Source: Allostella vacuolata
GTDB taxonomy: Bacteria; Pseudomonadota; Alphaproteobacteria; ATCC43930; Allostellaceae
NCBI GenBank assembly: GCA_006739055.1
Contig: AP019702.1
Location: forward strand, 4,923,388 to 4,987,387
Length of the DNA: 64,000 nucleotides
Direction: 5' to 3'
Shown: positions 1 through 64,000 of the stretch, in pieces
How the letters are laid out: the number at the start of each line of letters is the position of its first letter
Numbering within the stretch: the first letter of the stretch is position 1
Program-made: the position numbers and the translations under genes
Notes under the pieces: generated by a model
Databases searched by the model: none
What the model was told of the DNA's origin: nothing
The model's input: the letters and a program-made list of their open reading frames with translations, nothing else

Positions 1-343
1 GGACATGGATGCGGGCCCGGGGGAACAGGCCGACATTGCCGACATGGTCCCAGTGCAGGTGGGTGATGATGACGTCCTCGACCGTGGCGGCGTCGACCCC
101 CATCAGCTTCAGCCCGTCGACCGGGTTGCGGATGATGGTGCGGCCGCGCTTGTCGGCGACCGCCTTGTCGTAGCCGATGTCGACGACCCAGGTACGCCCG
201 CCGCCCTGGATCAGCCAGACGTAGAAATCGAGGCCGAGCGGCCCGTCATGCTCGTCGATGCCGATGAAGTTGGTCCAGGGCTGCCGGTCCGGCATCGCCG
301 CGTACTTGATCGCGAAGACCTCGTAGACATGGGGTTCGGTCAT
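1..343 (-). CDS. Metallo-beta-lactamase-fold hydrolase, N-acyl homoserine lactonase-like (3' part cut by window edge)
   Basis: The first 114 residues of a metallo-beta-lactamase-fold enzyme are present; the rest lies before base 1. The metal-binding motif HLHWDH is visible at residues 95-100 and follows a strand ending in IITHLHW, as in AHL-lactonase-type hydrolases (family knowledge). The ATG at 343 follows a GGAGGG ribosome site about six bases upstream. It is the last visible gene of a minus-strand array and starts 53 bases after the dehydrogenase stop. Substrate is unknown; a lactone or thioester in the same catabolic route is a reasonable inference. Lactonase identity is not proven because the second half is missing. 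Confidence 0.8.
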   Translation of the reverse strand, partial: MTEPHVYEVFAIKYAAMPDRQPWTNFIGIDEHDGPLGLDFYVWLIQGGGRTWVVDIGYDKAVADKRGRTIIRNPVDGLKLMGVDAATVEDVIITHLHWDHVGNVGLFPRARIHV

Positions 344-396
344 GGGTGTCCCTCCGCCGGGGACGGGATGCGCTGCCCCGTCCCCTTGATTCTCGC

Positions 397-1320
397 CTAG
401 GCCGCCTCGTCGCCCGGGGTGCCGAGCCCTTCGAGGTAGCGCACGATCTCCGTATGGTCGGAGCCCGGGCCGACCTTGGCCTCGGCCGCAGCCCAGATCT
501 CGGTGCACAGCCGGGCGAAGTCGGCCGGCTCCCCGGTCGCCTCGGCCAGTTCGAGTGCGGTGCGCAGGTCCTTCACCATCAGCCCGGTGGCGAAGCCGGC
601 GGCCCAGGTGCGGGGGATGATGAAGGGCTTGAACTTGACCTCGGTCGCGTTGTTGCGGCCGGTCGAGGCGTTCCACACGTCGACCATGGTTTCGGCCTGC
701 AGGCCGAACTTCTGGCCCATCAGCATCGCCTCGCCCGCCGCCAGCAGGCCCGCCGCCGACAGGTAGTTGTTGAGCGCCTTCATGGCGTGGCCGGTGCCGA
801 CCGGGCCGGTGTGGAACACCTGCCGCCCCATGGCGCCCAGGACCGGGCGCAGCCGCTCGACGTCGGCCGCGTCGCCGCCCGCCATGATGGCGAGCGAGCC
901 GTCGACCGCCCGCTTGACCCCGCCCGAGACCGGGGCGTCGACCAGCTTGATGCCGCGCTCGGCCAGGCGCGCCGCCAGCGCGCGGGTGCCGACCGGCGAG
1001 GACGAGCTCATGTCGACGATGACCGAGCCCGCCTTCAGGCCGGCGGCCAGCCCGTCGTTGGCGCCGTCGCGGCCGAACACCACGTCCTCGACGATCTTGC
1101 CGTTGGGCAGCATGGTGATGACGACCTCGGACCCCGCCCCCAGCTCGGCCAGCGTCGCCGGGCGGCTCGCGCCTTCCCGGCCGGCATAGGGCTCCAGCGC
1201 GGCGGGGTTGGCATCGGCCAGCGCCACCCGGTGGCCGGTCGCCAGCAGGCGGTTGACCATCGGCACGCCCATCATGCCGATGCCGACGAACCCGATCGGT
1301 CCCTGTTCGCTTGCAGCCAT
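397..1320 (-). CDS. NAD(P)-dependent beta-hydroxyacid dehydrogenase (3-hydroxyisobutyrate dehydrogenase family)
   Basis: This 307-residue protein has the family layout: an N-terminal Rossmann motif GFVGIGMMG (residues 10-18), the substrate-binding DAPVSGG block and the catalytic-lysine segment MKALNNYLSAAG. Family members reduce or oxidise beta-hydroxyacids such as 3-hydroxyisobutyrate or tartronate semialdehyde; the substrate here cannot be told. The ATG at 1320 is preferred over an in-frame extension to 1389 because it overlaps the stop of the upstream decarboxylase by one base (TGATG), a sign of translational coupling, and because the Rossmann motif starts where expected. Two further paralogues sit at 58-60 kb. 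Confidence 0.9.
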   Translation of the reverse strand: MAASEQGPIGFVGIGMMGVPMVNRLLATGHRVALADANPAALEPYAGREGASRPATLAELGAGSEVVITMLPNGKIVEDVVFGRDGANDGLAAGLKAGSVIVDMSSSSPVGTRALAARLAERGIKLVDAPVSGGVKRAVDGSLAIMAGGDAADVERLRPVLGAMGRQVFHTGPVGTGHAMKALNNYLSAAGLLAAGEAMLMGQKFGLQAETMVDVWNASTGRNNATEVKFKPFIIPRTWAAGFATGLMVKDLRTALELAEATGEPADFARLCTEIWAAAEAKVGPGSDHTEIVRYLEGLGTPGDEAA

Positions 1321-1697
1321 CAGATGCCCCGTTCCTTGAAGACTTCGCGGGCGATGCGGAAGCTGTCGATCGACGCCGGCACCCCGCAATAGACCGCGGT
1401 CTGGAGGAAGACCTCCATGATCTCGTCCTTGGTCACGCCGTTGTTGAGCGCGCCGTTGATATGCAGCTTGATCTCGTGAGGGCGGTTCAACGCCGTCAGC
1501 ATGGCGAGGTTGAGCAGCGAGCGCGTCTTGCGCGGCAGGCCGGGCCGGGTCCAGATCGCCCCCCAGGCCGCCTCGGTCACATACTCCTGCAGGGGCCGGG
1601 TGAAGTCGTCCGCCCCCTGGATCGCCTTGTCGACATAGTCCGAGCCCAGCACTTCCCGCCGGACGGCGAGCCCGCGGTCATAGCGATCCTGGTCCAT
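1320..1697 (-). CDS. Carboxymuconolactone decarboxylase family protein, PcaC-like
   Basis: The 125-residue protein resembles 4-carboxymuconolactone decarboxylase (PcaC) along its whole length: the N-terminal GLAVRREVLG, then WTRPGLPRKTRSLLNLAML, then NNGVTKDEIMEV and the C-terminal VPASIDSFRIAREVFKERG. PcaC acts in the protocatechuate branch of the beta-ketoadipate pathway, but none of the other pca genes is in view, so this may be a related decarboxylase or peroxidase-like protein of another ring-degradation route (inference). Its stop overlaps the start of the downstream dehydrogenase by one base. A 104-base gap with a strong stem-loop separates it from the flavoenzyme upstream. Confidence 0.85.
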   Translation of the reverse strand: MDQDRYDRGLAVRREVLGSDYVDKAIQGADDFTRPLQEYVTEAAWGAIWTRPGLPRKTRSLLNLAMLTALNRPHEIKLHINGALNNGVTKDEIMEVFLQTAVYCGVPASIDSFRIAREVFKERGI

Positions 1698-1760
1698 GCG
1701 CTTCCTTCCCGATGATCGGCCCGATTGTCGGATTGTCCGACGAGCGCCGATTGGGCGACG

Positions 1761-1792
1761 CCGCCATGCCCGCCGTCAAGCGGGCATGGCGG
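1761..1792 (-). terminator. Perfect 13-bp stem-loop after the first flavin oxidoreductase
   Basis: Bases 1761-1773 pair perfectly with 1780-1792 around a six-base loop. The stem lies nine bases after the stop of the minus-strand Old Yellow Enzyme and before the decarboxylase gene. There is no run of T after the stem, so it may be a Rho-assisted or processing hairpin, or a REP-like repeat, rather than a strong intrinsic terminator. Confidence 0.45.
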
Positions 1793-1801
1793 GGATGCCG
1801 T

Positions 1802-2878
1802 CTAGAAATGGCTCGCGCGGGCGTACTGGTCCGGCCACTTCACGTCCGCACCCAGCGTCCTGGCCGCCTTCAGCGGCCAGTGCGGGTCCGCCAGCAGGGT
1901 ACGGCCGAGGAAGACGAGGTCGGCGCGGCCGTTGGCCAGCACCTCTTCCGCCTGGTGGGGCGACTGGATCATGCCGACCGCGCCGGTGGCGATACCGGCC
2001 TGGTTGCGGATCGCGTCGGCGAACGGCACCTGGTAGCCGGGATAGAAGGCGATCTGCTGGCGCGGGTCGGCGCCGCCCGAGGAGCAGTCGATCAGGTCGA
2101 CGTCGCCGCGTTGGGCGAGCTGCCGGCACAGATCAACCGTGTCGTCGATGGTGAGGCCGCCCGGCACCCAGTCGGCGCAGGACAGGCGGAGGAACAGCGG
2201 CAGGTCGGCCGGCCATTCGCTGCGCACGGCATCGATCGCCTCCATCAGGAAGCGGCGGCGCTTCTCCGCGTCGCCGCCATAGGCGTCGGTGCGGGTGTTG
2301 ACGAGCGGCGAGAGGAACTCGTGGATCAGGTAGCCGTGGGCGCCATGGATCTCGAAGACCTTGAAGCCGGCGCGGCGCGCCCGGCGCGCGGCGTCGGCGA
2401 ACGCCGCCTGGACCGTGGCGATGGTGGCGAGGTCCATCGCCGTCGGCACCGGGTAGCCCGGCGCCCAGGCATCGCCGGTCGGGCCGATCAGGTCAAAGCC
2501 GCCGTCGGCGACCGAGAGCGGCTTCGAGCCCTCCCACGGCTTGCCGGTCGAGCCCTTGCGGCCGGCATGGCCGACCTGGATCGCCGGCACCGCGCCCTGG
2601 GATTCGAGGAAGCGGGCGATGCGGGCGAGCTGCGCCTCCTGCGCGTCGTTCCACAGGCCGACGCACCAGGGAGTGATGCGCCCGCGCGCCTCCAGGTGGG
2701 CGACCTCGGTGAAGACGATGCCGGCGCCGCCGACCGCGCGGGCGGCGAGGTTGGCCAGGTGCCAGTCCTGCGGCACCCCGTCGATCGCGCTGTACTGGCA
2801 CATCGGCGAGACGACGATGCGGTTGCGCGCGGTGACGGACCGCAGGGTGATCGGGCGGAACAGCATGGGATCGGGCAC
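1802..2878 (-). CDS. NADH:flavin oxidoreductase, YqjM-type Old Yellow Enzyme (paralogue 1)
   Basis: FMN-dependent ene-reductase of the YqjM class, 358 residues. The class-specific SPMCQYS segment has the FMN-contacting cysteine at residue 27 and the tyrosine at 29. The substrate-binding histidine pair is in the EIHGAHGYLIHEFLSP block, LIDCSSG and the FPGYQVPFADAIR-like stretch follow, and TGAVGMIQSP with FLGRTLLADP binds the FMN phosphate. The start chosen is GTG at 2878: GGAGG sits nine bases upstream, whereas the ATG at 2866 is too far from any ribosome site. With this start it has the same length as its tandem neighbour at 2905-3981. It probably reduces an activated alkene in the catabolic array. 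Confidence 0.92.
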   Translation of the reverse strand: MPDPMLFRPITLRSVTARNRIVVSPMCQYSAIDGVPQDWHLANLAARAVGGAGIVFTEVAHLEARGRITPWCVGLWNDAQEAQLARIARFLESQGAVPAIQVGHAGRKGSTGKPWEGSKPLSVADGGFDLIGPTGDAWAPGYPVPTAMDLATIATVQAAFADAARRARRAGFKVFEIHGAHGYLIHEFLSPLVNTRTDAYGGDAEKRRRFLMEAIDAVRSEWPADLPLFLRLSCADWVPGGLTIDDTVDLCRQLAQRGDVDLIDCSSGGADPRQQIAFYPGYQVPFADAIRNQAGIATGAVGMIQSPHQAEEVLANGRADLVFLGRTLLADPHWPLKAARTLGADVKWPDQYARASHF

Positions 2879-2904
2879 GGGGCGATACCTCCGGGACGGA
2901 AAGG

Positions 2905-3981
2905 TCAGAACGTGGTGGCGCGCAGGTACTGGTCGGCCCAGCGCACCGGGGCGCCCAGCGTGCGGGCGGCGCGCAGGGGCCAGTGCGGGTCCGCCAGCAG
3001 GGTGCGGCCGAGGAAGATGAGGTCGGCGCGGCCGTTGGCCAGCACTTCTTCCGCCTGGTAGGGCGACTGGATCATGCCGACCGCGCCGGTGGCGATGCCG
3101 GCCTTGTTGCGGATCGCGTCGGCGAACGGCACCTGGTAGCCCGGGTAGAAGGCGATCTTCTGCCGCGGGTCGACCCCGCCCGACGAGCAGTCGATCAGGT
3201 CGATGTCGCCGCGGGCGGCGATCCGCCGGCACAGCTCGACCGTGTCGTCGATGGTGATGCCGCCCGGCACCCAGTCGCTGCACGACAGGCGGATGAAGAG
3301 CGGCAGGTCGGCCGGCCATTCGCCGCGGACCGCGTCGATCACCTCCATCAGGAAGCGGGCGCGGCGGTCGGCGTCGCCGCCATACTGGTCGGTGCGGGTG
3401 TTGACCAAGGGCGACAGGAACTCGTTGATCAGGTAGCCGTGGGCGGCGTGGATCTCGAAGATCCGGAAGCCGGCGCGGCGCGCCCGGGCGGCACTGGCCG
3501 CGAAGGCGGCCGCCGCGGCCGCGATGTCCGCCCGGTCCATCGCCCGCGGCACGGTGCTGGCGGGCGACCAGGGCTGGTCGGTCGGGGCCATCAGCGGCCA
3601 GCCGCCATCGCCGACCGCGACCGGCCGGCCACCCTCCCACGCCTTGGTGGTGGAGCCCTTGCGGCCGGCATGGCCGACCTGGATCGCCGGCACCGCGCCC
3701 TGGGCCTCGATGAAGCGGGTGATGCCGGCGAACGCCGCCTCCTGCGCGTCGTTCCACAGGCCGAGGCAGCCGGTCGAGATGCGCGCATCGGGCGCGACAT
3801 AGGCGACCTCGGTGAAGACGATGCCGGCGCCGCCGACGGCGCGGGCGGCGAGATTGGCCAGGTGCCAGTCCTGGGGCACGCCCTCCACGCCGGAATATTG
3901 CGCCATCGGGGCCAGCACGATGCGGTTGCGCGCGGTGACGGAGCGCAGCGGCAGCGGACGGAACAGGATCGGGTCGGCCAA
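2905..3981 (-). CDS. NADH:flavin oxidoreductase, YqjM-type Old Yellow Enzyme (paralogue 2, Cys-to-Ala variant)
   Basis: A close tandem copy of the next gene, also 358 residues, with the same FMN and substrate motifs (EIHAAHGYLINEFLSP, LIDCSSGGVDPRQ, TGAVGMIQSP, FLGRTLLADP). The one striking change is at residue 27: the flavin-tuning cysteine of the YqjM class is alanine here (APMAQYS), while Tyr29 is kept. The start is TTG at 3981, with GAGGAAG about six bases upstream; no ATG fits. The two genes are 26 bases apart and clearly arose by duplication. The Cys loss should shift the FMN redox potential or substrate preference (inference from YqjM literature). Confidence 0.92.
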   Translation of the reverse strand: MADPILFRPLPLRSVTARNRIVLAPMAQYSGVEGVPQDWHLANLAARAVGGAGIVFTEVAYVAPDARISTGCLGLWNDAQEAAFAGITRFIEAQGAVPAIQVGHAGRKGSTTKAWEGGRPVAVGDGGWPLMAPTDQPWSPASTVPRAMDRADIAAAAAAFAASAARARRAGFRIFEIHAAHGYLINEFLSPLVNTRTDQYGGDADRRARFLMEVIDAVRGEWPADLPLFIRLSCSDWVPGGITIDDTVELCRRIAARGDIDLIDCSSGGVDPRQKIAFYPGYQVPFADAIRNKAGIATGAVGMIQSPYQAEEVLANGRADLIFLGRTLLADPHWPLRAARTLGAPVRWADQYLRATTF

Positions 3982-4013
3982 GGCGGGCTTCCTCTCGGGC
4001 GGGAGGGGACGGA

Positions 4014-5000
4014 TCAGGGGTCGGGGCGGAAGAAGGCTCCGGCCGCGAAGCGGCGCAGGGTGCCGGCCAGGACGGCCGCGACCACGACCGATGCCAGCAT
4101 CAGCAGGCCGATCGCCACCACCATGGTGGTGCCGTCGCGCGTCGCCTGGTGGTAGCGGAGCGCGGCCGCCGCCAGCGCCGCCAGCGGGAAGGTATAGGCC
4201 AGCGAGATCAGCGACCAGGGCACGCGGACGAAGCGCCCGGCCATCGTCGCCAGGCACAGCGCGATGAACAGCGCCAGGTAGAAGAGGAAGCGCCCGGCCG
4301 CGTCCAGCTCGCCGCCGTTCAGCTCCATCCAGGACAGGAACCCGACCGAGGGCGGGGCCAGGAAGATGAACAGCATCGGCATCAGGCCGGGCGGCAGCGG
4401 GTCGCCGGTGAAGAGCCGGCCCATGGTCAGCGGGAACAGCACCAGCCAGAAGCCGAGCCCGCCCGCGAAGCAGAACCAGGCGAGCTCGGCATGGCCGAAC
4501 TGGATGCCGGCCAGCGGCGGCACGACGTTGCCGACCACCGGGATGAACCAGGCCGGCGTCACCTGCATCGGCTCGAACCGCTCCAGGATCCAGCGGCGGA
4601 TGACCAGCATCGCGCAGGCCACGTTGGCGGCGACGCCGGCGAGCCAGATCGCCTCGGCGGCGCGCGGCGCATGCGGCGCCAGGCCGGTGCCGATCAGCAT
4701 GACCGCGATCGAGATGGCGGTGACGAAGTTGGCCCGCGCCGGGTGGCGCACCTCCGCCAGCACCGCCGGCCAGCGGGTGACGGCCTTGGCGGCATAGAGG
4801 CCGGCCACCACCAGGAACCAGGCGATGGCCGCGACCAGGATACCCTCGCCGATCATGGCCGGCAGGTCGGGAAAGACGAGCGCCGCCCGCCGCCAGGCGA
4901 GCGACAGGCCCATCAGCCCCATGACGGAGGCGAAGAGCGGCAGGGGGAAGTGGCGGAGATCCGGCGGCGCGAGCGCCGCCGGACCGGGAGAAGCGTTCAT
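4014..5000 (-). CDS. TDT/TehA-SLAC1-family membrane carrier
   Basis: A 328-residue integral membrane protein with about ten hydrophobic segments. It matches the tellurite-resistance/dicarboxylate transporter (TDT) fold: the early FPLPLFASVMGLMGLSLAWR, the TPAWFIPVVGNVVPPLAG block and the LAPPSVGFLSW segment are typical of that family. Members move C4-dicarboxylates, sulfite or other anions, so uptake of an organic acid used by the neighbouring enzymes is plausible. ATG at 5000 lies 22 bases after the aminotransferase stop; no clear ribosome site is visible, so coupling to the upstream gene is likely. Confidence 0.85.
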   Translation of the reverse strand: MNASPGPAALAPPDLRHFPLPLFASVMGLMGLSLAWRRAALVFPDLPAMIGEGILVAAIAWFLVVAGLYAAKAVTRWPAVLAEVRHPARANFVTAISIAVMLIGTGLAPHAPRAAEAIWLAGVAANVACAMLVIRRWILERFEPMQVTPAWFIPVVGNVVPPLAGIQFGHAELAWFCFAGGLGFWLVLFPLTMGRLFTGDPLPPGLMPMLFIFLAPPSVGFLSWMELNGGELDAAGRFLFYLALFIALCLATMAGRFVRVPWSLISLAYTFPLAALAAAALRYHQATRDGTTMVVAIGLLMLASVVVAAVLAGTLRRFAAGAFFRPDP

Positions 5001-5022
5001 GCCGCCGGCAAGGGCGGCAGGA

Positions 5023-6399
5023 TCAGATCTCGCCCTCCTTGCGCAGCATGCGGATCGTCTCGCGGTAGGCCTCGGCCGTGGCGTCCATGTCCTCGGCCGT
5101 GTGCATGCACGAGATGTTGCCGCCCGGCCAGCCGTTGAGGTCGACACCGTTCACCAGCATCGCCACGCGGATGCGGTGGGACAGGCCCTTGGGCTTGCCC
5201 TTCAGCTCCTCGTAGCCGATCGCCAGCGGGTCGAAGGCGAGCGGATCGATGTCGCGGCCCTGCGGGTTGAGGAAGGTGTGGAAGCTGGAGAAGGTGCCGT
5301 AGCAGGCCCACTTCACCCCTTCCTCGGCGAAGACCTGGTTGATCTTCTGGCGCACCAGGTCGCCCATGGCATTGGCGACCGCGCAGGCGTCGCTGGTGCG
5401 GATGTGGTCGAGTGCCGCGATGCCGGCCGCGGCCGAGACCGGGTTGGCGTTGTAGGTGCCGGGGTGCTGGATCTTCTCCTTGCCCGAGGCGGCGGTCGCC
5501 GCGTAGTCGAGCGAATCGAACAGGTCCTTGCGCCCGACGATGGCCCCGCCCGGCAGGCCGCCGGCCAGGATCTTGGCGAGCGAGGTCAGGTCGGGCTTGA
5601 TGCCGTAGTGCTGCTGGGCGCCGCCGGGGGCGACGCGGAAGCCGGTCACCACCTCGTCGAAGATCAGGATGGTGCCGTGCTTCAGGGTCTCCTCGCGCAG
5701 GAACTCCAGGAAGCCCGGCGCGGTCGGCACCATGCCGGTCGAGGAGCCGGTCGGCTCCAGGATGACGGCGGCGATGTCGCCGCCCGCCAGGGCCGCGCTG
5801 ACGCCCTCGCGGTCGTTCGGCGCCACCAGCACGACGGCGTCGCTGATCCCCTCCAGCACGCCCACGGCGGGGGTGCCGTCGAAGTGGTTGGCATAGCCGG
5901 ACGCCATGTGGTCGTGCCAGCCGTGGAAGTGCGTCTTGAAGCGCAGGAGCTTGGTGCGGCCGGTGTAGGTGCGCGCCAGCCGGAGGCCGATCAGCGTCGC
6001 CTCGGTGCCGGACGAGGTGAAGCGCACCCGTTCGGCCGTGGGCAGCAGCGCCTGGATCGCCTGGGCCCACTGCACCTCGAGCGCGTGGTTGGCCCCGAAG
6101 TGGGTGCCCTTGGCCAGCGCCGGCCCGACCGCCGCCATCACCACGGGATGGTTGTGGCCCAGCAGAAGAGCCCCATGACCGCCGAAGAAATCGATATACT
6201 TGTTGCCGTCGACGTCCCATTTGTACGCACCTTCGGCCCGGTCGACATAGATGCCGTAGGGGTCGAGGTGGCGGCCGTCATGGGTGACGCCGCTCGGGAA
6301 GATCGCCTTGGCCTGGGCGAAGAGCGCCTCGGATTTCGGCGTCTTTTCGCGATAGCGGGAGACGATCTCGGAATTCGTGCGGGACTGGTCGTCGGGCAT
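5023..6399 (-). CDS. Class III aminotransferase, glutamate-1-semialdehyde aminomutase-like
   Basis: PLP enzyme of 458 residues. Visible are the phosphate-binding SSGTEA (129-134), HGWHDH (159-164), the ring-contacting DEVVTGFR (248-255) and the Schiff-base lysine in SLAKILAGG (Lys276). The overall pattern is that of glutamate-1-semialdehyde 2,1-aminomutase, but the gene is about 25 residues longer than typical HemL and heads a catabolic-looking array. It is more likely a related transaminase or aminomutase of unknown substrate than the heme-pathway enzyme. ATG at 6399 is the first in-frame methionine that leaves a full family N-terminus. It is the promoter-proximal gene of the minus-strand array. 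Confidence 0.88.
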   Translation of the reverse strand: MPDDQSRTNSEIVSRYREKTPKSEALFAQAKAIFPSGVTHDGRHLDPYGIYVDRAEGAYKWDVDGNKYIDFFGGHGALLLGHNHPVVMAAVGPALAKGTHFGANHALEVQWAQAIQALLPTAERVRFTSSGTEATLIGLRLARTYTGRTKLLRFKTHFHGWHDHMASGYANHFDGTPAVGVLEGISDAVVLVAPNDREGVSAALAGGDIAAVILEPTGSSTGMVPTAPGFLEFLREETLKHGTILIFDEVVTGFRVAPGGAQQHYGIKPDLTSLAKILAGGLPGGAIVGRKDLFDSLDYAATAASGKEKIQHPGTYNANPVSAAAGIAALDHIRTSDACAVANAMGDLVRQKINQVFAEEGVKWACYGTFSSFHTFLNPQGRDIDPLAFDPLAIGYEELKGKPKGLSHRIRVAMLVNGVDLNGWPGGNISCMHTAEDMDATAEAYRETIRMLRKEGEI

Positions 6400-6516
6400 T
6401 GCGGGCTCCGGTACGGGGGAATGGACGGGAGGTGGGAGAAGGCCGCATGATCCTTCCTTCGGACGTTCCCGACAAGCGATACAAGCGCGCATCCGCAATG
6501 CGCTCGGCACACCAGA

Positions 6517-6545
6517 TATAGAAGAGCTTGCGACTGTGACCACAA
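6517..6545 (-). promoter_or_regulatory. Putative sigma-70-type promoter of the aminotransferase operon
   Basis: On the minus strand TTGTGG (6545-6540) and TCTATA (6522-6517) are separated by 17 bases, reasonable -35 and -10 boxes about 120 bases upstream of the aminotransferase ATG. It overlaps a candidate minC promoter on the other strand. Prediction only. Confidence 0.35.
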
Positions 6546-6555
6546 GATGTAAGAT
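6528..6555 (+). promoter_or_regulatory. Putative minC promoter
   Basis: TTGCGA (6528-6533) and TAAGAT (6550-6555) are 16 bases apart. The -10 box ends only five bases before the minC ATG at 6561, so a transcript from here would begin at or near the ATG and be leaderless. Prediction only. Confidence 0.35.
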
Positions 6556-6560
6556 TTGCC

Positions 6561-7421
6561 ATGTCAACCGGGCCGCATAGGGTGGCATCTTTGGCCGCAG
6601 GCACGAATCAACCCGCCGCTACCGAGCTGAAGAGCGCGCCGTTCCAGCTGCGCGGCGGCAGTGCCATGGTCATGGTCCTGCGCCTGATCGACCCGGCGCG
6701 CGCCGACTTCGGCCAGCAGCTTGCCCAGAAGGTGTCGCAGGCCCCCGACTTCTACCGCGACGCCCCGGTCATCCTCGACCTCGAGACCCTGGCGCGCTGG
6801 CCGGCCCCGCCCAATGTCGACTTCGCCGCGCTCGGCGCCGCCATCGCGTCGGCCGGGCTGATCTGCGTCGGCGTCCAGAACGGCACCCCGCATCTGACCC
6901 AGGCGGCCCGCCGCGCCGGCCTGGCGGCCTTTCCCAGCGCCCGCCCGGCCGGGCGGGCCAACGCCGCCCGCGAGCCCGATCCGGAGCCGGCCGCGGCGCC
7001 GCCCCCGCCGCGGGCCGCCGCCCCTCCGCCACCCCCCCGCGGCCGCTGCCCCCGCCCCCGCACCGCCCCCGTCGTCCAGCGGGTGGTCAAGGGCAAGACC
7101 CGGGTGGTGAGCGAGCCGGTGCGGTCCGGCCAGCAGATCTATGCCCGCGACGGCGACCTGATCGTGCTCGGCACGGTCAATGCCGGCGGCGAGGTGCTGG
7201 CGGACGGCAACGTCCATGTCTATGGCGCCCTGCGCGGCAAGGCGATCGCGGGCGCGTCGGGCGACCGCGAGGCCCGGCTCTTCTGCCAGCGGTTCGACCC
7301 CGAGCTGGTGTCGATCGCCGGACTCTTCCGCATCGCGGACCAGATCGAGACCGATCTGATCGGCCAGCGCGTCGGCATCCGCATCGCCGACGATGCCCTG
7401 GTCTTCGATCGGCTGTCATAG
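6561..7421 (+). CDS. minC: Septum site-determining protein MinC
   Basis: Inhibitor of FtsZ polymerisation, delivered to the membrane by MinD. The 286-residue protein has an N-terminal MinC domain (about residues 25-125; FQLRGG, DLETLARWP), a linker of about 45 residues rich in proline, alanine and arginine (about 130-175), and the C-terminal beta-helix domain (VRSGQQIYARDGDLIVLGTV, GNVHVYGALRGKAIAG) that dimerises and binds MinD. ATG at 6561 is taken; there is no clear ribosome site, and a predicted -10 box five bases upstream allows a leaderless message. It is first in the minCDE operon, 26 bases before minD. Confidence 0.95.
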   Translation: MSTGPHRVASLAAGTNQPAATELKSAPFQLRGGSAMVMVLRLIDPARADFGQQLAQKVSQAPDFYRDAPVILDLETLARWPAPPNVDFAALGAAIASAGLICVGVQNGTPHLTQAARRAGLAAFPSARPAGRANAAREPDPEPAAAPPPPRAAAPPPPPRGRCPRPRTAPVVQRVVKGKTRVVSEPVRSGQQIYARDGDLIVLGTVNAGGEVLADGNVHVYGALRGKAIAGASGDREARLFCQRFDPELVSIAGLFRIADQIETDLIGQRVGIRIADDALVFDRLS

Positions 7422-7447
7422 CCTCCAAGAGAAAGGAGACCTCCCCC

Positions 7448-8266
7448 ATGGCAAAAGTCATCGTCATGACGTCCGGCAAGGGCGGCGTCGGCAAGACCAC
7501 GTCGACCGCCGCCATCGGTACCGGCCTCGCCATGCGCGGCGAGAAGACGGTCGTCGTCGACTTCGACGTCGGCCTGCGCAACCTCGACCTCATCATGGGC
7601 TGCGAGCGGCGGGTCGTGTACGACTTCGTCAACGTGGTCAACGGCGAGGCGAAGCTGGGCCAGGCGCTGATCCGCGACAAGCGCTTCGAGAACCTGTACG
7701 TGCTCGCCGCCTCCCAGACCCGCGACAAGGACGCCCTCACCAAGGAGGGGGTGGTCGGCGTCATCGAGATGCTGCGCGACCAGTTCGACTACATCATCTG
7801 CGACAGCCCGGCCGGCATCGAGAAGGGTGCCCAGCTGGCGATGTACTGCGCCGACGAGGCGATCATCGTCACCAACCCGGAAGTGTCGAGCGTGCGCGAC
7901 AGCGACCGCATCCTGGGCCTGCTCGGCAGCAAGACGCTGCGCGCCGAGAAGGACATGGAGCCGGTCAAGCAGCACCTGCTGCTGACCCGCTACGACGTCG
8001 GCCGGGTCGCCCGCGGCGAGATGCTGAAGGTCGAGGACATCCTGGAGATCCTGTCGATCCCGCTGCTCGGCATCATCCCGGAGAACGAGGCGGTGCTGCG
8101 CGCCTCCAACACCGGCAACCCGGTCATCCTCGACAAGGAAAGCGCGGCCGGCAAGGCCTATGCGGACGCCGTGTCGCGCCTGCTGGGCGAGCAGCTCGAG
8201 CATCGCTTCCCGGCCGAGCCCAGGCCGCGCGGCTTCTTCGCCCGGCTGTTCGGGGGGGCCGCGTGA
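7448..8266 (+). CDS. minD: Septum site-determining ATPase MinD
   Basis: Membrane-cycling ATPase that places the division site, 272 residues. The deviant Walker A motif KGGVGKTT is at 11-18, followed by DFDVGLRNLDLIMGCERR, the switch region DSPAGIEKGAQ and NPEVSSVRDSDR. The C-terminal amphipathic membrane-targeting helix is visible as RGFFARLFG. A strong ribosome site (AAAGGAGA) lies upstream of the ATG. The stop overlaps the minE start by one base (TGATG). Confidence 0.97.
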   Translation: MAKVIVMTSGKGGVGKTTSTAAIGTGLAMRGEKTVVVDFDVGLRNLDLIMGCERRVVYDFVNVVNGEAKLGQALIRDKRFENLYVLAASQTRDKDALTKEGVVGVIEMLRDQFDYIICDSPAGIEKGAQLAMYCADEAIIVTNPEVSSVRDSDRILGLLGSKTLRAEKDMEPVKQHLLLTRYDVGRVARGEMLKVEDILEILSIPLLGIIPENEAVLRASNTGNPVILDKESAAGKAYADAVSRLLGEQLEHRFPAEPRPRGFFARLFGGAA

Positions 8267-8745
8267 TGCGCCTGTTCGATCTTTTCCGATCCCGGCGCCC
8301 GGCCCCGCCCCCGGCGGCCCCGGCCGCACCGGCTGCCGCCTCCGTCGCCAAGGAGCGGCTGCAGATCCTGCTGTCGCACGAGCGCGCCGACCGCGGCGAG
8401 CGGGCCGAGTTCCTGCCGGCCCTGCAGCGGGAGATCCTGGAAGTGGTCGCGAAGTACCTCGTGATCGACCAGGAAAAGGTCATGGTCAAGCTGGAGCGCG
8501 GCAAGGACATCTCGTTCCTCGAGGTCAATGTCGAGCTGCCCGGACCCGACGTGCCGCTGATCCGGCCAGCCAGGCCGGCCGCGGACGCGCCGGCCGCCGG
8601 CGACGGCGAGAAGCCCGCCAAGGACGCCGCGGCCGAGAAGACCGCGGAGAAGGCGGCCGACAAACCGGCGGAGAAGGCCGCGGACAAGCCCGCTGCCGAC
8701 AAGCCGGTCGCGGGCGGCACCGGTCTCGCCCACAGCCCCGCCTGA
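8266..8745 (+). CDS. minE: Cell division topological specificity factor MinE, with C-terminal extension
   Basis: MinE releases MinD from the membrane and drives the Min oscillation. The recognisable part covers roughly residues 1-100: the membrane-binding MRLFDLFRS, an unusual Pro/Ala insert at 11-25, the MinD-contact helix VAKERLQILLSHERADR, and the dimerisation core REILEVVAKYLVIDQEKV with LEVNVELP. Typical MinE ends there at about 90 residues. Here some 55-60 further residues follow, made of imperfect Lys-Ala-Ala-Asp-Lys-Pro repeats, giving 159 in all. The start overlaps the minD stop (TGATG). The tail is probably disordered and charged. Confidence 0.93.
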   Translation: MRLFDLFRSRRPAPPPAAPAAPAAASVAKERLQILLSHERADRGERAEFLPALQREILEVVAKYLVIDQEKVMVKLERGKDISFLEVNVELPGPDVPLIRPARPAADAPAAGDGEKPAKDAAAEKTAEKAADKPAEKAADKPAADKPVAGGTGLAHSPA

Positions 8746-8895
8746 CCGACGGATCGCCGGATCGGGTCGCAACTCGGGGCGGGCGCGAACCCTCGGGGCC
8801 GGATCGAACCGTTCGGGGGCGTCGCGCGACTGTTGAACGTCGTCCGCGACGCCGGCCCGGCCGACCCGCGGGCATGAACCCGGCAGGAGCATCCC

Positions 8896-9210
8896 ATGGC
8901 CGTCAAGGCGCTACTCGTCCTCTCCCTCTTCTCCGCCGCGGGCGACCCGATGTTCCCCGCGACGATGAGCGAGCATCCCGGCATGGCCCAGTGCCAGGCC
9001 CAGGCCAAGGCCGCCGTCGAGGCGCTGGCCGCGATCCTTGGGGAGAAGGCGATGCCGACCCCGCTCAAGGGCGGCGGGTTCGCCGCCGTCCAGGACGAGC
9101 GCGGCGTCTGGATCATCCGATATGACCGGCAGCAGCGCACCGACCCGGAGCGCGGCGAGGCCGTCACCAGCCGCATGATCCGCGCCGCCTGCCGCCCGAT
9201 CGAGGGCTGA
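8896..9210 (+). CDS. Small exported protein of unknown function
   Basis: I do not recognise this 104-residue protein. It begins with a short hydrophobic stretch (AVKALLVLSLFSAAG) that could be a signal peptide. It then has an alanine-rich helix with one cysteine (HPGMAQCQAQAKAAVEAL) and a second cysteine near the C-terminus (IRAACRPIEG), which could form a disulfide in the periplasm. AGGAG is seen ten bases before the ATG. It stands alone after minE with no obvious operon partner. Confidence 0.65.
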   Translation: MAVKALLVLSLFSAAGDPMFPATMSEHPGMAQCQAQAKAAVEALAAILGEKAMPTPLKGGGFAAVQDERGVWIIRYDRQQRTDPERGEAVTSRMIRAACRPIEG

Positions 9211-9299
9211 GGCGACGAAGCGGGACAGGCAAGGAACGGCCGCCCTGCCGAGCGGCCATGGCGGCCGTCGATGGGAGCATTGGCCACCGGCCGATGCGC

Positions 9300-9389
9300 C
9301 CCTCGACTACGCTCGGGGTGAGGAGATCTTCTCTATCCCACAAACCCTCGGCCAATCGAGACGTCCCTCATCCCGAGCGTAGTCGAGGG
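9300..9389. repeat. 24-bp inverted repeat, one mismatch, 42-base spacer
   Basis: The left arm 9300-9323 and the right arm 9366-9389 are reverse complements except for one C/T difference. The core reads CTCGACTACGCTCGGGGTGA. Short elements of this kind, built around GAGCGTAGTCGAGGG, occur dispersed between genes in some GC-rich alphaproteobacteria (recollection, not a search). No transposase is adjacent. Confidence 0.75.
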
Positions 9390-9475
9390 ACGCTTTGTCC
9401 GGCGGGCAGCGCCAGTTTCTTTCCGAACCAGACATCTCTTTATTGGCGCAAGCGCTTGTGGGGCAGACAAAGCTT

Positions 9476-9491
9476 CCTCGCTCGAGCGAGG
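9476..9491. repeat. 16-bp perfect palindrome
   Basis: CCTCGCTCGAGCGAGG is fully self-complementary and lies 44 bases beyond the stop of the minus-strand phosphoesterase-like gene. It could act as a hairpin in that transcript or be part of the surrounding repeat element. Confidence 0.5.
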
Positions 9492-9535
9492 TCCAGAAGC
9501 GGATTGGCCAGAAGCCCACAATCCTGTTGCCCGCC

Positions 9536-10351
9536 TCACGCCTCGATGCGGTCGACCAGCGCGCCCATCGGGTCGAAGCAGGCGGCCACCACCGTGCCGC
9601 CCTGCCCGGCGCCGCCGTCCAGGACGGCGGCGTGCCGGCCGATGCGGACGCCGCGGCCGCGGCGGTCGTAGCCGGCGACGACGAGGCGGCAGCCGGAGAA
9701 GGAATCGTCCAGGGAATCGATGCCCGCCCCCGTGCCCCACCACAGCACGTCCCCCTGGGCGTGCAGCGGGCGTTCCGGGGCGATGTCGGCGCTGACGAAC
9801 AGCAGGTTGCCATCGTCGGTCACGGCGGCATGCTTCAGGCTGCTGGCCAGCGCGGAGTGCCCCTCGGCGGCCTGGATCTGCGAACGCAGGGCGGCCGTCC
9901 AGCGCATCAGGGCGCGGACCCCGTCGCGCGCCGCCGCCATGCCCTGCTCCTCATGGCTGCCATAGGCCTCGATGGTGGCTGCCGCCCCCTGGCGCAGCAT
10001 CCAGGACAGGACCTCGCGCGGGTTGAGCGAGAACTGGATCTGCAGCAGCTTCTGCCACATCTCCTCCTGCGCGCCGCGCAGGTGCACCACGTCGCAGACA
10101 TGGTCCGACAGGATGAAGTCCGGCCGCGCGATCACTTCGCGGCGAAAGCGGATGAGTTCGTCCACCGCCCGGCGAACGTTGGGCCCGCGGCCGAGATGGT
10201 TGCCGAGATAGACGATGCGGTCGCCCGGCCGCAGGCGCGACCATAGCTGGTCGTGCAGCCGCTCCAGCCGGTCGGCCTCGCCGTGGATGGCCCCCACGGC
10301 CCACACCCGCCGGCTGGCCCGAAGCACCACGATGCTCGTTCCGTCCCGCAT
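9536..10351 (-). CDS. Metallophosphoesterase-fold protein with degenerate metal site (predicted pseudo-phosphatase)
   Basis: The 271-residue protein keeps the order of PPP-type phosphatase motifs but not their metal ligands. GDxHG reads GAIHG, GDxxDRG reads GNHLGRG, GNHE reads GAQE, the HGG position reads SAD and the GHT position reads GYD. Flanking signature text (GDRIVYLG, EEMWQKLLQIQF, DGGAGQGGTVVAACFDP) still marks the fold. Loss at every metal-binding motif predicts no two-metal catalysis; a binding or regulatory role is inferred. ATG at 10351 has AAGGA upstream. It lies 96 bases downstream of carD on the same strand. Confidence 0.75.
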   Translation of the reverse strand: MRDGTSIVVLRASRRVWAVGAIHGEADRLERLHDQLWSRLRPGDRIVYLGNHLGRGPNVRRAVDELIRFRREVIARPDFILSDHVCDVVHLRGAQEEMWQKLLQIQFSLNPREVLSWMLRQGAAATIEAYGSHEEQGMAAARDGVRALMRWTAALRSQIQAAEGHSALASSLKHAAVTDDGNLLFVSADIAPERPLHAQGDVLWWGTGAGIDSLDDSFSGCRLVVAGYDRRGRGVRIGRHAAVLDGGAGQGGTVVAACFDPMGALVDRIEA

Positions 10352-10447
10352 GGGTTCACCCGTCCTTACCTGCGCCCACCGGCCTGGCCGGGCCACCGCG
10401 GCCCGGCTCCACACCCCGGCCACCCTCGGGTGGCCGGGTACCGCGCG

Positions 10448-11650
10448 TCAAGCGGCGGTTTGGAGCAGCTTCTCCAGGCGCTGGGTCGCGGCTTCCTCGT
10501 CGATGCGCTCGACCGCGGCCAGTTCGCGGGCCAGCCGGTCGAGGGCGGCCTGATAGATCTGCCGCTCGCTGTAGGACTGGTCGGGCTGGCCGGCATTGCG
10601 ATGCAGGTCGCGCACCACCTCGGCGATCGAGGCCGGGTCGCCGGAGTTGATCTTGGCCTCGTATTCCTGGGCGCGGCGGCTCCACATGGTGCGCTTGACC
10701 CGCGAGCGCCCGCGCAGCTTGGCCAGGGCCGCATCCATCTCCTTGCGGGTGCTGAGGCGGCGCAGGCCGGCCGCACGGACCTTGCCGACCGGCACGCGCA
10801 GCGTCATCCGGTCCTTCTCGAACTGGACCACGAAGACCTTCAGGATATGGCCGGCGATCTCCTGCGTCTCGATCGCGGTGATCTTGCCGACCCCGTGCGT
10901 CGGGTAGACGACATGGTCGTTCACCTCGAACCCCGGGCCTTCCGCCGACCCGTCGACCACCTTCAGCGGCAGCGGCTTGGGGGCCGGCTTGAGCAGCGGC
11001 GGCACGGCGATCGCCTTGGGTTGCGCCGGCACCGGCGCCGCGGCGCTCTCGACCACGGTCAGGGCCGGGGGCGAGGAGACCGCCGGGCGCGCCTTGGCCG
11101 CCTCCGGCACGGGTGCCGTCTTGGGACCTGCCTTCACTTTCGTATCCGCCTTTGCCGTCATTCCGCCCTTCGATTCCGCAATGGGTTTTGCCTGGCCGGT
11201 CGAGTGCGCATGGCCGCCTGGCTTCATGGTCCCCCCGGACTCCGCCGGACCGCCGGGCTGTACCGGGCCGCCGGGCTGCACCCCGGATGGAGATCCGGCC
11301 GCCCTCGTCCTGGCCTTGGCATCCGCCGAGACGGCCGTCGTCACCTTGGGTTTTGTCATCGACCTGGGTCGCTGCTCTCTCTTCGCCGGTGGCGCCTTGG
11401 CCGGTGCCGTCTCGGTCGTTGAATGGAAGACCTTCGCCTTCTTCGCGCCGCCGCTGCGGCCATCCGCCGCGCCATCGGCCTTCCCGGTGCCGACGGACTT
11501 CGCCCCGTTCGCGTTCGCCCCGATCGCATTGGGGAGCGGCGCCCCGGCCCGGTTCTTGCGTACCAGACCTTGCCGCATCTGGGCCTTCGTCCGGACGGCC
11601 GGGAGCGGCTGCGCCTCCGGCGTCCCGGGCATATGGGCGGATTTCTTCAT
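10448..11650 (-). CDS. CarD-family RNA polymerase-binding regulator with long N-terminal tail
   Basis: CarD/CdnL proteins bind the beta subunit of RNA polymerase and steady open complexes, notably at rRNA promoters. The conserved part covers about residues 238-400: FEVNDHVVYPTHGVGKI, then FEKDRMTLRVPVGK, then MWSRRAQEYEAKINSGD and the helical C-terminus. The first ~237 residues are low-complexity (Ala, Gly, Pro, Lys), with GGPVQPGGPAESGG-like runs, and look disordered; usual alphaproteobacterial CarD is near 170 residues. Start uncertain: ATG at 11650 has GAAGGCAAG upstream, but ATG at 11161 also has GAAGGGCGGA and would give a 237-residue protein. Confidence 0.88.
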   Translation of the reverse strand: MKKSAHMPGTPEAQPLPAVRTKAQMRQGLVRKNRAGAPLPNAIGANANGAKSVGTGKADGAADGRSGGAKKAKVFHSTTETAPAKAPPAKREQRPRSMTKPKVTTAVSADAKARTRAAGSPSGVQPGGPVQPGGPAESGGTMKPGGHAHSTGQAKPIAESKGGMTAKADTKVKAGPKTAPVPEAAKARPAVSSPPALTVVESAAAPVPAQPKAIAVPPLLKPAPKPLPLKVVDGSAEGPGFEVNDHVVYPTHGVGKITAIETQEIAGHILKVFVVQFEKDRMTLRVPVGKVRAAGLRRLSTRKEMDAALAKLRGRSRVKRTMWSRRAQEYEAKINSGDPASIAEVVRDLHRNAGQPDQSYSERQIYQAALDRLARELAAVERIDEEAATQRLEKLLQTAA

Positions 11651-11920
11651 CTTGCCTTCGGACCCGACAAAGATCAGGCGGCCGCTTCAGGCGCGACGGT
11701 ATGTCCCCGCACACGCGCCGCCCTGGCCGAAGGGCACAAGCAAGGCCCCGCGGTCGACCTATCCGGAAGCCGCCGAACCTGTTGCATCCTCCGGTAGTCC
11801 GGTCTCCCGTGCTACGCAGACAGTCCGGCGCGGATCCATGACCGCCCCTAGAACCCGGAGGGACAATATCAGAAAACCGTCACGAAATATAGGGGCGAAT
11901 CCGGGCGCCCCGTCCCACCC

Positions 11921-12256
11921 TCAGCGTTTGCCCGGGGCGTCGCTGAAGAACTTGGCGAACTTATCGGGAACGTCCTTGAAGGAATCGGCGTCGGCCGGCG
12001 CCTCGCCCTTGCGGGTGATGTTCGGCCACTGGGCCGCATAGTCTCGATTGAGACGAAGCCACTTCTCCGCCGCCCCGTCACTGTCCGGGATGATCGCTTC
12101 GGCCGGGCACTCCGGCTCGCACACGCCACAGTCGATGCACTCGTCGGGGTGGATGACGAGCATGTTGTCGCCTTCGTAGAAGCAGTCGACCGGGCACACC
12201 TCGACGCAGTCCATGTATTTGCACCGGATGCAGGCTTCGGTGACGACGTAGGTCAT
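11921..12256 (-). CDS. fdxA: 7Fe-8S ferredoxin FdxA
   Basis: Small electron carrier of 111 residues with the N-terminal 3Fe-4S/4Fe-4S pattern of the FdxA family: [19 protein letters not shown] at 8-26, then [20 protein letters not shown]. The family-typical C-terminal stretch [12 protein letters not shown] follows. GGAG lies before the ATG. It stands between carD and, in most relatives, the S4-protein gene; here an SDR gene separates it from the S4 gene. A promoter-like sequence sits just upstream, so it may be transcribed independently of the SDR. Confidence 0.95.
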
Positions 12257-12390
12257 TTGAGGTGGTCTCCGGAATGGCGCGGTCGGGGGTCGGAAGCGCC
12301 GCAGGCGGGGCAGGGGCGGCTGCGGCGGTTGCCTAACACGCCCCCCGGAACAGCTTCAACCCCGCGCGAATTCGGGCTTTCCTATACTTT

Positions 12391-12419
12391 ATTTAGGGCC
12401 TGCCCATAAGCCGCCTCAA
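12391..12419 (-). promoter_or_regulatory. Putative fdxA promoter
   Basis: On the minus strand TTGAGG (12419-12414) and CTAAAT (12396-12391) are spaced 17 bases, directly after the stop of the SDR gene and about 135 bases before the fdxA ATG. The stretch is AT-rich for this genome. Prediction only. Confidence 0.35.
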
Positions 12420-12421
12420 GG

Positions 12422-13186
12422 TCAGCGCTTCGGCAAGTCGTCGCCGCCCAGCCACATGCGGTTCCATGTCGGTGCCATCAGGATCTCGTGGACGCAGGCA
12501 TGGGCCGGCATCTCGGCCACGAAGCGGATGGTCCGGCCCAGGTCCTCGGGCGACAGCATCCGCGCCATCTCCTCGGCGCTGGGTGGCACCGGGCGCTTCT
12601 CCATGATCGGCGTCGCCACTTCGCCCGGGCAGATGACGGTGCCGCGGATGCCGTTCACGCACTCCTCGATGTTGAGCGACATGGTCATGGATACAAGGCC
12701 ATGCTTGGTGGCGTTGTAGGCGGGGCCCGTCAGCAGCGTGTCGAACTTGCCGGCCCAGGACGCGATGTTGATGACCAGCCCGTCGCGCCTTGCCCGCATC
12801 CCCGGCAGGACGGCCGCCGTGCAGTAGAGCGGCCCGTTCAGGTTGACGCCGACGACGAGGTTCCAGTCGGCCGGCGTCATGTTCTTCCAGTACCGGTTGG
12901 GCGCGTTGCTGCCGGCATTGTTGACCAGGATGTCGACCCGGCCATGGCGGTCCAGGATGCCGGCCGCCGCCGCCTCGACCGCGTCGGACCGGGTGACGTC
13001 GAGCGCCAGCGCCTCGGCCCGCCCGCCTGCCGCCGCGATCGCCGCCACCGCCTCCTCCAGCGGCTCCGGCCGCCGGCCGGACAGGATGACGGTGGCACCG
13101 CCATCGGCCAGCGCCCTGGCGCCGGCAAGCCCGATTCCCGACCCCGCCCCGGTGATCCAGGCGACCTTCCCGTCCAACGTTTCCAT
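12422..13186 (-). CDS. Short-chain dehydrogenase/reductase (SDR)
   Basis: Classical SDR of 254 residues: TGAGSGIG (14-21) for NAD(P), NNAG in the central sheet, the catalytic serine in INIASWAGK and YNATK with the Tyr/Lys pair, then ICPGEVATPIM. It oxidises or reduces an unknown alcohol or ketone. The ATG at 13186 has AAGGGGA upstream. Its place is odd: it lies between the S4-domain gene and fdxA, a neighbourhood that is usually continuous in related bacteria, so it was probably inserted there. Confidence 0.9.
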   Translation of the reverse strand: METLDGKVAWITGAGSGIGLAGARALADGGATVILSGRRPEPLEEAVAAIAAAGGRAEALALDVTRSDAVEAAAAGILDRHGRVDILVNNAGSNAPNRYWKNMTPADWNLVVGVNLNGPLYCTAAVLPGMRARRDGLVINIASWAGKFDTLLTGPAYNATKHGLVSMTMSLNIEECVNGIRGTVICPGEVATPIMEKRPVPPSAEEMARMLSPEDLGRTIRFVAEMPAHACVHEILMAPTWNRMWLGGDDLPKR

Positions 13187-13212
13187 CGCTGTCCCCTTCT
13201 CCGATCCCCGGT

Positions 13213-13518
13213 TCAACCCCAGTCGTCCACCACCGGCACGCGGCCCAGTTCCTCGTACAAGGCCCGCGCCTCCGGCGCCGGACCGCGGCGCAGGCCGAGC
13301 GCGCGGACCCGCACCCGATGCACCTGGCGACCGAGCGTGACCTCGATCGTGCTGCCCGGCCGGACGGCGTGGGCAGGGCGGATCGCCACCACCCCGTCGA
13401 CCTTGACGAGCCCATCCTCGCACAGGTGGGCGGCGAGCGAGCGGCTCTTGCACAGGCGGGCGAAGAAGAGCCAGCGATCGACGCGGCCCGCCTCGACGGA
13501 CGATTCCGGCCCGGCCAT
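13213..13518 (-). CDS. S4-domain RNA-binding protein, Hsp15-like
   Basis: The 101-residue protein has an S4 RNA-binding fold at about residues 12-70: RVDRWLFFARLCKSRSLAAH, GLVKVDG and VRPGSTIEVTLG. Members such as Hsp15 bind stalled 50S subunits; the specific role here is inferred. It begins 16 bases after the helicase stop, so the two genes are likely co-transcribed. The C-terminal part is short and proline/arginine-rich. Confidence 0.88.
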   Translation of the reverse strand: MAGPESSVEAGRVDRWLFFARLCKSRSLAAHLCEDGLVKVDGVVAIRPAHAVRPGSTIEVTLGRQVHRVRVRALGLRRGPAPEARALYEELGRVPVVDDWG

Positions 13519-13534
13519 CGCCCCGGCCCGCCCC

Positions 13535-16048
<2,514 letters not shown>

Positions 16049-16157
16049 GCTGCCAAAGGTCGCCCGTCGCAGGCCGTCTGACAAGGGGCCGCCCCCAGGA
16101 AACCCTTCGGGAAGCTGCCGGCAACCTGCCCGGAGCCCGGGCCCGTCCGACAACGCC

Positions 16158-16186
16158 CTTGCGTCCTCCGCCCGGCCGGCCCATAT
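16158..16186 (+). promoter_or_regulatory. Putative sigma-32 (RpoH) heat-shock promoter of htpG
   Basis: CTTGCGT (16158-16164) and CCCATAT (16180-16186) are 15 bases apart, close to the RpoH consensus (CTTGAAA, CCCCATNT). The boxes lie 39 bases before the htpG ATG, as expected for a classic heat-shock gene. Confidence 0.55.
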
Positions 16187-16224
16187 CGCGGCCCGGGTTA
16201 CCGCAGCAGCAGACGGCCGGACGC

Positions 16225-18117
16225 ATGAGCGAGGAACAGCTTTCTTTCCAGGCGGAAGTGAGCCGCCTGCTCGATATCGTCGCCCACTCCCTCTATTCCA
16301 ATCGCGACGTCTTCCTGCGCGAGCTGGTCTCGAACGCATCGGACGCCTGCGACAAGTTGCGCTACCGGGCGCTGACCGACCCGGCGCTGGCGGGCGACAC
16401 CCCCTACGAGGTGACGATCGCCCCGGACAAGGCGGCCGGCACCCTGACCATCGCCGATACCGGTATCGGCATGGACCGGACCGAGCTGGTCGAGAACCTG
16501 GGCACCATCGCGCGCTCGGGCACCGCCGCCTTCCTGACCGAGGTCGAGCGCCAGGTGGAGGCCGGCAAGGCCGGCGGCACCAGCCTGATCGGCCAGTTCG
16601 GCGTCGGCTTCTATTCCGCCTTCATGGTCGCCGACCGGGTCGAGGTGCGCTCGCGCAAGGCGGGCGAGACCCAGGGCTGGTCGTGGACGTCGGACGGCAA
16701 GGGCCGCTTCACGGTGGCCGCGGCCGAGGATGCGCCCGCCCGCGGCACCGTCATCGTGCTGCACATGAAGGAGGATGCGCGCGAATACCTGGATGGCGAG
16801 CGCATCCGGGACATCGTCCGCACCCATTCCGACCATATCGCCCTGCCGATCCGCCTGGTGGATGGCGGGGAGGCGGAACAGATCAACGCCGCCTCGGCCC
16901 TGTGGACCCGGCCGAAGAGCGAGGTCACGGCCGAGCAGTACAAGGAATTCTACCACCATGTCGGCCGCAGCTTCGACGAGCCGTGGCTGACCCTGCACGG
17001 CCGGGCCGAGGGCATGCTGGAATATTCCAGCCTGCTCTTCATCCCCTCCACCCGGCCGTTCGACCTGTTCCACCCGGAACGGCAGGTGCAGCTGAAGCTC
17101 TATGTCCGCCGGGTGTTCGTGACCGATTCCTGCGCCGAGCTGCTGCCGTCCTGGCTGCGCTTCGTGCGCGGCGTGGTCGACAGCGAGGACCTGCCGCTCA
17201 ACATCAGCCGCGAGATGCTGCAGACCAACCCGGTCCTGCGCCGCATCCGCCAGGGACTGGTGAAGCGCATCCTGGCCGAGCTGGCCCGCAAGGCGGCCGA
17301 TTCTCCGGACAGCGGGGGCGCACCCGAGGAGTACGCGACTTTCTGGGGCAATTTCGGCGCGGTGCTGAAGGAAGGGCTCTACGAGGACGCCGAGCATCGC
17401 GAGGCCCTGCTGGGCCTGGCCCGCTTCCGCTCCACCGGCGCCGACGGGCTGGTGTCGCTCGCCGACTATGTCGGGCGGATGCGCCCCGGCCAGGAGGCGA
17501 TCTACACCATCCATGGCGAGGACCCGGCCCAGCTGGCGAAGAGCCCGCAGATCGAGGGCTTCCGCGCCAAGGGGGTCGAGGTGTTGCTGCTGACCGACCC
17601 GATCGACGAGTTCTGGACCTCCAGCGTCGGCCGGCATGACGGCAAGCCGTTCCGCTCCGTCACCCGGGGCGGCGCCGACCTGGCGAAGATCGAGGCGCCG
17701 GAGGGCACGCCCGCGCCGGAGGCCGACACCGGCCGGCCGGTCGACGGGCTGCTGACCCTGTTCCGCCTGGCGCTCGGCGACGCGGTCAAGGACGTGCGCG
17801 CCTCCGAGCGGCTGACCGACAGCCCGGTCTGCCTGGTGGCCGACGACGGCGACCTGGACATGCACCTGGAACGGATGCTGCGGGCGGCCCGCCAGCTCGA
17901 CTCCGCGTCCCGGCGCATCCTGGAGATCAACCCCCGCCACCCGCTGATCCAGGGCCTGGCGGTGCGCGCGACCGAACCCGGCGCCTCGGACGAGCTGGGC
18001 GAGGTCGCCCATCTGCTGCTCGACCAGGCGCGCATCCTGGAGGGCGAGCCGCCGGCCGACCCCGCCGCCTTCTCCCGCCGCCTGGCGGGCGCCCTGTCGC
18101 GCAACCTGGCCGCCTGA
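16225..18117 (+). CDS. htpG: Molecular chaperone HtpG (Hsp90)
   Basis: Cytosolic Hsp90 of 630 residues. The N-terminal GHKL ATPase motifs are all present: LRELVSNASDACDK, DTGIGM, GTIARSGT and GQFGVGFYSAFMVAD. The middle domain follows (FYHHVGRSFDEPW, LLFIPSTRPFDLF, LNISREMLQ) and the C-terminal dimerisation domain ends the protein. The ATG at 16225 precedes the conserved FQAEVSRLLDIV. A sigma-32-like promoter is present upstream, and a long stem-loop follows the stop. Note that an open frame on the opposite strand, continuous with a histidine phosphatase, runs through the last 616 bases. Confidence 0.97.
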   Translation: MSEEQLSFQAEVSRLLDIVAHSLYSNRDVFLRELVSNASDACDKLRYRALTDPALAGDTPYEVTIAPDKAAGTLTIADTGIGMDRTELVENLGTIARSGTAAFLTEVERQVEAGKAGGTSLIGQFGVGFYSAFMVADRVEVRSRKAGETQGWSWTSDGKGRFTVAAAEDAPARGTVIVLHMKEDAREYLDGERIRDIVRTHSDHIALPIRLVDGGEAEQINAASALWTRPKSEVTAEQYKEFYHHVGRSFDEPWLTLHGRAEGMLEYSSLLFIPSTRPFDLFHPERQVQLKLYVRRVFVTDSCAELLPSWLRFVRGVVDSEDLPLNISREMLQTNPVLRRIRQGLVKRILAELARKAADSPDSGGAPEEYATFWGNFGAVLKEGLYEDAEHREALLGLARFRSTGADGLVSLADYVGRMRPGQEAIYTIHGEDPAQLAKSPQIEGFRAKGVEVLLLTDPIDEFWTSSVGRHDGKPFRSVTRGGADLAKIEAPEGTPAPEADTGRPVDGLLTLFRLALGDAVKDVRASERLTDSPVCLVADDGDLDMHLERMLRAARQLDSASRRILEINPRHPLIQGLAVRATEPGASDELGEVAHLLLDQARILEGEPPADPAAFSRRLAGALSRNLAA

Positions 18118-18734
18118 GGATCGCCACCGCCCCGCGTCATCCGCCTGCGGCGGAGTGACGCGGGGTGGCGCGGTAACGGCGGCCCGGGCGGGATCCGGCC
18201 GACGACGGCCAGCCGGTCGCCGTCAGGACGCACCACCACCACCTCTCCCGACCGGGCGGAAACGCCGCTCAGCGCCCGGATGTTGACGTCGTGCGTCACC
18301 AGCACCAGGGCAGAACCGGGCGCGCGCGCGGCGATGAGCGCGCGCACCGCGGCCGTCTGGCGGTCGGCGCCGGAGCGGTCGGCGAAAAAGGAATCGAGCG
18401 CCGGCTCGGCCACGACCAGTTCGCCGAAGGCGCCGCGCGCGGTCTCCAGGCTGCGGCACCAGCGGCTGGAGAGCACGCGCCCGACCATGATGGCGCGGCG
18501 CCGGAAGCCCTCCCCCAGGCGGCGCGCCTCGTCGCGGCCGGAATCCGACAGGTTGCGCTGGGTGGCGCAATCATCGACGCGGAAGCCGGGCGGGTCGCCG
18601 GTGCCGGGCGCGGTGGCGTGGCGGACGAGGGCGACGCCCTCGCCGGTGGCGAGCGCCTGCCAGGCGGCGTCCGGCGAGGCGAGGGCGACAGGGCCCGACA
18701 GCAGGGCGGCGGCCCAGAGGAGGATGCGGGTCAT
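17502..18734 (-). CDS. Histidine phosphatase family protein, frame running on antisense to htpG
   Basis: Residues 1-185 are a complete exported histidine phosphatase: signal peptide ([16 protein letters not shown]), the catalytic [21 protein letters not shown] and the second histidine in [15 protein letters not shown], ending near VVGRIPP at about base 18190. Normal relatives stop there. Here no stop occurs in frame and the reading frame continues 225 residues through the stem-loop at 18122-18170 and antisense to the end of htpG; that part is low-complexity Arg/Ser and is surely not a domain. A stop exists in another frame at 18139-18137, so a small indel may have removed the natural one. The true end is uncertain. 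Confidence 0.65.
18122..18170. terminator. Long stem-loop between convergent htpG and histidine phosphatase
   Basis: CGCCACCGCCCCGCGTCA... folds back on ...TGACGCGGGGTGGCG around a TGC loop, with small bulges, immediately after the htpG stop. No T-run follows. It probably ends or protects the htpG message; a transcript of the convergent gene would also meet it. Confidence 0.5.
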
Positions 18735-18820
18735 GGCGTGGGAACTGGCCCGCCGGCGGCCGGGGTCAAGCGCCCGGTCATGGTTGCGCGCTCCGGATGC
18801 CCCCCCTATGTTCCGGCGAA

Positions 18821-20623
<1,803 letters not shown>

Positions 20624-20642
20624 GGCAAGCGCGCCACACCTG

Positions 20643-20963
20643 TCAGTGCAGGAAGCTGCGGCGCGGGCGGCGGCGGCGGAACAGCAGGACCAGCACGAGG
20701 CCGAGCCCGGCCAGCAGGGCCGCGGCCGGCAGGCCGAGGACGGGGACGAAGGCGCGGTCCCAGATCTCGGGATAGAAGGCGAAGACCTGCCGCTGCACTG
20801 CCGGTTGTAGCGCCTGGACGCTTTCAGGGTGAATCTGGGTCCACAGCTCGCCCGCCGAGACGAACGTCCAGGCGCCGCGGTACCAGTAGTTCAGGAGGTC
20901 GCGCCCGGTCACGACGATGGCCGCCGCCAGCATCAGCCAGCCGAGAAGACGTCCGAGGATCAT
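20643..20963 (-). CDS. Small membrane protein of unknown function
   Basis: This 106-residue protein is not recognised. It has one hydrophobic helix near the N-terminus (LLGWLMLAAAIVVTGRDLL), a middle with aromatic residues (WYRGAWTFVSAGELW, YPEIWDRAFVPVLG), a second helix (GLPAAALLAGLGLVLVLLF) and an Arg-rich cytoplasmic tail. Two membrane segments with the loop probably in the periplasm are predicted. The length and arrangement resemble conserved two-helix proteins common in alphaproteobacteria. Stop is 19 bases from the lepA stop. Confidence 0.65.
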   Translation of the reverse strand: MILGRLLGWLMLAAAIVVTGRDLLNYWYRGAWTFVSAGELWTQIHPESVQALQPAVQRQVFAFYPEIWDRAFVPVLGLPAAALLAGLGLVLVLLFRRRRPRRSFLH

Positions 20964-21159
20964 CGGCCAACCCCATGAAATGGCGGATGCCGCGCCGACG
21001 CGGCGACGAGCGAACTTTACCGCCGGGGCGTTTTGGACTAAAGAAACAATTGGCGCTTCGTCCTGGGGATGGGTGGCGGTGCACGACCGGCGCGCTTTTC
21101 CGGCGTGCCGTGTGCCCGGGCAAGGCGAAGCAGGGACCAATTAGGAGGTTTACGAGACC

Positions 21160-21477
21160 ATGAAGGCTCCGATGTTCGCCGCCGCCCTCGCAGCGGCCGT
21201 TGCCCTGCCGATGGCTGCCAATGCGGTTGTCGTGGTGAACGAGACGACCGCCGCCGGTACGATCCAGATCTTCTATCCGGCCAACCAGGCCTTCCAGAAG
21301 GCCTACAACATCGGCGCCCGGTCCTACATGGACATCACCGGCGCCGCCTGCTCCGAAGGCCGCACCTGCCGCATCTGGATCATGGCCCCGGCCGGCATGC
21401 GCCAGTGCGTGGTCGACGTGACCAACAACGCCGCGACCGTGACCGTGAAGGGTCAGGGTCTCTGCGAAGTCCGCTAG
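21160..21477 (+). CDS. Small exported protein with paired cysteines
   Basis: A 105-residue exported protein of unknown role. A clear signal peptide (FAAALAAAVALPMAANA) is followed by a mature part of about 84 residues with strand-like stretches and four cysteines (GAACSEGRTCRIW, RQCVVDV, GLCEVR), able to form two disulfides. A textbook ribosome site (TTAGGAGG) precedes the ATG and a perfect intrinsic terminator follows at 21535-21567, so it is a well-expressed single-gene unit. No family is recognised. Confidence 0.8.
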   Translation: MKAPMFAAALAAAVALPMAANAVVVVNETTAAGTIQIFYPANQAFQKAYNIGARSYMDITGAACSEGRTCRIWIMAPAGMRQCVVDVTNNAATVTVKGQGLCEVR

Positions 21478-21534
21478 TCGGCGTCTCGCCCGCAGCCGGC
21501 CCCAGGCCGGCCGGGCGACCCGATGGGAAGGAAG

Positions 21535-21567
21535 CGGCGGCCCCGGCCTGGGGCCGCCGTTTTTTTT
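21535..21567 (+). terminator. Intrinsic terminator
   Basis: A perfect 10-bp GC stem (CGGCGGCCCC / GGGGCCGCCG) with a five-base loop is followed at once by eight T residues (21560-21567). It ends the small exported-protein transcript 58 bases after its stop and isolates it from the tRNA gene. Confidence 0.92.
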
Positions 21568-21638
21568 GGCCGCGTACTTTGGGCGGTGTGGCGGAATCGT
21601 TGCACCCGGCCGCCGCACGGGGTAGAAACCCGCCCTCC

Positions 21639-21728
21639 GGAGGGGTGGCCGAGCGGTTGAAGGCGCACGCCTGGAAAGTGTGTATACGGGAAACCGTATC
21701 GCGGGTTCGAATCCCGCTCCCTCCGCCA
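21639..21728 (+). tRNA. tRNA-Ser (anticodon GGA)
   Basis: A 90-base class II tRNA. The acceptor stem GGAGGGG pairs with TCCCTCC, a D-arm with GGCCGAGCGGTTGAAGGC, anticodon loop CTGGAAA (GGA, reads UCC/UCU), a long variable arm, the T-arm GCGGGTTCGAATCCCGC, discriminator G and an encoded CCA. All features match bacterial serine tRNA. Confidence 0.97.
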
Positions 21729-21869
21729 TCCTGCCTATTCCAGGCAGCCCCAGCCGGCTTGATTTTCAACGGGTCAGCTTCAGTTCTCGTCCCGGCTGGT
21801 TCGTTGCTTGGGCGCCCGCACGAGGCAGAAGCAAGCGTCGAACGGGAAGGTCAAGGAGCAGCAGGGCGC

Positions 21870-22310
21870 ATGGCACGCGATCTGTCGGTCGATCGGGAGG
21901 CACTGGCCGCCATCTGCCGCCACCGGCACATCCGCCGGCTGTCCCTGTTCGGATCGATGGCGAAGGGTACGGACCGGCCCGACAGCGACGTCGACCTGCT
22001 GGTCGAGTTCGAGCCGGGGCAGGAGCCGGGCCTCATGGCGCTGGCGGCGATCGAGGCAGAGCTTTCCGCCCTGCTGGGGGGACGCAGGGTCGACCTGCGC
22101 ACCGCCCAGGATCTGAGCCGCCACTTCCGCAATGCGGTCGTCGAGACGGCACGGGTTCTGTATGCCGCCTGGGGACGCGATCCGGATCCGCCCCATCCTG
22201 TCGAAGACGGCGACCGAGGAGATTCCCGCCTTCAGCTGCTGACATTCCTGCCGAGGACTGGCCGATGGCGATCCCCAACCAGGGACCCGTCGGCAAGGCG
22301 CTGGATCTGA
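21870..22310 (+). CDS. MNT-type nucleotidyltransferase (antitoxin of a HEPN/MNT pair)
   Basis: The protein has the minimal nucleotidyltransferase signature LSLFGSMAKGTDRPDSDVDLLVEFE (GSx...DxD) near residues 25-49, followed by the usual short helices and RRVDLRTAQDLSRHFRNAV. MntA antitoxins of this type AMPylate HepT RNase toxins. Conserved sequence ends near VLYAA at about residue 100; the remaining 45 residues are unlike the family and arise because the frame runs through a decayed partner gene. No strong ribosome site is visible (GCAGGGCGC before ATG). Confidence 0.82.
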   Translation: MARDLSVDREALAAICRHRHIRRLSLFGSMAKGTDRPDSDVDLLVEFEPGQEPGLMALAAIEAELSALLGGRRVDLRTAQDLSRHFRNAVVETARVLYAAWGRDPDPPHPVEDGDRGDSRLQLLTFLPRTGRWRSPTRDPSARRWI

Positions 22311-22330
22311 AGGCGGGCCTCGGCGACGCG
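22162..22330 (+). pseudogene. Possible remnant of a HepT-like toxin gene
   Basis: Where the HepT toxin gene should start, overlapping the antitoxin end, an ATG at 22162 opens 26 codons with IRIRPILSKTATEEIPAF, similar to the first helix of HEPN proteins. A stop follows, then in another frame DIPAEDWPMAIPNQG recalls the HepT block before its RxxxxH motif. The catalytic RxxxxH and about 60 central residues are absent. The similarity is short and judged by eye. Confidence 0.3.
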
Positions 22331-22336
22331 CGCGGA

Positions 22337-22738
22337 TCACCGTCGACGCAGGCGTCCCTCGATCGGCACCGCCGCGCCCAGGGTGTTGGAGATGGTGCCG
22401 TACTTCAGGACGTTGCGATGCAGCAGCTCCAGCCGGCGATCGCTTTCCTCGCTGTCCACCACGATCTCGTAACGGATGCGCGCGAGCCGCGGCGGCGCGT
22501 CCTCGCGCACCGCCTCCAGCGCGACGTCGGCGCCGGTGAACCGGAACTGCAGCATCGGGCCGGCCCGCTCGATCCCCTTCAGCATGCAGGCGGCCAGTGC
22601 CGACAGCAGCAGTTCGACGGGGTTCATCGCGTCCTGCCGGCCGGCCGGGTCGGTGTCCAGGACCAGCTCGGCCTGCTTGGCCATGGCGAGGCCGCCATGG
22701 CCGTCGACCCGGCGGGCGGTGACGCGGTACTCCCTCAC
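22337..22738 (-). CDS. OsmC family protein
   Basis: A 133-residue OsmC/Ohr-fold protein. Visible are the family core PVELLLSALAACMLKGIER, with a single catalytic-type cysteine, and the later IRYEIVVDSEESDRRLELLHRNVLKYGTI. Members detoxify peroxides through thiols; only one of the usual two active-site cysteines is seen. The start is GTG at 22738, overlapping the stop of the upstream CxxC protein by four bases (GTGA), so translation is coupled. It is the last gene of the permease / CxxC / OsmC operon. Confidence 0.88.
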   Translation of the reverse strand: MREYRVTARRVDGHGGLAMAKQAELVLDTDPAGRQDAMNPVELLLSALAACMLKGIERAGPMLQFRFTGADVALEAVREDAPPRLARIRYEIVVDSEESDRRLELLHRNVLKYGTISNTLGAAVPIEGRLRRR

Positions 22739-22962
22739 AGCAGCTTCCCGATCTCCTCGGCGTTCAGCACCCGGCCCGACGCGACCAGCTTCTCGTCGAT
22801 GACCAGACCGGGCGTCGACATGACCCCGTAGGCGGCGATCTGGGCGAAGTCCGTCACCTTGACGATCTCCGCCGGCTTGCCCGCCGCCGCGGCCGCGGCC
22901 CGGGCATTGTCGGCCAGCGCCACGCATTTCCGGCAGCCCGAGCCGAGGATCTTGATGATCAT
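22735..22962 (-). CDS. Thioredoxin-like small CxxC protein (redox-active disulfide protein 2 type)
   Basis: A 75-residue glutaredoxin/thioredoxin-fold protein: MIIKILGSGCRKCVAL with the CRKC active site at 10-13, VTDFAQIAAYGVMSTPGLVIDEKLV with the cis-proline, then LNAEEIGKLL. Such proteins often accompany ArsP/YraQ-type permeases. The ATG at 22962 has AAAGGAG about nine bases upstream. It is 14 bases after the permease and overlaps the OsmC gene. Confidence 0.9.
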   Translation of the reverse strand: MIIKILGSGCRKCVALADNARAAAAAAGKPAEIVKVTDFAQIAAYGVMSTPGLVIDEKLVASGRVLNAEEIGKLL

Positions 22963-22976
22963 GGAAGGCACTCCTT

Positions 22977-23975
22977 TCAGATGAACCAGTGGGTGATCGC
23001 GTTGAAGAGGACGCCGATCGCCAGGATGCCCGCGGTGACGACGGCCAGGAACAGCGCCAGCAGCGGCGTCCTGACCACCCGCTTCAGCATGATGATCGAG
23101 GGCAGCGAGAGGGCGGTGACCGCCATCATGAAGGCCAGGACCGTGCCGAGGCCAACGCCCTTGCCGACCAGCGCCTCGGCGATCGGCAGGGTCCCGAAGA
23201 TGTCGGCGTACATGGGAATGCCGATCAGCGTCGCTGCCGGCACCGACCACCACTTGTCCTGCCCGAGCAGCGCCGAGACGATGCCGGCCGGCACCCAGTT
23301 GTGGATCGCGGCGCCGATCCCGACCCCGACCAGCACATAGGGCCAGACCCGCCGGACGATCTCGCCCACCTGGGCCCGGGCGAAGGCGAGCCGTTCGGCC
23401 GGCGCCATGGCATGGTCGCCGTCCTGCACCGGCACGCCGCGCACGAACCCGGCCACCTGGTCCTCCATGCCGGCGCGGCCGATCAGGGTGCCGCCGGCGA
23501 CCGCCACCACCAGCCCGACCGCCACATAGGCGAGCGCGATCGGCCAGCTGAAGATCGAGGCGAGCAGGATGACGGAGGCCAGGTCGACCAGCGGCGAGGA
23601 GATGAGGAAGGAGAAGGTGATCGCGAGCGGCAGACCGGCCGCCGTGAAGCCGATGAAGATCGGGATCGACGAGCACGAGCAGAACGGCGTGATCGTCCCG
23701 AGCAGGGCGGCCAGCATGTTCGCCCCGATGCCCGAGCGCCCGCCCAGGATGCGACGGGTGCGCTCGGGCGGGAAGAAGCTCTGCACGTAGGAAATGCAGA
23801 AGATCAGCACCGACAGCAGAATGAAGATCTTGACCACGTCGTAGACGAAGAATTGCACCGACCCGCCCAGACGCGAGCCCGGGTCGAGCCCGACCGCCAG
23901 GACCCCGGCCGTGACCAGGTCGGACAGCCATTCCATCCGGAGCAGCTGGTCGTTGAGCCACCCGAAGATGCTCAT
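22977..23975 (-). CDS. Permease of the ArsP/YraQ (UPF0718) family
   Basis: An integral membrane protein of 332 residues with about eight to ten helices. The defining TPFCSCSSIPIFIGF motif is at about residues 102-116, and a second conserved block (PMYADIFGTLPIAEALV) lies in the C-terminal half. ArsP proteins export trivalent organoarsenicals; YraQ relatives have other or unknown substrates. No ArsR regulator is adjacent, so an arsenic role is not established. First gene of the operon with the CxxC protein and OsmC. Confidence 0.88.
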   Translation of the reverse strand: MSIFGWLNDQLLRMEWLSDLVTAGVLAVGLDPGSRLGGSVQFFVYDVVKIFILLSVLIFCISYVQSFFPPERTRRILGGRSGIGANMLAALLGTITPFCSCSSIPIFIGFTAAGLPLAITFSFLISSPLVDLASVILLASIFSWPIALAYVAVGLVVAVAGGTLIGRAGMEDQVAGFVRGVPVQDGDHAMAPAERLAFARAQVGEIVRRVWPYVLVGVGIGAAIHNWVPAGIVSALLGQDKWWSVPAATLIGIPMYADIFGTLPIAEALVGKGVGLGTVLAFMMAVTALSLPSIIMLKRVVRTPLLALFLAVVTAGILAIGVLFNAITHWFI

Positions 23976-24193
23976 GCTTGGGACGCCTCGGTCACGGCAA
24001 GGAACATGGAACCCCCGATCGGGCGCATCTGCGCACGGGTCGGAGAGGCCGCCCATGATCTGGATCAGATGAGCGAGGGGACCCAGGGGAAATCGGCCGG
24101 CGCGGGCGCCTGGGCCCGATCCGCCGCCTTGCCGCCGGCCGGCGCGCCGCCTATCGTCACGGGACCGACAGAACCCTCGAGGAAGCCCCCCGA

Positions 24194-25057
24194 ATGACCG
24201 CCCCGGACCGCCTGCGCGCCCTGCTGGCCGCGCCCGAATTCGTCGTCATGCCGGCCGTCTGGGACGGGCTCAGTGCCAAGCTCGCGGCCGGTGCCGGGTT
24301 CCAGACCGCGTTCCTGTCCGGGTCGTGCGTGGCGGCGAGCCGCCTGGGCGGCCCCGACCTCGACCTGATCTCGTTCGGCGAGATGTTCGATTCCTTCAAC
24401 ATGGTGCACGCGGCCGCCCCGCAGACGCTGGTGCTGGCCGACGGCGACCATGGCTACGGCAACGCCATGAACGTGCAGCGCACCGTGCGCGCCTATGGCC
24501 GGGCCGGTGCGGCCGCCGTGCTGATCGAGGACAAGCTGACGCCGCGCGCGCTGACCGCCGCCGGCAAGCCCTGCCTGCCGCGCGAGGAGGCGCGGATGAA
24601 GATCCGCGCCGCCGTCGAGGCGGCCCGGGAATCCGGCATCCTGGTCCTGGCCCGCACCGACTGCCGGCCGACCCAGGGCATCGACGAGGCGGTGGCCCGC
24701 ATCGAGATGTATGTCGAGGAAGGTGCCGACATCCTGTTCCTCGACTCGCCCGAGAACGAGGACGAGATCCGCCGCGCCGTCGCCGCGGCCGCCGGCCGCC
24801 CCTCCTTCTCGGTCCTGTCGCCGGGCGCGCCGCGCGCGACGCCGTCGATTGCCGAGGCAGCCGCACTCGGCTTCAAGATCGGCACCTTCCCGACCGGCAT
24901 GCTGTCGCCGGCGATCGCCGGTATGAAGGCCGGGCTGGCGGCCCTGGCGGCCGGGGAATCCGCCGCCGCCGGCGCCCTGCCCGCGGCCGAGCTGCGCTCG
25001 ACCCTGGGCTATGGCGACTATGACGCGGAGGCCAGGCGCTTCATCGCAGCCGGCTGA
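24194..25057 (+). CDS. Isocitrate lyase/PEP mutase superfamily enzyme
   Basis: TIM-barrel enzyme of 287 residues. The metal site ADGDHGYGNAMNVQRTV and IEDK are present, and LARTDCRPTQGIDEAVARIE follows the family pattern. The flexible catalytic loop that in isocitrate and methylisocitrate lyases holds K-K-C-G-H reads LTPRALTAAGK here, without cysteine. So lyase activity on isocitrate is unlikely; oxaloacetate decarboxylase or another C-C or C-P reaction is possible (inference). The start is ATG at 24194, after GAGGAAG. Divergent from the permease over 218 bases. Confidence 0.87.
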   Translation: MTAPDRLRALLAAPEFVVMPAVWDGLSAKLAAGAGFQTAFLSGSCVAASRLGGPDLDLISFGEMFDSFNMVHAAAPQTLVLADGDHGYGNAMNVQRTVRAYGRAGAAAVLIEDKLTPRALTAAGKPCLPREEARMKIRAAVEAARESGILVLARTDCRPTQGIDEAVARIEMYVEEGADILFLDSPENEDEIRRAVAAAAGRPSFSVLSPGAPRATPSIAEAAALGFKIGTFPTGMLSPAIAGMKAGLAALAAGESAAAGALPAAELRSTLGYGDYDAEARRFIAAG

Positions 25058-25097
25058 GCCGCGGAACGCGGCGGCCGCAGCCGGGGTTTCAAGGACG

Positions 25098-26126
25098 ATG
25101 CGCCCCTTCGACCGCCATCGCGCCGCCGGCCGCGGCCTGTGCATCCTGGCCGCCATGCTGTCCGTCCTGCTGGCGGCGGCAGCGGCGGCACAGCCGGTCG
25201 GGTATCGCGCAGCGGTGATTCCGGGCCTGCCCCCGCTGCCGGCGGCGATCTGGTATCCGGCGGCGGCCGATGCCCCCGTGGCCGAGGTCGCGCTCGGCCC
25301 CTACCGGGCGATGCTGGCGGCGGACGCCCCCCTTGCCGCCGGGCAGGGCCGGCGCCCGGTCGTCGCCATCTCCCACGGCACCGGCGGCGGCCGGCTGTCG
25401 CACCACGACACCGCCGCCGCCCTGGCCCGGGCCGGCATGGTGGCGCTGGCGATCACCCATGCCGGCGACAATGTGGAGGATGCCAGCGCCCAGGGCACGG
25501 TCCGGCTGATGGCGACCCGCGCCGCCAACGTCAGCCGCGCGCTCGACTGGCTGTTCGCCCAGGCGCCCGAGGCGCCGCAGCTCGACCCGCGCCGGGTCGG
25601 CGTGTTCGGCTATTCGGCCGGCGGCGCCACCGCCCTCATCCTCGCGGGCGGCGTTCCGGAACCGGGCGCCCTGCCCCGCTTCTGCCGGGCGCATGCGGGC
25701 GATCCGCTATGCGCCCTGCTGCCTCGGTTCCGCGACCAGGACCAGCCCGCGCCCCGCTTCGCCCCCGACCCTCGGGTCCGCGCCGCGGTGATCGCGGCCC
25801 CGGGCCCCGGCATCCTCTTCGCCGGCACCGACGCCCTGGCCATGGTCAGCATTCCGATCCAGCTGTGGCGGCCGGAGGCCGACCGGCTGCTGCGCCATCC
25901 GCACCATGCCGAGGCGATCCGCGGCGCGCTGCCGGTCCCGCCGGAGGTGGAGGTGGTGCCGGGCGCCGGCCACTACGCCTTCCTCGCGCCCTGCCCGCCG
26001 CCGCTGCGGGCCGCGGCACCGGAGGTCTGCGCCGACCAGCCGGGCTTCGACCGCGCGGCCTTCCACGAACGCTTCAACGCCAAGGTGGCGGGGTTCTTCC
26101 AGCAGGCGTTCGCGCGGCTGCAATAG
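25098..26126 (+). CDS. Exported alpha/beta hydrolase, dienelactone-hydrolase-like
   Basis: The 342-residue protein starts with a signal sequence (LCILAAMLSVLLAAAAAAQ). Its alpha/beta-hydrolase core shows HGTGGG (oxyanion region), the nucleophile elbow GVFGYSAGGAT, and a late GAGHYAFL with the probable catalytic histidine. Several cysteines in the C-terminal half suggest disulfides in the periplasm. The likely substrate is an ester or lactone; unknown. The start is taken at 25098, with AAGGA close by; an internal ATG at 25155 is possible. Confidence 0.85.
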   Translation: MRPFDRHRAAGRGLCILAAMLSVLLAAAAAAQPVGYRAAVIPGLPPLPAAIWYPAAADAPVAEVALGPYRAMLAADAPLAAGQGRRPVVAISHGTGGGRLSHHDTAAALARAGMVALAITHAGDNVEDASAQGTVRLMATRAANVSRALDWLFAQAPEAPQLDPRRVGVFGYSAGGATALILAGGVPEPGALPRFCRAHAGDPLCALLPRFRDQDQPAPRFAPDPRVRAAVIAAPGPGILFAGTDALAMVSIPIQLWRPEADRLLRHPHHAEAIRGALPVPPEVEVVPGAGHYAFLAPCPPPLRAAAPEVCADQPGFDRAAFHERFNAKVAGFFQQAFARLQ

Positions 26127-26136
26127 GCCGGCCGGA

Positions 26137-26694
26137 TCAGCCGCGCGGCATCCCCACCGCGGCGGGGATGCCGAAGTCGGCCCGGCAGTTGGGCGTCTCC
26201 CACACGGTGACGAGCGTCAGCTCGGCATGGCCGTTGCTGCGCGCGGCGATCGCCGGCGCCAGGCGCTCGAACCAGTGGCGGGCCAGGCATTCCGCCGTGG
26301 GCGGGGCGGCGATGGCATAGAGCTTCTGGCCGAGGCGGGCCTGGGTCCGCTCGGCGTAGCCATGGGCCGCCACGTCGCGGGCCAGCTCGTCCATCCAGGC
26401 CTGGGCGTCCTGCCCCGGCGGGGCGAACATGGAGACGAGGTCGCGGTCGTCGATGGCCACGATCAGCCCATGGTCGCACGGGCCGTCGATCAGCCGCACC
26501 ATCTCGTCCTTGAGGAAGCCGAAATCGAGAATCATCCCGGCCTGCTCGCCGTCCTGCACCAGCTCCCCGGAGGCCGCCCGGCAGGTCGCCTCCACCACAT
26601 AGCGGTGTCCGTGCAGGTGGCGGCACTTCGAACCGTGGCTGGCGATGCGATGACCGGCGTCGATTTCGATCTTCCGGGTAATGGCGAAGTCCAT
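26137..26694 (-). CDS. queD: 6-carboxytetrahydropterin synthase (QueD/PTPS family)
   Basis: Second enzyme of queuosine/7-deazaguanine synthesis, making 6-carboxy-tetrahydropterin. The 185-residue protein shows zinc ligands His15, His28 and His30 (DAGHRIASHG, RHLHGHRY), the catalytic Cys24, and the later DFGFLKDEM and DHGLI with PTAECLARHWFERL. About 185 residues is longer than the ~120 of short QueD forms, with an insert around 105-130. No other que genes are near. The noncoding stretch upstream is 281 bases, without a preQ1 motif I could recognise. Confidence 0.9.
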   Translation of the reverse strand: MDFAITRKIEIDAGHRIASHGSKCRHLHGHRYVVEATCRAASGELVQDGEQAGMILDFGFLKDEMVRLIDGPCDHGLIVAIDDRDLVSMFAPPGQDAQAWMDELARDVAAHGYAERTQARLGQKLYAIAAPPTAECLARHWFERLAPAIAARSNGHAELTLVTVWETPNCRADFGIPAAVGMPRG

Positions 26695-26975
26695 GTCGCT
26701 ATCCGATTGTTGCGTTCGGCTGTTCGTTATCGTTGCCAGGACTTCCGGTCCCCGGCAGGGCCGGTTCCACCGGCGCAGCCCAAGGATCGACGCCGAGGTC
26801 TCCCGAGGAGAGTTTCCAGGACGCGCGGAGCGAAAACAACGTCTGTTTCGGACAGCTTGCCAAGGGCGGCACCGTGACCCGCGTTCCGGACCCAGCCTCT
26901 AGCAGATTGCGCCCGCCGGAGACAGCGGTACTCGCCGAGGGGGCGGCCGGCCGACGCCCGCCGCCCCGCCGACGC
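26695..26975 (-). other. Noncoding stretch upstream of queD with several hairpins
   Basis: No gene is supported here. Between the dioxygenase stop and the queD ATG several stems can be drawn: CCGG around 26761/26770 nested in GGGC/GCCC, TCTCC/GGAGA near 26809, and CTGT/ACAG with a UUCG-type loop near 26853. It could be a structured leader of queD or chance pairing in GC-rich DNA. Confidence 0.3.
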
Positions 26976-28136
26976 TCAGGTCATTGCCGATTCCCGCGCC
27001 TCGATCCAGCCGCGGGCGCTGGGAATGCGCCCCGGGGGAACGTCGGGGCGCAGCACCGTCTGCTCGCGCAGGCGCCGCTCCTGCACCGCCGTCATCTCGG
27101 CCAGGTAGTTCGACGGCAGTTCCATGAAGGGCCGGCGGTTCTTGTCCTGCCAGTGCTGGCAGTCGACCTTGTTCATGAAGATCTGGTTGGATTCGCGGGC
27201 CGGCCATTCCGGCACCTGGAGCCACAGCCGCAGCATGTGGCGGCGCCGGGCGACCTCCGGATGGTCCTCGTACTCGGTGCGCGCGTGCATGACGTTGCGG
27301 TTGTTGAGGAACTGGATGTCCCCCTCCTCGAAGTTCATGTCGAGGTAGAACTCGTCCGACTGCGCCATGCGCTGCCATTCGTCATAGGCCTCGATCTCGA
27401 TCGGGGTCATGTCGACGCCGCCATACTGCACGGCATAGCGGATGCACCCCGACGCCAGGCAGGTGACCCGCCCGTCGCGCTGGCTGAGGAAGGGCAGCCG
27501 ATGGTCGCTCTGCACGGGGAACAGCGAGTGCTTGGCGTCCATCTCGTGGTTGCGGTGGTAGAAGCCGCGATAGAGCACCTCGACCAGGTCCGGGCGCCGC
27601 TCCAGCAGCGCGTTGTGCAACGCCGCCACGCTGACGATGCGGCTCGCCCCGCCCGACTTGGCGGCGCGCAGGCACATCAGCGCGACGATGTCGCAGGCCG
27701 AGCCGTCGATGTGGAAGTTCATGCCGCCGCCGGCATTGTAGCCGCGCACCTTCTCGACCACGTCGCTGATGTCGATGACGCTGCCGAGCAGCTGCCCCTG
27801 CCAGGATTGCGACACCGGCTGGCCGAAATGCGCGCCCAGCCCGACATAGATGCGGGCCATCTGATCGGCCGTGTAGCGCTCGCGCGGGAAGCCGCGCATC
27901 AGCACCACGCCGCGCCCGTCCAGCAACTGGTCCCGCAGCACGGCCATCTTCGCGCCGAAGGTCGGCAGGGGGAACGTCTCCCGGGTGATTTCGGGAATGT
28001 CGCGCTCGCCGCAGGTCCGCAGCGCCGCATCGATCTCGGCGACCTCCTGGTCGGAGAAGCGGTGCATCATCTCCGCGCGGTAGTCGACCTCCGGCCCCTT
28101 CCAGACCGACTTGCCCGTGATCTTCGGCGGAATCAT
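26976..28136 (-). CDS. TauD/TfdA-family Fe(II)/2-oxoglutarate dioxygenase
   Basis: A 386-residue non-heme iron oxygenase. The iron ligands are visible as HID (His142, Asp144) in GGGMNFHIDGSACD and a distal histidine in RRRHMLRLWLQVP, near the 2-oxoglutarate arginine. The segment FLNNRNVMHARTEYEDH is typical of TfdA-like clavaminate/taurine dioxygenases. Substrate is unknown. ATG at 28136 fits the family; an extension to 28199 is possible but unconserved. Divergent from the GbsR regulator. Confidence 0.88.
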   Translation of the reverse strand: MIPPKITGKSVWKGPEVDYRAEMMHRFSDQEVAEIDAALRTCGERDIPEITRETFPLPTFGAKMAVLRDQLLDGRGVVLMRGFPRERYTADQMARIYVGLGAHFGQPVSQSWQGQLLGSVIDISDVVEKVRGYNAGGGMNFHIDGSACDIVALMCLRAAKSGGASRIVSVAALHNALLERRPDLVEVLYRGFYHRNHEMDAKHSLFPVQSDHRLPFLSQRDGRVTCLASGCIRYAVQYGGVDMTPIEIEAYDEWQRMAQSDEFYLDMNFEEGDIQFLNNRNVMHARTEYEDHPEVARRRHMLRLWLQVPEWPARESNQIFMNKVDCQHWQDKNRRPFMELPSNYLAEMTAVQERRLREQTVLRPDVPPGRIPSARGWIEARESAMT

Positions 28137-28278
28137 CGACCTTGCTCCCAAGTCCTGCCCAACACGGCACGTTAGTCCCGGAAGCCGTTGCGTTTCCATG
28201 ATTTTCGTGGGGGAATCGGCACCGATCCGGCGGCTACGGCACTGTGTCGCAGTGGCATTGGACCAGACTGTTCCGTAA

Positions 28279-28296
28279 TTTCAGGAATATCTGAAA
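28279..28296. promoter_or_regulatory. Inverted repeat TTTCAG-N6-CTGAAA, candidate operator
   Basis: A perfect 6-bp inverted repeat with an AT-rich spacer (GAATAT) lies 27 bases before the GbsR start codon and 142 bases from the divergent dioxygenase. MarR/GbsR dimers usually bind such palindromes, so autoregulation of the gbsR-cydAB operon is a reasonable guess. Confidence 0.45.
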
Positions 28297-28322
28297 CTCA
28301 AGGAATCCGCAGCGGGACATCG

Positions 28323-28913
28323 ATGGACCTTCCTCCGCTCGTTCAGACCTTCGTCCTGCACTTCGGCGAGATGGGCAGCCGCTGGGGCATCAGCCGCACC
28401 GTCGGCCAGATCTATGCAGTGCTGTTCCTGTCGGCCGAGCCGCTCAACGCCGACCAGATCGTCGAGCGGCTCGGCTTCTCGCGCTCCAACGTCAGCATGG
28501 GGCTGAAGGAGCTGCAGTCCTGGAACCTGGTCCGCCTGCGTCACCTGCCGGGCGACCGGCGCGACTATTTCGCGACGCCCGAGGACCTGTGGGAGATCGT
28601 CCGGACGCTGGTCGAGGAACGCAAGAAGCGCGAGATCGACCCCACCCTGACCATGCTGCGCGAGACCCTGATGCTGACCCCTTCCGGCGAGGCGGAGCGG
28701 CACGCCCAGGCCCGGGTCGCCGAGACGCTGGAGTTGATCGAGCTCCTGACCCGCTGGTACGACGATGTCCGCCGGCTGGAAACCGACCGCCTGGTGCAGC
28801 TTCTGGCGCTCGGTGCCAAGGTGCAGAAGGCGCTGGAACTGAAGGACCGCATCCTGCCGTTCGGCCGCCGCCGAACCCCATCGGGGCCGGCCGTGCCGGA
28901 AGAGGAGCACTGA
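28323..28913 (+). CDS. GbsR/MarR-type transcriptional regulator of the cytochrome bd operon
   Basis: Winged-helix regulator of 196 residues. The N-terminal helix and the recognition region IVERLGFSRSNVSMGLKELQSWNLVRLRHLPGDRR are clear, followed by an all-helical C-terminal dimerisation part (LLTRWYDDVRRLET). It lies directly before cydA, with a three-base gap, an arrangement seen in several alphaproteobacteria (recollection). It probably controls the oxidase genes in response to redox or respiratory stress (inference). The ATG at 28323 is preceded by GCGGGAC, a weak ribosome site. Confidence 0.88.
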   Translation: MDLPPLVQTFVLHFGEMGSRWGISRTVGQIYAVLFLSAEPLNADQIVERLGFSRSNVSMGLKELQSWNLVRLRHLPGDRRDYFATPEDLWEIVRTLVEERKKREIDPTLTMLRETLMLTPSGEAERHAQARVAETLELIELLTRWYDDVRRLETDRLVQLLALGAKVQKALELKDRILPFGRRRTPSGPAVPEEEH

Positions 28914-28916
28914 GCG

Positions 28917-30269
28917 ATGGACCCGCTGATCCTGGCGCGCATCCAGTTCGCCGCCAACATCTCCTTCCACATCCTGTTCCCGACCGTGACGATCGCGCTC
29001 GGCTGGGTGCTGGTCTATTTCAAGCTGCGCTACAGCCGCTCGCGCGACCTGAAATGGATGGACGCCTACCAGTTCTGGGTGAAGGTGTTCGCGCTCAGCT
29101 TCGCGCTCGGCGTCGTCTCCGGCATCACCATGAGCTTCCAGTTCGGCACCAACTGGCCGGGCTACATGGAGCGCGTGGGCAACATCGCCGGCCCCCTGCT
29201 CGCCTACGAGGTGCTGACCGCCTTCTTCCTGGAGGCGGTGTTCCTCGGCATCATGCTGTTCGGCTTCCGCCGGGTGCCGGGGGCCGTGCACACGGCCGCG
29301 ACCCTGCTGGTGACCTTCGGCACCACGCTGTCGGCCTTCTGGATCCTGGCCCTCAATTCCTGGATGCAGACCCCGGCCGGCTTCGAGATGCGCGACGGCG
29401 TGGCCCACGCGACCGACTGGGCGGCGATCATCTTCAACCCCTCCTTCCCCTACCGCCTGGCCCACATGCTGCTGGCGTCGGGGCTGACGGTCGCCTTCCT
29501 GGTCGCCGGCATCTCCGCCTATCGCTGGCTGCGCGGCGACCGGGAACCGGCGGTGATGGCCGCGCTGCGCACGGGCGTGGCGATGGCCGCCATCCTGATC
29601 CCGGTGCAGATCTATGCGGGCGACCTGCACGGCCTCAACACGCTGGAACACCAGCCGCAGAAGGTGGCGGCGATGGAGGGCAACTGGCAGACCGGCCCGG
29701 CCCGGCCCCTGCTGCTGTTCGCCTGGCCGGACGAGGCCGCGCGCACCAACCGCTTCGAGATCGGCATCCCGTCCGGTGCCAGCCTGATCCTGACCCACCG
29801 TGCCGACGGGATGGTTCCCGGCCTCGACGACTACGTCGGCAACCATCCGCCCGTCGCCCCGGTCTTCTTCGCCTTCCGGATCATGGTCGGCATCGGCCTG
29901 CTGATGCTGGCGGTATCCTGGGCCGCGGCCTTCCTGCTGTGGCGGCGGGGCGACCTGCCCCGGCCGATGGTACGGCTGCTGGTGGCGATGACCTTCTCCG
30001 GCTGGGCGGCGACGCTGGCCGGTTGGTATGTGACCGAGATCGGGCGCCAGCCCTGGCTGGTGAGCGGGGTGCTGCAGACGCACGAGGCGGTATCGGCCAC
30101 GCCGGCCGGGATGGTCGGCGCCACGCTCGCCCTCTACCTGACGGTCTACGCCCTGCTGCTGACGGCCTACATGGCCACGCTCTTCCTCCTCGCCCGCAAG
30201 GGTGCCAAGCCCAAGGAGATCGATACCGGACCGACCACCCACCCCAATGCCTTCGTGGCCGCGGAGTAG
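28917..30269 (+). CDS. cydA: Cytochrome bd-type ubiquinol oxidase subunit I (CioA/CydA)
   Basis: Heme-bearing subunit of a bd-type quinol oxidase in the inner membrane, 450 residues with about nine helices. His18 lies in QFAANISFHILFPTVTI (axial ligand of heme b595), the quinol-binding segment is followed by GRQPW near residue 380, and NTLEHQPQK is conserved. The short Q-loop and length of about 450 residues fit the cyanide-insensitive CioA subclass rather than the E. coli long form. GGAG precedes the ATG, three bases after the regulator stop. Confidence 0.96.
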   Translation: MDPLILARIQFAANISFHILFPTVTIALGWVLVYFKLRYSRSRDLKWMDAYQFWVKVFALSFALGVVSGITMSFQFGTNWPGYMERVGNIAGPLLAYEVLTAFFLEAVFLGIMLFGFRRVPGAVHTAATLLVTFGTTLSAFWILALNSWMQTPAGFEMRDGVAHATDWAAIIFNPSFPYRLAHMLLASGLTVAFLVAGISAYRWLRGDREPAVMAALRTGVAMAAILIPVQIYAGDLHGLNTLEHQPQKVAAMEGNWQTGPARPLLLFAWPDEAARTNRFEIGIPSGASLILTHRADGMVPGLDDYVGNHPPVAPVFFAFRIMVGIGLLMLAVSWAAAFLLWRRGDLPRPMVRLLVAMTFSGWAATLAGWYVTEIGRQPWLVSGVLQTHEAVSATPAGMVGATLALYLTVYALLLTAYMATLFLLARKGAKPKEIDTGPTTHPNAFVAAE

Positions 30270-30273
30270 CGCC

Positions 30274-31275
30274 ATGTTCGAAGATCCCGCCCAGTGGCTG
30301 CCGCTCGTCTTCGCCGGGCTGATGGGCCTGTCGATCCTGATCTACGTCGTGCTCGACGGCTACGACCTCGGCGTCGGCATCCTCTTCCCCGGCACCAGCG
30401 AGGCCGAGAAGGACCGCATGGTCGCCTCCATCGGCCCCTTCTGGGACGCCAACGAGACCTGGCTGGTGCTGTCGGTCGGCCTGCTGCTGGTCGCCTTCCC
30501 GGTGGCCCACGGGGCGATCCTGGGCCAGCTCTACCTGCCGGTCGCGATCATGCTGGTCGGCCTCATCCTGCGCGGCGTCGCGTTCGAGTTCCGTGCCAAG
30601 GCGGAGCCCGGCTGGAAGGAGACGTGGGACCGCGCCTTCTTCGCCGGCTCGCTGATGACCGCGCTCTCCCAGGGGTTCATGCTGGGGCTGTATGTGATGG
30701 GGCTGGAGCACGGCCCGGCGACGATCGCCTTCGCCCTGCTGACGGCGATCTGCGTCGCCGCCGGCTATGCCTTCGTCGGCGCCGGCTGGCTCATCATCAA
30801 GACCGACGGCGAGCTGCAGCTGCGGGCGGTGCGGCTGGCCCGCCTCGCCCTGCTGCTGACCGCGGTCGGCTTCCTCGCCATCTCGGCCGCGACGCCGTTC
30901 GTCTCGCCGCGCATCTTCGACAAGTGGTTCTCGATGCCGGCCACCTTGTACCTGGCCCCGCTGCCGCTCGCAGCTGGCACCCTGTTCGCGACGGTGTGGC
31001 TGGTGCTGGGCCGCCTCCCCGCCGCGGACGACCGCTTCCGCTGGGTTCCGTTCGCCGGCGCGGCCGGCATCTTCGTGCTCGCCTTCGCCGGGCTCGCCTA
31101 TTCCTTCTTCCCCTTCATCGTGCCCGACCGGCTGACCATCGTCGACGCCGCCGCCGCGCCCGAGAGCCTGCGCATCATCCTCTACGGCACGCTCTTCGTG
31201 CTGCCGGTGATCCTGGCCTATTCGGCCTTCAGCTACTGGGTGTTCCGGGGCAAGGCGACCCGGCTGGAGTACTGA
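30274..31275 (+). CDS. cydB: Cytochrome bd-type ubiquinol oxidase subunit II (CioB/CydB)
   Basis: Second subunit of the bd-type oxidase, 333 residues, with about eight membrane helices. Family motifs include LDGYDLGVGILFP (28-40), GPFWDANETWLV and RGVAFEFR. It follows cydA with a four-base gap. No cydX is visible afterwards; the frame ends 25 bases before the convergent histidine kinase. Start at 30274 gives the usual short N-terminal helix. Confidence 0.96.
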   Translation: MFEDPAQWLPLVFAGLMGLSILIYVVLDGYDLGVGILFPGTSEAEKDRMVASIGPFWDANETWLVLSVGLLLVAFPVAHGAILGQLYLPVAIMLVGLILRGVAFEFRAKAEPGWKETWDRAFFAGSLMTALSQGFMLGLYVMGLEHGPATIAFALLTAICVAAGYAFVGAGWLIIKTDGELQLRAVRLARLALLLTAVGFLAISAATPFVSPRIFDKWFSMPATLYLAPLPLAAGTLFATVWLVLGRLPAADDRFRWVPFAGAAGIFVLAFAGLAYSFFPFIVPDRLTIVDAAAAPESLRIILYGTLFVLPVILAYSAFSYWVFRGKATRLEY

Positions 31276-31283
31276 TAGCGGCG

Positions 31284-31298
31284 GGCCGGCGACCGGCC
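31284..31298. terminator. Short hairpin between convergent cydB and the hybrid kinase
   Basis: GGCCGG and CCGGCC pair around a CGA loop in the 25-base gap between two convergent genes. No T-run is present, so it is only a candidate bidirectional terminator. Confidence 0.3.
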
Positions 31299-31300
31299 GT

Positions 31301-33838
31301 TCAACGGCCGTCCAGGGCGGCCCGCACCTTGGTCGCCAGGTCGCGCAGCCGGTAGGGCTTGCCGAGCAGGCGCGCGTCCGGATCCAGCTGCCCGCCATGG
31401 ACGACCGCGGTCTCGGTGTAGCCGGACATGAAGAGGACCGGCAGTCCCGGCCGCGTCCGGAGCACCGCCTCGGCCAGGTCGCGGCCCGTCATCCCGCCCG
31501 GCATCACCATGTCGGTCAGCAGCAGGTCGATCGCACCCGGCCGGTCGAGCAGGGCCAGGGCGGCCGGGCCGTTCTCCGCCGCCACCACCTGGTAGCCCAG
31601 GGCCTCCAGCTGGCGGATGACGTGCCCGCGCACCAGGTCGTCGTCCTCCGCCACCAGGATGCGTTCGCCCGCGCCTATGGGTATGGGCCCATCCTCCGCC
31701 AGCTCGGTTGCCGGCGCGCCATCGGCCGCCCGCGGCAGGTACATGCGCACGGTCGTGCCCCGGCCCGGCTCGCTGTAGATCTTCACCTGCCCGCCCGACT
31801 GGCGGACGAAGCCATAGACCATGCTGAGGCCGAGGCCGGTGCCCTTGCCGACCTCCTTGGTCGTGAAGAACGGCTCGAAGGCCCGCTGCATCGTCTCCGC
31901 CGCCATGCCGACGCCCGTGTCGGATATGGTCACCGCGACGAACTCTCCCGGCCGGGCGTCCCCGTCGGCCGCGACCTGGGCCGCGTCCAGCACGACGTTC
32001 GCGGTCTCTATGGTCAGATGGCCGCCGCCCGGCATCGCGTCGCGCGCGTTGAGGACCAGGTTCAGCAGCGCCGTCTCCAGCTGCGAGGGGTCGATCAGCA
32101 CGTCCCAGCTGTCGTCCGGCAGGGCGAGGCGGATGTCGAACTGCGCCCCCAGCGTGCGCCGCAGCAGCAGCTCGATCCGGGCGATGAACCCGTTCACCTG
32201 GACGCGCTGCGGCTGCAGGGGCGTGCGCCGGGCGAAGGCGAGCAGGCGGCTGGTCAGCTCGGCCGCGGCATCGCCCGCCCGCAGGACCAGGTCGACGGCG
32301 GTCCGGACCTCGGGCGGCAGGTCCCGGCGTTCCGCGATCAGCTCCGCGTTGCCGATGATCACCGTCAGCATGTTGTTGAAGTCATGGGCGATGCCGCCGG
32401 TCAGCCGGCCGATCGCATCCATCTTCTGCGCCTGGCGCAGCTGCTCCTCGAACCGCTTCTGCGCGGTGATGTCGAGCCGGATGCTGACCCGTCCGCCTTC
32501 CGACGTCGGCCGTTCCAGCAGGTGGAACCAGCGGCCGTCGCCCCACTGGACCTCGGCGTCGGTGTGGCCCCTGCGGAACTGCGCCACCCGTTCCAGCGTC
32601 CATTCCTCGCCGCGCCCCGCGGCGGCGGCGGCCAGTTCCAGCTCGCCCGCCCGGGCCGCGATCTCCGGAAAGGAGACGCCGATCCATTTGTCGACCGCCA
32701 TGCCGGGATCGCTCAGCCACTGGACGCCGTTCGACAGGATCAGCCGCTCGTCCGCATCGAACAGCCGGAAGCTGCCGGGAAACGCCGTGACGGCGTCGAG
32801 CAGGCGGGTGCGCGCGGCGTTCGCTTCCTGCTCGGCCCGGCTGCGCTCGACGATCTCGCCGTGCAGTACGGCGTTCGCCGCCGCCAGTCGCGCCTCCCCC
32901 TCCAGGCGCCGCCGCCATTCGCGGCCGAGCCACAGGGCGAGGGTTCCGAGCAGGACGGTGGATGCCAGCCACCCGGCCAGCGCCAGATAGACCGTCTGCC
33001 ACCACGCCGCCGTCACCTGGTCCGCCGTCTCGGTCGCGACGACCAGCAGGCCCGGATAGGCGCCGAGCCTGCGATACCCCAGCAGGCGCATCTGGCCGTC
33101 GATCGGGCTCCGCTCCAGCAGCGTGCCGCTGGCACGGGCGGGCAGGTGCTCGCGAAAGAGTGCCACCCCATCCAGGCGCTTCCCGACCACGTGCTCGGCG
33201 AACGGGGATCGCATCAGCAGGATCGCGTCGGCACGGAACAGGGTTATGGACCGGCCGCCGCCCGCCCCCTCGACGCTCCAGGCCCGCTCGAAGCGGGTGA
33301 CCGGTAGGAAGCCGACGACAGCGCCGGCAACCGCGCCGGCCGGGCCCCGCCAGGGAACGCCGACCGGTATCAGCCACGTGCCGTCGGCCGCACTGCGCGT
33401 CGGCACGCCGACCTGCAGGGCCTGCTCCGGTTGGGCCCGCAAGGCACGCAGGACCTCGCCAGCGGCGTGCGAGGGCTCGGGCTCGCTGCCGGGGCCCGCC
33501 TCGGGGAGGGGCCGGCCGTCGGAGTCCAGCACCTGGATGGAATGGAACAGCGCGCGCGCCGCGTCGGTCGCAACCGAGACGCTCTGGCTGCCGGGTGCCG
33601 GGAGAAGACGCCCGGTCGAGCGCAGCAGTTCGGCGGCGGCATCGAGCGTGCCGGTCGTCTGCTCCTCGGCGATCTGCGCAAAGGACCGGACCAGCCGCTC
33701 GCCCGCCGCGAATGCCTGGTCGCGCAACTGGACCAGAACCGGCGCCAGCACGATCGCCGAGATCGCGATCCAGCCGCCAGCCAGGGCCAGGGCGAACCGG
33801 CGCGGGGCATGGCGGGCGTCTGCGGTCGCTGGGCGCAT
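31301..33838 (-). CDS. Hybrid sensor histidine kinase / response regulator
   Basis: An 845-residue membrane kinase. Transmembrane helices at about 17-37 and 282-304 enclose a periplasmic sensor of about 240 residues, probably dCache-like. A PAS-like domain (about 345-460) follows, then the phosphoacceptor His485 in GGIAHDFNNML. The ATPase part carries NLVLNARDAM, SDTGVGM and GTGLGLSMVYGF. The C-terminal receiver domain (725-845) has acidic residues EDDD, Asp776 in LLTDMVMPGG and Lys in GKPY. Its target is not evident; it is convergent with cydB and divergent from an SDR gene. Confidence 0.93.
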   Translation of the reverse strand: MRPATADARHAPRRFALALAGGWIAISAIVLAPVLVQLRDQAFAAGERLVRSFAQIAEEQTTGTLDAAAELLRSTGRLLPAPGSQSVSVATDAARALFHSIQVLDSDGRPLPEAGPGSEPEPSHAAGEVLRALRAQPEQALQVGVPTRSAADGTWLIPVGVPWRGPAGAVAGAVVGFLPVTRFERAWSVEGAGGGRSITLFRADAILLMRSPFAEHVVGKRLDGVALFREHLPARASGTLLERSPIDGQMRLLGYRRLGAYPGLLVVATETADQVTAAWWQTVYLALAGWLASTVLLGTLALWLGREWRRRLEGEARLAAANAVLHGEIVERSRAEQEANAARTRLLDAVTAFPGSFRLFDADERLILSNGVQWLSDPGMAVDKWIGVSFPEIAARAGELELAAAAAGRGEEWTLERVAQFRRGHTDAEVQWGDGRWFHLLERPTSEGGRVSIRLDITAQKRFEEQLRQAQKMDAIGRLTGGIAHDFNNMLTVIIGNAELIAERRDLPPEVRTAVDLVLRAGDAAAELTSRLLAFARRTPLQPQRVQVNGFIARIELLLRRTLGAQFDIRLALPDDSWDVLIDPSQLETALLNLVLNARDAMPGGGHLTIETANVVLDAAQVAADGDARPGEFVAVTISDTGVGMAAETMQRAFEPFFTTKEVGKGTGLGLSMVYGFVRQSGGQVKIYSEPGRGTTVRMYLPRAADGAPATELAEDGPIPIGAGERILVAEDDDLVRGHVIRQLEALGYQVVAAENGPAALALLDRPGAIDLLLTDMVMPGGMTGRDLAEAVLRTRPGLPVLFMSGYTETAVVHGGQLDPDARLLGKPYRLRDLATKVRAALDGR

Positions 33839-33963
33839 TGCGGTCCGGGGATTGGCGTGTTTCCGGCCGGACGGTAGCAGCGATCGGCAGCCGGCGCGAA
33901 CCCCCTTCCCTTTCCGCCACCGGACCGCGACTGTAGGGCCAGACTTTCGGAGCTGTCCCCCGC

Positions 33964-34788
33964 ATGACCTCCACAGACCCCGCCCGACCGCTCGCCGGCA
34001 AGGTGGCCCTCGTAACCGGCGCGGGCCGCGGCCTCGGCCGTGCGTTCGCGGAGCGCCTGGCGGCCATGGGCGCCGCCGTCGCCGTGCACGGGATGCGCGA
34101 GAACGGCCCGGCCGAGTATGGCGAGGGCACCACCCTGACCGCGGTCGCCGAAGAGATCGCCGGCCGCTACGGCGTGCCGACGGTTCGCCTGCTGGGTGAC
34201 CTGACCCAGGCCGCGGACATCGCCCGCGTGGTCGAGTCCGCCGCCGGCAGCCTCGGGCCGCTCGACATCCTGGTGCACAATGCCGGCGGCGACATCGCCG
34301 CCCGCGGCGGCAAGCCCGATCCCAACGACGCCGTCTTCATCGCCGAGGCGGATGTCCGCGCGGTGCTCGACCGCAACCTCCTCAGCACCATCCTGACCTG
34401 CCAGGCCGTCGCCCCCGGAATGATGGAGCGGCGCCAGGGCCGCATCGTGACGATCGGCTCGACGGCCGGCTCGCGCGGGCGCACCAACGGCGCGATCTAT
34501 GCCGTGGCCAAGGCGGGCGTCACCCACTTCACCCGCTGCCTCGCCGACCAGCTGCGTCCGTACGACGTCACGGTCAACTGCATCGCCCCCGGCGAGACCC
34601 GGACGGGGCGCTTCCTCGGCACCCGGCCGGTCGACGAGCGCCGGATGGTCGAGGCCGGCACGCTCGACCGGGTCGCGACCGTGGACGAGGTGGCGCGCCT
34701 GGTAGACGTCTTCGCCGGCCCCCTCGGCGCGTTCGTCTCGGGCCAGCTCCTGCGCGTCGACGGCGGCGGCCAGGGCTGGCCCGCGTGA
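33964..34788 (+). CDS. Short-chain dehydrogenase/reductase (SDR)
   Basis: SDR of 274 residues: TGAGRGLG cofactor motif (20-27), NAGG, the catalytic serine in TIGSTAG and YAVAK with Tyr and Lys, then NCIAPGETRTGR. A 25-residue insert after the second strand (GMRENGPAEYGEGTT) is unusual. The stop overlaps the GTG start of an OprB-type porin by four bases, so the two are translated together. Function is unknown; a sugar or polyol dehydrogenase would agree with a carbohydrate porin partner (inference). Confidence 0.9.
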   Translation: MTSTDPARPLAGKVALVTGAGRGLGRAFAERLAAMGAAVAVHGMRENGPAEYGEGTTLTAVAEEIAGRYGVPTVRLLGDLTQAADIARVVESAAGSLGPLDILVHNAGGDIAARGGKPDPNDAVFIAEADVRAVLDRNLLSTILTCQAVAPGMMERRQGRIVTIGSTAGSRGRTNGAIYAVAKAGVTHFTRCLADQLRPYDVTVNCIAPGETRTGRFLGTRPVDERRMVEAGTLDRVATVDEVARLVDVFAGPLGAFVSGQLLRVDGGGQGWPA

Positions 34789-36137
34789 CGACGATCGCCC
34801 GTTCGCTGCGGCGGGTCGGCATCGCCGCGGCGGCCCTGGCCTGCCCGCTGGAGGCGAGCGGCGGCGGGCTGGGGGCGGGCCTGGCGTTCGAGGCCGAGCT
34901 GGAGATGGAGGCCGCCGCCACCGTCCGCGGCGGGGTCCGGCGCGGGCCGGCCGGCATGGTGCGCGGCGGCTTTGCCCTGACCTTCGACGGCTCCGACGCC
35001 GAGGCGCCGGCATGGGCATCGCCGTGGCAGGCGCGGGCCAGCCTCTATGCCATTGCCGGGCGGCAGCTGACCCCGACGCTGAGCGGCAGCCTGGCCCCGG
35101 TCAGCGGCATCGAGGCGCTGCCGGCGGTCCGCCTGTTCGAGCTGTGGGCGGAGCGCGACATCGGGATCGGGTCGCTGCGGCTGGGCCAGCTCGCCGCCGA
35201 CTCCGAATTCGCCACCAGCTGGGCCGGCGGCCAGATGGTCAGCGGCACCTTCGGCTGGTTCAGCGGCCTGGCGGGCGCCCTGCCGTCCGGTGGGCCGGCC
35301 TTTCCCCTGGCCGCGCCCGGCCTGCGCCTCGCCCTGGGCGATCCGGACGGGACCGGCGGCGGCACCGAGCCAGGTCCCGCGCTGGGCCTGCGCCTGGCCC
35401 TCTTCGCGGGCGACCCCGGCGGACGGGCCGGGGCCGGCACCGACCCGCAGCGCCACAACCGCCATGGCCTGCTCTTCCCGACCGCGGGCGGCCGGCTGTT
35501 GCTGGCCGAAGCCGTCACGGGCGCCCGCACCGACGATGGTGACGCGCCGCGCGACTGGGCGTTGAAGCTGGGCGCGTTCATCCACTCCGCCCGCTTCGAC
35601 GACCAGCGCTTCGACGGCGACGGCCTGTCGCTCGGCGACCCGGCTTCGTCCGGCGAGGCGCGCCGACGGCGCGGCAACCACGGTGCCTACGCCATCGCCG
35701 AGGGGGTGCTGTGGCGCGGCGCCGACCGCTCGCCGAGGCTGGTCGGCGCCGCGCGCGGCGCGCTCTTCCCGGACGATCGCAACGCCATCGCCGCCTATGC
35801 CGACGCCACCCTGGTGCTGCTGGCGCCGCTGTCCGACCGGCCGGGCGACCGGCTGACGCTGGGCGCCGCCTGGTCGCGGATCGGCGGCGCCGCACGCGGT
35901 CGCGACGCCGATGCCGCCCGGCTCGGCGGGACGGGCGAACCCGGCCGGTCGCGGGAGATCCTGGTCGAACTCGGCTACGGCGCCCGATTCGATGTCGCCG
36001 GCCGCGCCGTGCTCGTGCAGCCGTTCCTGCAATGGATCGGCCGCCCGGCGGCGGGTGCCGGCCAGGACGCGCTCGACGGCCGTCCCGCGCGGGACGCCGT
36101 GGTGACGGGCATCCGGCTCGCGGCGACGCTGTTCTAG
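34785..36137 (+). CDS. OprB-family carbohydrate-selective porin
   Basis: Outer-membrane beta-barrel of 450 residues. OprB hallmarks are LGQLAADSEFATS, NGTFGW-like SGTFGWFSGLAGALPSGGP, LFAGDP, DPQRHNRHGLLF, GAFIHSARFDDQRFDGDGLSL and a C-terminal phenylalanine that directs barrel insertion. A signal peptide (VGIAAAALACPLEASG) is present. The start is GTG at 34785, overlapping the SDR stop (GTGA). The family admits glucose and other sugars. Followed 16 bases later by an MFS carrier gene. Confidence 0.85.
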   Translation: MTTIARSLRRVGIAAAALACPLEASGGGLGAGLAFEAELEMEAAATVRGGVRRGPAGMVRGGFALTFDGSDAEAPAWASPWQARASLYAIAGRQLTPTLSGSLAPVSGIEALPAVRLFELWAERDIGIGSLRLGQLAADSEFATSWAGGQMVSGTFGWFSGLAGALPSGGPAFPLAAPGLRLALGDPDGTGGGTEPGPALGLRLALFAGDPGGRAGAGTDPQRHNRHGLLFPTAGGRLLLAEAVTGARTDDGDAPRDWALKLGAFIHSARFDDQRFDGDGLSLGDPASSGEARRRRGNHGAYAIAEGVLWRGADRSPRLVGAARGALFPDDRNAIAAYADATLVLLAPLSDRPGDRLTLGAAWSRIGGAARGRDADAARLGGTGEPGRSREILVELGYGARFDVAGRAVLVQPFLQWIGRPAAGAGQDALDGRPARDAVVTGIRLAATLF

Positions 36138-36153
36138 ATGGCGCCGGTCTAAG

Positions 36154-37356
36154 ATGGCGACGGCGCACACGGTTCCCGCCGGGCGGCAGCCCGGCCCGTG
36201 GCTGGTCGCGGCAGGCGGCCTGGCGGCCACCCTGATCGGCAACGGCATCGGCCGCTTCGCCTATACCCCGCTTATCCCGGCGCTGATCGCCGCCGCCTGG
36301 TTCTCGCCCGCGGATGCGGTCTATCTGGCCGCCGCCAACCTGGCGGGCTACCTGGCGGGCGCGCTGGGCGCCGCGCGCCTGGCCCAGACGATCGGCAGCA
36401 CCACCGCCATCCGGGTCGCCGCGCTCGCCACGATGGCCAGCCTGGCCGCCTGCGCATGGCCGCTCGGCTTTGCCTGGTTCGCCGCCTGGCGCTTCCTGGC
36501 CGGCGCCACCGGGGGGGTGCTGATGGTGCTGGCGGTCCCGGCCGTCCTGGCCCTGACACCGGCCAGCCGCCGCGGCCGCGCGGCCGGGGTGGTCATCACC
36601 GGGGTCGGGCTCGGGATCGCGGTTGCCGGCGCGGCGGTGCCGGCCGCGGCCCAGATCGGCCTGACCTTCACCTGGCTCGTCCTTTCCGCCACCACGCTCC
36701 TGCTGTCGGTGCTGGTCTGGATCGCCATCCCCGGCGACCGCGCCGGGCCGGCGACCGTGACCCGCCGCGCCGGGCCCCTGCCCGTGCCCATCCGCCTGCT
36801 GCTCGCGGCCTATGCCTGCGACGCGCTGGGCTTCATCCCCCATACGGTGTTCTGGGTCGACTACATCGCGCGCGGGCTCGGCCAGGGGTTGGCGACCGGC
36901 GGCGCCTTCTGGTTCATCTTCGGCATCGGCGCGGCGTTCGGCCCCTTCCTGGCGGGCACCGTGGCCGACCGGGCGGGGCTGGGCCGGACCTTCGCCGCGG
37001 CCATGGCCCTGAAGGCCCTGGGCGTGGCCCTGCCGCTGGTCTGGTCCGGCCCGGCCGGCCTGTTCCTGTCCTCGGTGGTGGTGGGCGCCCTGATCAGCGG
37101 CACCACCACGCTCTGCTCCGCCTGGGTCGCCGAGCAGACCGGGGCGGCCGGCCACCGTCGCGTCTGGGGCTGGATGACGAGCGCCTTCGCGGTCGTCCAG
37201 GCCGGCGGCGCCTGGGCCCTGTCGCACCTCTTCGCCGTCACCGGCATCCACGCGCCCCTGTTCGCCATCGGCGCCCTGTCGCTCGCCGCGGGGGCCGGGC
37301 TGGCCGTGGTCGCCACCCGGCAGCAATCCATCCGTCCCGGAGAATCCAGCCGATGA
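36154..37356 (+). CDS. MFS transporter, YbfB/YjiJ family
   Basis: A 400-residue permease with about twelve helices. The N-terminal GNGIGRFAYTPLIPAL motif is diagnostic of the YbfB/YjiJ branch of the major facilitator superfamily, and TASRRGRAAGVV-like ASRRGRAAGVVITG follows helix four. Substrate is unknown. Its stop overlaps the ATG of a glutathione transferase gene (ATGA), so the pair is translationally coupled. The start at 36154 leaves a normal N-terminus. Confidence 0.9.
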   Translation: MATAHTVPAGRQPGPWLVAAGGLAATLIGNGIGRFAYTPLIPALIAAAWFSPADAVYLAAANLAGYLAGALGAARLAQTIGSTTAIRVAALATMASLAACAWPLGFAWFAAWRFLAGATGGVLMVLAVPAVLALTPASRRGRAAGVVITGVGLGIAVAGAAVPAAAQIGLTFTWLVLSATTLLLSVLVWIAIPGDRAGPATVTRRAGPLPVPIRLLLAAYACDALGFIPHTVFWVDYIARGLGQGLATGGAFWFIFGIGAAFGPFLAGTVADRAGLGRTFAAAMALKALGVALPLVWSGPAGLFLSSVVVGALISGTTTLCSAWVAEQTGAAGHRRVWGWMTSAFAVVQAGGAWALSHLFAVTGIHAPLFAIGALSLAAGAGLAVVATRQQSIRPGESSR

Positions 37357-38066
37357 GTTCGCCGCTGCAACCCACCCCATCCCCCCGCCGGCTGTTCGAG
37401 CTGGTCGGCGCCGACCCGGAGCGCCCCTTCAGCCCCTATTGCTGGCGCAGCCGCATGGCGCTGGCGCACAAGGGACTTGCCTTCGAGAGCGTCCCCTGGC
37501 GTTTCGGAGAGACGGAGAGGCTGGCCTTCGCCCAATGGGACAAGGTCCCGGTGCTGGTCGACGGCGAGCGCACCGTCGTCGACTCCTGGGCGATCGCCCG
37601 GTACCTGGAAGCGACCTACCCCGACGCTCCCCCGCTGTTCGCCGGTCCGGCCGCCACGATCCGCTTCGTCGCGGCCTGGGCCGACACGATCAACGCCGCC
37701 CTGGTGCGCCTCATCGTCAGCGACATCCCCGCCGTGCTGGGGGCGGAGGAGCAGGCCTATTTCCGGACCAGCCGGGAGCAACGGTTCGGCATGGAGCTGG
37801 AGGCGGTGACCGCCGACCGCGAGGCACGCCTGCCGGCGTTCCGCGCGCTGCTGCAGCCGCTGCGCACCGCGCTCGCCGATCATCCCCATCTCGGCGGCGC
37901 CGAGCCGGACTATGGCGACTATGCGGCCTTCAGCTGCTTCCAGTGGGCGCGCTGCGTCAGCCCCCTGGTGCTGCTGGCGGACGACGACCCTGTCCATGCC
38001 TGGCGCGAGCGGCTGCTGGACCGGTTCGGCGGGTTGGCGCGGCAGGTGCCCGCCTTCCCGCATTGA
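37353..38066 (+). CDS. Glutathione S-transferase family protein, beta-etherase (LigE)-like
   Basis: A 237-residue GST. The N-terminal thioredoxin-fold domain has SPYCWRSRMALAHKGL (27-42), KVPVLVDG with the cis-proline, and VVDSWAIARYLEATYP; the C-terminal helical domain ends with DYGDYAAFSCFQWARC. The N-terminal motif is similar to LigE/LigP-type beta-etherases that cleave aryl ethers with glutathione, but many relatives are of unknown role. The ATG overlaps the MFS stop. Confidence 0.87.
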   Translation: MSSPLQPTPSPRRLFELVGADPERPFSPYCWRSRMALAHKGLAFESVPWRFGETERLAFAQWDKVPVLVDGERTVVDSWAIARYLEATYPDAPPLFAGPAATIRFVAAWADTINAALVRLIVSDIPAVLGAEEQAYFRTSREQRFGMELEAVTADREARLPAFRALLQPLRTALADHPHLGGAEPDYGDYAAFSCFQWARCVSPLVLLADDDPVHAWRERLLDRFGGLARQVPAFPH

Positions 38067-38128
38067 CGGCGGACCGCCCGTGACCGAATAGAGCGGCCGG
38101 GCCGTTCAGGCACCACGCAGAGAGGCCC

Positions 38129-39346
38129 ATGGCAGGCACATCGACGACCGATCCGGAACGCCGGGTCCTGATCTTGCACTGGGACGCCAGCGACTACGAC
38201 TCGCTGCGCGGCTTCCTGCGTCTGGCAGGCGACGAGCTACGAGCGATGGGCTTTGCCGTCGACGAGTTCCTGCTGTTCCAGGATGAAACTCTCAGGCGGC
38301 TCCGCGACCTGCTGCGCAGCACGCGGTACGCCTTCGCGCTGGGCATGTCCGGTGTGGGCAGCGACATCAGCGTCCGCCAGGAAACGGGCCGGGTGTCGCT
38401 GTGGGAGGCCGCCCGGATCCCCTTCTTCAACTGGTCGTGCGACCACGTCAGCTATCTTCTGGCGAGTCACGTCCAGCGCAGCCGCTACCTGCTGCAGGGC
38501 TACGTCTTCCCGGACCATGCCCGCTTCGCCCTGGCCCACGCCAATGCCAAGGGCATGGCCTTTGCCGCCCATCTCGGCATCCCCGACCGCCACCTGACCG
38601 GCCTCGCGCCGAAAGCCGCCGCGGCGCGCAACGGGCGGCTGCTGTTCACCAAGAGCTGCGGCGACCCCGGCACCCTGGAGGCCGAATGGCGGGCCTTGCC
38701 GTCGCCGAAGCGCGAGATCCTGTTTGCGGCAGCCGAGCAGCTGCTGCATGCCAACACCCGGGACTTCCTGCCTGTCCTCCAGCGGGCCGCCGAGGCGCAG
38801 GACGTCTTCCTCGACGGCAGCAGCCGGCAGACGATCGCCTTCCTCAACCGCCTCGACCGCTACGTCCGCATCCGCCGGACCAACCTCGTCGCCGATGCCC
38901 TCCGCCGCTATCCGGTAGACATCCATGGCAAGGGCTGGGAGCATTTCCGGATGCCGGCTGGCGGGGCCGTCATCCATCCACCGATTCCCTGGCCCGAGAT
39001 GATGGCGAGGCTGCCGTCATACCTGGGGTCGGTCTCGACCCATCCGCTGGTCGACGAATCGGTCCATGACCGCGTCTTCACCGCGCTTGCCGCCGGCGTC
39101 GTGCCGGTGAGCGAAAGCAACGAATTTTCCCGCGCGCACATGCCGGGGCTGGAGACCTATGCCTTCGCCTGCAGCCGCGAGCGGGTCCAGGCGGCGGTGG
39201 AGGCGCTGCTGGCCGACCCCCAGGCGGCCATCGACCGCACCGAGCAGGCCTGGCGCGACCTGATGCCGCGATTCTCCCTGCGCCGATCCATGCAACAGAT
39301 CGTATCCTTCACCAGCATGACGGGCGGCAACGAGCGGCTTGCCTGA
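38129..39346 (+). CDS. Glycosyltransferase-like protein (CgeB/group 1-type C-terminal domain)
   Basis: A 405-residue protein with a C-terminal glycosyltransferase-type segment. The part from about residue 230 (TIAFLNRLDRYVRIRRTNLV, DIHGKGWEHF, PSYLGSVSTHPLVDESVHDRVFTALAAGVVPVSE) resembles the nucleotide-sugar-binding half of GT-B proteins such as CgeB; the N-terminal half (VLILHWDASDYDSLRGFL) looks like a second Rossmann-type domain. Acceptor unknown. Its neighbour downstream is a TPR protein with a glycosyltransferase-9-like C-terminus, so surface glycan work is possible. Confidence 0.7.
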   Translation: MAGTSTTDPERRVLILHWDASDYDSLRGFLRLAGDELRAMGFAVDEFLLFQDETLRRLRDLLRSTRYAFALGMSGVGSDISVRQETGRVSLWEAARIPFFNWSCDHVSYLLASHVQRSRYLLQGYVFPDHARFALAHANAKGMAFAAHLGIPDRHLTGLAPKAAAARNGRLLFTKSCGDPGTLEAEWRALPSPKREILFAAAEQLLHANTRDFLPVLQRAAEAQDVFLDGSSRQTIAFLNRLDRYVRIRRTNLVADALRRYPVDIHGKGWEHFRMPAGGAVIHPPIPWPEMMARLPSYLGSVSTHPLVDESVHDRVFTALAAGVVPVSESNEFSRAHMPGLETYAFACSRERVQAAVEALLADPQAAIDRTEQAWRDLMPRFSLRRSMQQIVSFTSMTGGNERLA

Positions 39347-39377
39347 GCCGCCGCCCGACTGAACAGAGCGAGGCCCC

Positions 39378-40583
39378 ATGACCGAGATTGGCCTGATGAC
39401 CGGCTTTCCGCCCGACCCGGCCGGCCAGGTGACGCTGGCCAACTGGCGCACCCCGCCGTTCCATCGCTGGGCCTTCCAGCATGTCCGCGAGATCGTGCCG
39501 ACGGCCGACATCGCCTGCGATCCCGGTCGCGTCCGTCCCCTGCCGGCGGCCCCGGCGGACCTGGCCGCCCTGTCGGTCGCGGGAATGACCTTTGCAGCGT
39601 TCCTGGAGGCGACCGATACCGATGCGCTGGTCGTCCTGCATCGCGGCCAGGTGGCGTGGGAGAGCTACGCCCATGGCATGACGGCGGACACGCCGCACAT
39701 CCTGATGTCGGTATCGAAGTCGATCCTCGGCATCGTCGCCGGCATCCTGGCCGGCGCAGGCCGGCTCGACCCGGCCGATCCGGTGACCCGGTGGATCCCC
39801 GAACTGGCCGGCACCGCCTATGCGGGGGCGAGCCTCCGCCACCTGCTCGACATGCGGGCCGGCATCGGCTTCGAGGAGAACTACCTCGCCACGTCGGGGC
39901 CGATCATCGCCTATCGCAAGGCGCAGAACTGGAACCCGCTCGAGCCGGGCGACCGGCCGTCCGACCTGCGCAGCTTCTTCCGCACCCTGACCGAGGCCGA
40001 CGGCCCCCATGGCGGCCGCTTCCACTATGTCTCGCCCAACACCGACCTGCTCGCCTGGGTGATCGAGCGCGCCGCCGGCGAGCGCTATGCCGATGTCGTC
40101 GGCGGCTTGCTGTGGCAGCCCATGGGGGCCGCCCGCAGCGCCTACATCACCGTCGACCGGCTGGGGGCGCCGCGCGGCGCGGGCGGCTTCTGCGCGACGG
40201 CCGGCGACCTGGCCCGGGTCGGCCAGCTGCTGGTCGATGGCGGGCGCAGCCGCGACGGGACCGCCATCATCCCCGAGGCCTGGATCGACGACCTGACGGC
40301 CCCGGATCGCGCCGCACCGGATCGCGCGGCCTGGGACGCGGGCGACTTCGCCGCCTATTTCCCCGGCCGGCCGATGCGCTACCGCAGCAAGTGGTACGTG
40401 CTGGACGGCGCTTCGCCGCTGGTCTTCTGCCTGGGCGTGAACGGACAGAACCTCTTCGTCGACCGCGCCCGCCAGCTGGTCATCGCCAAGTTCTCGTCCC
40501 ACGACCAGGCGATGGACGCCGATCGCATCACCCTCACCATGCAGGGCGTCGAGGCCATCCGCGCGCACTTCGCCGCCGGCTGA
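39378..40583 (+). CDS. Serine hydrolase of the class C beta-lactamase / NylB family
   Basis: A 401-residue cytoplasmic-type serine hydrolase. The catalytic SxxK is S111-K114 (LMSVSKS), followed by the second motif tyrosine in FHYVSPN and GGFCATAGDLARVG. The length and sequence order match 6-aminohexanoate-dimer hydrolase (NylB)-like esterases rather than true beta-lactamases. No signal peptide is present. A 32-base gap separates it from the preceding gene. Natural substrate unknown. Confidence 0.88.
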   Translation: MTEIGLMTGFPPDPAGQVTLANWRTPPFHRWAFQHVREIVPTADIACDPGRVRPLPAAPADLAALSVAGMTFAAFLEATDTDALVVLHRGQVAWESYAHGMTADTPHILMSVSKSILGIVAGILAGAGRLDPADPVTRWIPELAGTAYAGASLRHLLDMRAGIGFEENYLATSGPIIAYRKAQNWNPLEPGDRPSDLRSFFRTLTEADGPHGGRFHYVSPNTDLLAWVIERAAGERYADVVGGLLWQPMGAARSAYITVDRLGAPRGAGGFCATAGDLARVGQLLVDGGRSRDGTAIIPEAWIDDLTAPDRAAPDRAAWDAGDFAAYFPGRPMRYRSKWYVLDGASPLVFCLGVNGQNLFVDRARQLVIAKFSSHDQAMDADRITLTMQGVEAIRAHFAAG

Positions 40584-40619
40584 CCCACGACCCCGGAACC
40601 GCGCCACGGGAGCCATGCC

Positions 40620-42254
40620 ATGAACGAACCGAACTGGGCAGCGCCGCTCGCCGCCGCCGCCAAGGCGCACGAAGAAGGTCGCCTGCCGGAAGCCGAGGAG
40701 CGCCTGCGCACCCTGCTGCGTGACCTCGGCGCGCGGGAGCCGGTGCGCCCGGTACCGGTGCTGCTGCGCCTGGCTGGCGTGCTGGTCGCCCGCGGCGAGT
40801 TCGAACGCGCCTACGCGATCGCCGACGAGGCGGCGGCCATCGCCCCCGCCGATCCGCTGGCCCTCAACCTGCGCGCCTCGGCCCTGGGCCTGCTCGGCCG
40901 CCGCGCCGAGGCGGAGGCGGCCTTCCGCGCCGCCCTGGCCCGCGACCCCGAACTGGTCGAGGCCCATTTCAATCTCGGCCGGCTGCTTGCCGGACAGGGT
41001 CGCAACGCGGAAGCGGCGATCGCCTTCCGCGCCGCGCTCGACCTGGCGCCGGACGCCGCCCCGCCGCGTCGCGCGCTGGCCGCAGCGCTCCGCGACGAGG
41101 GCCGCTTCGACGAAGCGCTGGCCGAGCTCGATCGTGCCGCCGGGGCCGGCGAACCCGGGCCGGACCTGCGCAACGAGCGCGGCATCCTGCAGGTCATGGC
41201 CGGCCGGCTGGACGCGGCGATCGCCGATTTCGACGCCGCGCTCGCCGCCCGGCCGGACTTCGTCGCGCCACGCTTCAACCGCTCGCTGGCGCTGCTGCGC
41301 CAGGGCGACTTCCGGCGCGGATGGACGGAGTACGAGCATCGCTTCCGGACCGACATGGTGCGCCCGATGCCCTTCACCCAGCCGCGCTGGCGGGGCGAAC
41401 CGATCGCCGGCCGCACCATCGTGCTGTGGGGCGAGCAGGGCCACGGCGACAGCCTGCAGTTCGTACGCTACGCCAGCCTGGTGGCCGACCGCGGCGCCCG
41501 GGTGGTGGTGATCGCGCAAACCGCGCTGCAACGCCTGCTGCGCTCCGTCGCGGGCGTCGACCGGGTGGTGGAGCCGGGCCAGCCGGTCGGCCCGCACGAT
41601 CTGCACGCCCCGCTGATGGGCCTGCCGGAGCTGTTCGGCACCACCGTCGAGACGATCCCCGCCACCGTTCCCTACCTGGCGCCCGACGCCGAGGCGCGGG
41701 CACGCTGGGCCGGCCGGATTCCCGATCGCGGGCGGCTGCGCGTCGGGCTGGTGTGGGCGGGGGATGCACGGCCGCACCTGGCGATGAGCAACGCCACCGA
41801 CCGCCGCCGCAGCGTCCGGCTGGAACGGCTCGCCCCGCTGTTCGGCGTGACCGAGGTCGACTTCGTCTCGCTCCAGTTCGGGGCGCGGGGGCGCGACCGC
41901 CAGGGCCAGCCCTTCGCCGACCGCATGCTGGACCCGATGGGCGAGGTGCGCGACTTCGCCGACACCGCCGCCATCGTCGAACAGCTCGACCTGGTCGTCA
42001 CCGTCGATACGGCGATGGCCCACCTGGCCGGGGCGCTCGGCCGGCCGGTCTGGGTCCTGTCGCGCTTCGACGGCTGCTTCCGCTGGCTGACCGACCGCGA
42101 GGACAGCCCCTGGTATCCGACCATGCGCCTCTTCCGCCAGACAACCTCCCTGGACTGGGAGAGGCCGATCCGGCAGGTCGCGGCGGCCCTGGCCGACCTG
42201 GCCGGCCGGGGACGGCCGGGCCGAAACGACGGCCGGGCGACCGCCGCCGCGTAA
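40620..42254 (+). CDS. Tetratricopeptide repeat protein with glycosyltransferase-9-like C-terminus
   Basis: A 544-residue protein. Residues about 1-230 form six or so TPR units (RAEAEAAFRAALARDPELVEAHFNLGRLL, then NAEAAIAFRAALDLAPD). Next comes the linker WTEYEHRF. The C-terminal part has RTIVLWGEQGHGDSLQFVRY, VGLVWAGD and VVTVDTAMAHLAGALGRPVWVL, the ADP-heptose-transferase-type nucleotide-sugar site. Such proteins are common next to flagellin or surface-glycan genes, but none is near. Last gene of a three-gene run. Confidence 0.87.
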   Translation: MNEPNWAAPLAAAAKAHEEGRLPEAEERLRTLLRDLGAREPVRPVPVLLRLAGVLVARGEFERAYAIADEAAAIAPADPLALNLRASALGLLGRRAEAEAAFRAALARDPELVEAHFNLGRLLAGQGRNAEAAIAFRAALDLAPDAAPPRRALAAALRDEGRFDEALAELDRAAGAGEPGPDLRNERGILQVMAGRLDAAIADFDAALAARPDFVAPRFNRSLALLRQGDFRRGWTEYEHRFRTDMVRPMPFTQPRWRGEPIAGRTIVLWGEQGHGDSLQFVRYASLVADRGARVVVIAQTALQRLLRSVAGVDRVVEPGQPVGPHDLHAPLMGLPELFGTTVETIPATVPYLAPDAEARARWAGRIPDRGRLRVGLVWAGDARPHLAMSNATDRRRSVRLERLAPLFGVTEVDFVSLQFGARGRDRQGQPFADRMLDPMGEVRDFADTAAIVEQLDLVVTVDTAMAHLAGALGRPVWVLSRFDGCFRWLTDREDSPWYPTMRLFRQTTSLDWERPIRQVAAALADLAGRGRPGRNDGRATAAA

Positions 42255-42268
42255 CCGGCTGGGGCCGG

Positions 42269-42787
42269 TCAGGCGGAGCGGCGGGCGGCCAGTGCCGCCG
42301 CTTCGACCCGGATGCGGTGCCGTAGCAGGGCGGCGTTCAGGATCGACCACAGGACCGCGACGGGCCAGTTGGCGAAGGCGAGCGGCAGCACGGCGATCTC
42401 GGCCGCGACCACCCAGTAGTTGGGGTGGCGGAGGAAGCGGTATGGCCCGCCCCGCACCAGCGGTGCCCCGTCGACGGTGATGATCCGGGTCGTCCAGTAG
42501 CGGCCGAGCGTGGCCATCACCCACAGGCGCAGCAGCTGCAGGACGGCATAGAGGCCGAGCAGCCACGCGTCCGGGATCCGGTCGGCGGGCGTCGTCGCCA
42601 GGATCGCCGCGAGCCAGCTCGCATGCAGGACGACGAACAGGGGATAGTGGGCCCGGCCGATCTCGCGGCCGCCCCCGGCCATGAGCCGGGCCGTGTTGCG
42701 ACGGGCGACCGCCATCTCGGCGAGGCGCTGCAGGGCGACCAGCGCCACCACCCAGGCGACCGGCGCCTGCAGGAGCAGCTCGGCCAT
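42269..42787 (-). CDS. Isoprenylcysteine carboxyl methyltransferase-family membrane protein
   Basis: A 172-residue integral membrane methyltransferase of the ICMT/SrsB type. The conserved block is RFLRHPNYWVVAAEIAVLPL at about 117-136, with hydrophobic helices on both sides, and GRYWTTRIIT before it. In alkylresorcinol clusters of actinobacteria SrsB, a homologue, O-methylates the product of a type III polyketide synthase. Here it directly follows such a synthase with a two-base gap, so methylation of a phenolic or pyrone lipid is a strong inference. Confidence 0.88.
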   Translation of the reverse strand: MAELLLQAPVAWVVALVALQRLAEMAVARRNTARLMAGGGREIGRAHYPLFVVLHASWLAAILATTPADRIPDAWLLGLYAVLQLLRLWVMATLGRYWTTRIITVDGAPLVRGGPYRFLRHPNYWVVAAEIAVLPLAFANWPVAVLWSILNAALLRHRIRVEAAALAARRSA

Positions 42788-42789
42788 GG

Positions 42790-43869
42790 TCAGCCGGCGT
42801 CCACCAGCAGCATCGCGGCGGTGAATCCCGGCCCCAGCGCGGTCATCAGGTGCCGGCCCCGCACCGCCGCGTCGAGGGCCGCGCGCAGCACGAACAGCAC
42901 GGTGACCGAGGACATGTTGCCATGGTCGCGCAGCGTCGCCCGGGCGTGGCTGAGCCGGCCCGGAGCGAGGCCGAAGGCATCCTCCATCGCCTCCAGGACC
43001 CGGGCCCCGCCCGGATGGCACAGGAACCCGTCGAGATCGCTCCACGCCACGCCATGACGGGCGAGGAAGCCGTCCACCACCGGTCGCAGCCGGTCGCGGA
43101 CGAGCACCGGAATGTCGCGCGAGAAGACCACCCGCAGCCCGTCGTCGGCCACGTCCCAGCCCATCACGTCCAGGGTCTCGGGCCAGGTGTGCTCGCCCGA
43201 CGGGCCGAGCCGGGGGCAGGCATCCCCGATCGCGGGATCGTCGCCGCAGCGGACGATCGCCGCCGCCGCGCCGTCGCCGAACAGCGCCGTCGCGACGATG
43301 TTGGTCGGCGACTGGTCCTGGGGACGGAAGGTCAGGCTGCACAGCTCGACCGCCAGCAGCATCACCCGCGATCCGGGGTCGGCGCGGGCCAGGGTCGCGG
43401 CACGGGCCAGGCCCAGGACGCCGCCGGCGCAACCGAGGCCGAACAGCGGCAGGCGCTGCACGTCGGGCCGGAACGGCAGCCGGGCCATCACCCGGGTATC
43501 CAGCCCCGGCGTCGCGATCCCGGACGAGCAGACCGTCACCAGCGTGTCGATATCCGACGCCGCCAGTCCCGCCCGGTCGAGCGCGGCTGCCGCCGCTTCC
43601 GCCAGCAGCGCCACGGCATGGTCCAGGAACAGGCGGTTGCGCTCGGCCGGTCCGTGCGCACGCCGGAACCAGTCGAGCGGCACGCAGGCATGGCGGCGAT
43701 CGATCTTGGCGTGGCGGTAGACCGGCCTCAGACGCGCGAAGCCGCCCCCGGCCCCGGAGAAGATCGCCGCGGCGGCGTCGGCCACCGCGTCCTGGGCCAG
43801 GTCATGCGGCGGAACCGCGGTGGCGAGCGCCAGCAGTCGCGGCGGCGGCGAGGTGTCTTGCGTGGGCAT
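42790..43869 (-). CDS. Type III polyketide synthase
   Basis: A chalcone-synthase-fold enzyme of 359 residues. The Cys-His-Asn triad is Cys147 in LPLFGLGCAGG, His285 in GFLCHPGG and Asn318 in DHGNMSS. VFSRDIPVLV and the C-terminal GPGFTAAMLLVD are typical of bacterial alkylresorcinol/alkylpyrone synthases. These join a fatty acyl starter to malonyl units. The start is ATG at 43869 (MPTQDTS); an upstream ATG at 43947 would add 26 unconserved residues. Two-gene operon with the methyltransferase. Confidence 0.93.
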   Translation of the reverse strand: MPTQDTSPPPRLLALATAVPPHDLAQDAVADAAAAIFSGAGGGFARLRPVYRHAKIDRRHACVPLDWFRRAHGPAERNRLFLDHAVALLAEAAAAALDRAGLAASDIDTLVTVCSSGIATPGLDTRVMARLPFRPDVQRLPLFGLGCAGGVLGLARAATLARADPGSRVMLLAVELCSLTFRPQDQSPTNIVATALFGDGAAAAIVRCGDDPAIGDACPRLGPSGEHTWPETLDVMGWDVADDGLRVVFSRDIPVLVRDRLRPVVDGFLARHGVAWSDLDGFLCHPGGARVLEAMEDAFGLAPGRLSHARATLRDHGNMSSVTVLFVLRAALDAAVRGRHLMTALGPGFTAAMLLVDAG

Positions 43870-44053
43870 GCATGTCCCGATCCCCTGGCATTGCTGGTAC
43901 AGCAGGTCGTGCGGTGCGGCCGATCCGTCAATCGTCCGCGACCCCATGCCCCTTCCCAGCGCCGGTATGCCCCATGGTGCTGTCCCGATCGACCGGCCTC
44001 CGCGCGCGGCGCTTTGCCGGCGCCGCCCGGCCAGACGGCGCCGGAAGCGGCGG

Positions 44054-45664
44054 CTATGCCGCCCTCGCCCCGGCCAGGATCATGTCCGCCCCCTTCTCGG
44101 CGATCATGATCGCGGTGGCGTTGGTGTTGCCGGAGACCACGGTCGGCATGATCGAGGCATCGACCACCCGCAGGCCCTCCATGCCCTTGACCCGCAGGGT
44201 CGTGTCGACGACGGCCGTCGCCTGCGGCCCCATCATGCAGGTGCTGGTCTGGTGGAAGGTCGTGCCGGCGGTGGCGCGGACATGGTTCAGCAGGTCGTCG
44301 TCGCTGACCGCGCCCGGGCCCGGCAGGAACTCCCCGGTGACGACGCGGCGCATGGCCGGGGCCTCGAACACCCGGCGCGCGGCGCGCAGGGCGCCGACCA
44401 TCGTGTCGCGGTCGCCCTGGGTCGAAAGGTAGTTGGCGATCATCCGCGGCGGGACCGCGGGATCCGGCGACTGGATGCGCAGCCAGCCCCGGCTCTCCGG
44501 CCGGCAGGGGATGGCGACGATGGTGCAGCCGGGGAAGTCGTGCATCGGGTCGCCGGCCTTGGGCGAGCTGCCGGCCAGGAACTGGTACTGCACGTCGGGC
44601 GAGGCCAGTTCCGGCCGGGTCTTGAGGAACAGGCCGATCGGCGCGGCCCCGGTCATCAGGGCGCCGCGCTGGGCCAGGATGTACTCCATCCCGGTCAGCG
44701 CCTTGCGCCACCAGCTGCGCGAGATCTCATTGAAGGTGTTGGCGTTGCGCACCCGGTAGATGAGCCGCCCACCCAGATGGTCCTGCAGGTTCATGCCGAC
44801 CCCGGGGAGGTCGTGGACGACCGGGATGCCGAGCGCCTGCGACAGCTCGCCCGGCCCGATGCCCGAGAGCTGGAGGATCTGCGGCGAATTGATGGTGCCG
44901 CCGCACAGCAGCACCTCGCGCCGGGCGCGGGCGCGGCGGACGACGCCGTTCTGCCCGTACTCCACGCCGACCGCCCGCCGCCCCTCGGTCAGGACGCGGT
45001 GGGTCAGCGCCCGGATCTCGACCTTCAGGTTGGGCCGGCGCATCGCCGGCCGCAGGTAGCCGACGGCCGCGCTGCACCGCCGCCGGCCGCGGACGGTCAC
45101 CTGCAGCGGCCCGACCCCTTCCTGCGAGGCGCCGTTGAAATCCGGGTTGAAGGGGTAGCCCGCCTCCTGGGCGGCGGCGATGAAGGCGTCGTGCAGTTCG
45201 TGCGGGGTGCGCAGGTCGGAGACGGCGAGCGGCCCGTCGCCGCCATGGTGGGCGTCGGCGCCGCGCTCCTGGCACTCCGACTTGCGGAAATAGGGCAGGA
45301 CGTCGTCATAGGACCAGCCGGCATTGCCCATCTGACGCCAGAGGTCGAAATCCTCCTTCTGGCCGCGGATGTAGATCAGGCCGTTGATCGAGCTCGACCC
45401 GCCCAGCACCTTGCCGCGCGGCCAGGGGATGCGCCGGCCCATCATCTCCGGCTCCGGCTCGGTCTCGAACTTCCAGGCCACCTTGGGGTTGTAGATGTTG
45501 CGGTAGAAGCCGGCCGGGATGTGGATCCAGGGGTCGGTATCCTTGCCGCCGGCCTCCAGCAGCAGGACCGTGGACTTGCCGTCGGCCGTCAGCCGGTTGG
45601 CGAGCACGCAGCCCGCCGACCCCGCCCCGACGACGATGAAATCGAACTCCGAAACCGCATCCAT
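44054..45664 (-). CDS. GMC-family FAD-dependent oxidoreductase (choline dehydrogenase-like)
   Basis: A 536-residue flavoprotein alcohol dehydrogenase. FAD-binding GAGSAGCVLANRL is at 13-25, PRGKVLGGSSSINGLIYIRG is the first GMC signature, GTINSPQILQLSGIGP the second, and TTFHQTSTCMMG with VVSGNTNATAI hold the catalytic His and Asn. It oxidises an alcohol, though not necessarily choline (no other bet genes). The ATG at 45664 has GGGAGGGGAG upstream. It is 184 bases upstream of the polyketide synthase and could be transcribed with it. Confidence 0.92.
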   Translation of the reverse strand: MDAVSEFDFIVVGAGSAGCVLANRLTADGKSTVLLLEAGGKDTDPWIHIPAGFYRNIYNPKVAWKFETEPEPEMMGRRIPWPRGKVLGGSSSINGLIYIRGQKEDFDLWRQMGNAGWSYDDVLPYFRKSECQERGADAHHGGDGPLAVSDLRTPHELHDAFIAAAQEAGYPFNPDFNGASQEGVGPLQVTVRGRRRCSAAVGYLRPAMRRPNLKVEIRALTHRVLTEGRRAVGVEYGQNGVVRRARARREVLLCGGTINSPQILQLSGIGPGELSQALGIPVVHDLPGVGMNLQDHLGGRLIYRVRNANTFNEISRSWWRKALTGMEYILAQRGALMTGAAPIGLFLKTRPELASPDVQYQFLAGSSPKAGDPMHDFPGCTIVAIPCRPESRGWLRIQSPDPAVPPRMIANYLSTQGDRDTMVGALRAARRVFEAPAMRRVVTGEFLPGPGAVSDDDLLNHVRATAGTTFHQTSTCMMGPQATAVVDTTLRVKGMEGLRVVDASIMPTVVSGNTNATAIMIAEKGADMILAGARAA

Positions 45665-45885
45665 GCTTGGCCGCTCCCCTCCCGCCCGCGGCGCCATCCC
45701 GAGTCGGGCGCCGTCCGGCAGGGGCGAGTATGCCGCGGGCGGACGGCACCGGCCACGGATGCCATGGGGCGGGCCGCGGGAACATCGGCATGGAACCCTT
45801 GGGGTGCCCCACGCGCTTCCAAGGCAGCGCCCGCCGGTTCCAGCGGGCCTTCGCCATGCCCACGACCCGGCCGGAGGAAGACGAC

Positions 45886-48417
45886 ATGCCGCAGGCGGCA
45901 GATACCCGCGAGGCAGGCACCCGCGAGACCGTGATCGTCACCGGCAGCAGCGGCTTCCTCGGCCGTGCCATCGCCCGCCGGCTCGCCCGGAGCTACCGCG
46001 TGTTCGGCTTCGACTTCACCGTTCCCGAGGACAAGCTACCGGGTGTCGAGCCCGTCCAGCTCGACCTGACCAAGGACGACAGCGTCGCCGATGCCGTCCG
46101 GACGGTCGTGGACCGGGCCGGGCCCGCCATCGCCTCGGTCGTCCACCTGGCCGCCTACTACGACCTGTCGGGCGACGAGAACCCGAAATACGACGCGGTG
46201 ACGGTGGAGGGCAGCCGGCGCCTGATGCGCTGCCTGCAGGACCTCGCGGTCGGCCAGTTCATCCTCGCCAGCACCCTGCTGGTCCATCGCCCCACCCTGC
46301 CGGGCCGGCCGATCGACGAGGACTGGCCGATCGATCCCAAGTCCGCCTATCCCGCCTCCAAGGCGCGGACCGAGGCGGCGCTGTCGGCCGAGCATGGCGA
46401 CATCCCGCTGGTCCTGCTGCGGCCGGCCGGCGTCTATGACGAGATGTGCCGGGCGGCGTTCCTGGCGCAGCAGATCGCCAACATCCACGAGCGCCAGGTC
46501 ATCAGCCACCTCTACCCGGGCGAGCTCGACCATGGCCAGCCCTACCTGCACCTGGACGACCTGGTCGACGCCATCGCCCGCATCGTCGACCGCCGAGACC
46601 GCCTGCCCGGCGAGACCGCCCTGCTGCTGGGCGAACGGGAGACGCTGAGCTACGACCAGCTGCAGCGGCTGTTCGGCCGGCTGATCCACGACGAGGAATG
46701 GGAGACCCGGACGGTCCCCAAGGCGATGGCCAAGGCCGGCCAGTGGCTGCAGGAGGACGTGCTCGACATCGACCCCTTCGTCCAGCCCTGGATGATCGAT
46801 CGCGCCGACGACCATTACGAGGTCGACACCACCCGCGCCGAGCAGCTGCTCGACTGGCGGCCGCGCCACCGGCTGGAGGCGACCATCCCGGCGATGATCG
46901 CCGCCTTGAAGAAGGACCCTGCCGCCTGGTACGCGGCCAACAAGCTGAACGCCGAGGCGGTGGCCGCGGCCAAGGTCGAGGAGGCGCCGCCCGAACGGCT
47001 GGCCCCCGGAGAGCGGCGCGACGTGGAGGCCCGGCGGCGCGAGGACCATCGCGCGACCCGCTGGGCCCCGTTCCTGGTGGCGATGCTGGGACTGTGGCTG
47101 CTGGCCAGCCCCTTCACGCTCGGCCTGTTCGACCCGGGCGACGTCACCCCCGTGCCACCGGCGGCCGGGCGGGTCCTGGCCGAACCCGACGTCCGGGACG
47201 GCTGGCTGGCCTGGAGCGACCTCGCCTGCGGCCTCCTGCTGGTGCTGTTCGGAGCGCTCGCTCTCCGTCTCCGGCACGGCTGGGCGCGCTGGGCGACGGC
47301 CGCGGTCGGGACCTGGCTGCTGTTCGCGCCGCTGGTCTTCTGGACCGGCAGTGCCGCCGCCTATGCCAACGACACCATCATAGGCGCGCTTTCGATCCTG
47401 CTGGCCACCTGCTGGTCGAACCCGCCCGGCATCGCCTCGGTCGCGCTCAAGAGCGACGCCGACGTGCCGCTGGGCTGGAGCTACTCGCCGTCCAGCTACT
47501 CGCAGCGGGTGCCGATCGTGGTCCTGGCGTTCGTCGGCTTCCTGCTGTCGCGCTACATGGCGGCGTTCCAGCTGGGCCATGTCGACGCCGCCTGGGACCC
47601 GGTCTTCGGCGACGGGACGGAGACGGTCGTCACCTCCGAGCTGTCCCGCGCCTGGCCGATCGCCGACGCCGGCATGGGCGCCGCCGTCTACCTGATCGAG
47701 GCCCTGACCGGCCTGATCGGCGACCGCCGCCGCTGGCGCACCATGCCGTGGCTGGTCCTGGGATTCGGCCTGCTGATCGTGCCGCTGGGCGCGGTCAGCA
47801 TCGGCTTCATCATCATCCAGCCGGTGCTGATCGGCACCTGGTGCGGCATCTGCCTGGCCACGGCGGTCGTCAGCGTACTGATGATTCCCTATGCGCTCGA
47901 CGAGCTCCTGGCGACGACGCAGTTCCTGTTGCGGGCCCGGCGTGCCGGCCGGCCGCTCTGGCGCACCTTCTGGAAGGGCGGCGACAGCCTGCCCGGCGGC
48001 AAGCGGGAAGCGAGGCCGGACATCGACGCCCCGGTGGGCGAGATGCTGCGGGCCTTCCTCCTGGGTGGGGTCAGCTTCCCCTGGACGCTTGCGGCCTCGA
48101 TCGCGGTCGGCGTGGTGCTGATGGCCACGCGCCTCCTGGCCGGGACCGAGGGGGCGCTCGCCGACAGCGACCATGTCGCCGGCTGCCTCGTCATCACCGT
48201 CGCCGTCACCGCACTGGCCGAGATCGCCCGGCCGGTGCGCTTCCTCAACCTGCCGATCGGCGCCTGGCTGGTCGCCGCACCCTTCGTGCTGGACGGCGGG
48301 GGCGTCGCCTCGGCCGCCGTCGGCATCGTCGCCGGGCTGCTGCTGATCCTGTTGTCGCTGCCCCGCGGCCGGCTGAGCGGCGAGCATTACGGCGGCTGGG
48401 ACAAGGCGATCGTCTGA
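45886..48417 (+). CDS. Fusion protein: NAD-dependent epimerase, SPW repeats and VKOR-like domain
   Basis: An 843-residue, four-part protein. Residues 13-345 are an SDR/epimerase domain with TGSSGFLG (19-26) and YPASK (155-159). A charged linker leads to SPW-type membrane repeats (about 390-515: TRWAPFLVAMLGLWLLASPF, WLLFAPLVFWTG). A VKOR-like domain follows (about 540-680) with WCGIC (Cys653, Cys656) and PWLVLGFGLLIVPLG. The end (725-825) is again SPW-like (FLNLPIGAWLVAAPFVL). The loop cysteine pair of bacterial VKOR is absent. Start ATG 45886 follows GGAGGAAG. About nine to eleven helices in all; function unknown. Confidence 0.85.
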   Translation: MPQAADTREAGTRETVIVTGSSGFLGRAIARRLARSYRVFGFDFTVPEDKLPGVEPVQLDLTKDDSVADAVRTVVDRAGPAIASVVHLAAYYDLSGDENPKYDAVTVEGSRRLMRCLQDLAVGQFILASTLLVHRPTLPGRPIDEDWPIDPKSAYPASKARTEAALSAEHGDIPLVLLRPAGVYDEMCRAAFLAQQIANIHERQVISHLYPGELDHGQPYLHLDDLVDAIARIVDRRDRLPGETALLLGERETLSYDQLQRLFGRLIHDEEWETRTVPKAMAKAGQWLQEDVLDIDPFVQPWMIDRADDHYEVDTTRAEQLLDWRPRHRLEATIPAMIAALKKDPAAWYAANKLNAEAVAAAKVEEAPPERLAPGERRDVEARRREDHRATRWAPFLVAMLGLWLLASPFTLGLFDPGDVTPVPPAAGRVLAEPDVRDGWLAWSDLACGLLLVLFGALALRLRHGWARWATAAVGTWLLFAPLVFWTGSAAAYANDTIIGALSILLATCWSNPPGIASVALKSDADVPLGWSYSPSSYSQRVPIVVLAFVGFLLSRYMAAFQLGHVDAAWDPVFGDGTETVVTSELSRAWPIADAGMGAAVYLIEALTGLIGDRRRWRTMPWLVLGFGLLIVPLGAVSIGFIIIQPVLIGTWCGICLATAVVSVLMIPYALDELLATTQFLLRARRAGRPLWRTFWKGGDSLPGGKREARPDIDAPVGEMLRAFLLGGVSFPWTLAASIAVGVVLMATRLLAGTEGALADSDHVAGCLVITVAVTALAEIARPVRFLNLPIGAWLVAAPFVLDGGGVASAAVGIVAGLLLILLSLPRGRLSGEHYGGWDKAIV

Positions 48418-48535
48418 TCCCGCCGCGCGCCAGGGAGCCGAGGAGCCGGTCACGGCGTTAACACCCGCTGCGGGCCATCCGATGCCCGTGGAGCGGGAAC
48501 CGTCGACGCGTCGAGGAGGACGAAGGGGGCAGCGG

Positions 48536-49285
48536 ATGGGCGAGACGATACCCTATTGCGGGACGGGTCCCGTGCCGGCGGAGATCTGGGCCCGCTGGAA
48601 CATGGATCCGGTGCTGCTGGCCCTGCTCGGCCTGGCCGCGCTGACCCTGGTGCTCCGCCGCCCCGATGGCCACCGCGCGGCCTGCGCCGGCGGCGCCTGG
48701 GCCCTGCTCGCGGTAGCCTTCGTGTCGCCGCTCTGCGCGCTCTCGTCCGCCCTCTTCTCCGCCCGCGCCATCCATCACCTGGTCCTGCTGGTCGGCGCGG
48801 CGCCGCTCATCGCCGCGGCCCTGCCCCGGTCGGCCCTGCCGCGCCGGGGAGGCGGCGGCCTGCTGCTGGCGACCCTGGCGCAGACGATCGCGCTCTGGCT
48901 GTGGCACATGCCCGGCCCCTATGCCGCGGCCCTGGCCAGCGACCCGCTCTACTGGCTGATGCAGGCGACGCTCCTCGGCAGCGCAGTGCTGTTCTGGAGC
49001 ACGCTGCGCGCCGGCCGGCACGACGGCGTGGCCAGCCTGTCGGCACTGCTGGCGACGGTGATGCAGATGGGCCTGCTGGGCGCCCTCCTCACCTTCGTGC
49101 CGGCGCCGCTCTACGCCCCGCACTTCGCGACGACGCTCGCCTGGGGCCTGACGCCGCTGGAGGACCAGCAGCTGGCCGGCCTCGTCATGTGGGTGCCGGC
49201 CGCTCTGCCCTACCTGGCGGCGGCACTCGTTCCCGTCGCCGGCTGGCTCGCGGCCGGACGGCCAAGCCCGGACCCGCGCGCGTGA
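48536..49285 (+). CDS. ctaG: Cytochrome c oxidase assembly protein, CtaG (caa3_CtaG) family
   Basis: A 249-residue membrane protein with about seven helices, of the Caa3_CtaG type (not the Cox11 type). Typical are PYCGTGPVPAEIWARWNMDP near the N-terminus, LFSARAIHHLVLLVGAAPLIA, and ALWLWHMPGPY with conserved histidines for copper. It helps assemble the copper site of heme-copper oxidases. The ATG at 48536 has AAGGGGG upstream; a start at 48482 is possible. The stop overlaps the GTG of the next gene (GTGA). First gene of the oxidase locus. Confidence 0.88.
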   Translation: MGETIPYCGTGPVPAEIWARWNMDPVLLALLGLAALTLVLRRPDGHRAACAGGAWALLAVAFVSPLCALSSALFSARAIHHLVLLVGAAPLIAAALPRSALPRRGGGGLLLATLAQTIALWLWHMPGPYAAALASDPLYWLMQATLLGSAVLFWSTLRAGRHDGVASLSALLATVMQMGLLGALLTFVPAPLYAPHFATTLAWGLTPLEDQQLAGLVMWVPAALPYLAAALVPVAGWLAAGRPSPDPRA

Positions 49286-49809
49286 CCGCGGCGTGGCTGA
49301 AGATCCTGCACATCGCCGCCCTGTCGACCTGGTGCGCGGGCCTGCTGGTCCTGCCCGGGGTGATCGCCCCGCTGGGACGGATGGTCCGGCGCGACGAGTG
49401 GGAGGCGCCGGCGGCCCGGCAGCTGCGCAGCTTCGCCCGGGCCTGCTACCTGGCCGTGGCCTCGCCGGCGGCGGTGCTGACGATCGGCAGCGGCATGGCC
49501 CTGATCTTCCAGCGCGAGGCCTTCGCGCCCTGGCTCTTCGCCAAGCTGCTGCTGGTGGGCGGAATGGCCCTGGTCCACATGCAATGCGGGCGCGTCATCG
49601 TCGGGCTGGCGAAGCCCGACGGGCGGGCCCCGCGCCTCCTGCCGCCCGTGCTGCTGACGGTCGCGGGCGTCCTGATCCTGGGCGTGCTGTGGCTCGTGCT
49701 GGCCAAGCCCGTCATCGACTCGACGCTCTTCCCCGACTGGCTGCGCCGGCCACGGCCGGCGCAGTCCGGCGACGGTCAGTCCTCGTTCTCCAGCATCATG
49801 CCGATCTGA
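49282..49809 (+). CDS. CopD/HemJ-like membrane protein
   Basis: A 175-residue protein with about four helices and conserved histidine-bearing WLKILHIAALSTWCAGLLVLPG at the N-terminus, as in CopD-family and HemJ-like proteins. A Met-His pair (LVHMQCG) is in helix three. It starts at GTG 49282, overlapping the ctaG stop by four bases, so it belongs to the oxidase assembly group; handling of copper or heme is plausible. Its last 34 bases overlap a convergent DUF2231 gene. Confidence 0.82.
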   Translation: MTAAWLKILHIAALSTWCAGLLVLPGVIAPLGRMVRRDEWEAPAARQLRSFARACYLAVASPAAVLTIGSGMALIFQREAFAPWLFAKLLLVGGMALVHMQCGRVIVGLAKPDGRAPRLLPPVLLTVAGVLILGVLWLVLAKPVIDSTLFPDWLRRPRPAQSGDGQSSFSSIMPI

Positions 49810-50261
49810 TGCTCGAACACCAGCTTGCCGCCGTGCCACCCGGCCAGTCCGACGAAGACCGCCGCCAGCCCCGACAGCAGGATGCCCCAGGGCAGCGGCG
49901 AGGCGAGGGGATCGGCCAGCCGCATCCCCCAGTTCGCGCCCGCGACCGAGAGCAGCATCATCGCGGCCACGAAATGCGTCCAGCTGGCGGGCCGGCGGCG
50001 AATGCCAGGGGCGAGCAGGATCTCCACCGTCCCGACCAGGCCCGCCAGCACACCCAGGCCGAAGGCGAAGCCGCTCGCCCACAGGGCGGCGCGGACCCAG
50101 AAGGGGTCGGCCGTCCACCAGAAGAACACGTCGCAGCCGAGCGTGGACATGACCAGGGCGATCGGGAAGGTGACCATCATTGCGTGGATCGGGTGGCCGG
50201 CGAGCGCCACCCGCGAGCTGATGTCGTGGTAGCGGGGGTCGCGCAGGTGGGGCTCGGTCAT
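49776..50261 (-). CDS. DUF2231 membrane protein
   Basis: A 161-residue protein with four membrane helices. The HPIHAMMVTFPIAL motif near residue 23 is the DUF2231 hallmark, with further conserved GLVGTVEILL and HFVAAMMLLSVAG. Often linked to cytochromes and heme-copper oxidase genes; possibly heme-binding (inference). It lies on the opposite strand inside the oxidase locus, overlapping the CopD-like gene tail by 34 bases and, with its start, the likely coxB start by 15 bases. Confidence 0.85.
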   Translation of the reverse strand: MTEPHLRDPRYHDISSRVALAGHPIHAMMVTFPIALVMSTLGCDVFFWWTADPFWVRAALWASGFAFGLGVLAGLVGTVEILLAPGIRRRPASWTHFVAAMMLLSVAGANWGMRLADPLASPLPWGILLSGLAAVFVGLAGWHGGKLVFEHQIGMMLENED

Positions 50262-51293
50262 GCCATCGGCTTCCGTTGGCTCGGGTGGGGTCCAGGTGGC
50301 GCGGCCGGCCACCCCCGTGCAACGCGGCGCGGCCGCCGGGGTTTCCTGCTGCCGGCCGCGGCCGGCGTCCTCGCCGGGTGCGAAGGCCCCCTGTCGGCCC
50401 TCGATCCGGCCGGCCCCGGGGCGGCCGGCATCGCCATGCTCTGGTGGTGGATGCTGGGCGGGGCGACCGTGATCCTGGCCGCCGTGATGGGCCTTCTGTT
50501 CTATGCCTTGCGGACCGACACGCCGCGGCGGGCCCCGTCGACGCTGATGCTGCTCGGCGGGGCGGGGATGGCCCTCCCCCTGCTGGTGCTGACCCTGCTG
50601 CTGGTCTTTTCCCTGCGCACCGGCGAGGCGCTGCTGCCCCGCGCCAACGGCGAGACGCCGTTCCGGGTCGAGGCCCATGCCCGGCAATGGTGGTGGGAAT
50701 TCATCTACCCGGACGTCGAAGGCCGGCCGCTGCACACGGCGGGCGAGCTGCACATCCCGGCCGGGCGGGCGGTCGAGGTGCGGGTCGTCGCCCATGACGT
50801 GATCCACAGCTTCTGGGTGCCGCGCCTCGGCGGCAAGATGGACGCCATTCCCGGCCACCCCAACCGCATCCGCCTGCAGGCGGATGCGCCCGGCACCTAT
50901 CGCGGCCAATGCGCGGAGTTCTGCGGCGTGCAGCACACCTTCATGGGCTTCCTGGTCATCGCCCATGCCGAGGACCGCTTCGGCGAGCGGATGCAGGCCC
51001 TGGCCCGCCCGCCCGCCGCCGACCACCCCGGGGCGGCCGACTTCGCGGCATCCTGCGGCGCCTGCCACAGCGCCGACGCGCGCCGCCCGCACGGCGCCGG
51101 GCCGAACCTGGCCGGCGTCGCCAGCCGGCGCTGGCTGGGCGGCGGGGCGCTGGCGGACGACGCGCCGGACCGGTTCATCCGCTGGATCGCCCGGCACCCG
51201 GAGCTGAAGCCCGGCAGCCGCGAGCCCGACCACGCGCTGCTGCCGGCCGACGCGGCCGGGCGGATCGCCCGCTTCCTGGAGGACCTGCGTTGA
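50247..51293 (+). CDS. coxB: Cytochrome c oxidase subunit II with C-terminal cytochrome c domain
   Basis: Caa3-type subunit II. A lipoprotein-like leader (RRGRRGFLLPAAAGVLAGC, lipobox Cys45) is followed by two membrane helices and the CuA domain (ARQWWWEFIYPD, GTYRGQCAEFCGVQHTFMGF holding Cys, Glu, Cys, His, Met), then a cytochrome c domain with CGACH. The cytochrome c domain makes it independent of a soluble donor. No ATG, GTG or TTG is in frame near the leader except GTG at 50247, which overlaps the start of the divergent DUF2231 gene. The start is therefore tentative. Its stop overlaps the TTG start of the next gene. Confidence 0.88.
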   Translation: MGLGHAIGFRWLGWGPGGAAGHPRATRRGRRGFLLPAAAGVLAGCEGPLSALDPAGPGAAGIAMLWWWMLGGATVILAAVMGLLFYALRTDTPRRAPSTLMLLGGAGMALPLLVLTLLLVFSLRTGEALLPRANGETPFRVEAHARQWWWEFIYPDVEGRPLHTAGELHIPAGRAVEVRVVAHDVIHSFWVPRLGGKMDAIPGHPNRIRLQADAPGTYRGQCAEFCGVQHTFMGFLVIAHAEDRFGERMQALARPPAADHPGAADFAASCGACHSADARRPHGAGPNLAGVASRRWLGGGALADDAPDRFIRWIARHPELKPGSREPDHALLPADAAGRIARFLEDLR

Positions 51294-53803
51294 GCGGCAC
51301 CCCGCAACGGTCGGAGCCCGGCGCCTCCACGGCCAACCCTCCCCCACCCGGACTCGACGGCGCGCTGGAGGCCCTCTGGGGCACGCCGCGGGGCTGGGGC
51401 CGGCTGTCGGCCGTCAACCATACGATCGTCGGCCGGCGCTTCATCGTCACCGCCTTCGTCTTCTTCGCGATCGGCGGGCTACTGGCGATGCTGATCCGCG
51501 CGCAGCTGGCGACCCCGGCCAACGCCTTCCTGGGTGCCGCCGTCTACAACCAGATCTTCACCATGCATGGCACGGTGATGATGTTCCTGTTCGCCATCCC
51601 GATGTTCGAGGGGCTGGCGGTCTACCTGCTGCCGAAGATGCTGGGGGCGCGCGACCTCGCCTTCCCGCGCCTCAGCGCCTACGGCTACTGGTGCTATCTC
51701 TTCGGCGGGGCGCTGGTGGTGGGATCGCTGGTCCTGGGCGTCGCCCCCGACAGCGGCTGGTTCATGTACACGCCCCTGTCGTCGCGACCCTATTCGCCCG
51801 GGATCCATGCCGACGTCTGGCTGATCGGCATCACCTTCGTCGAGGTGTCGGCCGTCGCGGCCGCGGTCGAGATCGTGGTGTCGGTGCTGAAGGTCCGCGC
51901 CGCGGGCATGGCGCTCAATCGCATGCCGATCTTCGCCTGGTACCTGCTGGTGACGGCGGGGATGATGCTGGTCGGCTTCCCGCCGCTGATCCTGGGCTCG
52001 ATCCTGCTGGAGCTGGAGCGGGCCTTCGGCTGGCCCTTCTTCGACCCGCTCCGCGGCGGCGACCCGCTCTTGTGGCAGCACCTGTTCTGGCTGTTCGGCC
52101 ATCCCGAGGTCTACATCATCTTCCTGCCGGCGGCGGGCGTGGTCTCGACCGTGCTGCCGGTCTTTGCCCGCCGCCCGCTGGTCGGCTACAGCTGGATCGT
52201 CGTCAGCATCATCGCCATGGCCTTCCTCAGCTTCGGGCTGTGGGTGCACCACATGTTCGCCGTCGGCATCCCGCACCTGGCGCTGGGCTTCTTCTCGGCC
52301 GCCAGCATGATGGTGGCGATCCCGACCGCCGTGCAGATCTTCGCCTGGATCGGCACCCTGCTGCGCGGCCGGCCGGTCTTCCAGCTGCCGATGCTGTTCA
52401 TCTGCGGCTTCTTCTTCATCTTCGTGGCGGGCGGGCTGACCGGCGTGATGCTGGCGGTGGTGCCGTTCGACTGGCAGGTGCACGACACCCACTTCGTGGT
52501 CGCCCACCTGCACTATGTCCTGATCGGCGGCTTCCTGTTCCCGATGATGGCCGGCGCCTACTATTGGCTGCCGCATTTCACCGGCCGGATGCCCGTGCAC
52601 CATCTCGGCACCGCGTCCTTCTGGCTGGTGTTCGTCGGCTTCAACCTGACCTTCCTGCCGATGCACCTGACGGGGCTGCTCGGCATGCCGCGGCGGGTCT
52701 ACACCTATGCGCCCGGCCTCGGCTGGGACGCCCTCAACCTGCTGTCCTCGGTCGCCTCGTTCGTGATGGCGATCGGCTTCGCGCTGTTCGTCGTCGACAT
52801 CGCCCTGCAGCGGCGCTTCGGCCGGCCGGCGCCGGCCGACCCCTGGGGGGCGGGGACGCTGGAATGGGCGATGCCCCTGCCCCCGCCCAGCTACAACTTC
52901 GCCAGCCAGCCGGCGGTGGACGGCCCCCTGGAGCCGACGCGGCTGGCGACGGCGATCATGACCGGCGAGCAGCATCTGGGCGTCACCCGCAACGGCTGGC
53001 GGGAGACGCTGGGGGTGGACGCCGCGACCGGCCGGCCCGACCAGGTCCTGCTGCTGCCCGGCCCGACCTTCCTGCCGCTGTGGATGGCGCTGGCGACCGG
53101 CACCTTCTTCGTCTCCGCACTCTTCAAGCTCTACCTGCTGTCGCTCGCCGGTGCCGCAGCCGTGCTGGTCCTCGCGATCCTGTGGCTGTGGAGCATGGGC
53201 GAGCGGCGCGATCCGCCACTGGTGCCGATCGGCCTCGGTCAGTCGGCGCTGGCGGGGCCGGCCGACCGGCGCTCGCCGCTCCATGCCGCGCTCGCCTGCA
53301 CGCTGGTCGCCGACGCCTCGTTCTTCGCCTCGCTCGCCTTCGGCTATGCCTTCCTGTGGGTGATCGCGCCCAACTGGCCGCCGCCCGCGCTCCCGGCGCC
53401 GAGCCCGGCCCTGGCCGCCATGGCGGCGGCGGGGCTGGTCGCGACGACGCTGGGCGCCTGGCGGGCCGGCCGCGCCCGCTCGCCGGTCGCACCGCTCGCC
53501 CTGTCGGCGCTGGGCGCCGCGGTCGCGATGGGCGCCCTGGCCGCGACGATCGACCGGCTGCCGTCGGTGTCGGCCCATGCCTACGGCGCCGCCTCGGCCG
53601 CGCTCGGCGCCTATGCGCTGTTCCACTGCGGGCTGGCGCTGGTGGCCGCGCTCTACACCATCGCCCGGGTCCGGGCCGGGTTCGTCTCGCCCGTGCGCCA
53701 TCTGGCCTTGTGCAACACGCGCCTTCTGGCCGGATATGCGGCGGTCACCGGCCTGATCGTGGTGGCGCTGCTGCACGCGGTGCCCGCCATGGTCGCGCCG
53801 TGA
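51290..53803 (+). CDS. Fused cytochrome c oxidase subunits I and III
   Basis: An 837-residue fusion. Subunit I (about 1-580) has the heme and CuB ligands in FTMHGTVMMF, LFGHPEVY (with the proton-channel glutamate, A1-type), WVHHMFAVG and HDTHFVVAHLHY. Subunit III follows (about 590-837), with HAALACTLVADASFFASLAFGYAFLWV and a shorter helical set. It reduces oxygen to water in the inner membrane with proton pumping. The start is TTG at 51290, overlapping the coxB stop (TTGA); the stop overlaps the GTG of the following gene (GTGA). Confidence 0.93.
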   Translation: MSGTPQRSEPGASTANPPPPGLDGALEALWGTPRGWGRLSAVNHTIVGRRFIVTAFVFFAIGGLLAMLIRAQLATPANAFLGAAVYNQIFTMHGTVMMFLFAIPMFEGLAVYLLPKMLGARDLAFPRLSAYGYWCYLFGGALVVGSLVLGVAPDSGWFMYTPLSSRPYSPGIHADVWLIGITFVEVSAVAAAVEIVVSVLKVRAAGMALNRMPIFAWYLLVTAGMMLVGFPPLILGSILLELERAFGWPFFDPLRGGDPLLWQHLFWLFGHPEVYIIFLPAAGVVSTVLPVFARRPLVGYSWIVVSIIAMAFLSFGLWVHHMFAVGIPHLALGFFSAASMMVAIPTAVQIFAWIGTLLRGRPVFQLPMLFICGFFFIFVAGGLTGVMLAVVPFDWQVHDTHFVVAHLHYVLIGGFLFPMMAGAYYWLPHFTGRMPVHHLGTASFWLVFVGFNLTFLPMHLTGLLGMPRRVYTYAPGLGWDALNLLSSVASFVMAIGFALFVVDIALQRRFGRPAPADPWGAGTLEWAMPLPPPSYNFASQPAVDGPLEPTRLATAIMTGEQHLGVTRNGWRETLGVDAATGRPDQVLLLPGPTFLPLWMALATGTFFVSALFKLYLLSLAGAAAVLVLAILWLWSMGERRDPPLVPIGLGQSALAGPADRRSPLHAALACTLVADASFFASLAFGYAFLWVIAPNWPPPALPAPSPALAAMAAAGLVATTLGAWRAGRARSPVAPLALSALGAAVAMGALAATIDRLPSVSAHAYGAASAALGAYALFHCGLALVAALYTIARVRAGFVSPVRHLALCNTRLLAGYAAVTGLIVVALLHAVPAMVAP

Positions 53804-54114
53804 CCGCGGATCGCCGGGCCGCGCACGGGCTGGCGACGGCGCTCGCCGCCTTCACCCTGTGGGCGGTCGCCTTCACCGCGCTCTATGTCGTCCAGGCCTT
53901 GGGCTGCCGCTACGCCTGGAGCCCGCTGCTGCACCAGGCGATGCTGTTCGGGGTGTGGCTGGTGCCGTCCGTGGCGCTGGCCCTGATGCTGGGCTTCGCC
54001 TGGACGGCGCGGCGCGGCCGCATGGCCCGGGTCGGGCTGGCCGCCACCGCGGCCGCGCTCGTCTCGACCCTGTGGACCGGCCTGCCGCTGCTCCTGGCGT
54101 CGACTTGCGTCTGA
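53800..54114 (+). CDS. Small membrane protein of the oxidase operon
   Basis: A 104-residue protein with three helices (FTLWAVAFTALYVVQALGC; AMLFGVWLVPSVALALMLGFA; LVSTLWTGLPLLLAS). Not recognised as subunit IV, though its position and GTGA overlap with the coxA-coxC fusion make it a probable accessory subunit or assembly factor. It ends two bases from the convergent ABC-transporter gene. Confidence 0.7.
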   Translation: MTADRRAAHGLATALAAFTLWAVAFTALYVVQALGCRYAWSPLLHQAMLFGVWLVPSVALALMLGFAWTARRGRMARVGLAATAAALVSTLWTGLPLLLASTCV

Positions 54115-54116
54115 CG

Positions 54117-54899
54117 CTACAGGACGCTGCCGACGAACTGCTGGAACTCGATGGTCTGCGGCCGGGCGAACAGCTCCGCCGTCGGGCCCGATTCCCATAC
54201 CCGGCCGCGATGCATGAAGATGACCGAGTGGGCGACCCGCCTGGCGAAGCCCATCTCGTGGGTGACGAGGATCATCGTCATGCCACCCCGCGACAGGTCC
54301 TCCATCACCTTCAGCACCTCGACCGTCAGCTCGGGGTCGAGCGCCGAGGTCACCTCGTCGAACAGCATCACCTGGGGCGAGAGGGCCAGCGACCGGGCGA
54401 TGGCGACGCGCTGCTGCTGCCCGCCGGACAGCTGCTCGGGATAGGCCTGCGCCTTCTCCGCCAGGCCGACCTGCTCCAGCACGGCGAGCGCGATCCGCCG
54501 CGCGTCCGCCTTCGGCTTCTTCTGCACCAGCGTCAGGGCGAGCGTGATGTTCCGCTCCACCGTCAGGTGGGGGAACAGGTTGTAGCTCTGGAACACCATG
54601 CCGACGTCGCTGCGCAGCTGCGCCTTGTTCCAGCTGCCGGGCCGGCCGACCTGGTGCCCGCAGATCTCGATCGTGCCGCCCTGGATGTCCTCCAGCCCGT
54701 TCAGGCAGCGCAGCATGGTGCTCTTGCCCGACCCGCTGCGCCCGACCACCGCCACCATCTGTCCCGGCTGGACCGCGAAGGACACCCCGTCCAGCACCTT
54801 GAGCGGCCCGAAGGACTTCTCCAGCCCGGTCACGCGGACGATGGGCACCTGGTCGATCGGCTGGCCCTCGGCCGGCAGGACCGCTTCAGCGCGCGACAT
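54117..54899 (-). CDS. Polar amino acid ABC transporter ATP-binding protein
   Basis: A 260-residue ATPase of the HisP/GlnQ type. Walker A GRSGSGKST, VGMVFQSYNLFPHLTV (Q-loop region), signature LSGGQQQRVAIARSL, Walker B VMLFDEVTSALD and the switch histidine in LVTHEM are all intact. It energises uptake through the two permeases upstream. The ATG at 54899 overlaps the previous permease by 14 bases. Last gene of the transporter operon. Confidence 0.96.
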   Translation of the reverse strand: MSRAEAVLPAEGQPIDQVPIVRVTGLEKSFGPLKVLDGVSFAVQPGQMVAVVGRSGSGKSTMLRCLNGLEDIQGGTIEICGHQVGRPGSWNKAQLRSDVGMVFQSYNLFPHLTVERNITLALTLVQKKPKADARRIALAVLEQVGLAEKAQAYPEQLSGGQQQRVAIARSLALSPQVMLFDEVTSALDPELTVEVLKVMEDLSRGGMTMILVTHEMGFARRVAHSVIFMHRGRVWESGPTAELFARPQTIEFQQFVGSVL

Positions 54900-55533
54900 G
54901 CAGCTTCCTCTCGAGATAGCGGCTGGTGACCGACAGGGGGTAGCAGAGCGCGAAATAGATCGCGCCCACGCAGACGAAGACCAGGAAGGGCTGGAAGGTC
55001 GAGTTGTTGACGATCTGCCCGGCCCGGGCCAGCTCGATGAAGCCGATGATCGAGGCGAGCGAGGTGTTCTTCACCACCTGGACCATGAAGCCGACGGTGG
55101 GCGGGATGGCGATCCGGGTCGCCTGGGGCAGGATCACCCAGACATATTGCTGCAGCCGGTCGAGGCCGAGACAGTCGGACGCCTCCCACTGCGTCCTCGG
55201 CACCGACTGGATGCAGCCGCGCCAGATCTCGCCCAGGAAGGCGCCGGTGTAGAGGGTGAGCGCCAGCCCGGCCGCCACCACCGGCTCCAGCTTGGCGCCC
55301 AGGATGCCGAGGCCGAAATAGGCCAGGAACAAGAGGATCAGCAGCGGCGTGCCCTGGACGATCTGGATGTAGCCGATCGCCAGCCAGCGCAGGGCCCGCC
55401 ACTGCGACAGGCGCGAGAGCGCGAGCGCCATGCCGAGCACCGCCCCGCCGGCGAACGCGATCAGCGACAGCAGGATCGTCCACTTGGCGGCGTCGACCAG
55501 GTAGAGGAGGTGGAAGCTGTTGAACTGCGTCAT
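54886..55533 (-). CDS. Polar amino acid ABC transporter permease (1)
   Basis: A 215-residue inner-membrane permease of the HisM/GlnP type, with about five helices. The ATPase-contact EAA-like loop reads EASDCLGLDRLQQYVWVILPQA, and YIQIVQGTPLLILLFLAYFG is the N-terminal conserved block. It pairs with the second permease 12 bases upstream. The stop overlaps the ATPase start, consistent with co-translation. Confidence 0.95.
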   Translation of the reverse strand: MTQFNSFHLLYLVDAAKWTILLSLIAFAGGAVLGMALALSRLSQWRALRWLAIGYIQIVQGTPLLILLFLAYFGLGILGAKLEPVVAAGLALTLYTGAFLGEIWRGCIQSVPRTQWEASDCLGLDRLQQYVWVILPQATRIAIPPTVGFMVQVVKNTSLASIIGFIELARAGQIVNNSTFQPFLVFVCVGAIYFALCYPLSVTSRYLERKLHVAR

Positions 55534-55545
55534 GGCCCCTCCCCC

Positions 55546-56229
55546 CTACAGGGCCGTGCCGAGCCGGCGGCGGCGCACGAACAGCAGGCCGCCGATCAGC
55601 CAGAAGGCGATGCGATAGAGGAACGACAGCGCGAGGTAGACGATCGCCACCACGATGTAGACCTCGAAGCTGCGGTAGGTGTCCGACTGGATGAGGTTGG
55701 CGACCGCGGTCAGCTCCTCGGCCGAGATCTGCGAGGTGATGCTGGATGCCAGCATGAGCAGCACGAACTGGCTGCTGAGCGCGGGATAGACCCGTTCCAT
55801 CGCCGGCAGCAGGACGATGTGCAGGATCACCTGCAGGCGCTTCAGCCCCAGGCAGTCGGCCGCCTCGATCTGGGTGCGGGGGATGGATTCGATGCCGGCC
55901 CGCATGATCTCGGTCGTATAGGCGCCGACATTGATGACGAGCGCGATGATCGCCGAGGTCTCGGCGCTCAGCTTCAGGCCCAGCGTGGCGATGCCGAAAT
56001 AGACGATGAAGATCTGCACCAGCAGCGGCGTGTTGCGGATGATCTCGACGTATCCGCCGACCAGGCGCCGCAGCAGGGGATGGCCATAGACGCGCAGCAC
56101 CGCGCACAGCGTGCCGAGCGCGAAGCCGAGCACGATCGCCACCACCGTCAGCTGGATCGTCAGCCAGGCCCCGGCCAGGAAATCCGGCCAGCGGTCGGCC
56201 AGGAACTCGAAGTCGAAATCGTAGTTCAT
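55546..56229 (-). CDS. Polar amino acid ABC transporter permease (2)
   Basis: A 227-residue permease of the HisQ/GlnP type: EIIRNTPLLVQIFIVYFG, and the EAA-like loop EAADCLGLKRLQVILHIVLLPA, in five or so helices. It begins at 56229, overlapping the stop of the amidohydrolase (ATGA). That overlap ties transport to the enzyme, so the substrate taken up, or its derivative, is likely to be what the amidohydrolase acts on (inference). Confidence 0.95.
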   Translation of the reverse strand: MNYDFDFEFLADRWPDFLAGAWLTIQLTVVAIVLGFALGTLCAVLRVYGHPLLRRLVGGYVEIIRNTPLLVQIFIVYFGIATLGLKLSAETSAIIALVINVGAYTTEIMRAGIESIPRTQIEAADCLGLKRLQVILHIVLLPAMERVYPALSSQFVLLMLASSITSQISAEELTAVANLIQSDTYRSFEVYIVVAIVYLALSFLYRIAFWLIGGLLFVRRRRLGTAL

Positions 56230-57158
56230 GCCGCAGCGCCGCCCGGCAGCGGGACCAGGTCGTAGATGCGGCAGGCATTGTCGCAGAACAGCCGGGCGCG
56301 GTCGGCGGCCGGGAAGCCGGCGGTGATGGCGTCGAAGCCGCCATAGATCTCGCCATAGGTGGCGCAGAGCCCGTCGACCGGGAAGTTGCTGGCGAACATG
56401 GCCCGCTCGACCCCGAACAGGTCGATCGTGGTCAGCACGATCTCGCGGTTGGCGTCGACCGTCCAGGGTTGCCCGCGCACGCCGATTCCGGAAATCTTCA
56501 CCTGCACGTTGGGACAGGCGGCGAGCCCGGCCATGGCCTCCCGCCAGGCCCGGATGCCCTCGGCGCTGCGGTCGGACGGCAGGCCGGTATGGTTGAGGAT
56601 GATGGTGGTGCCGGGGAAGGCGCGGGCCAGGTCGACCGCCTCGTGCAGGTGCCACCACGGCGTCTGCAGGTCGAAGCGCAGGCCGTTGCGGGCGAGCGCC
56701 GCGAAGCCCGCCCGCCAGCGCGGGTCGGCCATGCCGCCCGGCCGGCTGTCGCCGGGCGCAGGGTTGGCGCGCGGCTTGTGGCGCACGCTGCGCACGAAGT
56801 CGAAGCCGGCCAGCCGCTCCAGCAGGGCCGGCGCGTCCTCCCGGTCGAGCCAGGCCTGGGCGACGGCGACCGAGGGCAGGTCGCCCTGGCGGCGCAGCTC
56901 CGCCACGTACTCCATCTCGCCGACCGGGTCGCGCGGGTCCCATTCCGTCTCGACATAGACGGTGCCGGCCACCTCGTAGCCGGCGGCGTCGGCCAGCAGG
57001 TCGGGCGCCAGGTAGACCCGGCGCAACCCGCTATAGTCCCCGTAGCGGAACGGGATCGGCGGCTGGTCGCGCAGCCAGGGATGGTAGTTGCGCCCGGCAT
57101 CCCAGAAATGGTGGTGGGCGTCGACGATCCTCAGCTTGGCGGTCTTGGGCTCGGCCAT
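56226..57158 (-). CDS. Amidohydrolase (Amidohydrolase_2 family, lactonase-like)
   Basis: A 310-residue TIM-barrel hydrolase: IVDAHHHFWD at 11-20 holds the HxH metal motif, further candidates are RHKPRA, ILNHTGLPSDR and the barrel-end FASNFPVDG with the aspartate. Members include 2-pyrone-4,6-dicarboxylate lactonase and L-fuconolactonase; the substrate here is unknown. It follows the solute-binding gene after an intrinsic terminator and overlaps the next permease by four bases. Confidence 0.9.
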   Translation of the reverse strand: MAEPKTAKLRIVDAHHHFWDAGRNYHPWLRDQPPIPFRYGDYSGLRRVYLAPDLLADAAGYEVAGTVYVETEWDPRDPVGEMEYVAELRRQGDLPSVAVAQAWLDREDAPALLERLAGFDFVRSVRHKPRANPAPGDSRPGGMADPRWRAGFAALARNGLRFDLQTPWWHLHEAVDLARAFPGTTIILNHTGLPSDRSAEGIRAWREAMAGLAACPNVQVKISGIGVRGQPWTVDANREIVLTTIDLFGVERAMFASNFPVDGLCATYGEIYGGFDAITAGFPAADRARLFCDNACRIYDLVPLPGGAAA

Positions 57159-57188
57159 GGCGCAGGCGGCTCTCCGGTCGGCGGCAGG

Positions 57189-57223
57189 AAAAGGCGGGCG
57201 GGCGCTGGTCTCGCCCGCCCGCC
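57189..57223 (-). terminator. Intrinsic terminator between solute-binding protein and amidohydrolase
   Basis: A perfect 12-bp stem (GGCGGGCGGGCG / CGCCCGCCCGCC, loop of seven) is followed on the minus strand by TTTT (57192-57189). It lies 17 bases after the solute-binding protein stop, inside the operon, and should let only part of transcription pass to the amidohydrolase and permease genes. Confidence 0.8.
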
Positions 57224-57239
57224 GCTCATGGACGACCGA

Positions 57240-58040
57240 TCAGCCGCCGGCCTGGATGATCTCCGCCGGCAGGTCGTTGCCGTGGTGCTTCTTGTAGATG
57301 GCGTTGAGGGTGCCGTTCTTGAGGTTGGCCCGGATCCAGGCGTTGACCTCTTCGAGCAGCTTGGTCTCGCCCTTCTTGACGCCGACGGCGAGGTTGAACG
57401 CCTGCAGCACGAACTTCATCTCGAGGTTGCGGGCGGGGTTCTTGGCCGAGATCGGAGCCAGCAACAGCTCGGCCGTGCTGAACAGGTCGACCTGGCCGCT
57501 GACGAAGGCCTGGGCCGCCGTCGCGTCATCCTCGTAGCGGACGATCTTGGCGCCCTTGGCGTTCTGCTGGAGGTAGGTGTCGTGGGTGGTCCCGCGCGTC
57601 GTGCCGACGGTCTTGCCGTTGAGGTCGGCCAGGGACTTCACGTTCTCGGCCTTGGTGCCGGCGACCACGGTGCGCAGGGTGGCGTAGGGCACCGAGAAGT
57701 CGATCACCTTGGCTCGCTCGGGCGTGACCGACAGGGTCGAGATGACGAGGTCGGCCTTGCCGGTCTGGAGCGAGGGGATGCGCGAGGCGCCGGTCGTCGG
57801 CACGATCTCCAGCTCGACGCCCCAGTCCTTGGCGAGGGCCCGGGCGGTGTCGACGTCCGATCCGGCCGGCTGCATCTTGTCGTCGGTCATGCCGTAGGGC
57901 GGCACGCCGAAGTCGATGGCGATGCGGATCTTCTTGGCCTTGCGGAGATCGTCCAGCACGTCGGCGTGGACGGCCGGGGCGACGGCGAGAAGCGCAAGGG
58001 CGGCGATGGCGACGCCGCGCAGCATGTTCGGCAGCTTCAT
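57240..58040 (-). CDS. Periplasmic amino acid ABC transporter solute-binding protein
   Basis: A 266-residue type-3 solute-binding protein. The signal peptide (GVAIAALALLAVAPAVHA) is followed by KKIRIAIDFGVPPYGM, DLVISTLSVTPERAKVIDFSVPY and KTVGTTRGTTHD. It captures a small polar ligand, presumably an amino acid or related compound, for the two permeases and ATPase downstream. A terminator after it probably gives it a higher message level than the membrane parts, as is common. The dehydrogenase stop is 32 bases upstream. Confidence 0.94.
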   Translation of the reverse strand: MKLPNMLRGVAIAALALLAVAPAVHADVLDDLRKAKKIRIAIDFGVPPYGMTDDKMQPAGSDVDTARALAKDWGVELEIVPTTGASRIPSLQTGKADLVISTLSVTPERAKVIDFSVPYATLRTVVAGTKAENVKSLADLNGKTVGTTRGTTHDTYLQQNAKGAKIVRYEDDATAAQAFVSGQVDLFSTAELLLAPISAKNPARNLEMKFVLQAFNLAVGVKKGETKLLEEVNAWIRANLKNGTLNAIYKKHHGNDLPAEIIQAGG

Positions 58041-58072
58041 GGGTTCCCTCCCGAGGGGCTATGGGGTTGGTG

Positions 58073-58960
58073 TCATTTCTTGTTCTCGTAGAGACGGATG
58101 ATCGAAGCCGGGTCGATCATCGCGTTTTCCGGGGTGACATGGGCCTCGTGGCGCCGCACGGCCGCGGCCACCAGCGGCAGGTCGAGCCCGAGGCCGGCGA
58201 CGAAATCCTCGACCGCGTGCACGTCCTTCAGCAACTGCCGGGCATAGGCGCGCGGCGGGTCGAAGTCGCGCGCCTGCATGCGCGGATAGAGCTGCTGCAG
58301 CAGGGTGCCGTCGGCATGGCCGCCCTTCAGGCACTGCGGCAGGCGGGCGGCGTCGATGCCGGACGCCTCGGCCAGCGCCAGCACCTCGGCCATCAGCACA
58401 TAGCCGGTGCCGACGATCGCCTGGTTGATGAGCTTGGCGGTCTGCCCGGCGCCGCACGGGCCCATATGGGTGAAGTTCGCGGCAAGGTCGGCCATCACCG
58501 GGCGCGCCGTCTCGATGTCCGCGGCCTCGCCGCCGGCCATCACCGTCATCGAGCCCTCGCGCGCCGCGACCGTGCCGCCGGAGACGGGCGCATCGACCCA
58601 GCCCATCCCCGTCTCGTCCCGCAGGCGCCGGGCCAGTTCGGCGGTGCGCCTGGGATCGGCGGTCGAATGGTCGACCAGCACCTGGCCCGGGCGGGCGCCC
58701 TCGGCGATGCCGCCCGGCCCGAACACGCAGGCCTCCACCGCCGCGGTGTGCAGCACGCACATCAGCACGATGTCGCTCGCCCGGGCGACCTCGGCCGGCG
58801 AGGCGGCGGCCACCGCGCCGGCCGCGACCAGCGGCGGCACCCGCTCCGGCTCCAGGTTCCAGACGGTGACCTGCCAGCCGCAGTCCAGCAGCCGCCGCAC
58901 CATCTCCGTGCCCATCAGCCCGAGCCCGACATAGCCGAGGCGCGGCCGGGCCACGGTCAT
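58073..58960 (-). CDS. NAD(P)-dependent beta-hydroxyacid dehydrogenase (paralogue A)
   Basis: A 295-residue enzyme with GYVGLGLMG (9-17), WVDAPVSGGTVA and the catalytic lysine segment GAGQTAKLINQAIVGTG. Same family as 3-hydroxyisobutyrate and 6-phosphogluconate dehydrogenases. Its start overlaps the stop of paralogue B by four bases (ATGA). Two such enzymes in one operon suggest successive or alternative oxidations of beta-hydroxyacids derived from the transported substrate. Confidence 0.92.
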   Translation of the reverse strand: MTVARPRLGYVGLGLMGTEMVRRLLDCGWQVTVWNLEPERVPPLVAAGAVAAASPAEVARASDIVLMCVLHTAAVEACVFGPGGIAEGARPGQVLVDHSTADPRRTAELARRLRDETGMGWVDAPVSGGTVAAREGSMTVMAGGEAADIETARPVMADLAANFTHMGPCGAGQTAKLINQAIVGTGYVLMAEVLALAEASGIDAARLPQCLKGGHADGTLLQQLYPRMQARDFDPPRAYARQLLKDVHAVEDFVAGLGLDLPLVAAAVRRHEAHVTPENAMIDPASIIRLYENKK

Positions 58961-59838
58961 TCCCCCTGGTTGCTCATCCGGTCGTAGACCCGGAAGAGCG
59001 CCTGGTTACCGAGGCCGCCCTCGCCATGGGCGCGGGCATCGAGATACTGGCTGGTGACGAGTGCGGTGCCCGGCAGCGGCAGGCCGACCGAGAAGGCCAG
59101 CTCGCCCACCAGGCGCAGGTCCTTCAGCATCAGGTCGATGCGGAACCCGGCCTTGTCGTCCTTGGCGATCATCGCCGGGCCCATCTTGTCCAGCATCCAG
59201 GACGCCGCCGACCCGCCCAGCATCACCTGGCGCAGCACCTCGAGGTCGACCCCGGCCGCGCGGCCGAGCGCCAGCGCCTCGCACACCGCCTGGAGGTTGA
59301 GGCCGACCATGATCTGGTTGCACAGCTTGGCGGTCTGCCCCGCCCCGGTCGGCCCGACATGGACGATGGTCTTGCCCATCGCCTCCAGCGCCGGCCGAGC
59401 CTTCTCGAAGGCCGCCTGGTCGCCGCCGATCATGATCGACAGGGTGCCGTTCTTCGCGCCGATCGGCCCGCCCGAGACGGGGCCGTCCAGCAGCGAGACG
59501 CCGACCCGGGCCAGTGCGGCATGCATCCGCCGCGTCGCCTCGGGCGAGATGGTGCTCATGTCGACGACCACCCCGCCCGCGGGCGGATGTTCCGCCAGGC
59601 CGCCCGGGCCCAGCAGCACCTCTTCGACCTGCGGGGTATCCGGCAGCATGGTGACGACCAGGTCGGCGCCGGCGGCGGCATCCGCGATGCTGTCCGCGAC
59701 CGCGGCCCCGTGGTCGGCCAGCGACCGCGCGGCGGCGGCGACCACGTCATGGACCTGCACGCGGTGGCCGGCCGCGATCAGGTTGAGCGCCATGTCGCGC
59801 CCCATGGTGCCGATACCGATGAATCCGACTGTAAGCAC
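58957..59838 (-). CDS. NAD(P)-dependent beta-hydroxyacid dehydrogenase (paralogue B, tartronate-semialdehyde-reductase-like)
   Basis: A 293-residue enzyme: GFIGIGTMGRDMALNL at the N-terminus, DGPVSGGPIGA and GAGQTAKLCNQIMVGLN. The last two motifs are closest to GarR/GlxR (2-hydroxy-3-oxopropionate reductase), so glyoxylate- or glycerate-type chemistry is possible but unproved. The start is GTG at 59838 with GGGAGGGGC about eleven bases upstream; a longer in-frame extension to 59874 is less likely. First gene of the operon, divergent from a GntR regulator. Confidence 0.9.
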   Translation of the reverse strand: MLTVGFIGIGTMGRDMALNLIAAGHRVQVHDVVAAAARSLADHGAAVADSIADAAAGADLVVTMLPDTPQVEEVLLGPGGLAEHPPAGGVVVDMSTISPEATRRMHAALARVGVSLLDGPVSGGPIGAKNGTLSIMIGGDQAAFEKARPALEAMGKTIVHVGPTGAGQTAKLCNQIMVGLNLQAVCEALALGRAAGVDLEVLRQVMLGGSAASWMLDKMGPAMIAKDDKAGFRIDLMLKDLRLVGELAFSVGLPLPGTALVTSQYLDARAHGEGGLGNQALFRVYDRMSNQGE

Positions 59839-59906
59839 GATGCTGCGCCCCTCCCAGAGTCGCTTTTGTCCCACTTAATCACTCAAAGCCCCCGGCATCA
59901 AGAATG

Positions 59907-59923
59907 CTGCATACAGCGTGCAG
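59907..59923. promoter_or_regulatory. Inverted repeat CTGCA-N7-TGCAG, candidate GntR operator
   Basis: In the 114-base gap between the divergent GntR and dehydrogenase genes a perfect 5-bp inverted repeat surrounds TACAGCG. FCD-type GntR dimers bind short palindromes of this kind, so it may control both directions. Confidence 0.4.
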
Positions 59924-59952
59924 GCTTTGCCTTCACCGGCCCGGGCGCTACT

Positions 59953-60717
59953 ATGGTCGGCATGGCGAGGGGCACGGAGCAACCGGACATAGCAGCCGAA
60001 CCGCCGCCGGACGGCGAGGCGCGCGGCGCGACGCTGCCGATCGTCCGCCAGAGCCTGCACGAGGCGGTGGTCGGCCGGGTGCGGGACATGATCACCGAGG
60101 GCGAGCTGGCGCCCGGCAGCCGGATCCATGAGGGCAATCTCGGCCGCGCGCTCGGCGTGTCGCGGACGCCGCTGCGCGAGGCGCTGAAGTTCCTGGCCAG
60201 CGAGGGGCTGATCGAGCTGGTGCCGACGCGCGGCGCCGTGGTGCGCCGCCTCACCGCGCAGGACGTGCAGGACGCGCTGGCCGTACTGGGCGGGCTGGAG
60301 GCCCAGGCCGGGCGACTGGTGTGCGCGCGGGCGAGCGATGCGGAGCTGGCGGAGATCCGCTGCCTGCACGAGCGGATGATGGAGCGCTACGCCGCCCGCG
60401 ACCGCCTGCCCTACTTCAAGCTGAACCAGGAGATCCACAGCCGCATCCTGGCGGCCTCCGGCAATGCGGTGCTCGCCTATGTGCACGGCATCCTGCAGGC
60501 GCGCCTGAAGCGCATCCGCTACATCGGCAACGAGGCGCCCGACCGCTGGGCGGGTGCCGTCGCCGACCACGAGGCGATCATGGCCGCACTCGACCGCCGC
60601 GACGGCGAGGCCGCCGCCGCCGCACTCGCCGCCCACATGGAGGCGAGCTGGGAGCGGGTGCGCGACGTGGTGGCCGAGGAGCCGGCCGAGGCCGCAGCCC
60701 CCGCCGACACCCCGTAG
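59953..60717 (+). CDS. GntR-family transcriptional regulator, FCD type
   Basis: A 254-residue repressor-type regulator. The winged helix (about 38-100) shows GRVRDMITEGELAPGSRIHEGNLGRALGVSRTPLREALKFL, and the helical FCD effector domain follows, with metal-type histidines (NQEIHSRIL, DHEAIMAAL). Divergent from the dehydrogenase/transporter operon, which it most likely controls in response to a carboxylic acid ligand. Two in-frame ATG codons occur (59953, 59962); the first is used. Confidence 0.92.
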   Translation: MVGMARGTEQPDIAAEPPPDGEARGATLPIVRQSLHEAVVGRVRDMITEGELAPGSRIHEGNLGRALGVSRTPLREALKFLASEGLIELVPTRGAVVRRLTAQDVQDALAVLGGLEAQAGRLVCARASDAELAEIRCLHERMMERYAARDRLPYFKLNQEIHSRILAASGNAVLAYVHGILQARLKRIRYIGNEAPDRWAGAVADHEAIMAALDRRDGEAAAAALAAHMEASWERVRDVVAEEPAEAAAPADTP

Positions 60718-60720
60718 TCC

Positions 60721-60743
60721 CCTTCGCGCCAGCGGCGCGAAGG
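60721..60743. terminator. Perfect 10-bp stem-loop between convergent genes
   Basis: CCTTCGCGCC and GGCGCGAAGG pair around an AGC loop, three bases after the GntR stop and seven before the DUF2076 stop. No T-run follows on either strand; a candidate bidirectional terminator. Confidence 0.5.
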
Positions 60744-60750
60744 CTCGCGA

Positions 60751-61341
60751 TCAGTTCTCTTCGTCGTCGCCGCCGAACAGGCCGCCGAAGAACCCGCCGC
60801 CCTCGTTCTCAGCCTCGTCGGCTGCCGGCTCCGACGGGGCGGGTTCGGCCGCCTTGGCCTCGCCGCCGCCGCCGAACAGGCCGCCCAGCATGTTGCCGAG
60901 CAGGACGCCGCCGGCGACCCCGGCCGCAGTCTGGGCCGCGCCGGCCAGGAAGCCGCCGCCACGCCCCTGCTGCGGCGGCACGGCGCCGGCGCCGGGCATG
61001 CCGGCGCGGTCCGGCACGGCACCCGGCATGGGCGCCCGCCCCGCCGCGGGGACGGATCCCGGACGGCGACCGCCGCCGAAGAAGCCGCCGAAGCGGCGCT
61101 CCTCGGCCGGGGGGCGTTCGGCCTGCTGGCGCTCCAGCTCCTCGATGCGGCGCTGCGCCTCCTCGAGGGCGTAGTCCTGCATCACGATCGTCTGGGCCAT
61201 GAAGTAGGGGGCGCCCGGCTGCTGGGCGATGCGGTCGCGGATGAAGGCCTCCGCGCCGGCATCCCGCGGGCCCGCCTGGCGTTCGACGTCGCCCAGCCGG
61301 GCGAACAGCCCCTCGATGGCCTGGCGATCCTGGTTGTCCAT
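60751..61341 (-). CDS. DUF2076 domain-containing protein
   Basis: A 196-residue protein of the DUF2076 family. The N-terminal part (DRQAIEGLFARL, AEAFIRDRIAQQPGAPYFMAQTIVMQDYALEEAQ) is conserved; a Gly/Pro-rich middle, an apparent glycine-zipper (AGVAGGVLLGNMLGGLFGGG) and an acidic tail ending GGLFGGDDEEN follow. Function unknown; possibly membrane-associated. GGAG lies seven bases before the ATG at 61341 (a GTG at 61344 is adjacent). Confidence 0.88.
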   Translation of the reverse strand: MDNQDRQAIEGLFARLGDVERQAGPRDAGAEAFIRDRIAQQPGAPYFMAQTIVMQDYALEEAQRRIEELERQQAERPPAEERRFGGFFGGGRRPGSVPAAGRAPMPGAVPDRAGMPGAGAVPPQQGRGGGFLAGAAQTAAGVAGGVLLGNMLGGLFGGGGEAKAAEPAPSEPAADEAENEGGGFFGGLFGGDDEEN

Positions 61342-61389
61342 CACGATGCTCCGATGTTGTGGAAACGGGGTGCTCCCGGCGGCGTCGGC

Positions 61390-62115
61390 CTACTCTTCGC
61401 GCTGGCCGGTCAGCTGGAGCAGCAGCTGGAAGATGTTGATGAAGTTGAGGTAGAGCGACATCGCGCCGGACACCGCCAGCTTCTGCAGCGATTCCGAATC
61501 ATGGCCCTCGGCGTACTGCTCCTTGATCGACTGGGTGTCCCAGGCGGTCAGGCCGACGAAGACCAGGACGCCGATCACCGACACCGCGAACTGCAGCGCG
61601 GTCGACCCCAGGAAGATGTTGACGATGCTGGCGATGACGACGCCGATCAGCCCCATGATCAGGAACGAGCCGAACTGCGACAGGTCGCGCTTGGTCGTGT
61701 AGCCGTAGAGGCTGGTCGCGCCGAACATGGCGGCGGCGATGAAGAAGGTGCGGGCGATGCTGGTCCCGGTGAAGACCAGGAAGACCGACGCCAGCGACAG
61801 GCCCATGACCGCGCAGAAGGTCCAGAACAGCGCCTGGGCGCCCGCCGCAGACATCGAGTGCAGCCGGAACGAGAAGAACAGCACGAAGCCGATCGGCGCC
61901 AGCATCACCACCCACTTCAGGGGCGTGGAGAAGATCGGCACGTAGAGGGCCGGCGTCGTGCCGACGATGAAGGCGACCAGCCCGGTCATCACCAGGCCGA
62001 GGCCCATGTAGTTGTAGACTCGCAGCATGTGCCGGCGCAGGCCTTCGTCGTAGAGGGCCCGGTCCATCTGGCCGGCGCCCGCCTGCCAGCGGCTGCCGAA
62101 TTGCGGTGCGTTCAT
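61390..62115 (-). CDS. Bax inhibitor-1/YccA family membrane protein
   Basis: A 241-residue protein with seven helices of the BI-1 (TMBIM) fold. The conserved features are LRVYNYMGLGLVMTGLVAFIVG near the N-terminus, the internal GATSLYGYTTKRDLSQFGSFLIMGLIG, and the aspartate-bearing AWDTQSIKEQY. Some bacterial homologues are pH-gated calcium leak channels. The ATG has AGGAGG upstream. It lies 29 bases from the anti-sigma gene and may be part of its regulon. Confidence 0.92.
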   Translation of the reverse strand: MNAPQFGSRWQAGAGQMDRALYDEGLRRHMLRVYNYMGLGLVMTGLVAFIVGTTPALYVPIFSTPLKWVVMLAPIGFVLFFSFRLHSMSAAGAQALFWTFCAVMGLSLASVFLVFTGTSIARTFFIAAAMFGATSLYGYTTKRDLSQFGSFLIMGLIGVVIASIVNIFLGSTALQFAVSVIGVLVFVGLTAWDTQSIKEQYAEGHDSESLQKLAVSGAMSLYLNFINIFQLLLQLTGQREE

Positions 62116-62144
62116 CGGTGGAACCTCCTGAAGGGGTAGAGCGG

Positions 62145-62918
62145 TCAGTAGAGGGATCGGGCCAGGCGACCGGCGGCCTGGTCGAGTTCGCGGGCGTCGC
62201 CGCGGCCGACCAGCGCGTAGGCGACCTCGCCCATCTGCCAGTAGGCGGCGGCGAGGTCGCCCTCCCGCGCCAGCGTCGCGGGGATGACGTCGAAGGCACC
62301 CGGCCGCACCGCGAAGAGCGAGATCTTGCCGAGGCCCGGGGTGGCCATGGCGAGCTCGACGCAGGGGCCGAAGGTGGAGGGGAAGATCTGCACGTCGGTG
62401 ACGTGCCAGCCTTCCGGCAGCTCGGGCATGGCGATCGCGGTGGCCGCCCGGATGTCGGCCGGGTCGTAGTCGCGCACCTCCGGCTGGGAGCGCATCCCGG
62501 CGCGGACCAGGGTGGTGCGGTGGGCCATCACGGCATCGGCGACGAAGGACGGGGGCACGGCCGAGGCCGCCACCTGGCGGACCGCGAGATGGCCGAACTG
62601 GCCGTTGGCGAACCAGCCGCAGCCGAGCAGCAGGACGACCGCCGCCACCCGGCGCAGGCGGCGGAAGACGCGGTCGCGGCCGAGCCCCCGCTCGACCCGC
62701 CGGGCCGCCTCGGTCGTGGCCGGGCGGGCCGCGGCCGGCCGGTCGCCCAGCGCCAGGCGCAGCTCGTCCCGGGTCCGCAGGTCGGCCATGACCCGGAGCG
62801 CCTCGGCAGGCCGGTGACACAGATAGGCCTCGACGGCGACGCGGCGGGCCACGGGCAGTTCGTCGTCGACATAGGCCTGGAGGTCGGCCTCGACGATCGG
62901 GTCAACGGGCTGGCTCAT
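62145..62918 (-). CDS. Anti-sigma factor, transmembrane
   Basis: A 257-residue protein. The cytoplasmic N-terminus (DPIVEADLQAYVDDELPVARRVAVEAYL) resembles zinc-less anti-sigma domains that hold an ECF sigma factor. One membrane helix (VAAVVLLLGCGWFA, about 90-103) follows and the rest is periplasmic, with a single cysteine. The start overlaps the sigma gene's stop by 17 bases, the usual layout for such pairs. Signal unknown. Confidence 0.87.
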   Translation of the reverse strand: MSQPVDPIVEADLQAYVDDELPVARRVAVEAYLCHRPAEALRVMADLRTRDELRLALGDRPAAARPATTEAARRVERGLGRDRVFRRLRRVAAVVLLLGCGWFANGQFGHLAVRQVAASAVPPSFVADAVMAHRTTLVRAGMRSQPEVRDYDPADIRAATAIAMPELPEGWHVTDVQIFPSTFGPCVELAMATPGLGKISLFAVRPGAFDVIPATLAREGDLAAAYWQMGEVAYALVGRGDARELDQAAGRLARSLY

Positions 62919-63486
62919 CCGACCCTCCTACCACTCTGAGATGCCGGCCCCGCGGCGGCGTGTCGGCGGGGGGGCCGTCGGCGCCGGGGATCGCGCCCGC
63001 CGGATCGTCCTCGATCGCGCGCAGGGTCGCCCGGGCCCGGGCCAGCCGCGACATCAGGGTGCCGACCGGGATGTCCAGGGCGGCCGCGGCCTCGGCATAG
63101 GACAGCCCCTCGATGACGATCAGGTGCAGGCAGGCGCGCTGCTCCTCCGGCAGGTCCATGAAGGCACGGCGGACCTGCCCCAGGCGGACGTGGTGATCCT
63201 GCGCCGGCTCGACGTAGGGCGCGGCCAGTTCGCCCGCGCGCTGCATCCGCAGCCCCTCGGCGCGCCGCGACCGGGTGCCGTCGACGAAGACGTTGTGCAG
63301 GATGGCCAGCAGCCAGGCCTGGAGGCTGCGGCCGGGCTGGAAGCCGCCGCGCCGCTCATAGGCGCGGACCAGCGCGTCGTGGACCAGGTCCTCGGCATCG
63401 CCGTCGTCGCGGGTCAGCGAGCGCGCGTAGCGGCGCAACGCGGCCAGCTGGCCGACGACATCGAAGCGGGACTTCAGGGCGCTCAT
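62902..63486 (-). CDS. ECF-type RNA polymerase sigma factor
   Basis: A 194-residue group 4 sigma factor. Region 2 shows LRRYARSLTRDDGDAEDLVHDALVRAYE and SLQAWLLAILHNVFVD; region 4 shows LPEEQRACLHLIVIEGLSYAEAAAALDIPVGTLMSRLARARATLR. It directs transcription upon release by the anti-sigma factor encoded just after it. The ATG at 63486 is used instead of an in-frame ATG at 63507, as it sits directly before region 2; a weak ribosome site is visible. Confidence 0.93.
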   Translation of the reverse strand: MSALKSRFDVVGQLAALRRYARSLTRDDGDAEDLVHDALVRAYERRGGFQPGRSLQAWLLAILHNVFVDGTRSRRAEGLRMQRAGELAAPYVEPAQDHHVRLGQVRRAFMDLPEEQRACLHLIVIEGLSYAEAAAALDIPVGTLMSRLARARATLRAIEDDPAGAIPGADGPPADTPPRGRHLRVVGGSDEPAR

Positions 63487-63564
63487 GTTCCCGTGTACGA
63501 AGCCCACCCCGGGTCTAGTCCGCAGCCCGTCGGGAAAATTTCGCGACGGGCTGGGCAGGCGATC

Positions 63565-64000
63565 CTAGATGCGGCCGCGCGAGGCCTCCGCCGCGGCCGG
63601 CCGGCGCTCGACGATGCGGGCGCGGAACCAGTCGTCGAGCATCGCGCGCTCGTAGGGCAGCGGGTCGGCCGAGCGCACGAACGGCGAACGCGACAGGTAG
63701 TTGAGGTCGCGCAGCGTCTCCTCGGCCTCGGCCACCACCACCCCGTCCTCTTCCAGGACCCAGCTGAGCGCGATGCGCGGCCAGGTGATGTCGCGCATGA
63801 CCCGCACCTCCCGGGTGTCGATCCGCCACGGCTCGTAGCGGCCCGCCAGGTCAATGTCGCGGATTTCGATGCGCAGCGCCTGGCGGGGGCCGAGATGGCG
63901 GGCGCCGAGCCTGGTCAAATGTTCGTGAATGGCCTGCAGCGTCGGCTCCGCGGCCTTGGCGCCGCGCTCGCGATAGAGGCCGGCGTCGGTGAACCGCGCC
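63565..64000 (-). CDS. DUF3016 family protein (5' end beyond window)
   Basis: The visible C-terminal 144 residues match the DUF3016 family: ARFTDAG, LRIEIRDIDLAGRYEPWR, VRVMRDITWPRIALSWVLE and EETLRDLNYLSRSP with the final YERAMLDDWFRARI. These are usually exported proteins with an N-terminal signal peptide, which would lie beyond base 64000. Function is unknown. It ends 78 bases upstream of the sigma gene start on the same strand. Confidence 0.85.
   Translation of the reverse strand, partial: ARFTDAGLYRERGAKAAEPTLQAIHEHLTRLGARHLGPRQALRIEIRDIDLAGRYEPWRIDTREVRVMRDITWPRIALSWVLEEDGVVVAEAEETLRDLNYLSRSPFVRSADPLPYERAMLDDWFRARIVERRPAAAEASRGRI

Follow-up and report, generated by a model that had tools for sequence, protein, structure and literature searches.

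Two families of known structure stand closest to the protein described in this report. The first is VKOR (PF07884), for which human, Takifugu and Synechococcus structures exist. Its active site contains a CxxC motif (Cys132/Cys135 in the human protein), and a second pair of cysteines (human Cys43/Cys51) is located in a loop. The second is the extended SDR family (PF01370), represented by the GDP-4-keto-6-deoxymannose reductase 2pk3 and the UDP-glucose 4-epimerases. A gene of Allostella vacuolata fuses relatives of both, together with SPW units, in a single chain. Its product resembles VKOR in profile, fold, CxxC and the equivalent of Ser57, and shares with the extended SDRs the TGxxGxxG motif, the S/T-Y-K set and the best fold matches. 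It differs from VKOR in the absence of the loop cysteine pair, the stretch in question having D/E and T/S, and in the SPW units and SDR that flank the domain. Unlike the extended SDRs, its SDR is joined to a membrane unit, the corresponding SDR being a separate gene in other phyla.

A further group of proteins, found in haloarchaea, Manganitrophus and an Acidobacteriota MAG, has the same membrane unit, loop substitutions and CxxC in an SPW-VKOR-SPW arrangement. In contrast to the fusion, these proteins have no fused SDR and adjoin GH15 and an SDR gene, and some contain heavy-metal-binding domains (HMBD). They are annotated as ‘vitamin K epoxide reductase family protein’ or ‘SPW repeat protein’. 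The architecture of the fusion is already in public records under generic names. Homologues such as that of Sinorhizobium pSymB, recorded as ‘NAD-dependent epimerase/dehydratase family protein’, have it from end to end, with katC and sugar ABC genes or metal islands as neighbours instead of an oxidase. No description of the fusion occurs among the literature matches listed, a scope of titles and abstract openings with subscription papers mostly outside it. The clade adds a new variant to the VKOR fold. Its members, in Bacteria and haloarchaea, keep the fold and usually the CxxC without the loop cysteines, and constitute a natural experiment on the VKOR active site alone.

Gene and domain organisation

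The window, meaning the whole 64,000-nucleotide stretch of A. vacuolata DNA analysed, contains the fusion as a frame of 843 open codons and a stop (Table 1). The start is an ATG at 45886, with a GGAGGA stretch 5′ of it. A scan of 45600-48700 for consensus promoters and terminators, a consensus that says little for a non-model genome, found none. The initial annotation had described a single protein with epimerase/SDR, SPW and VKOR-like parts, and each Pfam profile indeed scores above its cut-off: Epimerase at 79.2 bits (cut-off 20.9), SPW at 65.9 bits (31.5) in three stretches, of which residues 393-507 are the best, and VKOR at 72.5 bits (27.5; E 4.8e-20). The VKOR match covers residues 543-670, within the 540-680 interval on which the redox idea had been made to depend. 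In several relatives the C-terminal unit is the best SPW stretch by Pfam. The TGSSGFLG, YPASK and WCGIC motifs are all present in the translation as claimed. Cysteines occur at residues 116, 188, 448, 509, 653, 656 and 767, which bears out the claim that 510-652 contains none.

Table 1. Position of the fusion gene, its parts and its neighbours in the window.
Feature	Position	Strand	Basis
GMC oxidoreductase gene, divergent	44054..45697	-	Pfam
P0001 gene, Epimerase-SPW-VKOR-SPW fusion, 843 residues	45886..48417	+	Open frame, Pfam, full-length homologues
Epimerase (extended SDR), residues 16-241; TGSSGFLG, Y155-x3-K159	45931..46608	+	Pfam; Y/K conservation
First SPW unit, residues 393-507, four predicted helices	47062..47406	+	Pfam; models
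VKOR-like domain, residues 543-670	47512..47895	+	Pfam; model matched to VKOR structures
Predicted periplasmic loop D571-T578, canonical VKOR loop-Cys stretch	47596..47619	+	Alignment with canonical VKOR L109
C653-G-I-C656 motif	47842..47853	+	Residue conservation in relatives
Second SPW-like unit, approximately residues 733-824	48082..48357	+	Predicted helices; Pfam SPW stretches
CtaG (caa3 oxidase assembly factor), first gene of the downstream oxidase locus	48482..49285	+	Pfam
Oxidase locus: UPF0093 membrane protein, COX2, COX1; DUF2231 on the other strand	49291..53803	+	Pfam

A chance frame or an assembly artefact is ruled out by end-to-end homologues. Two of the three other sampled members of the genus have proteins that are 81% and 73% identical across almost their full length, the third (G003) giving no match, and a Rhizobium etli plasmid copy has 54.7% identity over 100%. 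The window and the two matching genus mates (G001, G002) have in common GMC, the fusion, CtaG, CopD-like/UPF0093, DUF2231, CoxII and CoxI; the CopD-like matches beside the genus fusions are weak (38-44 bits). The CtaG frame, taken from its first listed ATG, lies 64 bases downstream of the fusion on the same strand. The GMC oxidoreductase was considered as a conserved partner and rejected, as this genus was the only one in which it was seen to adjoin the fusion directly. In locus L032 a weaker GMC match lies approximately 9 kb from the fusion, and the neighbour of the Alteromonas fusion is a Rieske/FAD-type reductase, not GMC.

Fold and membrane topology

The model of residues 366-843 has a mean pLDDT of 81.4 and a pTM of 0.80. 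In VIA-align, ranks 1-9 for this membrane model are VKOR chains with Z of 10.1-11.2 over 126-140 residues, in a range (Z below approximately 13) where matches of helical bundles may reflect a common arrangement only. Among unrelated rows the best scores are 10.0 for the SPW part and 8.7 for the VKOR part. Foldseek returned no match for the membrane model at E 0.001, the VKOR rows lying at E 0.75 or worse, and the membrane alignment matched no solved-structure sequence at E up to 10. Against the same sequences, the Manganitrophus GH15 gave none at E 0.001. As Pfam and VIA-align agree, the VKOR fold predicted for the membrane part is taken as established.

The full-length model is of lower quality (mean pLDDT 72.6, pTM 0.48), with a good SDR and weak inter-domain placement. 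In the PDB it matches nucleotide-sugar reductases and epimerases best. The membrane unit is predicted to comprise 12 helices in SPW-VKOR-SPW order, with a short linker to the SDR. The helix ends behind this topology come from the models, and the eighth helix was cut by hand at residue 672. The loops predicted to face inwards contain 28 lysine and arginine residues (20 if the linker is excluded), those outside 2. The SDR is thus predicted to be cytoplasmic and the CxxC to be at the outer, periplasmic helix end. This would place the nicotinamide site and the membrane redox site on opposite sides of the membrane, a prediction of the topology, the full-length model being of low confidence between domains.

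Cysteines and conserved residues of the VKOR-like domain

Conservation was counted over 47 rows hand-picked from the fetched loci, among which close relatives remain. Duplicates or near-duplicates (L049, L083, L090, L097, L098, L134) were left out, as were fragments or broken forms (the membrane parts of L036 and L043; L056, L103, L124, L132, L133) and L101, which is cut short and also has no CxxC. The missing second cysteine pair, noticed first in the window protein alone, proves to be a family-wide feature: the canonical loop pair is absent in 47/47. Position 571 is D or E and position 578 is T or S in every row. In 44 rows there is no cysteine anywhere in 538-650; in the other three a cysteine within 556-605 precedes the loop, and L039 has two more elsewhere in 538-650. 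The assignment of these positions comes from L109, a single-domain VKOR of 154 aa from another genome of the class (Pfam VKOR, 37.9 bits), in which VWCPIFGRGCE aligns with VWDPFFGNGTE of the family, which pairs the loop cysteines with D571 and T578. L108, likewise a canonical VKOR, also points to T578, and its first cysteine aligns a few columns beyond D571, which makes the equivalence of the first position less sure. A third, L107, fell below the search threshold in the alignment.

The active-site motif corresponds to C653/C656 in the window. Residues P572, S584, S587 and W617 are invariant in 47/47, S584 being the Ser57 equivalent, an assignment that rests on spacing. The profile, the predicted fold, the CxxC and this serine would all suit an ordinary VKOR disulfide oxidase serving periplasmic proteins, with the SDR as an unrelated passenger, and genes of the DsbA/DsbE type do occur in some of the metal loci described below. 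Such a role is nevertheless given little probability. The loop cysteines missing from every row are described as fully conserved in VKOR (PMC4555120), and the genome, in which the fusion is the only match to the Pfam VKOR profile, carries its own separate DsbB match. The clade is not to be filed as canonical VKOR, D571/T578 having been found where the human Cys43/Cys51 pair was looked for. At the quinone, it may still work as canonical VKOR does.

The conservation of the C653/C656 pair had been named as a second point on which the redox idea would stand or fall, beside the VKOR match, and with the profile matching the outcome is divided. Both cysteines are kept in 40/47 rows and both are lost in 7/47 (L044, L052, L053, L055, L085, L099, L125), never one alone. 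On the tree the grouped table gives 2 changes for the motif and counting every row gives 3, read as loss and not gain because canonical VKOR has the motif. The joint loss of the two cysteines suggests that they function as a pair in the rows that keep them. The existence of CxxC-less lineages implies that the domain has a use without them, and the three such proteins scanned (L044, L053, L055) are still above the Pfam VKOR cut-off. The VKOR/SPW part could accordingly be a structural anchor that merely tethers the SDR and linker to the membrane, with the CxxC as a relic; the retention of the domain through at least two losses of the motif fits this. The absence of any half-loss in the 47 rows and the four invariant residues speak against it, and a simple anchor is on balance unlikely.

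Distribution and separate forms

The fusion is widespread yet patchy and often plasmid-borne. It is a standing architecture of a family and no singleton. There are 142 plasmid records that match it, 73 of which are Sinorhizobium, and in 117 the coverage is at least 80% at one place; the best-placed Rhizobium/Sinorhizobium copies show approximately 53-55% identity over 98-100%. Among genomes, the fusion occurs in 5/385 of the window's class (its own genome and one genus mate counted) and 6/398 of the phylum (its own genome counted). It is present in 8/105 genomes of one family and 5/200 of another, all five belonging to one genus. The membrane part was found in 8/369 genomes of the class of the Alteromonas-type genome G759, a count that includes the centre genome and two partial or interrupted copies. 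Viral contigs contained no relative of the membrane part or of the Manganitrophus GH15, with a few short peptide patterns for each.

The SDR and the SPW-VKOR-SPW unit are separate neighbouring frames in Gemmataceae, Bryobacteraceae, a cyanobacterial MAG and Chlamydiae MAGs; the Bryobacteraceae MAG has a GH15 gene between the two. The membrane part of the haloarchaea and of Manganitrophus is accompanied by GH15 and by an annotated SDR, for which no relation to the SDR of the fusion was picked up at E 1e-10; that of Manganitrophus is adh_short by Pfam. On a quick tree of the 47 membrane parts, the separate forms require 2 changes without the 28 ungrouped rows and 3 with all 47.

The two centres and the oxidase neighbours

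Of the 43 relatives whose sequences cover the Tyr/Lys pair of the SDR, 42 keep it. The exception is Cupriavidus, whose fusion comes after GH15 and an annotated SDR and has an intact CxxC and an epimerase part that has lost Tyr/Lys; SDR chemistry thus appears dispensable in some members. Conversely, all seven CxxC-less rows keep the SDR Tyr/Lys. Among the 25 NCBIfam models listed, none came near its cut-off for the fusion (best 41.8 bits versus 367.65).

These losses bear on the proposal, made in the initial annotation, of a quinone-linked dehydrogenase module beside an oxidase locus. The neighbour was correctly identified, with CtaG, UPF0093, COX2 and COX1 frames downstream of the fusion, and it recurs. 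Oxidase genes adjoin the fusion throughout the matching genus members and at both copies of G759. One of these copies scores identically to the copy on plasmid pMIT1002, the Alteromonas plasmid having the same oxidase gene set as the window beside its fusion; the second has CtaG-CoxI-CoxII. A CoxI gene lies near one Rhizobium leguminosarum plasmid copy, and a small cytochrome c gene lies near the split relatives L128 and L131. In a linear version of the scheme, the SDR would oxidise its substrate and pass electrons to the CxxC, then to quinone and the adjacent oxidase. All the parts are fused in one chain, and in the window's own branch, where both centres are intact with the oxidase adjacent, the scheme could still apply. 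The proposal is weakly supported. Against it, Pfam detects no flavin domain within the 843 residues, the SDR and the CxxC are predicted on opposite membrane sides, each centre has been lost without the other, and other phyla have the parts as separate genes. Since the centres are separable, a linear chain from NAD to quinone is disfavoured, and we consider it very unlikely.

Neighbourhoods and a possible metal link

Neighbouring genes were labelled uniformly in 53 loci, which are 3 to 27 kb long with several per genus or genome, and in 25 control stretches (20 from genomes and 5 from plasmids, one plasmid control having an oxidase cluster and Ku). The list of loci overlaps with the 47 rows without being identical: L092 is in the 47 only, and of L036, L037, L043, L101, L103, L124, L132 and L133, all among the 53, only L037 is also in the 47. 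Metal genes were present in 19 loci, oxidase in 6, sugar genes in 14 and Ku/LigD/catalase in 7, versus 3, 2, 0 and 1 of the controls, respectively. Any of the four classes was found in 39/53 loci versus 5/25 controls, a contrast that is inflated because the label set was partly drawn from the counted loci; sugar matches outside the label-source loci are those of L034, L035, L102, L130, L131 and L133. The 14 loci with none of the classes, some of them short, include Desertibaculum, G136, G081, G584, Sulfitobacter and Phyllobacterium. Desertibaculum, G136 and Phyllobacterium are among the nearest tree rows of the window protein.

Copper, mercury or other metal genes lie beside some relatives, in metal-resistance islands. 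HMBD precedes the membrane part in seven relatives by Pfam (L034, L035, L038, L128, L129, L130, L131), with one to four stretches in each (three in L129, four in L130). A regular expression gave 8 HMBD-like matches, of which that of G002, in frame upstream of the domain, is counted as chance. In 11 of the 47 rows, HMBD bearers partly included, histidine and methionine make up at least 9 of the 60 residues before the first helix. The linker of the window protein lacks HMBD and contains only a single His and a single Met, and the 21 kb of its locus matched no metal-resistance label, so the metal link may fail for this branch.

The excess of metal-resistance labels, the HMBD and His/Met-rich linkers and the D/E present at the loop site of every row could together indicate a site for metal or small thiols. 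Cu(I) or a low-molecular-weight thiol would be oxidised at the CxxC beside the acidic loop, with electrons passing to quinone. The HMBD and linker are predicted on the cytoplasmic side, however, and some metal-island members (L044, L099) have no CxxC, which makes this reading rather improbable.

Carbohydrate genes form the other recurrent setting. Haloarchaea, Nitrospirota, Acidobacteriota, Planctomycetota and Cupriavidus all have GH15, with an SDR, next to the fusion or the SPW-VKOR gene. Relatives from the class of G759 are followed by differing combinations of isoamylase, small cytochrome c, transaldolase/transketolase and G6PD genes. The recurrent GH15/SDR/SPW-VKOR set and the HMBD suggest that metal stress and sugar oxidation are connected.

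The function tentatively preferred for the fusion is that of a metal- or stress-linked, membrane-tethered extended SDR with a non-canonical VKOR-like membrane unit that provides a quinone site, a proposal that is plausible without being probable. The SDR, of NAD-binding sugar type by sequence and with intact catalytic residues, would have a sugar or sugar-nucleotide as its cytoplasmic substrate and would belong to a pathway that may mobilise glucan or glucose under metal or oxidative stress. The membrane unit would hold a quinone in the VKOR pocket, and the CxxC, where present, would form a disulfide against the bound quinone without a thioredoxin relay. Together with the linker, putatively metal-binding in some relatives, the unit would anchor and tune the SDR. 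This would be its role more than electron conduction, with no straight electron path from NADH through the SDR to quinone.

A broader version would make the set a mobile, metal-responsive module for carbohydrate oxidation (GH15/isoamylase, SDR, G6PD-type), in which a new class of VKOR-fold protein provides the coupling to the membrane. The loop cysteines would have given way to an acidic/Thr pair, a metal ion or small thiol would serve the CxxC directly in place of a thioredoxin, and quinone would be the sink, joined in some branches by the copper oxidase nearby. Such a module is regarded as quite unlikely. In PMC6803676 a hypothetical VKOR is reported as common to plasmids and a plasmid-like metal-resistance region, and this protein is possibly related to the fusion family.

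Variation within the fusion family

The epimerase part of the Cupriavidus-type fusions (L045, L090, L097 and L098) does not contain the SDR catalytic motif YxxxK, as found by alignment for L045 and by pattern check for the other three, and the full Epimerase-SPW-VKOR-SPW architecture is retained. These fusions are immediately preceded by GH15 and SDR genes. Two further copies appear to be broken (Table). A single-domain VKOR of genome G046, which carries the canonical loop cysteines and is adjoined by DoxX and DUF2063 genes, served as a comparison for the fusion family; it is a separate small VKOR type.

In two Rhizobium plasmid records, the fusion or its membrane half is named as a DNA polymerase III subunit, evidently a misnomer for both proteins.

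Table. Positions of fusion copies, comparison loci and neighbouring genes
Feature	Sequence	Position	Source	Remark
'DNA polymerase III subunit epsilon' record	L055	10097-12460	Rhizobium plasmid, CP007068.1
'DNA polymerase III subunit epsilon' record	L056	10028-10954	Rhizobium plasmid, LR606151.1
Apparently broken fusion	L043	9980-12607	Paraburkholderia plasmid	Frame interrupted inside membrane part
Apparently broken fusion	L124	6949-9240	Genome G1097	Frame interrupted inside membrane part
Single-domain VKOR	L135	9117-9578	Genome G046
Fusion neighbourhood	L050	10701-20870	Sinorhizobium meliloti pSymB
Fusion neighbourhood	L053	1-22325	Sphingomonas paucimobilis plasmid	CxxC absent from the fusion
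Control stretch	L156	3928-20001	Aurantiacibacter plasmid
Putative polyketide synthase frame, then methyltransferase-like frame	Window	42790-43947	Allostella vacuolata

Genomic neighbourhoods

The pSymB fusion is flanked by a sugar ABC/Gfo-Idh set on one side and by ZIP, DNA-ligase and catalase genes on the other. Ku-LigD, sometimes accompanied by catalase, is again found near other members (L087, L088, L093, L095, L103 and L127). The S. paucimobilis fusion is surrounded by genes for GroEL, Hsp20, YfdX, DUF308, K+ efflux, a Do-type protease and sugar functions, a set which we take to resemble transmissible heat/stress tolerance loci. In the Aurantiacibacter control stretch, an oxidase cluster is accompanied by genes for an assembly factor, DUF2231, sorbosone dehydrogenase and Ku; the same plasmid also bears a fusion in a copper island.

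Past the divergent GMC oxidoreductase gene of the window, inspection of the sequence suggests a frame for a putative type III polyketide synthase and, after it, one resembling a methyltransferase.
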